In this document: positions 1 to 7,548 of the stretch, piece by piece
Layout: each line of letters begins with the position of its first letter
How positions within the stretch are numbered: position 1 is the first letter of the stretch
From: Gemmatimonadota bacterium
GTDB lineage: Bacteria; GCA-2686955
DNA: 7,548 nt
Reading direction: 5' to 3'
Assembly (NCBI GenBank): GCA_002686955.1
Contig: NYZA01000101.1
Span: 1-7,548, forward strand
Notes under the pieces: generated by a model
Told to the model about the DNA's origin: nothing
Databases searched by the model: none
What the model saw: the letters and a program-made list of their open reading frames with translations, nothing else
Position numbers and translations under genes: made by a program

Positions 1-352
1 CCAGACTGAGGACCACCTCGGCGCAGGTGCGCGCCACCGCCTCCGCGTGGCGTTCGAGCAGGAGACCGGTCGAGAGCAGCGTGAGTCGAAAAGCGGATCG
101 ATGCAGCAGGGCGAGTAGCTCCTCGATCCGCCGGTGCATCAGCGCCTCACCGCCGGAGAGCACGATCTCCTCCACACCGAGGGCCTTCCAGTCCACGATC
201 ATCTCCGCCAAGAGATCCGGATCGATCTCGTTGGTGTCGCCGGCACGCCAGATATCGCACATGACGCAGCGGCAGTTGCAGCGGCTGTGGGGATAGAGGA
301 TCAGGATCGGAACCCGAGTCAACGGCTCGTGCGAAGAGATCAGCCCGGACAT
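1..352 (-). CDS. Radical SAM protein, N-terminal part (3' end beyond window)
   Basis: The first 117 residues of a radical SAM enzyme are present; the frame is still open at position 1. The cluster motif is close to the N-terminus: C25, C29 and C32 in CNCRCVMCDIW, with an additional cysteine, C27, inside the motif. SGGEAL (66-71) is the GGE motif that contacts the SAM amino group. The early motif means there is no B12-binding domain in front, so this is a simple radical SAM protein of the MoaA/PqqE/SPASM kind rather than a fourth BchE-like enzyme. Whether it ends in a SPASM or other auxiliary-cluster domain cannot be seen. The ATG at 352 lies one base after the methyltransferase stop (TGA, G, ATG), with GGAG ten bases upstream. 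It is therefore part of the same coupled unit. No larger annotated frame covers this stretch on this strand; it was found by translating the left edge directly. The reaction is unknown. Confidence 0.85.
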   Translation of the reverse strand, partial: MSGLISSHEPLTRVPILILYPHSRCNCRCVMCDIWRAGDTNEIDPDLLAEMIVDWKALGVEEIVLSGGEALMHRRIEELLALLHRSAFRLTLLSTGLLLERHAEAVARTCAEVVLSL

Positions 353-353
353 C

Positions 354-1133
354 TCAGATCCGCTCCGCTTCGACCAGATAGTGATCGGCTAGCCGCGCGG
401 CCCAGGCGCTCGTTTCGCATCTCCGGTCGAGCGCGTCCAGGCGGCGCAGGAGTCGGGGCCGGGATCGAATCCAGGGCTCGACGTAGGTGGGCGGCAGAAA
501 CACACCCAGCGCGCTGATTCGATCGACGCGCAAGGTCGGCTCGCAGAGCCGCCGGAATCTCCCCACCCGCGGATAGTGGATCCGCATTCCGCGCCAACGG
601 ACTCCCGCCGGATTCAATCGGCGAAACGCTTCGAGCGGCTTCCCGTGCGCCAGCATCCAGCCCCACTCCCAGGGCACGCAGGGCCCCATGACGCAAGCGA
701 AGAGCCTGCCTCCCGGTCGCATTCTGGCGCCCAGGTCGGCGATGACCGCGGTCGGATCGGCCACGCAGTTGAGCGCTCCGAAATTGGAGATCACCGCGTC
801 GAAAGGACCGTCGCAGGCCGGCTGCGAACGCAGGTTTTCCATCGCGCAGTGGTAGATCCGCACCCGATCGCGCTGAGACGCGCCCGCACGGCGAGCCGCG
901 GCCACCATCTCCTTCGACGCGTCCACGGCCACGACCTCGGCCCCGCATGACGCAGCGAAAACCGCGTCACGACCGGTGCCGCAACCGAGGTCTAGAATCC
1001 GTGAATCGGGCGAGAGCGCGGCTTCGATTCGGCGCCACACCCGCGCGCGCAGCCTTCCGCCCAGCTCGGTCTCGCTGAACTGGCGGTCGTAGTCGGCCGC
1101 CAACTCGTCGAAGGCCGAGGGCTGAGGGCTCAC
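354..1133 (-). CDS. Class I SAM-dependent methyltransferase
   Basis: Protein of 259 residues with a class I (Rossmann) methyltransferase fold. Motif I is ILDLGCGTGRD (46-56). The acidic residue at the end of strand 2 is Asp71 in VVAVDASKEM, followed by a CAMENL stretch (96-101) where the adenine-binding loop is expected. FDAVISNFGALNCV (111-124) is motif IV-like, and MRPGGRLFACVMG (138-150) is the strand-5 region. The N-terminal FDELAADYDRQF (8-19) is typical of UbiE/type-11-like small-molecule methyltransferases. The C-terminal 100 residues form a cap-like, Arg- and Trp-rich part that may select the substrate. The acceptor atom cannot be told. The frame is open far upstream, which makes an apparent 761-residue ORF, but that extension is out-of-frame sequence of the radical SAM gene. 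The GTG at 1133 overlaps the previous stop as GTGA and has GAGG seven bases upstream. The stop TGA (354-356) lies one base before the next start. Confidence 0.87.
   Translation of the reverse strand: MSPQPSAFDELAADYDRQFSETELGGRLRARVWRRIEAALSPDSRILDLGCGTGRDAVFAASCGAEVVAVDASKEMVAAARRAGASQRDRVRIYHCAMENLRSQPACDGPFDAVISNFGALNCVADPTAVIADLGARMRPGGRLFACVMGPCVPWEWGWMLAHGKPLEAFRRLNPAGVRWRGMRIHYPRVGRFRRLCEPTLRVDRISALGVFLPPTYVEPWIRSRPRLLRRLDALDRRCETSAWAARLADHYLVEAERI
363..366 (-). promoter_or_regulatory. Possible ribosome binding site for the start at 352
   Basis: GGAG on the coding strand, ten bases before the ATG at 352. The spacing is somewhat long. The close stop/start arrangement suggests that reinitiation by ribosomes finishing the methyltransferase also helps. 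Confidence 0.4.
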
Positions 1134-2527
1134 GACTCGGCCTCGAACCTGTGACACGCCTCGCGGAACTCCTCTTTGGCAAGCGCCGCCTCCTCTTCGA
1201 GCTCGTTCGCCCGCGGGGGATCGGAGCGCGTCAATGACGCAGCTTCTGCGGCCGCGCGGAGCCAACGATCCGCCGGGCGAAAGTGCTCGCGACCCGGCCG
1301 TCCCCGCACGCCATGCTCGCGATCGGAGATCTCCGCCCACGGTCCGGGGCGCACCACCCGATCCTCGACCTTCCGGTAGTAGCCGGTGTCCTTGATCGGA
1401 TAGGCCAGCGTCGTGAAGAAGATGTCGGGCTGAACGCGACTGACGAATTCCACTGTCGCTTCTACGTCCTCGAACTGCTCCCCCTCGTATCCCCACATCA
1501 GGAAGAGACCGGTCTCGATCCCCGCCCGCTTCGCCGCCGAAACCGCCCAATCGATCTCGTCGGTGGTCACACCCCGATCCATCGCGTCGAGAATCCGCTG
1601 CGATCCGCTCTCGGCACCGATCCAGACCCGATAGCAGCCGAGCTCCGCAAGTGTTCTGACCACCTCGTCCCCCTTCATTCGATCGGCTCGGGTGATCGTC
1701 TCGAAGGGCCGGTGGATGCCGCGCCGGTCGAGCTCGAGAGCGAAAGTCCGCAACCACTTTCGGCTGATCGTGAAGACGTCGTCGGAGTACCAGAGCTGGT
1801 CGGGATCGTAGCGCCGCACGATCGATTCCACCTCGTCGGCGGCACCCACGGCCGAGCGACGTCGATGGGAATGGCCGAACACCGCATGAGAACACCAATT
1901 GCATCGATAGGCGCAACCGCGGGAGGTGATCAGGTTGACCGAACCCATGCCGTGGTGGGTCTTCCAGACATCGAGATAGGCGTCGATGTCGATCGCCTCT
2001 CGATCGGGCAAGGGCAGGGAATCGAGATCGGCGATCAGAGCTCGGCCGGGGTTGGCGACCGCTCGCCCCTCTTCGTCGCTGAATGTGATCCCCCGGATAC
2101 CTTGAAGGCGATGGGGGCCCCGGCGCGGCAAGGTTTCGAGTAGCTCCCGAAGAGTCTCCTCCCCCTCGCCGCGCACGACGACGTGCGCCCCATGTTCCAG
2201 ATACTCGGCCGCGTAGTTTCCCGCGTCGGGACCGCCCACGACGACGGTCCAGCCGAGCGCATTCGCCCGCGCGGCGATCCGCAAGACCGAGGCGCGGGTC
2301 ATCATCGTCGTGTAGATGCCCAAAACCGTCGCCGCGTCGCGAACGAGACGGTTCTCCAGCTCGGATCGGCGGCCCATCGTCGGATCGTGAATCTCCACCG
2401 AGAAGCCGAGATCCTTCAGATAGGCGGAGATGTAGAGGATGCCCAGGGGCGGATAGGGCCTCATGATCTCCTGCTCCTTCTCGTCCTCCGCCAAGATGTA
2501 GCCGTGCGTCAAAAGCAGATCGCTCAC
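1130..2527 (-). CDS. B12-binding-type radical SAM protein (third, paralogue of the first)
   Basis: Protein of 465 residues: an N-terminal cobalamin-binding-type domain (about 1-155, with VVVGGPDAGNYA at 95-106), then a radical SAM barrel (about 198-385) with C205, C209 and C212 in GCAYRCNWC. It shares many blocks with the protein at 4036-5487: the DEK...MRPY N-terminus (15-25), DLDSLPLP (167-174), LWYSDDVF (245-252) and VWIGAESGSQRILDAM (301-316). No DxHxxG motif is visible. The C-terminal tail (about 435-465) is Glu-rich and probably helical. The longest open frame starts at a GTG at 2545, but the GTG at 2527 is better. It overlaps the previous stop as GTGA, has AGGGAG six bases upstream, and gives an N-terminus that lines up with the paralogue. 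The stop at 1130-1132 overlaps the methyltransferase start, again as GTGA. It probably modifies the same product as its paralogue, at another position or step; that is inference. Confidence 0.88.
   Translation of the reverse strand: MSDLLLTHGYILAEDEKEQEIMRPYPPLGILYISAYLKDLGFSVEIHDPTMGRRSELENRLVRDAATVLGIYTTMMTRASVLRIAARANALGWTVVVGGPDAGNYAAEYLEHGAHVVVRGEGEETLRELLETLPRRGPHRLQGIRGITFSDEEGRAVANPGRALIADLDSLPLPDREAIDIDAYLDVWKTHHGMGSVNLITSRGCAYRCNWCSHAVFGHSHRRRSAVGAADEVESIVRRYDPDQLWYSDDVFTISRKWLRTFALELDRRGIHRPFETITRADRMKGDEVVRTLAELGCYRVWIGAESGSQRILDAMDRGVTTDEIDWAVSAAKRAGIETGLFLMWGYEGEQFEDVEATVEFVSRVQPDIFFTTLAYPIKDTGYYRKVEDRVVRPGPWAEISDREHGVRGRPGREHFRPADRWLRAAAEAASLTRSDPPRANELEEEAALAKEEFREACHRFEAES
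1141..1144 (-). promoter_or_regulatory. Ribosome binding site for the GTG start at 1133
   Basis: GAGG on the coding strand, seven bases before the GTG at 1133. With the GTGA stop/start overlap it fixes the methyltransferase start inside a much longer open frame. Confidence 0.55.
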
Positions 2528-4032
2528 TCGCCACTCCCTCGCCACGCCGGGCGCAAATGCCCGTATTCCCGGCGGTCCACGCCGGCGCTGCGCGCCCGGC
2601 GGTCCAGTGCTCTGAGCAAGACCGCGTCGGAGAAGTCACCGCGCCACCACCGCCACCAGGCAGCCCCGCGCATCAACCTCTCGGACCAGAGTCCGAGACC
2701 CCGGTTGTGTTTGGAAGCGAAGCGGCTTCGCAGGACCAACTCGAAGTTTCTCACCCTCGACTTCAGCTCTCCCGTGAGCCACGGCACCTGCGGATCGGCG
2801 TGCGTCATCCAGTTGATCCATTTCGGCTCGATCCACTCCTCGAGCGTGTCGGGTGTCGATGCGGCGCCGAGCGCATCGTCGAATGGGGTGGGTCGCCGCT
2901 GCGGCGTCGGCGTGTAGTAGTAGAGGATGATCTCGCTGGCGGGGTTGATCCCCTTGAGACCGCGGATCAGGGTCAGAGCATCCTCGACGTCCTTTCCCGG
3001 GTCCTCGGGATCGCCCAGACAGAACGAGAACTCAGGCACGATCCCGAATTCGCGCGTCTTTCGTGCGATCTCCTCGATCTCTTCCACCTTCAGGTTCTTG
3101 TTCTTCCGCTCCAGACTCTCGTTCGATCCCGACTCCGCGCCCAGAAACACCATTTTCAGTCCCGAGAATCGGATCTTCTCCCAGGTGTTCGCGCCGTAGC
3201 GCAACATCGTATCGACTCGGGCTTCACACCACCAGGCCAGCTCCAAGGGTGTGATCCGCTCGCAAAGCTCCAAGGCGCGAGACTCGCCCAGGAAAAAGTT
3301 GTTGTCGTAAAAATGAACCCCGTCCATGCCATATTCTCGGCTCAATAAACGAAGCTGTCGCTCCACCCTTGCCGGTGATTCCGCCAGCTCGCGGCTACCG
3401 TAGGCGGCGATGACGCCACAGAAATTGCACTTGTGGGGACAACCGATCGATGCGTGGTAGACGCCGGTTCTCTCGCCGAGAATGGTCGGCTGAAGGTAGC
3501 TCGCGACATCGATGCGATCGAAAGGCACCGGGGGAAATGTGTCGGGACCTTCCCAGATCCGCTCCGGCCCGCGGTGAACGCTATCTCCTCGGCGAAAGCT
3601 GAGACCGGCGATCGACTCCGGGTCTCGTTCCCTTCGAAGCGCGTCGAGCAGCTCGACCAGAGTGCGCTCACCCTGCCCCCGCACGACCCAGTCCACGTAG
3701 GGAGCGCGCAGCACCGGATCGGGATAGAGGGTCGGAAAGTACCCTCCCCATACGAGGGGCAGATCGGGATGCCTCGCCTTGATCGCGCGGCTGAAATGAA
3801 CAGCGCTCGGGAGCTGCGGCCCCGGCATCACGGTGACCGCCACCATCTCCACCGGCTCCGGACCCTTGCCCACGAGTGCATCGACCTCGGCGATCGGGTC
3901 GGCATCCGCTCGGTTGCCGTCGACCAAGGTCCACTCGCATCCCTCCGGCAGTGCCGCCGCGAGATGCAAGAGCGAGAGGGGGAAACGGCTGTTTCGCGCC
4001 TTGGTGACCCGGGGATTGACGAAAACGATCAT
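2524..4032 (-). CDS. B12-binding-type radical SAM protein (second, divergent)
   Basis: Protein of 502 residues with an N-terminal cobalamin-binding-type Rossmann domain (about 1-140; it opens with MIVFVNPRVT and contains VWGGYFPTLYP at 94-104), then a radical SAM barrel (about 190-380). The cluster cysteines are C198, C202 and C205 in GCPHKCNFC. It also has HFYDNNFF (240-247) and FLGAESGSNESL (296-307). No DxHxxG motif is seen. The C-terminal part carries YYYTPTPQRR (371-380), WINWMTHADP (405-414) and a Trp-rich stretch with five Trp between 449 and 463. It is clearly less like the two flanking radical SAM proteins than they are like each other, so it belongs to another subgroup and probably catalyses a different step. 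The previous gene stops at TGA 4036-4038, and the junction reads TGAGTGATG. I chose the ATG at 4032; the GTG at 4035 is an alternative that adds one residue. The 3' end overlaps the next gene by GTGA. Substrate unknown. Confidence 0.87.
   Translation of the reverse strand: MIVFVNPRVTKARNSRFPLSLLHLAAALPEGCEWTLVDGNRADADPIAEVDALVGKGPEPVEMVAVTVMPGPQLPSAVHFSRAIKARHPDLPLVWGGYFPTLYPDPVLRAPYVDWVVRGQGERTLVELLDALRRERDPESIAGLSFRRGDSVHRGPERIWEGPDTFPPVPFDRIDVASYLQPTILGERTGVYHASIGCPHKCNFCGVIAAYGSRELAESPARVERQLRLLSREYGMDGVHFYDNNFFLGESRALELCERITPLELAWWCEARVDTMLRYGANTWEKIRFSGLKMVFLGAESGSNESLERKNKNLKVEEIEEIARKTREFGIVPEFSFCLGDPEDPGKDVEDALTLIRGLKGINPASEIILYYYTPTPQRRPTPFDDALGAASTPDTLEEWIEPKWINWMTHADPQVPWLTGELKSRVRNFELVLRSRFASKHNRGLGLWSERLMRGAAWWRWWRGDFSDAVLLRALDRRARSAGVDRREYGHLRPAWRGSGE
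2534..2539 (-). promoter_or_regulatory. Ribosome binding site deciding the GTG start at 2527
   Basis: AGGGAG on the coding strand, six bases before the GTG at 2527 and inside the last codons of the preceding gene. It favours 2527 over the GTG at 2545, which would place this motif inside the coding sequence. Confidence 0.65.
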
Positions 4033-4035
4033 CAC

Positions 4036-5487
4036 TCACCCGAGGGTGGAATCGGAACCGGGCAGCACGGTCGGACTCTCGTGGCGGTTTTCCCCCTCCT
4101 CTTCGCCGAGAGCGTCCCAAGCACGGTCCAAATCGATCGTTCGGGAGGCGCGCTCCACCCCATCATCCGTGACGGCCACCAGAGCCTCTTCATGGAGAAG
4201 ATCGCGCACCTTGCGATAGAACACCGTCCCATAGGTTCCGTTGAACAGCATCGCCAAGTCGTCGGAATCGTTCCAATTCGTCTTACCGTCCACCTGAGCG
4301 GAGACCATTTCGTGGAACCTCGTGCCGGGCAGGGGATAAGAGACCGACACCCCGATATCGTGGGGCGACTCCTCGCGGATCAGGTCGCGGGTGGAGAGGA
4401 TGGCCGCCCAGTCTTCTCCCGGGTAACCGAGCTGAAGGAACCATGATGGCCGCACTCCATGCGCGCGCAAGCGGCGAGTGGCCCGCCGCACCATGTCGAG
4501 CGAGATCTCCTTCTCCATCCGATCCAGAATCGCCTGGGTGCCGCTTTCGACGCCCAGCCATGCCTCCTCGGCGCCAGCGTGGGCCAGCGCTCGGCAGGCC
4601 GACTCGGTCATCAGGTCGACGCGGGATTGAAGCGTGAAAGGGATCCGCACATCACGCGACTCCAGCTCGACGGCCAGGCTCTCGATCCAGAGCGGAGTGA
4701 GTCCGAAAACATCGTCGGCGAACCATATGTGATCGGGCGCCAATCGGCGCTGGAGCGCCTGCATTTCGCTGGCTACGTCGCCGGGAGAACGCTGCGCGTA
4801 GCGCCTGCCATAGAGGGGCTTCGCGCACCAATTGCAGCCGTATGGGCAGCCGCGGGTGCTGACCATACTCCACGAGAGTCTTCCGTGTGCTCGGATCCAG
4901 GCGCGGCGGTACAGCTCCACGTCGACCAGATCCCATGCCGGCAGCGGCAGTGCGTCGAGGTCGGTAGCGAGGGCGCGCGCGGGAGTTCGGCGCAGCTCGC
5001 CTTCGCCGGGCAGAACGAGGCCGCGGATCTCATCCACCGGAGAGCCCGATCTCCACGCGCTCAAGAGCTCCGGCAGCGTCTCCTCCGTCTCACCTACGAT
5101 GATGGCATCGGCTCCGGCATCGAGATAGCTCCGGGGCCGATCGCTGGCATCCGAGCCGTTGACCACGACCTTGGCTCCCATCGAGTGAGACATGCGGATC
5201 ATCTCGAGCTCCGCGTCCCGCATCCGCGTCGTGCACATCTTGCTGAGGAAGTTGAAGTTGTCGTCCAGTATGGCGACGGTGCTTGGTTTCGTGCGCCGAA
5301 GCAGCGCTTCGAACTCGGCCGTGCCGCTCGAGAGCATCGAATCGAAAAGCTCCACACGATGCCCCCGCTCCCTCAAAACCTGCCCCGCGATGAGGGTCGC
5401 CAGAGGCGCGTAGGGGCGCATCTTGCGAGTCTGCTTCTCGTCGTAGTAGAGGAAATATGCATGAGCCAGGAGGACCGTCTCGGTCAT
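4036..5487 (-). CDS. B12-binding-type radical SAM protein (first of three)
   Basis: Protein of 483 residues with the layout of the BchE-like family: an N-terminal Rossmann-type cobalamin-binding domain (about 1-165), then a radical SAM barrel (about 205-400). The [4Fe-4S] cysteines are C214, C218 and C221 in GCPYGCNWC. The barrel also shows WFADDVF (255-261) and AWLGVESGTQ (309-318), typical of the family. No DxHxxG cobalamin-ligand motif is visible, as is common in this class, so cobalamin would be bound without a protein histidine, or the domain may only be structural. After the barrel comes a distinctive KTNWNDSDDLAMLFNGTY segment (402-419). The start at ATG 5487 overlaps the kinase stop (ATGA) and has GGAGAA eight bases upstream; the frame is open further upstream, but that adds only Arg-rich sequence from inside the kinase gene. 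The N-terminus aligns with the third radical SAM protein of the cluster. Family members do radical C-methylation, ring formation or other rearrangements; the substrate here is unknown. Confidence 0.88.
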   Translation of the reverse strand: MTETVLLAHAYFLYYDEKQTRKMRPYAPLATLIAGQVLRERGHRVELFDSMLSSGTAEFEALLRRTKPSTVAILDDNFNFLSKMCTTRMRDAELEMIRMSHSMGAKVVVNGSDASDRPRSYLDAGADAIIVGETEETLPELLSAWRSGSPVDEIRGLVLPGEGELRRTPARALATDLDALPLPAWDLVDVELYRRAWIRAHGRLSWSMVSTRGCPYGCNWCAKPLYGRRYAQRSPGDVASEMQALQRRLAPDHIWFADDVFGLTPLWIESLAVELESRDVRIPFTLQSRVDLMTESACRALAHAGAEEAWLGVESGTQAILDRMEKEISLDMVRRATRRLRAHGVRPSWFLQLGYPGEDWAAILSTRDLIREESPHDIGVSVSYPLPGTRFHEMVSAQVDGKTNWNDSDDLAMLFNGTYGTVFYRKVRDLLHEEALVAVTDDGVERASRTIDLDRAWDALGEEEGENRHESPTVLPGSDSTLG

Positions 5488-6458
5488 ATCGCGTTCTCCA
5501 GCAGCCCGCGGAGGGCACCGATCGCGCCGCTCAGATCTCGGTGTCCGTCGAGTCTGAAGGTGGGACCGGCGGCCCACGCACGGGCCACCCGATCGGGATC
5601 GCAACCCGCGAGGCGCTCCTGAGGAATCTCTCCTTTGGCGAATTCCAGGACGAACTCCTCCGCGCCGATCGGTGTGAGCAGCGCGCCGCCGCTTCGGTCC
5701 CTATCTCCCAGAAGAAGTGTTGCCTTGTGCGGGGTCTCCCGAGCGACTGGGGTCGGCGATCTGTCCATGGCGAGCCGGAGTTTGCGCTCGTCCCCGCTCA
5801 GAACCTCCCGGATGGGTCCGATCGGGCGCACCAGTTGCGCGGCATCGGGGCGAATCAGAAGCTCTCGCACCGCGACCGCGATGCGATGCGGTGCCTCGCG
5901 GTGGACCAAGATGCTCTCGTCTCCGAATACCTGAAGGCCGTCGCGGAAGGCGCGGGCGGCCAAGGTCGATTTGCCGGCGCCGTTGCCGCCGCGAACGACC
6001 ACGGCGCCGGTCGTGCCGACAATGGCCGCCGCGTGGAGCGGCTGCCACGCGCGGGTCGCCAGCAGAATCGCCGCCGGCGCTTCGAGAAGCAGGCGGGAGG
6101 CTGTGTATGGATCGGTGCGCAGCAGTCCAGGGCCCACCCAGGCATCGACGGTGGCCGCATCGGTGTCGATCCGCGTCTCGAGCCGGTCGCCGTACGACAC
6201 GAGGTAGTGCGGCGGATCAACCCGCCAGCTCTCTCCCACGGTCGAGCACTCGGAGGCAGCCTTCGCCACGGAGACACGAAAGCGCGCTCGAGGTTCGCGA
6301 ACTTCACTGCCGGGCCCGGGTGGCCACAAGCGATCGGCGAGCGCTCTGATCTCGGACGATTCGGCGCTGAGCAGAAAGGAATCCCCGGGGGGGGCGAAGC
6401 TTCGTGCGTTCGCGAAGGGCGTGAATTGTCCGTGCGTCGCGGACCGGTCGAGCTCCAT
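5484..6458 (-). CDS. HPr kinase/HprK-like P-loop kinase
   Basis: Protein of 324 residues resembling the C-terminal kinase domain of HPr serine kinase, without the N-terminal HprK domain. A Walker A loop GGNGAGKST sits at residues 157-165 (Lys163), preceded by LHAAAIV (141-147), the usual lead-in strand of this family. The FGDE at 179-182 resembles the family's acidic pair that follows the loop. Residues 1-135 look like the less conserved N-terminal region seen in stand-alone HprK-like proteins. Relatives in lasso-peptide clusters phosphorylate a serine of the precursor peptide, and others lie in exosortase or polysaccharide loci; here the target is unknown. The ATG at 6458 is the only plausible start, because an in-frame TGA at 6477-6479 lies just upstream with no start codon between. 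The 3' end overlaps the next gene by ATGA. A run of eight C (coding strand, 6387-6394) lies in codons 22-24. Other regulatory P-loop proteins cannot be excluded, but HprK-like is the best reading. Confidence 0.82.
   Translation of the reverse strand: MELDRSATHGQFTPFANARSFAPPGDSFLLSAESSEIRALADRLWPPGPGSEVREPRARFRVSVAKAASECSTVGESWRVDPPHYLVSYGDRLETRIDTDAATVDAWVGPGLLRTDPYTASRLLLEAPAAILLATRAWQPLHAAAIVGTTGAVVVRGGNGAGKSTLAARAFRDGLQVFGDESILVHREAPHRIAVAVRELLIRPDAAQLVRPIGPIREVLSGDERKLRLAMDRSPTPVARETPHKATLLLGDRDRSGGALLTPIGAEEFVLEFAKGEIPQERLAGCDPDRVARAWAAGPTFRLDGHRDLSGAIGALRGLLENAI
5494..5499 (-). promoter_or_regulatory. Ribosome binding site deciding the start at 5487
   Basis: GGAGAA on the coding strand, six to eight bases before the ATG at 5487 and inside the end of the kinase gene. 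Together with the ATGA overlap it supports this start over the longer open frame. Confidence 0.65.
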
Positions 6459-6496
6459 CGATCCTCGTCTCGTGGGTCAATGATGTTGCGCGAACC
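6459..6496 (-). other. Only intergenic gap between complete genes
   Basis: The gap between the nucleotidyltransferase stop (TAG 6497-6499) and the kinase ATG (6458). It holds an in-frame TGA (6477-6479) for the kinase frame and a weak GAGG near the start. I see no inverted repeat, T-run or promoter boxes, so it does not look like a transcription break. It is too short to hold a precursor peptide. Confidence 0.6.
6463..6466 (-). promoter_or_regulatory. Weak ribosome binding site of the HprK-like gene
   Basis: GAGG on the coding strand, only four bases before the ATG at 6458. The short spacing makes it a modest Shine-Dalgarno. It lies in the 37-base gap between the nucleotidyltransferase and kinase genes, in which I see no promoter boxes and no terminator hairpin, so the kinase is probably read through from upstream. 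Confidence 0.4.
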
Positions 6497-7548
6497 CTAA
6501 CCTCGTTGTCGGATCGCCGCGAGCAAACGTGTGACCGGCTTCGGGCCGTAGCGAGCCAGAAGACGAAAGAGCCTCGAGAGGTAGTCCCAGGGCCTGGGCT
6601 CCGGACGGAGAGGACGTGCGATCCGCAGCGCGGCGGGGATTGCGTAAGAGATCCGGTCGCGGCGCCTCTCGCGCGCCCGCATGAGCAGGAAATCTGGAGG
6701 CGTGAATCGCTCTCGGGGAGCGAGCAGGCGGCGTCTCAGGCCCCGCTCGACCTCATCCAGCAGACGCGGCAATCTCGGATCCTGGTAGCACCAGGTTTTC
6801 ACGGCCGGCGGAATCGCGGCGCCCAGCAACCGCTCCGATTCCAGCAGACCGATTCCGAGAATTCGGGTGATCGATAGTCGCTCGGCCTCGGCGAAGATTC
6901 CCTCCCAGCCCAGGTTGGGGGCGCAGAGCGACCGGCTCAAATCAACCAGGGCGCCGAGCCGCTCCCACCGCCGCCTCCATGCGTAGAAGGAGAGCACCAG
7001 GACCCGATCCTCGGGGCTCAGTGCGGGGATCCGCCTCCCCCCCACCGTCACTTCCCGGCGCCGTTCCCAAAGCACCTCGAATGAGAGCGGAAAGCGGCAA
7101 TGCGAGGGGGCGAAAGCCCAGTGAAGCTCGAGCAGGGAAGCCGGTTCGCGGCGGAGAAGGGGATAGTCGTAGGTGTAGCGAGAATCGAGACGGGATCGAT
7201 CGGTGGTTTCGGGCGCTTCGAGATGGGGACGGAATCCGAGAGGCGCGAACAGATCTCGAATCAGCAACAGATCGTTCTTGCGAACCAGCAGATCCAGGTC
7301 CATCGCTTGCCGAAGCGGGAGACCGCCGTACACGCTCCGGGCCAGCACCGGACCCTTGAATGCGAGCGCGGGCACGCCACTCTCCGCGAAGACCTCGAAC
7401 GCCGCCACTAGCTCCTCTTCCAGAAAACGCGCACGCGATTCGAACTTGGCGCGGATCGCTTCGAGCGCCGATCGCACCCCTTCCGGCACCGCATTCCATG
7501 CGATCGAATCCAGATGCCTCGTCAGGAGCGGGACCACCTTGTGCCTGG
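6497..7548 (-). CDS. Nucleotidyltransferase-like protein (PF14907 / NTP_transf_5 type), 5' end beyond window
   Basis: Likely member of the uncharacterised nucleotidyltransferase family NTP_transf_5, which has a minimal polymerase-beta-like fold and is often found beside lasso-peptide and HprK-like kinase genes. Numbering from the first GTG in the window (7537), the core signature is residues 58-85: Lys61-Gly62, Tyr70, Arg76, then Asp80 and Asp82 in the stretch DLDLLV. The two aspartates are the probable metal ligands. The rest is helical and Arg-rich, with no signal peptide or obvious membrane segment. The frame stays open through 7548, and the in-frame codons before the GTG read Arg-His-Lys followed by VVPLL. 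This resembles the family's usual HxVxPLL stretch, which lies well inside the protein, so I infer the true start is upstream of the window. The stop is TAG at 6497-6499. It is the first visible gene of the unit and is followed after 37 bases by the kinase gene. The substrate is unknown. Family assignment is fairly sure; the reaction is not. Confidence 0.8.
   Translation of the reverse strand, partial: RHKVVPLLTRHLDSIAWNAVPEGVRSALEAIRAKFESRARFLEEELVAAFEVFAESGVPALAFKGPVLARSVYGGLPLRQAMDLDLLVRKNDLLLIRDLFAPLGFRPHLEAPETTDRSRLDSRYTYDYPLLRREPASLLELHWAFAPSHCRFPLSFEVLWERRREVTVGGRRIPALSPEDRVLVLSFYAWRRRWERLGALVDLSRSLCAPNLGWEGIFAEAERLSITRILGIGLLESERLLGAAIPPAVKTWCYQDPRLPRLLDEVERGLRRRLLAPRERFTPPDFLLMRARERRRDRISYAIPAALRIARPLRPEPRPWDYLSRLFRLLARYGPKPVTRLLAAIRQRG

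Follow-up and report, generated by a model that had tools for sequence, protein, structure and literature searches.

What does an operon build when it sets a kinase and a nucleotidyltransferase beside three B12-binding radical SAM (rSAM) proteins, a methyltransferase and a further radical SAM enzyme? The question arises from a draft Gemmatimonadota genome, of which we analysed one entire contig (C101), the 7,548 bp referred to here as the window. A first-pass annotation had described seven tightly packed same-strand genes, and all seven are present on the minus strand, with the families of all but the HprK-like protein confirmed by Pfam. They form one operon, with every gap at most 38 bp, that runs from the NTP_transf_5 and HprK-like genes through those for three B12-binding radical SAM proteins to the methyltransferase and the last radical SAM gene:

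6497..7537, minus strand: W1, NTP_transf_5 nucleotidyltransferase (Pol-beta-type NTase; PF14907 and NTase motif)
5484..6458, minus strand: W2, HprK/PEPCK-fold kinase (Walker A motif GGNGAGKST and fold)
4036..5487, minus strand: W3, B12-binding radical SAM protein, clade A (PF02310 and PF04055)
2524..4035, minus strand: W4, B12-binding radical SAM protein, clade C (PF02310 and PF04055)
1130..2545, minus strand: W5, B12-binding radical SAM protein, clade B (PF02310 and PF04055)
354..1133, minus strand: W6, class I SAM methyltransferase, family MTf2 (PF13649)
2..352, minus strand: W7, MoaA/SPASM-type radical SAM protein, N-terminal 117 aa, cut by the contig end (PF04055)

The successive junctions measure +38, −4, 0, −22, −4 and +1 bp, and such short or overlapping junctions are the pattern expected of a translationally coupled operon. 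The composition of the window fits its own genome, with tetranucleotide correlations of 0.96–0.98 against three other contigs and 0.73–0.92 against other genomes.

The first two genes encode the phosphoryl- and nucleotidyl-transfer pair. W1 scores 136.9 bits against a curated Pfam cut-off of 31.2 for PF14907 and carries the nucleotidyltransferase motif GG..MDLDLLV. Because its start lies 11 bp from the contig end and the N-terminal sequence is longer in relatives, W1 is probably 5′-truncated. Its structural model, of moderate quality (pLDDT 69), has as fold neighbours MenT1 (Z 14), ANT(2″)-Ia (Z 12), LnuA (Z 10.8) and FKRP (Z 9.2), the last three of which act on sugar-bearing acceptors. The description of W2 as HprK-like holds for the Walker A motif and the fold but does not extend to the HPr kinase/phosphorylase family proper: there is no HPr_kinase_C match, and TIGR04352 gives 25 bits against a cut-off of 200. 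The AlphaFold model of W2 (pLDDT 86) aligns with HprK/P (Z 13.4 over 132 residues) and PEPCK (Z 16 over 281), and the Walker A pattern G-x-x-G-x-G-K-S (G157, G160, G162, K163 and S164) is invariant in 14 cluster-linked homologues. W2 is recovered at 101 bits by a profile of kinases from other loci and shares 36% identity with the kinase of locus L057. Elsewhere in the same genome (C50, L103), a second NTP_transf_5 gene lies among glycosyltransferase and rSAM genes, with no match there to the B12-binding rSAM families.

W3, W4 and W5 each score above the cut-offs for both the B12-binding and the radical SAM domain and carry a CxxxCxxC motif (C-x3-C-x2-C in W3; C199, C203 and C206 in W4, conserved with their equivalents). 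Orthologues of W3 (44–60%) occur in Alphaproteobacteria, Gemmatimonadota, Acidobacteriota and Bacteroidota, and those of W4 are spread across phyla at up to 56% identity. W5 is an ancient paralogue of W3 in a 26-row clade with support of 97/95, and its nearest relatives are at L057 (60%) and L058 (59%). In a genome of the same family (G001) the best B12-binding rSAM match reached only 28%, and a plasmid search with W4 returned no match. The truncated W7 scores 50 bits for Radical_SAM (PF04055), has the motif C-NCR-C-VM-C and is 56% identical to a SPASM protein of locus L026 over 109 aa. The nearest solved structure is AprD4 for both W3 and W4, and BlsE for a full-length relative of W7. Both AprD4 and BlsE act on sugars, but with so few structures of this kind solved, the leaning towards sugars is weak.

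The same proteins are distantly similar to enzymes of other pathways, so that the operon might tailor a lipid, a hopanoid or a tetrapyrrole-like cofactor, with any glycan genes being mere neighbours. BchE, HpnJ and HpnR share the B12-binding plus radical SAM architecture, the lipid protein TIGR04072 is also distantly similar, and the SPASM protein resembles NirJ/Ahb models, its top family models being PTO1314/NirJ1 and not BlsE. However, the window proteins lie far below the NCBIfam equivalog cut-offs, at about a quarter of them or less (best scores of 123 bits against 481 for BchE, 104 against 578 for HpnJ and 88 against 650 for HpnR), no tetrapyrrole or hopanoid genes were recognised in the annotated flanks, and glycan genes recur at the loci described below. 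We regard this explanation as the least probable of those considered, and highly improbable. More generally, no NCBIfam equivalog covers any core cluster protein tested.

To see how far the genes travel together, we compared 80 loci, fetched solely through similarity to W4. At least two other core families lie nearby in 65 of them and at least four in 45, so the neighbourhood comparison that had been proposed from the sequence shows homologues keeping these genes together across phyla. W6-type methyltransferases occur at 55 loci, W3/W5-type rSAM proteins at 52 and SPASM rSAM proteins at 38; HprK-like kinases at 27, NTP_transf_5 at 18 and NTP_transf_2 at 14; amidohydrolases at 34, GT4a at 25, GT4b at 16 and ABC proteins at 13. 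W6 itself scores 65 bits for Methyltransf_25 (PF13649), and its family, MTf2, immediately follows a W3/W5-type gene at 31 loci in Acidobacteriota, Alphaproteobacteria, Bacteroidota, Chloroflexota, Gemmatimonadota and others. In 10 of 11 genomes, each with only one to five such genes, an independent Pfam model placed NTP_transf_5 at most 20 kb from the W3 orthologue. The cluster is present in at least six phyla, with examples in Alphaproteobacteria, Gemmatimonadota, Acidobacteriota, Chloroflexota, Bacteroidota and others, and only part of the set is kept in Myxococcota and some Chloroflexota relatives.

Relatives carry genes beyond the set in the window, namely a deaminase-type amidohydrolase, a second and a third methyltransferase and a pair of GT4 glycosyltransferases; the window probably lost these parts at the contig ends. 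At L026, the rSAM proteins, methyltransferases, both GT4s, SPASM protein, amidohydrolase and kinase lie on one strand and are followed by SLBB/Poly_export and Wzz-like genes; at L050, ten genes form an operon whose internal gaps are all at most 17 bp. The seven window genes include no glycosyltransferase or exporter, and a search of the rest of the assembly recovered neither the remainder of W7 nor the amidohydrolase, an absence that is weak evidence in a genome that is 84.5% complete. The window probably holds the greater part of an operon belonging to an uncharacterised pathway of wide distribution.

The substrate might be a ribosomal peptide, either lasso-like or from a new RiPP class, with its precursor encoded elsewhere. 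RiPPs are modified by B12-binding rSAM and SPASM enzymes. Lasso peptides are also tailored by HprK homologues and nucleotidyltransferases, as in pseudomycoidin, in which PsmK phosphorylates and PsmN leads to a hexose on the phosphate (PMC8498205, PMC9266682). Pseudomycoidin/paeninodin-type clusters (PsmK/PadeK with PsmN) thus resemble the window in pairing an HprK-homologous kinase with a nucleotidyltransferase. In contrast to them, the present cluster has B12-binding rSAM, methyltransferase, amidohydrolase and GT4 genes, and a search up to 20 kb from the cluster in 11 relatives, and on the window contig, gave no lasso B1 (PqqD) or B2 (Transglut_core3) gene. Asn_synthase was likewise absent from the seven window proteins in the Pfam search. 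No conserved precursor ORF of 22–130 aa was found in the clusters or in 2.5 kb around them at the 80 loci; the small-ORF groups considered as RiPP precursors were antisense to methyltransferase genes or came from unrelated neighbours. The absence of B1/B2 near the tested clusters and of a conserved precursor-like ORF makes a peptide product unlikely, and the tight packing of the L050 operon also speaks against it. In some of the same genomes, HprK/NTP_transf_5 pairs do adjoin PqqD/Transglut_core3-type genes elsewhere (Caulobacter sp. S45, C6; the L026 genome, C36). With a profile built from cluster members, the cluster kinases outscore the remaining HprK-like proteins of their genomes by a wide margin. 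With B1/B2 genes absent nearby, a lasso origin of the cluster-linked pair is unsupported, and we consider the peptide explanation as a whole very unlikely. Together with the scores far below the BchE, HpnJ and HpnR cut-offs, these results bear out the earlier view of a biosynthetic cluster outside known pathways.

The flanks of the relatives point to glycans. An ABC exporter or a Wzx-like flippase is often present with other glycan-assembly genes: an undecaprenyl-phosphate sugar transferase and a PglK-like ABC protein in Bacteroidota, polysaccharide-type epimerases and a UDP-GlcNAc 2-epimerase at the Caulobacter locus L025, Wzy in Acidobacteriota, Wzx-like and GT-C-like membrane proteins in Chloroflexota, and an MsbA/HlyB-like ABC exporter at Sphingomonas loci. 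The relatives resemble lipid-linked oligosaccharide and surface glycan loci in their initiating sugar transferase, two GT4s, PglK/MsbA-like ABC protein or Wzx-like flippase, and sugar-nucleotide and polysaccharide-export genes. In some genomes the glycan genes in the flanks may have no part in the pathway and simply lie next to it. On this gene context, we favour the view that the cluster makes or modifies a sugar unit within an oligosaccharide that is lipid-linked or displayed at the surface. The first-pass annotation had left peptide, lipid, glycan and small molecule open as substrates; the context now favours a glycan and disfavours a ribosomal peptide.

Part of the same evidence would also fit a small, diffusible product, for example a pseudo-oligosaccharide or a metabolite resembling a nucleoside; the GT4s would glycosylate it, the ABC protein would export it, and the kinase and nucleotidyltransferase would finish or mask it. 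AprD4 and BlsE belong to aminoglycoside and nucleoside antibiotic pathways, the fold of W1 is like that of aminoglycoside and lincosamide nucleotidyltransferases, and the Sphingomonas exporter is of the MsbA/HlyB-like kind. Like AprD4, GenK and BlsE, the cluster would apply radical SAM chemistry to sugars; unlike them, it shows low sequence similarity, occurs in other phyla and has no aminocyclitol or nucleoside scaffold genes that we could see. The recurrence of genes for an initiating undecaprenyl sugar transferase, a Wzx-like flippase, Wzy, Poly_export and Wzz-like proteins also argues against a small molecule, and at least six phyla is a broad range for one antibiotic. We judge this alternative to be rather unlikely.

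If the product is a surface or lipid-linked oligosaccharide, W3, W4, W5 and the SPASM enzyme would act on a sugar through radical steps of the C-methylation, dehydration or decarboxylation type, and the class I methyltransferases (one in the window and two more in relatives) would add O- or N-methyl groups. The deaminase-type amidohydrolase of the relatives may deaminate an intermediate or clear the by-products 5′-deoxyadenosine and SAH, and the two GT4 glycosyltransferases would join sugars. The HprK/PEPCK-fold kinase would phosphorylate an acceptor hydroxyl, onto which, by analogy with PsmK and PsmN, the Pol-beta-type NTP_transf_5 protein might then transfer a nucleotidyl or glycosyl-phosphate group, and the ABC exporter or Wzx-like flippase would move the product across the membrane. 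More tentatively, and with somewhat less than even confidence, we suggest that the product may be a new class of sugar-containing compound in at least six phyla, made by successive B12-type and SPASM rSAM steps and given a phosphodiester cap by the kinase and transferase on a sugar or lipid, not a peptide.

In the open-access literature (subscription journals were outside the scope), lasso-peptide and general glycan papers give no account of this gene combination, and we found no glycan locus with three B12-binding rSAM groups, a SPASM rSAM protein, three methyltransferases, a deaminase-type amidohydrolase and a kinase/nucleotidyltransferase pair. A paper on Sphingomonas exopolysaccharide mentions neither radical SAM nor HprK (PMC11340318), and a review of Bacteroidota O-glycosylation does not mention radical SAM (PMC12871550).

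One operon type brings together a SPASM enzyme and three to five radical SAM enzymes of the B12 type. Shorter or longer versions of it occur in cultured Sphingomonas, Caulobacter, Gluconacetobacter, Pinibacter and Acidobacteriaceae, so laboratory isolates are available in which to look for the product. If our reading is true, bacterial surface glycans would join the targets of radical SAM chemistry, and the HprK-like kinase/NTP_transf_5 pair, which the searched literature ties to lasso peptides only, would gain a second type of substrate.

The seven genes of the window form a single run on the minus strand, with junctions of +38, −4, 0, −22, −4 and +1 bp, and family assignment confirms the compact same-strand cluster described in the first-pass annotation:

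W1, minus strand, first in transcription order: NTP_transf_5 protein
W2, minus strand, second: HprK-like protein
W3, W4 and W5, minus strand, third to fifth: three B12-binding radical SAM proteins
W6, minus strand, sixth: class I methyltransferase
W7, minus strand, seventh: MoaA/SPASM-type radical SAM protein, of which the contig end leaves the first 117 residues

The window is an entire contig (C101, 7,548 bp) of a 4.28-Mb draft genome in 270 contigs. The remainder of W7 was not found in this assembly, which is 84.5% complete, and W1 probably lacks its N terminus because its relatives begin further upstream. Misbinning is unlikely, as the composition of the contig fits three others of the same genome.

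To assess conservation, we used W4 and its orthologue from G054, a genome of another phylum, as queries against 84,980 species genomes and recovered 80 loci with 34–56% identity to W4. Because these loci were picked by W4 alone, their other genes provide a fair test. By tblastn, they encode a W6-type methyltransferase (55 of 80), a W3/W5-type radical SAM protein (52), two more methyltransferase families (45 each), a SPASM radical SAM protein (38), an amidohydrolase (34), an HprK-like protein (27), GT4 proteins of two families (25 and 16), and NTP_transf_5 (18) or NTP_transf_2 (14). Although many contigs are short, at least two other core families are kept at 65 of the 80 loci and at least four at 45, which supports the earlier reading of an unassigned biosynthetic cluster. 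It is a real cluster with wide conservation, and by the families and literature searched it is undescribed.

Gene order is also shared. The W6-type gene directly follows a W3/W5-type gene in 31 loci from at least six phyla; W3 and W5 fall into different clades, each supported, and such clusters contain members of both. The acidobacterial locus L057 has the kinase–W3–W4–W5 order of the window (36%, 60%, 48% and 60% identity to W2–W5), with an extra methyltransferase between the W4 and W5 types, and L058 has the W5, W6 and W7 types in window order. G054 carries orthologues of W3, W4, W6 and W7 in a single cluster. Other Acidobacteriota have a longer version (L050:2709-14302; also L044, L045, L048 and L059), in which ten genes, among them up to five for B12-type radical SAM proteins and one for a SPASM protein, form an operon of 11.6 kb. 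In some Alphaproteobacteria (L032:2400-4493, L020 and L021), the cluster adjoins a fused Gfo/Idh/MocA–2-hydroxyacid dehydrogenase of about 700 aa, itself next to a 506–594-aa protein without a Pfam match. One locus labelled Bifidobacterium breve (L084, CALQBK020000003.1) shares neighbouring genes with the deltaproteobacterial/myxococcal L071, L072 and L088, and its label looks wrong.

W2 scores 25 bits against TIGR04352 (cut-off 200) and has no match to Pfam HPr_kinase_C; its Walker A motif is invariant in an alignment with 13 kinases of related clusters. Its AlphaFold model (pLDDT 86) aligns with PEPCK over 281 residues, most of its length (Z 16, rmsd 6.6), and with HprK/P over 132 residues of the kinase core (Z 13.4, rmsd 2.9). 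W2 is, by its predicted structure, an HprK/PEPCK-fold kinase, which the curated cut-offs place outside the HprK family. The W1 model is of moderate quality (pLDDT 69); its nucleotidyltransferase domain resembles MenT1, ANT(2'')-Ia and LnuA, with the ribitol-phosphate transferase FKRP lower. The predicted fold would suit an enzyme that moves a nucleotidyl or glycosyl-phosphate group onto a hydroxyl or phosphate; it does not fix the acceptor.

Both types of gene accompany the radical SAM genes in other genomes. Of 11 genomes that each carry one to five PF14907 (NTP_transf_5) genes, 10 have one no more than 20 kb from the W3 orthologue (no more than 9 kb in nine of these ten); the estimated probability of this by chance is about 2% per genome. 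The best kinase-profile match in every genome is less than 11 kb from W3 and exceeds 220 bits, whereas no other match scores above 88; as the profile was built from cluster members, this shows that the cluster kinases are a subfamily of their own and is not independent evidence of linkage. The NTP_transf_5 slot in Bacteroidota, Chloroflexota and G054 clusters is taken by a protein that matches NTP_transf_2 weakly, or by a homologue of that protein, which looks like the replacement of one type of nucleotidyltransferase by another. This 300-aa protein occurs at L087, L089 and L093 (Bacteroidota), L069 and L078 (Chloroflexota) and L010 (G054). The genome to which the window belongs encodes a second NTP_transf_5 protein, near the end of another contig and amid GT4-like and radical SAM genes (L103, G000:C50:3000-16937).

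The first-pass annotation had left peptide, lipid, glycan and small-molecule substrates open. Lasso peptides are known to use HprK homologues and nucleotidyltransferases: the C-terminal Ser is phosphorylated by PsmK, and PsmN leads to its decoration with one or two hexoses (PMC8498205, PMC9266682). Caulobacter sp. S45, the genome of L021, provides an internal control, carrying a lasso-type set of NTP_transf_5, kinase, Transglut_core3 and PqqD (C6:96667-101432) apart from its radical SAM cluster; the genome of the Gemmatimonadota locus L026 likewise has such a set on a separate contig, C36. Across the 11 related genomes, no PqqD or Transglut_core3 lies within 20 kb of the radical SAM clusters, no conserved small ORF was found in or around related clusters, and the L050 operon has no gap above 17 bp. 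A peptide product is therefore unlikely, and would call for a distantly located precursor.

The nearest solved relatives are AprD4 for W3 and W4 and BlsE for the SPASM protein, both acting on sugars, and 9ccb and CysS for W5; all of these relationships are too remote to define the reactions. The amidohydrolase of related clusters is closest to TRZ/ATZ-type and guanine deaminases, and its sequence retains the metal ligands and the HxxE motif that characterize the deaminase subgroup. It may act on the substrate, or it could clear the 5'-deoxyadenosine and SAH that the radical SAM and methyltransferase reactions release.

The surroundings of related clusters favour a glycan. Two GT4s and MsbA/PglK-like ABC proteins recur, joined by a WcaJ-like sugar transferase in Bacteroidota, Wzy in Acidobacteriota and, as judged from sequence and hydropathy, Wzx-like and GT-C-like membrane proteins in Chloroflexota. 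Directly downstream of the L026 cluster are Poly_export/SLBB and Wzz-like genes, the latter assigned by reading the sequence. In Caulobacter sp. BK020 (L025:16110-20606), the cluster is followed by polysaccharide-type epimerases, a UDP-GlcNAc 2-epimerase and a further GT4, resembling the UDP-L-FucNAc pathway. Judged by this context, the product is most likely a sugar unit, methylated and altered by radical chemistry, within a lipid-linked or surface oligosaccharide.
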